A stretch of DNA of 13,908 bases from an uncultured Labedella sp. (lineage in GTDB: Bacteria; Actinomycetota; Actinomycetes; Actinomycetales; Microbacteriaceae), in contig CAKTZW010000015.1 in assembly GCA_934636065.1 (NCBI GenBank), forward strand, positions 1 to 13,908, in the 5' to 3' direction. The position numbers and the translations under genes were made by a program. This document shows positions 1 to 13,908 of the stretch, one piece after another; the first letter of the stretch is position 1, and the number at the start of each line of letters is the position of its first letter. The notes under the pieces were generated by a model. It had not been told where the DNA came from. It did not search any database and saw nothing but the letters and a program-made list of their open reading frames with translations.

Positions 1-809
1 GTGTACACGAGGTTCCCGAGCATCTGGCTCGCGCCGCCGACGATGTTGACGGTGATGTAGTCCCCGAGGGACAGGGAGAAGCTGAAGATCGATCCGGCGA
101 TGATGGCGGGCCAGAGCAGCGGGAGCACGACGGATCGCAGCGTGCGCCACGTCTTCGCTCCGAGGTCCCCCGACGCCTCGAGCAGGCTGTCGGGCACGCG
201 CTCGAGACCGGCGTAGATCGGCATGATCACGTACGGCAGCCAGAGGTACGCGAGCGTGATGACGGTCGCGTGGAGCCCGTAGCCCGGCGTGTTGCCGCCG
301 AACGGGGTCACGAGCCAGTCGATGAGCCCGCCTTCGCTCAGCACCGACCGCCAGGCGTACGCCTTCACGAGGTAGCTCGCCCACAGGGGCATGAGCACGA
401 GGATCACGAGGAGGCGCTGCATGCGCGGCGACGCGACCTTCGCCATGTAGAACGCGATCGGCAGGGCCACCGCGATGTCGATGATCGTGACGAGGATCGC
501 GACCCCCACCGTGCGCAGGGTCACCGCCTGGTACACGGCTCCCGTCAGGACCGTGACGATGTTGTCGAGGTTCCACTCGATGCTCACGGTGCCCGTGAAG
601 CTGTCGACCGTCCAGAACGCCGTGATGAGGAGCGCCGCCAGGGCGGCGACGTACACGAGCCCCAGCCAGAACAGCGGCGCCGTGAGGAGCAGGCCGAGTC
701 GCACCCGCGGGGCGCGGCTCAGGAAGACCGACAGCCGGCGGGCCGCGGTCCCCGAGGGTTCGGGGACCGCGGCGCGCGCGGCCGGTGGCGCGGTCGCGTC
801 ACTCGTCAT
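1..809 (-). CDS. Polyamine-type ABC transporter permease (PotB/PotH-like), partial at left edge
   Basis: Inner-membrane permease of a spermidine/putrescine-type ABC importer. The first ~269 residues are present and the reading frame runs off the left end of the window. After a ~30-residue Ala/Pro-rich cytoplasmic start comes a membrane helix at about residues 38-65. Further hydrophobic segments lie near 98-123, 131-150 and 181-203. The EAA-type loop that contacts the ATPase begins at residue 211 (EASGDLGAKTWRTL), followed by a helix at 228-248 and a GDYITVN stretch near 249. This order matches the first permease of Pot-type systems. The ATG at 809 lies 6 nt after the stop of the upstream ORF, with AAGGG at 820-824 as a weak ribosome site, so the two are probably cotranscribed. 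The gene itself looks intact within the window. The partner binding protein upstream is truncated, so this permease may lack a working receptor. The substrate is inferred from family and neighbourhood. Confidence 0.85.
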   Translation of the reverse strand, partial: MTSDATAPPAARAAVPEPSGTAARRLSVFLSRAPRVRLGLLLTAPLFWLGLVYVAALAALLITAFWTVDSFTGTVSIEWNLDNIVTVLTGAVYQAVTLRTVGVAILVTIIDIAVALPIAFYMAKVASPRMQRLLVILVLMPLWASYLVKAYAWRSVLSEGGLIDWLVTPFGGNTPGYGLHATVITLAYLWLPYVIMPIYAGLERVPDSLLEASGDLGAKTWRTLRSVVLPLLWPAIIAGSIFSFSLSLGDYITVNIVGGASQMLGNLVY

Positions 810-815
810 GCGGCA

Positions 816-1364
816 TCAGCCCTTGATCTCCTGCCACGCGGACGTCCATGCCGCGTAGTCGGTGCACTCGACGTCGGTGCGGCCGTCGAGGCACTCGGCG
901 ATCGGCGTCGACCAGTACCAGATCTGCGACGCGTACTCCTCGTCGCCCGCGTGGTACAGCTCGCACTGTCCCTCGGAGCGGAACTCGCACGCCGCATCGT
1001 TCGAGGGGGCCTCACCGAAGTACTCGGTCGCCTGCGCGTTCGCCTCCGGGCTCGCGATGTAGTCGAGCCACGCGTACGCGCAGCTCGGGTTCTCGGCCTC
1101 CGAGCCGATCATCCAGTTGACCAATTCGCATGCCTTCACTCGCCACGACACGGGTACCCCATCCCACGAGTCTTCCCCGTGGAACATCTCCCAAGCGTGA
1201 AACTCCGTACGCGCGGAGAAGTTCCCCACGTTGTCGGCGACGAGTTCCGCGATACCGTTCAGTCCTCGTTCGTTTGCGCGGATGGAGTCGTCGTCGACGA
1301 TCAGACCTCCGAAGAAGTAGTAATCGCTCCCTCGAGCTGACTCGTCCACGAAGACGGCTCGCAC
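816..1364 (-). pseudogene. Chimeric ORF: DUF3800 N-terminus fused to C-terminus of PotD-like substrate-binding protein
   Basis: This is an open frame of 182 residues made of two unrelated halves. Residues 1-82 look like the start of a DUF3800 protein: an FVDES motif at 5-9, a YYFFGGLIVDDD strand at 15-26 and an EFHAWEMFHG motif near 54-63. Residues 83-182 match the last ~100 residues of actinobacterial PotD-type binding proteins: WMIGSEAENPSC, ASPEANAQATEYFGEAPSN, WYWSTPIAECLDGRTDV and a final WQEIKG. About 290 N-terminal residues of the binding protein are missing, including its lipoprotein signal. The C-terminal part of DUF3800 is also missing. Codon use changes at the junction: 22 of the first 81 codons end in A or T, against 4 of the last 100. 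The start is GTG at 1364, because an in-frame TAG lies at 1374-1376. The ORF is probably a non-functional remnant, although it could still be translated. An assembly chimera is the main alternative. Confidence 0.75.
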
Positions 1365-1432
1365 GGCATCGACCTATTCGACCGAGGCATTCGCGTCGGC
1401 GATTCCACAGAAGTCGATGGCGGCGCGGCGCA
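1365..1432 (-). other. Short spacer, probably part of the imported segment
   Basis: These 68 nt lie between the APC permease stop and the GTG start of the chimeric ORF. In one minus frame a tiny ORF starts at the ATG overlapping the permease stop (TAATG). It encodes about 19 residues ending DANASVE and stops with TAG at 1374-1376, just before the DUF3800 start. It may be the 3' tail of a gene that once preceded DUF3800, or chance coding. I see no terminal inverted repeat, target-site duplication or attachment-like core, so the left edge of the imported DNA can only be placed somewhere in this interval. Confidence 0.3.
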
Positions 1433-2971
1433 TTAGGCGAGGGCGTCGACCTCCGTGTCCTCGCGACCGTCGGACGCCCCGACCGTGAGCGTCTCGCCTC
1501 GGAAGAACCCGGGCCGGCGGACGCGCTGCACGATCATGATGGCGGCCCCGAGGAGGATGACCGTCACGCCGAGGATGAAGACGAGTCCGACCCCGCCGAT
1601 GTTCGATCCCGACCCGTACTCCGGATCCATGCTGTCGAGGAGCGTCGTGACGAACAGCACCGCGAGGATGACACCGCCGACCAGCGGGAAGACGAGTTGG
1701 AAGAGGACGTTGCGGACGGAGCGGAACCACTGGGTGCGGAAGTACCAGACCGCCGCGAACGCCGTGATGCCGTAGTAGAAGCAGATCATCATGCCCAGGG
1801 TCAGGATGGTGTCGCCGAGCACGTTGACGCTCACGAACCGCATCACGGCATAGAAGCCGGCCGCGGCGATCGCCGACACGATCGTGGCGTATCCGGGAGT
1901 GAAGAACCGGGGGTGGACGCGCGAGAAGGCCTCCGGCAGCGCGCCGTAGTGCCCCATCGCGAGGATCGTGCGCGACGGGGAGATCATCGTCGACTGCAGC
2001 GAGGCCGCGGAGCTGGAGAGCACCGCGAGCGAGACCAGCCACGCGAACGGACCCATCACGAGGCCCGACAGGTGGAAGAAGACGTTGCCCTGGATGGTCT
2101 CGTTGCCGAGCCCGTACTCCCCTGTCCCGACGCCGGCGAAGGCGATGAGGGCGACCGCGAGGAGCAGGTACACGACCACGATGATGAGGACGGTTACGGT
2201 CGCCGCCTTGCCCGGCGTGGACGCCGAGCCCTTCGTCTCCTCGTTCATCGTGAGCGTCACGTCCCAGCCCCAGAAGATGAAGATGGACAGGGACAGCCCG
2301 GCGGCCACCGCAGAGAACGACTCGATCGCGAACGGGTTGAACCAGGAGGCGTCGACGGATGTCGCGTCGAACGCCGATCCGTTCGCGACGTGGACGAAGG
2401 CGGCGATCGCGAAGACCACGAGCACAACGAGCTGGAAGCCGACGAGCGCGTACTGGACCTTCTGCGTCGTCTGCATGTCGCGGTACGAGATCCACGTCGC
2501 GGCGAGGACGAAGACGAGGCACGTCGCCACGTTGATCACCGGGTTCGCGGTGAGGTCGGCGATGGACGCGTCGCCCGTCATCTGCGCGATGAGGAGGTAG
2601 AGGAAGTCGACGGCCACGCCGGCGAGGTTCGACAGCACGATGATCGTCGCGGCGATGAGACCCCACCCGGCCATCCAGCCCACGTAGGGCCCGAACGCTC
2701 GCGTCGCCCACGTGAACGACGTGCCGCTGTCCGACATCGACCGGTTGAGCTCGCGGTAGCCGAACGCGACGAGCAGCATCGGGATGAACCCCACCAGGAT
2801 GACGGCGGGCACCTGCACGCCGACGACGGACGCCGTCGGGCCGATGGCGGCGGTGAACGTGTAGGCGGGCGCGATGCACGAGATGCCGATGACGATGGCG
2901 CCGATGAGCCCGACGGTGCCGGCACCGAGCCCCTTCTTCGACAGGCCCGAGGACTGCTGCTGCGTGGACAT
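1433..2971 (-). CDS. APC-superfamily amino acid/polyamine permease
   Basis: Secondary transporter of 512 residues, the usual length for amino acid-polyamine-organocation permeases with about 12 membrane helices. The first helix (residues ~17-37, GTVGLIGAIVIGISCIAPAY) carries the Gly-rich unwound stretch typical of APC substrate sites. It is followed by a conserved segment at ~80-103 containing SDSGTSFTWATRAFGPYVGW. Successive hydrophobic segments continue to a short charged tail ending EVDALA. Putrescine or GABA uptake is the likeliest role, because the gene closes a run encoding an amine oxidase, GabD and GabT. The substrate cannot be read from sequence. I chose the ATG at 2971 over the in-frame ATG at 2980, because GAAGGA at 2980-2985 sits 8 nt before 2971 but abuts 2980. 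The ribosome site touches the stop of the upstream usp gene, which implies translational coupling. Confidence 0.85.
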   Translation of the reverse strand: MSTQQQSSGLSKKGLGAGTVGLIGAIVIGISCIAPAYTFTAAIGPTASVVGVQVPAVILVGFIPMLLVAFGYRELNRSMSDSGTSFTWATRAFGPYVGWMAGWGLIAATIIVLSNLAGVAVDFLYLLIAQMTGDASIADLTANPVINVATCLVFVLAATWISYRDMQTTQKVQYALVGFQLVVLVVFAIAAFVHVANGSAFDATSVDASWFNPFAIESFSAVAAGLSLSIFIFWGWDVTLTMNEETKGSASTPGKAATVTVLIIVVVYLLLAVALIAFAGVGTGEYGLGNETIQGNVFFHLSGLVMGPFAWLVSLAVLSSSAASLQSTMISPSRTILAMGHYGALPEAFSRVHPRFFTPGYATIVSAIAAAGFYAVMRFVSVNVLGDTILTLGMMICFYYGITAFAAVWYFRTQWFRSVRNVLFQLVFPLVGGVILAVLFVTTLLDSMDPEYGSGSNIGGVGLVFILGVTVILLGAAIMIVQRVRRPGFFRGETLTVGASDGREDTEVDALA

Positions 2972-2976
2972 CGTCG

Positions 2977-3849
2977 TCATCCTTCGATCGTGAGGACCGA
3001 CTCGCGGGGGACCACGACCATCGGCACGGGCAGTTCGCGCAGCATCTTCGCCGCGGTGGTGCCGAGGAACAGGTGTCCGGAGGCGGCCAGGCGGGAGGAG
3101 CCGACGAGGACGATCTCCTCCGGGTCCCACACGACGGAGGCCACGGCGTCCTCGACGCGCGTGCCGGTCGCGATGACGACCTCGACGTCGGTCCCGTCGG
3201 GCAGGTGCCGCCGGGCGTAGTCGCGCACCGTCGCCGCGTGCTCCTCCGCGGCCGTCCGGGCGACCTCGGCCGGGTCCGCTCGGCGGTCGAGCGTGACGAG
3301 CGACAGCAGCCGGAGCGGAACGGCGGCCCCCGACGCGGCGAGGATCGCGGCGTCGAGGAGCTGCTCGGCACCGGCACGCGTTCCGACGGCCGCCGTGACC
3401 CGGGAGAGCTTCGTCGTCTCGAGCTTGCGGATGCCGCGCGGCGCGAGCGCGACGGGCACGACGGCCGAGTGCAACAGCGCGCGGGAGACCGTCCCGATCG
3501 TGTAACGGCCGCGGATCCCGTCGCTCGCACCTCCGACGACGATCATCGACCCCTCGAGGTCGCGGGAGGCGTCGAGCAGTCCCTCGGCGAGGGAATCGGC
3601 GTGCACGATGTGCGTGTCGGCGTCGACGTCCTCGGGAACGCGCGACCGCGCCTTCGCGAGCCACTGCTCCGCGAGCTCCTCGACGTAGCGGTCGTACGAC
3701 GGCGACGCGGGGACGAGCGTCGCGCGGTGCTCGCTCGCCAGGACGAGCACGATCTCGAGACGCGCGCCGCGGGCGCGGGCCATCCGCACGCCGAGCGCGA
3801 GCGCATCCCTGCCGGCGGGGGTATCGGTGTAGCCGACGATGAACCTCAT
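2977..3849 (-). CDS. Tandem-domain universal stress protein (UspA family)
   Basis: Cytoplasmic protein of 290 residues with two Usp domains, about 1-138 and 148-290. Each ends in a nucleotide-binding signature of the form G-x2-G-x9-G-S/T: GGASDGIRGRYTIGT at 106-120 and GSSRLAASGHLFLGT at 250-264. ATP binding is therefore plausible in both halves, though the second has weaker spacing. Family members bind ATP or cAMP and modulate stress or transport functions. Actinobacterial operons often place one beside an APC permease, which suggests a role in regulating transport; that role is inference. I chose the ATG at 3849 because it gives the canonical MRFIVGYT start with AAGGA just upstream. An alternative ATG at 3912, next to the amine oxidase stop, would add 21 residues unlike the family. 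Its TGA lies within the ribosome-site region of the permease gene. Confidence 0.88.
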   Translation of the reverse strand: MRFIVGYTDTPAGRDALALGVRMARARGARLEIVLVLASEHRATLVPASPSYDRYVEELAEQWLAKARSRVPEDVDADTHIVHADSLAEGLLDASRDLEGSMIVVGGASDGIRGRYTIGTVSRALLHSAVVPVALAPRGIRKLETTKLSRVTAAVGTRAGAEQLLDAAILAASGAAVPLRLLSLVTLDRRADPAEVARTAAEEHAATVRDYARRHLPDGTDVEVVIATGTRVEDAVASVVWDPEEIVLVGSSRLAASGHLFLGTTAAKMLRELPVPMVVVPRESVLTIEG

Positions 3850-3912
3850 TGTTCCTTCTTCCGTCTTCGGGCCGTCAGTGATCCGACCGGCAACCGCGGT
3901 CCACGACGTCAT

Positions 3913-5277
3913 TCAGGCGAGCGTGGCGGCGATCTCCTCGGCCGTCAAGCGTCCCATCCGGATGGCGCCGTCGACGTGCTGGTACCCCTCGGCCGCGACG
4001 TCGCTGCACGACCAGAAGATCGAGCCGACGGGCGTGCGCTGGTCCGCCCCGTACCGGGAGAGCCCGCCGAGGTCGAAGCTCGCGGCGTATGCCCCGCGCG
4101 TCCACTCCTCGGCACCCCAGTCGCTCTCGTAGTACACGACGGGTTCGAGAGCCCGGGGTCCGTAGTACGCCGCGAGTGACTCGAGGATGCGGCGCTTGCG
4201 CTCCTCAGCCGGGAGCGCGAAGACGGCGTCCGCCTTGACGTCCGACACGAATCCGACGAGCGTCCCGCGTTCGTCGCCGTGGTTCGTGTTGTCGTAGGCC
4301 TCGTGGACGAGCTGGTAGGGACTGAACGCCGTGCCGGAGAGTCCGGCCTCGCGCCAGAACGGCGTCGCGTACACGGCGTGCACCTTGATGACGAGGCCGA
4401 GCGACAGGTGCTGGTGCAGCTGCTGTTGGCGACGGGGCAGCGCCGGTTCGAACGCGATCCGGGTGTAGAGGTTCGGCGGAACGGCGACCACGGCCCGGCG
4501 GGCCGTGACCGTGACGCCGTCCGCGTAGGCGGTGACGGTGTCCTCGCTCCACGCGAGCCGACGGACGGGGGCACCGAGGTGCACGGCGTCCCCGAGCGCC
4601 TCGGCGAGCCGGATCGGCACCTGCTGCAGGCCGCCGGCGACGCGCTTGTCGAGGATGTAGTCGGCGTCCACGAGGTGCGAGAAGCTCCCGGCCGAGGCCG
4701 CCATGAGGATCGCCTGCAGCGCGGAGAAGGCGTGGGACGGCTTCGTGAGCATCGCCTCGGCGATGAACAGCGCGATATTGTCGCGGGCCTCGACGTCATC
4801 GGTCTGCTGCCTCAGCCACTCGCTCCACGAGATCGCGTCGAGCTCCGCGGCCTTCTCGTGAGCCCACGGCTCGGTCGCCCCGATCTCGGCGGTGAGGGAG
4901 TCGAGGAGCGCGATGAGCCGCTCCATCTCCTTCTGCGTCTCGGCGGCCACGGGGAAGAGGTCGCCCGTGAAGCGCGTCAGTCCCCCGGCGGCGTCGACGT
5001 AGACGCTGTCGCCGTCGCGGTAGCGCGAGTAGGTCTCGAGGCCCAGCTCGTCGAGCGTCTCGAGCAGCGCCGTCTGGTCGGGCGAGACCCACTGGCCGCC
5101 CAGCTCGAGCAGGGCGCCGTCGATCGTCTCGGTCCAGAGGCGTCCGCCGACGCGGTCGCGCGCCTCGAGGACGGCGACCGAGTGGCCGGCGGCCTTCAGC
5201 TTCGTCGCCGCGGTGAGGCCGGACGCTCCCGCTCCGATGATGACGACGTCGACGTCGATGTTCTGGGTGTCGGCCAT
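3913..5277 (-). CDS. puo: Flavin amine oxidase, probable putrescine oxidase
   Basis: FAD-dependent amine oxidase of 454 residues, close to the length of actinobacterial putrescine oxidases. It would oxidise putrescine with O2 to 4-aminobutanal, ammonia and H2O2. The N-terminal dinucleotide fold has GAGASG at 15-20, an acidic residue in VLEARD near 38 that binds ribose, and the RVGGR motif at 42-46. LELGGQWV follows. The C-terminal flavin segment has GYQHVDGAIRMG near 431-442, the usual end of this family. I see no signal peptide, so it should be cytoplasmic. The start at 5277 is supported by GAAGGA at 5287-5292, 9 nt upstream; longer upstream frames lack the fold. The gene lies 49 nt after gabD and 63 nt before usp on the same strand. 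Substrate preference for putrescine over tyramine or another monoamine is inferred from the gabT/gabD context. H2O2 would be a by-product. Confidence 0.82.
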   Translation of the reverse strand: MADTQNIDVDVVIIGAGASGLTAATKLKAAGHSVAVLEARDRVGGRLWTETIDGALLELGGQWVSPDQTALLETLDELGLETYSRYRDGDSVYVDAAGGLTRFTGDLFPVAAETQKEMERLIALLDSLTAEIGATEPWAHEKAAELDAISWSEWLRQQTDDVEARDNIALFIAEAMLTKPSHAFSALQAILMAASAGSFSHLVDADYILDKRVAGGLQQVPIRLAEALGDAVHLGAPVRRLAWSEDTVTAYADGVTVTARRAVVAVPPNLYTRIAFEPALPRRQQQLHQHLSLGLVIKVHAVYATPFWREAGLSGTAFSPYQLVHEAYDNTNHGDERGTLVGFVSDVKADAVFALPAEERKRRILESLAAYYGPRALEPVVYYESDWGAEEWTRGAYAASFDLGGLSRYGADQRTPVGSIFWSCSDVAAEGYQHVDGAIRMGRLTAEEIAATLA

Positions 5278-5326
5278 CGTGGTCGGTCCTTCTCTCGTTC
5301 GGGTTCGTGTGAGGCGGGGCGTGGAG

Positions 5327-6787
5327 TCAGGAGACGGGGGTGAGGGTGTACTTCGTGGAGAGGTACTCGTGGATGCCCTCGAAGCCGCCCTCCCGGCCGA
5401 CACCCGACTGCTTGACGCCGCCGAAGGGCGCCGCCGCGTTCGAGATGACGCCGACGTTGAGTCCCATCATCCCGGTCTCGAGTCGGTCGATCATGCGGTG
5501 ACCGCGCCCGAGGTTCTCCGTGAAGACGTAGCTGACGAGACCGTACTCGGTGTCGTTCGCGAGCCGGACGGCCTCCTCCTCGGTGTCGAAGGTGGCGATC
5601 GCGAGCACCGGGCCGAAGATCTCCTCGCGGAGGATCTGCGCGTCGCGCGTCACTCCTGTGACCACCGTCGGCTCGAAGAACGTCCCGTCACCCTCGATCG
5701 CGTTGCCACCGGTCGTGACGGTCGCGCCCTTCGACACGGCGTCACCCACGAGCTCCTCCGCCTTGTTCACGGCGTTCTCGTCGATGAGCGGGCCGATCAC
5801 GACGCCGTCCTCCGTACCGCGGCCGATCGCAAGACCCTTCACCCTCTCGGTCACCCGCCGAGCGAACTCCTCCGCGACGGACGAGTGCACGATGAAGCGG
5901 TTCGCGGCGGTGCAGGCCTGGCCGATGTTGCGGAACTTGGCCGCGATGGCGCCGTCGACGGCCTTGTCCAGGTCGGCGTCGTCGAACACGACGAACGGCG
6001 CGTTGCCGCCGAGCTCCATCGAGGTGCGGAGGACGCCTTCCGCGGCCTGCGCGATGAGCTTCTTGCCCACGCCGGTCGACCCCGTGAAGCTGAGCTTCCG
6101 CAGCCGCGGGTCGGCGATGATCGGCTCGGACACCGCGCCGGAGCTCGTCGTCTGCACGACGTTCACGACCCCCTTCGGCAGCCCGGCCTCCTCGAGGATA
6201 TTCACGAACGCGATGGTCGTGAGGGGCGTGAGGGCTGCGGGCTTCACCACGACGGTGCACCCGGCGGCGAGCGCCGGCGCGATCTTGCGCGTCGCCATGG
6301 CGAGCGGGAAGTTCCACGGCGTGATGAAGTAGCACGGCCCGACGGGCAGCTGGCTCACGATCATGTGGCCGGTCCCCTCGGGGTTGAGGCCGTAGCGGCC
6401 GGTGATGCGCACGGCCTCCTCGCTGAACCAGCGCAGGAACTCACCGCCGTAGGCGATCTCGCCGGCGGACTCCGCGAGCGGCTTGCCCATCTCGAGCGTC
6501 ATGAGGAGGGCGATGTCCTGCTTGCGCTCCTGCAGCAGATCGAAGGCCGTGCGGAGGATGTTGGAGCGCGTGCGCGGTGGCGTGTTCGCCCACTCCTCCT
6601 GGGCGGCGACGGCCGCGTCGAGGGCCGCGATGCCGTCGGCGGCGCTCGCGTCCGCGATCGTCGCGATGGTCGCGCCCGTCGAGGGGTCGGTGACGTCGAA
6701 CGTCTTCCCGCCCTCGGCGTCACGCCACTCCCCACCGATGTAGAGGCCGGTGGGGATGCTCGCGAGGAGCTCCTGCTCTGTCGTCAT
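5327..6787 (-). CDS. gabD: NAD(P)-dependent aldehyde dehydrogenase, succinate-semialdehyde dehydrogenase type
   Basis: Cytoplasmic dehydrogenase of 486 residues (E. coli GabD is about 482). It oxidises succinate semialdehyde to succinate, the last step of GABA breakdown. Visible catalytic features are PWNFP with Asn159, cofactor Lys182 in VKPA, the nucleotide loop FTGSTGVG at 234-241, general base Glu258 in MELGGNAPF, and nucleophile Cys292 in FRNIGQACTAANR. The MELGGNAPF...DDADLDKAVDGA stretch is very GabD-like. It is the only aldehyde dehydrogenase in the window, so it may also oxidise 4-aminobutanal from the amine oxidase to GABA; that is inference. The start at 6787 is fixed by GGAAGGAA at 6793-6800, 5 nt upstream. 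A TTG at 6802 could start translation but lies within that ribosome site. A long hairpin separates it from gabT. Confidence 0.88.
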   Translation of the reverse strand: MTTEQELLASIPTGLYIGGEWRDAEGGKTFDVTDPSTGATIATIADASAADGIAALDAAVAAQEEWANTPPRTRSNILRTAFDLLQERKQDIALLMTLEMGKPLAESAGEIAYGGEFLRWFSEEAVRITGRYGLNPEGTGHMIVSQLPVGPCYFITPWNFPLAMATRKIAPALAAGCTVVVKPAALTPLTTIAFVNILEEAGLPKGVVNVVQTTSSGAVSEPIIADPRLRKLSFTGSTGVGKKLIAQAAEGVLRTSMELGGNAPFVVFDDADLDKAVDGAIAAKFRNIGQACTAANRFIVHSSVAEEFARRVTERVKGLAIGRGTEDGVVIGPLIDENAVNKAEELVGDAVSKGATVTTGGNAIEGDGTFFEPTVVTGVTRDAQILREEIFGPVLAIATFDTEEEAVRLANDTEYGLVSYVFTENLGRGHRMIDRLETGMMGLNVGVISNAAAPFGGVKQSGVGREGGFEGIHEYLSTKYTLTPVS

Positions 6788-6812
6788 GTCGGTTCCTTCC
6801 AAGAATCACGGT

Positions 6813-6876
6813 CCGTGGGGTGTCGCTTTTCGTTCTCATTCCCGGGCGGAGAGGAACGAAAAGCGACACCTCACGG
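6813..6876 (-). promoter_or_regulatory. Long inverted repeat between gabT and gabD (possible attenuator, processing site or terminator)
   Basis: The arms 6819-6835 and 6854-6870 are perfectly complementary over 17 bp (right arm GAACGAAAAGCGACACC). After one non-Watson-Crick position (6818/6871), pairing continues for 5 bp (CCGTG at 6813-6817 with CACGG at 6872-6876). The stem totals about 23 positions and encloses an 18-nt loop containing CCCGGG. It lies 17 nt after the gabT stop and 25 nt before the gabD start. No run of U follows the stem on the minus strand, so it is not a classic intrinsic terminator. It could stabilise gabT mRNA, reduce read-through into gabD, or be a dispersed repeat. 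Confidence 0.7.
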
Positions 6877-6893
6877 GAGGTAGAGGGGGTGGG

Positions 6894-8261
6894 TCAGGAG
6901 GCGGCGAGCGCCTGCAGGACGACGTCGATTCCCTCGTCGAGGAGGGCGTCCGGGATGGTGAGCGGCGGGAGGAACCGGATGATGTTGCCGTAGGTCCCGC
7001 ACGTGAGGACGATGACGCCCTCGGCGTGCGCCGCCTTCGCGATGCGTCCCGTGAGCGCCGCGTCGGGCTCGTTCGTCTCGGGGTCCACGAACTCGACCGC
7101 GATCATCGCGCCGCGGCCGCGGACGTCCCCGATGCGCGCGTCCGACCCCTGGGCCTCGCGGAACCGGGAGAGCAGCGTGTCGCCGATCGTGCGCGCGCGC
7201 TCGACGAGCCCGTCCTGCTCGTACGTCTCGATCGACGCGAGGGCCGCGGCGCACGCGAGCGGGTTGCCGCCGTACGTGCCGCCGATCCCGCCGGCGTGCG
7301 GCGCATCCATGATCTCCGCACGACCGGTCACCGCGGAGAGGGGCAGCCCGCCCGCGATGCCCTTCGCCGTGACCACGAGATCCGGGACGATGCCCTCGTG
7401 CTCGGAGGCGAACATGTGACCGGTGCGCGCGAAGCCCGTCTGCACCTCGTCGGCGATGAACACGACGTCGTTCGCCCTCGCCCACTCGACGAGAGCGGGG
7501 AGGAAGCCCTCCGCGGGAACGATGAAGCCGCCCTCTCCTTGAATCGGCTCGATGATGATGGCCGCGAGGTTCGCCGCGCCGATCTGCTTCTCGATGAGGG
7601 AGATCGCCCGCTTCGCCGCTTCGGGGCCGGACAGGCCGTCGCGGAAGGGGTACGACATCGGTGCGCGATAGGTCTCGGAGGCGAAGGGGCCGAAGCCGCT
7701 CTTGTAGGGCATCGACTTCGCGGTGAGCGCCATCGTCAGGTTGGTGCGGCCGTGGTAGGCGTGGTCGAACGCGACGACGGCCTGCTTCTTGGTGAACGAC
7801 CGGGCGATCTTCACGGCGTTCTCGACCGCTTCGGCGCCGGAGTTGAACAGGGCGCTGCGCTTGTCGTGGTCGCCGGGGGTGAGACGGTTGAGCGCTTCCG
7901 CGACGGCGACGTACGAGTCGTAGGGCGTGACCATGAAGCACGTGTGCGTGAAGTCGGCGACCTGCTGCTGCACGGCCTCGACCACGCGCGGGGCGCTGTT
8001 GCCGACGCCGGTCACGGCGATGCCGGAGCCGAGGTCGATGAGCGAGTTGCCGTCGACGTCGACGACGACCCCGCCACCCGCGCGGGCGGCGAAGACCGGC
8101 ACCGTCGTGCCGACGGCGGCGGACACCGCTGACAGCTTGCGTTTCATGAGGTCGCGCGAGATCGGACCGGGCAGCTCCGTGACGATCCGGCGCTCCTGCG
8201 CGAGCTCGTCGCGCTCGAGCGGACGTCCGACGGTGCCCGTCGCTGCGGTGTCGATGGCCAT
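6894..8261 (-). CDS. gabT: 4-aminobutyrate--2-oxoglutarate transaminase
   Basis: PLP-dependent class-III aminotransferase of 455 residues. It moves the amino group of GABA to 2-oxoglutarate, giving succinate semialdehyde and glutamate. Visible motifs are the phosphate-binding SGAEAVENA at 141-149, the AYHGRT segment near 168-173, EPIQGEGG at 238-245, the PLP-ring aspartate Asp271 in FIADEVQTGF, and the Schiff-base lysine Lys300 in VVTAKGIAGGLPLSAV. This group is shared by GabT and some 5-aminovalerate transaminases, so the substrate range may be wider. The start at 8261 is supported by GGAGG at 8269-8273, 7 nt upstream. An upstream in-frame start near 8318 would add 19 residues without family character. 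It is first in the catabolic run and divergent from the PucR regulator, with its own promoter candidate. Confidence 0.92.
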   Translation of the reverse strand: MAIDTAATGTVGRPLERDELAQERRIVTELPGPISRDLMKRKLSAVSAAVGTTVPVFAARAGGGVVVDVDGNSLIDLGSGIAVTGVGNSAPRVVEAVQQQVADFTHTCFMVTPYDSYVAVAEALNRLTPGDHDKRSALFNSGAEAVENAVKIARSFTKKQAVVAFDHAYHGRTNLTMALTAKSMPYKSGFGPFASETYRAPMSYPFRDGLSGPEAAKRAISLIEKQIGAANLAAIIIEPIQGEGGFIVPAEGFLPALVEWARANDVVFIADEVQTGFARTGHMFASEHEGIVPDLVVTAKGIAGGLPLSAVTGRAEIMDAPHAGGIGGTYGGNPLACAAALASIETYEQDGLVERARTIGDTLLSRFREAQGSDARIGDVRGRGAMIAVEFVDPETNEPDAALTGRIAKAAHAEGVIVLTCGTYGNIIRFLPPLTIPDALLDEGIDVVLQALAAS

Positions 8262-8268
8262 GCTGCTG

Positions 8269-8273
8269 CCTCC
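8269..8273 (-). promoter_or_regulatory. Ribosome binding site of gabT
   Basis: GGAGG on the minus strand lies 7 nt before the ATG at 8261. It is the strongest ribosome site in the cluster and decides this start over the longer in-frame alternative. Confidence 0.85.
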
Positions 8274-8316
8274 GTGAAGTCGTCCGGGCATCCGGAGCCC
8301 CGGTGCCGCTCCGCCC

Positions 8317-8346
8317 ATGCTAGGAGCGCCATGCGCGCTGCGTCGA
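8317..8346 (-). promoter_or_regulatory. Candidate gabT promoter
   Basis: On the minus strand TAGCAT (8317-8322) resembles a -10 box. TCGACG (8341-8346) is a weak -35 match 18 bp upstream. Transcription would start near 8310, leaving a leader of about 50 nt with a good ribosome site. The weak -35 fits a promoter that depends on an activator. Confidence 0.45.
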
Positions 8347-8377
8347 TGGCCACACTGGCGAACGCGGGGACATCATG

Positions 8378-8392
8378 TCGACACTGTGTCGA
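8378..8392. promoter_or_regulatory. Perfect 15-bp palindrome in the divergent promoter region (candidate operator)
   Basis: TCGACAC-T-GTGTCGA is a perfect inverted repeat with 7-bp arms and a 1-nt centre. It overlaps the candidate -35 and spacer of the regulator promoter. It also lies about 70-80 bp upstream of the predicted gabT start, a position suited to activation. Binding by the adjacent PucR-type regulator is inferred from position only. Confidence 0.55.
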
Positions 8393-8406
8393 ACCGACCC
8401 TAGACT
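8378..8406 (+). promoter_or_regulatory. Promoter of the PucR-type regulator gene, leaderless type
   Basis: TCGACA (8378-8383, five of six matches to TTGACA) and TAGACT (8401-8406) are separated by 17 bp. The -10 box ends 7 nt before the ATG at 8414, so transcription should begin at or next to the A of the start codon. No ribosome site precedes that ATG, which agrees with a leaderless mRNA. Confidence 0.6.
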
Positions 8407-8413
8407 GCCCTCC

Positions 8414-9928
8414 ATGCACCCGACGATCCGCACCCTGCTCGCGGAGTCCTCCCTGCACCTCACGCTCCTGGAGCCGGGGCGCGACGGGGCGCTCGACTCG
8501 GGCGTCTCCTGGGCGCACAGTTCCGACCTCGTCGACCCGACGCCGTTCCTCGACGCCGGACAGGTCCTGCTCACGACCGGGACGCAGTTCACCGGAGCCG
8601 GGGCCGCAGGCGCCGCCGGAGAGGAGGGCCGAGCCGACTACGCCGAGTACATCGCGCGGCTGTCCGCCCGGGGGATCGCCGCCCTGGGCTTCGGCACCGA
8701 GGTCGCCACGTCGGGCACCCCGGCCGAGCTCGCGCGTGCGTGCGCTCAGAGAGGCCTTCCGCTGTTCGAAGTGCCGTATCAGGTCCCGTTCATCGCGATC
8801 GGGCGGTTCGTCGCGGACCGCGTGGCCGCCGCCGAGCACGCCCGGGACTCGTGGGCGCTCGGCGCCATGCGCTCGATCTCTTTCGCGGCGTTGCGCCCCG
8901 ACGGACTCGGCGCGACCCTCTCCGAGCTCGCGCGACAGCTCGACCGCTCGGTGCTCCTCTTCGACGCCGGCGGCGTCGTGACGCACGCGGACCACGGCGA
9001 GGGCGCCGACCTCGGCGGAGACCTCCAGGACGCGATCGCCGCCGAGGCGTTGCGCCTGCTCGAGCGCGGGCAACGGTCGGGCTCCACGATGACCGTCGTC
9101 GGCGCGAACGTGTCGCTGCAGACCATCGGGCGTCGCTCGGAGTTGCGCGGGGTGCTCGCCGTGGCGGGGACCACCGACCTCGACGCGTCCGACCAGACGG
9201 TCGTGACGAGCGTCGTCGCACTCGTCGGAGTCGCCCTCGAGCAGGGGCGCATGCTCTCGGGTGCGCGCGCCGCGGTGCGCCGTGCCGCCGTGCGCGCGCT
9301 GCTCGACGCCCGTGCGGACCTCGCCGGGCTCGTACTGGCCGAACTCGGCGAGCACCTGCCCACCGGCGAGGTGGTGGTCGCACGCGTGCGCGGCGGCGAC
9401 GGGACGTCGGAGGAGAGGCTCGTGCCCGCGGCACGCACCGTGGCGGCCGAGGTCGACGAGGAGCTCGTCCTGATCGGGAACCCGGCCGAGGTCGAGACCG
9501 CGGCGATCGCGCTCGGGCGGGCCGGACGGACCGCCGGACTCTCCGCATCGGCACCGCTCGGCGACGCTCCCCGCGCGTACCGCGAGGCGGGCACGGCCCT
9601 CGAGGCGACGACGGCGACGGCGCCCGTCCTCCGCTCGACGGACCTCGGCTCGCGAGGCGTCGATTGGCTGCTCGAGCGCGCCGGAACGAGGGATGTCGCC
9701 GCCACGGTGCTCCGGCCCATCGCCGCCGACGACGATCTCCTCGAGAGCCTCAGCGTCTGGCTCGAGACCAACGGCCAGACGGACCCGGCGGCGCGTCGGC
9801 TCGGCGTGCACCGTCACACCCTGCGCTCGCGCATCTCGACCATCGAGCGGCTGCTCGACCGGGACCTGTCCTCGTTCGCATCGCGCGCGGAACTCTGGAT
9901 CGCCCTGCGGGCGCTCGCCCGGGCCTGA
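8414..9928 (+). CDS. PucR-family transcriptional regulator (GabR-like context)
   Basis: Protein of 504 residues with the typical PucR architecture. The N-terminal purine-catabolism-regulator domain spans about residues 1-125 and includes SWAHSSDLVDPTPFLDAGQVLLTTG. A middle GGDEF-like/regulatory region follows. The C-terminal helix-turn-helix lies at about 439-504 (DPAARRLGVHRHTLRSRIS). PucR-type activators are known to control GABA use in corynebacteria, and this gene is divergent from gabT. A role as GABA- or polyamine-responsive activator of the cluster, with autoregulation through the 15-bp palindrome, is therefore the leading inference. The effector is unknown. I chose the ATG at 8414 over one at 8375: the earlier ATG lies upstream of the -10 box and adds 13 residues that overlap promoter elements. 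Confidence 0.85.
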   Translation: MHPTIRTLLAESSLHLTLLEPGRDGALDSGVSWAHSSDLVDPTPFLDAGQVLLTTGTQFTGAGAAGAAGEEGRADYAEYIARLSARGIAALGFGTEVATSGTPAELARACAQRGLPLFEVPYQVPFIAIGRFVADRVAAAEHARDSWALGAMRSISFAALRPDGLGATLSELARQLDRSVLLFDAGGVVTHADHGEGADLGGDLQDAIAAEALRLLERGQRSGSTMTVVGANVSLQTIGRRSELRGVLAVAGTTDLDASDQTVVTSVVALVGVALEQGRMLSGARAAVRRAAVRALLDARADLAGLVLAELGEHLPTGEVVVARVRGGDGTSEERLVPAARTVAAEVDEELVLIGNPAEVETAAIALGRAGRTAGLSASAPLGDAPRAYREAGTALEATTATAPVLRSTDLGSRGVDWLLERAGTRDVAATVLRPIAADDDLLESLSVWLETNGQTDPAARRLGVHRHTLRSRISTIERLLDRDLSSFASRAELWIALRALARA

Positions 9929-9949
9929 CGCCGTCCCCCTCGCGTCGAC

Positions 9950-9967
9950 CGCCTCACGGCGGAGGCG
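9950..9967 (+). terminator. Small GC hairpin after the regulator gene, possible terminator
   Basis: CGCCTC (9950-9955) pairs with GAGGCG (9962-9967) around a 6-nt loop, 21 nt after the stop of the regulator gene. There is no U tract. It is a weak candidate, and the next gene has its own promoter-like box. Confidence 0.3.
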
Positions 9968-9985
9968 CTGAGGCACGAGTCGTTC

Positions 9986-9991
9986 TAGCGT
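9986..9991 (+). promoter_or_regulatory. Candidate -10 box of a leaderless promoter for the CPBP protease gene
   Basis: TAGCGT ends 6 nt before the ATG at 9998. This is the same geometry seen at the regulator gene and at the Q/P-rich protein gene. No clear -35 and no good ribosome site are visible. Confidence 0.4.
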
Positions 9992-9997
9992 GAAAGC

Positions 9998-11086
9998 ATG
10001 AGCGATCACACGCCGACCTCTCCCACCGACCCCACCGGCTTCCCCTCCTCCGACGCCGCGCACGCCGCGCCGGCCGCGCCCTCCGCGCCCTCCGCCTCGG
10101 CTGCACCGACCGCCCCGACCGCGCCGGCCGCACGGACGGGCACGGAGACGGCCACCTACGACCACGCTCTCCGCGTCACACCGGCGTGGTGGCGCGGGGT
10201 CGTCGCGATCGTGATCCTCGCCGTCGTCTTCCTCGCGCTCTCCCTCCTGCTCAGCGTCGCCGCGATCACCGTCGACCTGCTCACGGGGGCCTCCTCGCTC
10301 GAGGACCTCGAAGATGGCACGATCGCCCTGACTCCGTGGACGATGCTCGCGAACAACCTCGCGCTCGCCGCTATGTGGCCGGTGGCGGTGCTCCTGCAGT
10401 GGTGGCTGTTCGGGGTGCGGCCGCGCTGGATGTCGTCGGTCGAAGGCCGGTTCCGCTGGCGGTGGCTCGGCCGCCTCGCGCTCATCATCGTGCCCGTGTG
10501 GGCCGTCTACGTCGCCGTGTCGTTCGCGCTCTCGCCGCTCGACGCCGTCGTCATCGATGCGACAGTCGTCGCCATGGTCGCGGTGATCGTCCTCACCACG
10601 CCGTTGCAGTCGGCCGGCGAGGAGTTCGCCGCCCGGGGTCTCATCCAGCGCTCGGCGGGCTCGTGGTTCCGCGACCCCACCACGGCGTTCGTCGCCGGGG
10701 CCATCCTGTCCGGCGCGATCTTCGCTGTCGCCCACCTCGCGGGCGACCCCTGGCTCATCGCGTACTACTTCGTGTTCGGCGTCTCGCTCTCGATCACCGC
10801 TCGAGGGACCGGCGGCCTCGAGGCGCCCATCCTCATCCACGTGACGAACAACGTGCTCCTGCTCGTCCCCACCGCGCTCATGTCCCAGACGGACCAGGTG
10901 TTCCAGCGCGAGGCCGGGGTGGCGGGGCCGTTCATGCTCGCACCGATGGCCGTGTGCGTCCTCGCCGCCGCCCTGAGCATCTGGTGGGCGCGCCGCAACG
11001 GCGTGACGACGACCGCGCCACTGCCCCCGACCCGCCTCACCCCGTCGCCCCTCGCGCCCCCATCCCTCGCACCCCCATCCCGGTGA
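9998..11086 (+). CDS. CPBP-family intramembrane metalloprotease (CAAX protease/ABI family)
   Basis: Membrane protein of 362 residues. Residues 1-50 are a low-complexity Ala/Pro/Ser/Thr cytoplasmic region. Multiple membrane helices follow, at about 68-92, 117-138, 158-180 and 186-203, with more beyond. The three family motifs are present: EEFAAR at 208-213 (EExxxR), FAVAH at 242-246 (FxxxH) and HVTNN at 281-285 (HxxxN). The metal-binding and catalytic residues are thus kept, so an active intramembrane protease is likely. Its substrate is unknown; bacterial members have been linked to prenyl-protein-like processing, bacteriocin self-immunity and stress. The tail after ~335 is Pro-rich. The stop is followed after 0 nt by a long hairpin shared with the convergent downstream gene. 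I see no functional link to the GABA cluster. Confidence 0.85.
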   Translation: MSDHTPTSPTDPTGFPSSDAAHAAPAAPSAPSASAAPTAPTAPAARTGTETATYDHALRVTPAWWRGVVAIVILAVVFLALSLLLSVAAITVDLLTGASSLEDLEDGTIALTPWTMLANNLALAAMWPVAVLLQWWLFGVRPRWMSSVEGRFRWRWLGRLALIIVPVWAVYVAVSFALSPLDAVVIDATVVAMVAVIVLTTPLQSAGEEFAARGLIQRSAGSWFRDPTTAFVAGAILSGAIFAVAHLAGDPWLIAYYFVFGVSLSITARGTGGLEAPILIHVTNNVLLLVPTALMSQTDQVFQREAGVAGPFMLAPMAVCVLAAALSIWWARRNGVTTTAPLPPTRLTPSPLAPPSLAPPSR

Positions 11087-11148
11087 TTGCGTACGCAACT
11101 GACGATTGCGGGTGAGATTTCACCCGCGGTCGGCAGTTGCGTACGCAA
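11087..11148. terminator. 62-nt near-perfect hairpin between convergent genes, likely bidirectional terminator or REP-like element
   Basis: The outer arms TTGCGTACGCAACTG (11087-11101) and its exact reverse complement (11134-11148) are 15 bp. After one mismatch (11102/11133) come 3 more pairs, two G-T positions, and the perfect inner 8 bp GCGGGTGA/TCACCCGC (11108-11115 with 11120-11127) around the 4-nt loop GATT. Each outer arm also contains a self-palindrome, TTGCGTACGCAA. The structure starts right after the protease stop (11084-11086) and ends 17 nt from the stop of the opposing gene. It has no U tract in either direction. Confidence 0.75.
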
Positions 11149-11165
11149 GAGCAGCGCTGGAGGGG

Positions 11166-12029
11166 TCAGGAGGTGGTGCGGGTGCGTCCCATCCGGTCGA
11201 GAAGGATGGCCGCGATGAAGACCAAGAGGTACTGGATCGACTGCGTGATCGTGCCGATCAGGGCACCGCGTACGAAGCTCGAGCCGAAGTCGGTGTCGAA
11301 GAGGCTGAACACCGTCGTGAGCAGGAAGAGCCCGGCGGCGCCGAGACCACCGGCGATCAGGGCGCTGCGCAGGAACGCCGACCGCGTCGTCGCTCGCTCG
11401 ATCGGAGAGAGGAAGGCCGCGCCGACGAACGCGAGCGCGGCGAACACGATGGGCTGGATGAAGAAGACCAGCGACTGCGCGACGTACTCGATGCCCAGAC
11501 CGAAGGTGAGGTTACCGAGGGTGGTGAGGATCGAGACGGCCACCGCGACCACGACGACCGCGATCGCTCCGACGAGCGGCTCGCGCAACGAACGCTTCGG
11601 CCGCGGAGCCGCGTACTGCGCGCCCGAGTACTGCTGGCCGTACCCCGCACCCGACGGGTTCTGCTGACCGTAGGGCTGCTGACCCGGCTGCTGCGGATAC
11701 TGCTGGCCGTAGGGCTGGCTCGGCTGACCCGGCTGCTGGCCGTAGGGCTGGCTCGGCTGACCCGGCTGCTGACCGTAGGGCTGGCTCGGCTGACTAGGCT
11801 GGGCCGGCTGACCAGAGGGCTGACCCGGCTGGGCATAGCCCGGCTGGGGTTGCGGCTGCTGACCGTACGGCGCGGACTGCGGCGGCTGTCCGGCCCCCGG
11901 TCCGCCGTACGGCTGCTGCGGCGGGAACGGCTGCTGCCCCGGCTGGTGCTGTTCCGGCTGCTGCGGCGGCTGCTGCGGCGGCTGCTGCGGCCACGGGTTC
12001 TGATTCGCGTTGCCCTGGTCGTTCGTCAT
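11166..12029 (-). CDS. Gln/Pro/Gly-rich membrane protein with four predicted helices, function unknown
   Basis: Protein of 287 residues. Residues 1-145 are low-complexity Gln/Pro/Gly/Tyr with repeated [11 protein letters not shown] units (about 83-110), presumably a disordered cytoplasmic region. The rest is a membrane domain with hydrophobic segments at about 152-172, 183-207, 221-243 and 255-277, and a basic tail ending RMGRTRTTS. No catalytic motif is visible. Actinobacteria commonly carry small membrane proteins with such Pro/Gln-rich leaders, often annotated as hypothetical or as resembling DUF4870-like proteins; I cannot assign a family. The ATG at 12029 has no ribosome site but has TAGGCT at 12036-12041, so it fits a leaderless start. 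It converges on the CPBP protease gene and lies 59 nt after the fprA stop. The leader's repeated codons explain long shadow frames here. Confidence 0.8.
11701..11799 (-). repeat. Three tandem 33-bp repeats coding for an 11-residue unit
   Basis: Units at 11701-11733 and 11734-11766 are identical. The unit at 11767-11799 differs at a few bases (for example GACC for GGCC and ACTAGG for ACCCGG). The unit is in frame and encodes the [11 protein letters not shown] repeat of the Q/P-rich protein. Exact identity of two copies suggests recent slippage or strong homogenisation. Confidence 0.9.
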
Positions 12030-12035
12030 GGCGTC

Positions 12036-12041
12036 AGCCTA
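12036..12041 (-). promoter_or_regulatory. Candidate -10 box of a leaderless promoter for the Q/P-rich membrane protein gene
   Basis: TAGGCT on the minus strand ends 6 nt before the ATG at 12029. No convincing -35 and no Shine-Dalgarno sequence are visible. Confidence 0.45.
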
Positions 12042-12088
12042 ACGACGCGGTCGGTCGCCGCGAAGGCGTTGCAGGGTGGAGAACTCCC

Positions 12089-13462
12089 CTACTCACCCGC
12101 CTCCGCCGCGCGTCCGAGCGAGACGTCCACCATCTCCTCGCGCGGCACGACCTTCACACGCTCACGACCGCGGGCGGCGCCGAGAGCCAGCTCGTGCTCG
12201 TCCAGCCGGTGCCAGCCGTCGAGGGTCGTGAATTCGACACCCCGTTCCGACAGGAGCGCCGGAATGCTCTCCTCCTCGGGCTGCGCCGGGCTCCACCAGT
12301 CGCTCTGGTCGCCCACGAGGTGCGAGATCGTCTCCATCGCATCGGACTTCGTGTGCCCGATGAGGCCGACGGGCCCGCGCTTGATCCAGCCCGTGGCGTA
12401 CACGCCCGGGACGATCTCGTTGCTGTCGGCGTGGAGCACGCGTCCCTCGTGGTTCGGGATGACGCCGTGCTCCTCGTCGAACGGGACGTCCGCGAGCGGG
12501 GACCCGAAGTAGCCGACCGCGCGGTAGAACGCCTGCACCGGGACCTCGCGGATCTCCCCCGTCCCGACGACGCCGCCCTCCCCGTCCGGGCGCGTGCGCT
12601 CGTACCGGAACGCGGAGACGCGGCCGGTGCCGTCGTCGACGAGCCCGAGCGGCTTGGCGTAGAAGTGCAGGTGGAGTCGGCGGCTCGCCGATCCCGTCTC
12701 CCGCTGGCGCCACTGCTGCAGGACGCGGTCGATCACCATGACCTGCTTGTTCGAGGCCACCGCCAGCTTCGACGCCTCGTCGTAGTCGAAGTCCTCGTCG
12801 TAGAGGATCATGTCGACGTCGCGCAGCTCGCCGAGTTCGCGCAGCTCGAGCGGGGTGAACTTCACCTGGGCCGGCCCGCGCCGCCCGAAGACGTGCACGT
12901 CCGTGACCGGTGAGGCCTTGAGTCCCTCGTAGACGTTGTCCGGGATCTCGGTCGGCAGCAGATCGTCTGCGTGCTTCGCGAGGATGCGAGAGATGTCGAG
13001 CGCGACGTTGCCGTTGCCGAGCACGGCGACCTCGCGCGCGTCGAGGGGCCAGGTGCGCGGGACGTCGGGATGACCGTCGAACCAGTTGACGAAGTCGGCC
13101 GCCCCGTACGACCCCTCGAGGTCGATGCCGTCGATGGCGAGGGGAGCGTCGCGGACGGCACCCGTGGAGAAGATGACCGCGTGGTAGTGCTTCTTGAGGT
13201 CGTCGAGGGTGATGTCGGTCCCGAAGTCGACGTTGCCGAAGATGCGGATGTCGCCGCGGTCGAGCACGTCGCGGAGCGCGTTGATGATGCCCTTGATGCG
13301 GGGGTGGTCGGGGGCGACGCCGTAGCGCACCAGCCCGTAGGGCGCCGGCAGCCGTTCGAAGAGGTCGATCGAGACGTCGAAGGCGCGTTCGTGCTTGAGC
13401 AGGATGTCCGCTGCGTAGATTCCGGCGGGTCCTGCTCCGACGATGGCGAGTCTCAACTTCAC
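12089..13462 (-). CDS. fprA: NADPH-ferredoxin reductase, FprA type
   Basis: Flavoprotein of 457 residues, near the 456 of mycobacterial FprA, in the adrenodoxin-reductase-like family. It passes electrons between NADPH and ferredoxin. The FAD-binding GAGPAG motif is at 9-14. The family-specific stretch YGLVRYGVAPDHPRIK spans 42-57. The NADP-binding GNGNVALD is at 149-156, and the C-terminal flavin segment contains GWIKRGPVGLIGH. It should be cytoplasmic. The start is GTG at 13462, chosen because AAGGAG at 13470-13475 lies 7 nt upstream and the Rossmann fold begins directly after it; longer frames add ~90 unrelated residues. It follows a polyprenyl synthase gene by 64 nt on the same strand and is probably cotranscribed with it. 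The physiological ferredoxin partner is not in the window. Confidence 0.9.
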   Translation of the reverse strand: MKLRLAIVGAGPAGIYAADILLKHERAFDVSIDLFERLPAPYGLVRYGVAPDHPRIKGIINALRDVLDRGDIRIFGNVDFGTDITLDDLKKHYHAVIFSTGAVRDAPLAIDGIDLEGSYGAADFVNWFDGHPDVPRTWPLDAREVAVLGNGNVALDISRILAKHADDLLPTEIPDNVYEGLKASPVTDVHVFGRRGPAQVKFTPLELRELGELRDVDMILYDEDFDYDEASKLAVASNKQVMVIDRVLQQWRQRETGSASRRLHLHFYAKPLGLVDDGTGRVSAFRYERTRPDGEGGVVGTGEIREVPVQAFYRAVGYFGSPLADVPFDEEHGVIPNHEGRVLHADSNEIVPGVYATGWIKRGPVGLIGHTKSDAMETISHLVGDQSDWWSPAQPEEESIPALLSERGVEFTTLDGWHRLDEHELALGAARGRERVKVVPREEMVDVSLGRAAEAGE

Positions 13463-13469
13463 GAACGTT

Positions 13470-13475
13470 CTCCTT
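13470..13475 (-). promoter_or_regulatory. Ribosome binding site deciding the GTG start of fprA
   Basis: AAGGAG on the minus strand lies 7 nt before the GTG at 13462. It supports that codon over upstream in-frame starts. Confidence 0.8.
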
Positions 13476-13526
13476 GCTGCGGCGCGCCGTCGCGCGCCGA
13501 GTCGATGGTGCCGCGGACGGCTGTGG

Positions 13527-13908
13527 TCAGCTGCTGCGTTCGACGATCGAGTCGGCGAAGCGCGTGAGCGCGGTCTTGATGGGGCCGGTCGGCAGCACGT
13601 CGAGGGCCTGCACGGCCTCACGCGCCCACCGGTGGGCCTCGGCGATGGTGTCCGAGGTGGCGGCGTGCGCGCGCAGTTCGGCGATGGCCGCGTCGAAGTC
13701 GGCGGAGTCCGCGTCGTCCGGGGCGGCGGCACCGCGCTCGATGCGCTCGAGGAGGCGCGCGGACGCCGCGTCGGAGGTGGCCCGTTCGCGCAGGATGAGC
13801 AGTGGCAGCGTCACGACACCGGCCTTGATGTCGGTGCCCGGCACCTTGCCCGTCTCCTCCGGCCGAGTGGAGAGGTCAATGACGTCGTCGACGAGCTGGA
13901 AGGCGACG
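13527..13908 (-). CDS. Polyprenyl (trans-isoprenyl) diphosphate synthase, C-terminal part, truncated by right edge
   Basis: Only the last ~127 residues lie in the window. They start inside the second aspartate-rich motif, AFQLVDDVIDL, where DDVID binds Mg-diphosphate. VPGTDIKAGVVTLPLLIL follows, the conserved segment after the second motif in long-chain prenyl synthases. The rest is a helical C-terminus ending ADSIVERSS. Such enzymes build the isoprenoid tail of menaquinone or a related lipid by adding IPP units; chain length cannot be judged because the first Asp motif lies outside. In actinobacteria a gene of this kind often sits near menaquinone genes and an fprA-like gene. The frame continues past the window edge, so no start is assigned. 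Confidence 0.85.
   Translation of the reverse strand, partial: VAFQLVDDVIDLSTRPEETGKVPGTDIKAGVVTLPLLILRERATSDAASARLLERIERGAAAPDDADSADFDAAIAELRAHAATSDTIAEAHRWAREAVQALDVLPTGPIKTALTRFADSIVERSS

Follow-up and report, generated by a model that had tools for sequence, protein, structure and literature searches.

Chimeric pseudogenes can arise by deletion between two genes. The open reading frame described here lies on the minus strand (1364-816) of the window, the 13,908-nucleotide stretch that we analysed; it has a GTG start and 182 codons plus a stop, and is very probably a deletion scar that joins the remnants of two genes. It is like other deletion-made chimeric pseudogenes in its two truncated parents, its abrupt change of composition and the absence of neighbouring genes, and differs from them in that the frame happens to stay open across the join. 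A literature search found no closely comparable published case of such a chimeric pseudogene.

The two parent families are the PotD/PotF/YdcS-type polyamine-binding proteins (PF13416, NF041888) and DUF3800 (PF12686). The binding-protein relatives include solved structures (6nlp, PotF 1a99 and PotD 1pot), of which 6nlp aligns with residues 42-368 of an intact 392-aa relative. DUF3800 is described as an RNase H fold with a catalytic rearrangement (PMC10910872); by sequence, no convincing solved relative of DUF3800 was found (best E = 0.046). Residues 1-82 of the fusion align with DUF3800 proteins from their native start, including the VDES and EFHxxxMFHG motifs, and residues 83-182 correspond to the C-terminal 100 residues of the binding proteins. 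The pieces and their neighbours are laid out as follows.

3..809, minus strand: polyamine-type ABC permease I, running off the window (PotH/PotB-type matches below curated cut-offs; PF00528)
816..1119, minus strand: the final 100 codons, with the stop, of a gene for a PotD/YdcS-type polyamine-binding protein (over 100 residues 94% identical to Labedella phragmitis L001; at the DNA level the match to both L001 and L113 stops at 1119)
1120..1364, minus strand: the first 82 codons of a DUF3800 gene, from its GTG start onward (17 DUF3800 proteins at 54-70% identity; alignment A1)
1365..1432, minus strand: unassigned stretch that separates the DUF3800 start from the stop codon of the APC gene and presumably belongs to the DUF3800 side (no long match in 398 family genomes or the plasmid collection)
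1433..2971, minus strand: APC-family permease gene (PF13520, E = 1.2e-23; DNA match to L113 reaches 1446; stop codons collinear)

Neither half is a complete domain. The front keeps 82 of the approximately 235 residues of a DUF3800 protein; the rear two thirds, about 150 C-terminal residues that include the ADDHHSA and LLQAADVATYF stretches, are gone. Missing from the back half are residues 1-292 of the 392-residue relative encoded in L113, including the start region with its lipobox-like LLAGC (read by eye), so that the fusion has neither an export signal with a lipobox nor both lobes of a polyamine-binding protein. Given to Pfam separately, the halves score 13.3 bits for DUF3800 (E = 0.13, cut-off 21, profile positions 2-43 of 149) and 14.2 bits for SBP_bac_8 (E = 0.038, cut-off 27). 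When the whole 182-aa protein is given, DUF3800 is absent from the list, appearing only for the front alone, and SBP_bac_8 falls to 12.3 bits, again under its curated cut-off. The NCBIfam YdcS model matches the fusion over residues 85-177 only (E = 2.1e-7, 30.1 bits, cut-off 725), and a full-length DUF3800 protein (P0102) scores 43.9 on PF12686. In the profile checks proposed in the preliminary description, both halves thus stay below the curated cut-offs.

Since both Pfam profiles stay under their cut-offs, it is homology searches that settle the identity of the two families. With residues 1-84 as query, 17 of the 18 listed matches are DUF3800 proteins, 231-247 aa long and 54-70% identical, which upholds the DUF3800 assignment of the front. 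Residues 83-182 match binding proteins at up to 94% identity, with the best genome match in L. phragmitis; among the matches listed, most relatives with a named source are annotated as putative spermidine/putrescine transport binding proteins. In alignment A1 the apparent matches of the binding-protein part to DUF3800 are forced. The preliminary reading of one frame with a DUF3800 front and a PotD-like back is therefore borne out by the homologues.

A frame of this kind could also come from one conserved family of 182-aa proteins whose likeness to two others is superficial, a reading that the homologues leave barely credible. We examined the best 120 of the 150 matches to the whole frame and, adding the matches to residues 1-84, compared 132 homologues with the halves taken separately: 20 match the front only, 111 the back only and one matches both. 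That one protein, P0001, is the fusion of the window itself, beginning at an internal start and so covering residues 6-182. The conserved family, which the preliminary description had named as a contrary outcome, is not found among these 132 proteins and is refuted as far as searches covering 120 of the 150 matches can reach.

The composition of the frame changes where the families change. A recount gave A/T-ending codons at 22 of the first 81 positions and 4 of the following 101, confirming the contrast reported earlier; the best single change point falls after codon 80, and a split at codon 82 (22/82 versus 4/100) gives a Fisher p of 1.1e-5. GC content is 59% in the DUF3800 part (1116-1364) and 68% in the binding-protein part (816-1115). 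At the nucleotide level the two pieces join at about 1119/1120, within the interval first suggested (near residue 82, about 1113-1125). The window reads GGTCAACTGGATG here, versus CGACAACTGGATG in L001 and L113, and the match to binding-protein DNA sets in with one C, at 1119. In alignment A1, at least 90% of the DUF3800 relatives have Ala at the residue next to the join; with these relatives standing in for the true DUF3800 parent, the two parents therefore likely share about one base at the join.

The nature of the join bears on whether it exists in the organism at all, as it could be a chimera of assembly or library preparation. In two metagenome proteins, P0018 and P0061, the same end of the binding protein follows the front of an ABC ATPase and a LacI-type front, with the switch at the sequence LDYIASPEAN; they are probably assembler chimeras formed via this shared word, suggesting that false joins do occur in the database. 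The join in the window, however, seems to lack a shared word, the parents probably having about one base in common at most, and an artefact would need two false joins about 0.3 kb apart. The same sequence is also found as P0001 on a contig of 1,569 bases, which is another record, as that contig is shorter than the window, but may stem from the same sample. We consider an artefactual join unlikely.

Evidence for a deletion comes from close relatives. Other genes of the window match genomes of the L. phragmitis genus at 81-89% DNA identity, which makes a Labedella or a close relation the most likely host, and we searched the region 816-3000 in four of these genomes (G001, G005, G006 and G007). 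The DNA match to L001, from L. phragmitis (G001), and to L113, from G006, runs from window position 1 to 1119 and then stops. L113 aligns again, in pieces, with 1446-8184 of the window; its position 3070 corresponds to window 1119 and its position 6693 to window 1446, so that 3,622 bases lie there between the two edges versus 326 in the window. In G006 the APC permease, two plus-strand genes, an ATPase, an intact 392-aa binding protein and permease I follow in a row, the APC permease sharing its strand with the binding-protein end and being separated from it by 3.6 kb; the comparison proposed earlier, with close relatives for an intact binding-protein gene, thus found one. Besides the remainder of the binding protein, the gap in L113 encodes an ABC ATPase that has a TOBE domain; a GntR/FCD regulator and a PDC-sensor-like protein are encoded there on the other strand. 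Open frames corresponding to all four (binding protein, ATPase, GntR/FCD regulator and PDC-sensor-like protein) are also present in L001. The preliminary description recognized the loss of the 3' end of one gene and the 5' end of the other; both ends are gone, and the loss looks larger than proposed, the ATPase gene and its two neighbours also being missing relative to both L001 and G006. The APC stop codon is collinear with that of L113, with different last codons, and in this alignment it marks the far limit of the replaced stretch.

Long binding-protein frames are the rule in other genomes. At 77 of 80 loci, the matched part is preceded in frame by at least 250 binding-protein codons that include a start; the exceptions are L072 (a partial match), L073 (at a contig edge) and L076 (211 codons). 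At L072, in Cryobacterium sp. M96, only the last 61 residues match, preceded by 44 open codons, possibly another truncated binding-protein gene. Within the genus, a close orthologue of the binding protein is present in two of the four genomes (G001 and G006) and was not found in G005 and G007, where the best match is 28% (the completeness of these genomes is not given). In G005 (L114 after 6960) unrelated frames of opposite orientation, not a polyamine operon, come after the APC gene, which indicates that the locus is variable. In L. phragmitis, a universal-stress gene match ends at L001 position 2192 and a 67-base APC match follows directly; at this place (about 2190-2270) most of the APC gene seems to have been lost in a further deletion.

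From this layout, most of a polyamine-importer gene cluster appears to be gone from this locus in the Labedella relative sampled here, although an ATPase or a binding protein may be encoded elsewhere in its genome. The parents, the two edges and the genes missing relative to two relatives are documented by these alignments; from them we infer that the missing genes were ancestrally present at this place, as well as the order of events, the type of recombination, the lack of function and the coupling to the permease discussed below. A DUF3800 gene of accessory origin would have been present, or have arrived, immediately downstream of the APC permease gene. Illegitimate recombination would then have deleted the rear of DUF3800, both plus-strand genes, the gene for the ABC ATPase and the binding-protein gene up to its last quarter, and the two cut ends would have met in frame, a chance of one in three. 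The intact genes across the gap in G006 (L113) fit a chimeric relic made by deletion. The earlier proposal that foreign DUF3800 DNA was followed by a deletion into the binding-protein gene accords with this layout; the sequence of insertion and deletion is its more conjectural part.

The origin of the DUF3800 gene was sought more widely. DUF3800 was detected in none of the four genomes of the genus, with the positive control (G182) detected, and a match is present in 24 of 299 sampled family genomes, many of them distant. At the DNA level, window 1110-1440 is matched in 15 of 398 family genomes, in four of them over 83-193 bases of the DUF3800 part at 66-74% identity and in the rest over 24-42 bases; none of the 398 has a long match over 1365-1432. 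Since the searches gave nothing closer to the DUF3800 gene than 70% identity, its foreign origin and the two-step order fall short of proof. tRNA genes lie within 1.5 kb of the DUF3800 match at three of the eight loci scanned for RNA families (L093, L094 and L095), which would fit an accessory gene. Legionella DUF3800 genes are described as lying in variable regions (PMC7811196).

Several candidate vehicles and associated elements were rejected. No match to window 1100-1450 was found by blastn in 72,556 plasmid records, a DNA-level search, and none to the 83-residue DUF3800 piece by tblastn in 50,697 phage records. As for insertion-element signatures, positions 1000-1600 contain no direct-repeat families and five inverted pairs of 11-15 nt. 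Rfam families named DUF3800-I and DUF3800-IX exist (PMC11701678); window 1100-1500 gave two unrelated sub-threshold matches only (E up to 10), and no Rfam family reaches its gathering score anywhere in the window.

Could the 182-aa protein nevertheless be expressed and selected, either as a small cytoplasmic protein with a new role or as a leader to which translation of the orphaned permease genes is coupled? The frame is open, the DUF3800 start is kept, and permease I starts 6 bases past the fusion stop, just as far as it lies from the intact binding-protein gene in L113. Permease I has no clear decay: between the window and L001, dN is 0.037 and dS 0.48 (15 of 269 residues changed), and between L001 and L113 dN is 0.030 and dS 0.47 (13 of 269). 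Against a selected function, each half is only a fragment, with no counterpart to the DUF3800 stretches ADDHHSA and LLQAADVATYF, and no other strain has the fusion among the 132 proteins compared. We regard a functional fusion as highly improbable. Lacking an export signal, the front three quarters of a binding protein and the rear two thirds of DUF3800, the fusion is most likely non-functional; a third of an RNase H fold would not be expected to work. Under the deletion-scar reading, the product, if made, would be a cytoplasmic protein without a signal peptide, a lipobox, most of the binding-protein fold and about 150 DUF3800 residues, and at most its translation would feed into the permease gene.

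Against the deletion-scar reading count the lack of clear decay in permease I and the conservation of the retained binding-protein piece. The piece is still well conserved, yet more changed than between the intact relatives: dN is 0.026 and dS 0.42 between the window and L001 (6 of 99 residues changed), versus a dN of 0.009 (2 of 99 residues) between L001 and L113. Five of the six changes fall in the first dozen residues past the join. These changes may reflect loosened selection or ordinary divergence, and the substitution numbers, which are small, fit a recent event with or without loosened selection.

Positions 3913-8318 of the window (minus strand) encode a protein that by eye resembles FAD amine oxidases, with no NCBIfam match at 1e-20, an SSADH-like aldehyde dehydrogenase and a 4-aminobutyrate transaminase, likely a putrescine/GABA breakdown group beside the transporters. 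Farther along, 11166-12029 (minus strand) encodes a 287-aa protein with a Q/P-rich N-terminus containing repeated units (by eye). A functional linkage between DUF3800 and polyamine transport should not be inferred from the fusion, as this two-family reading frame is not a domain fusion. The locus appears to be that of a polyamine ABC importer in the course of being dismantled, next to the APC permease gene and the genes for GABA transaminase and aldehyde dehydrogenase.
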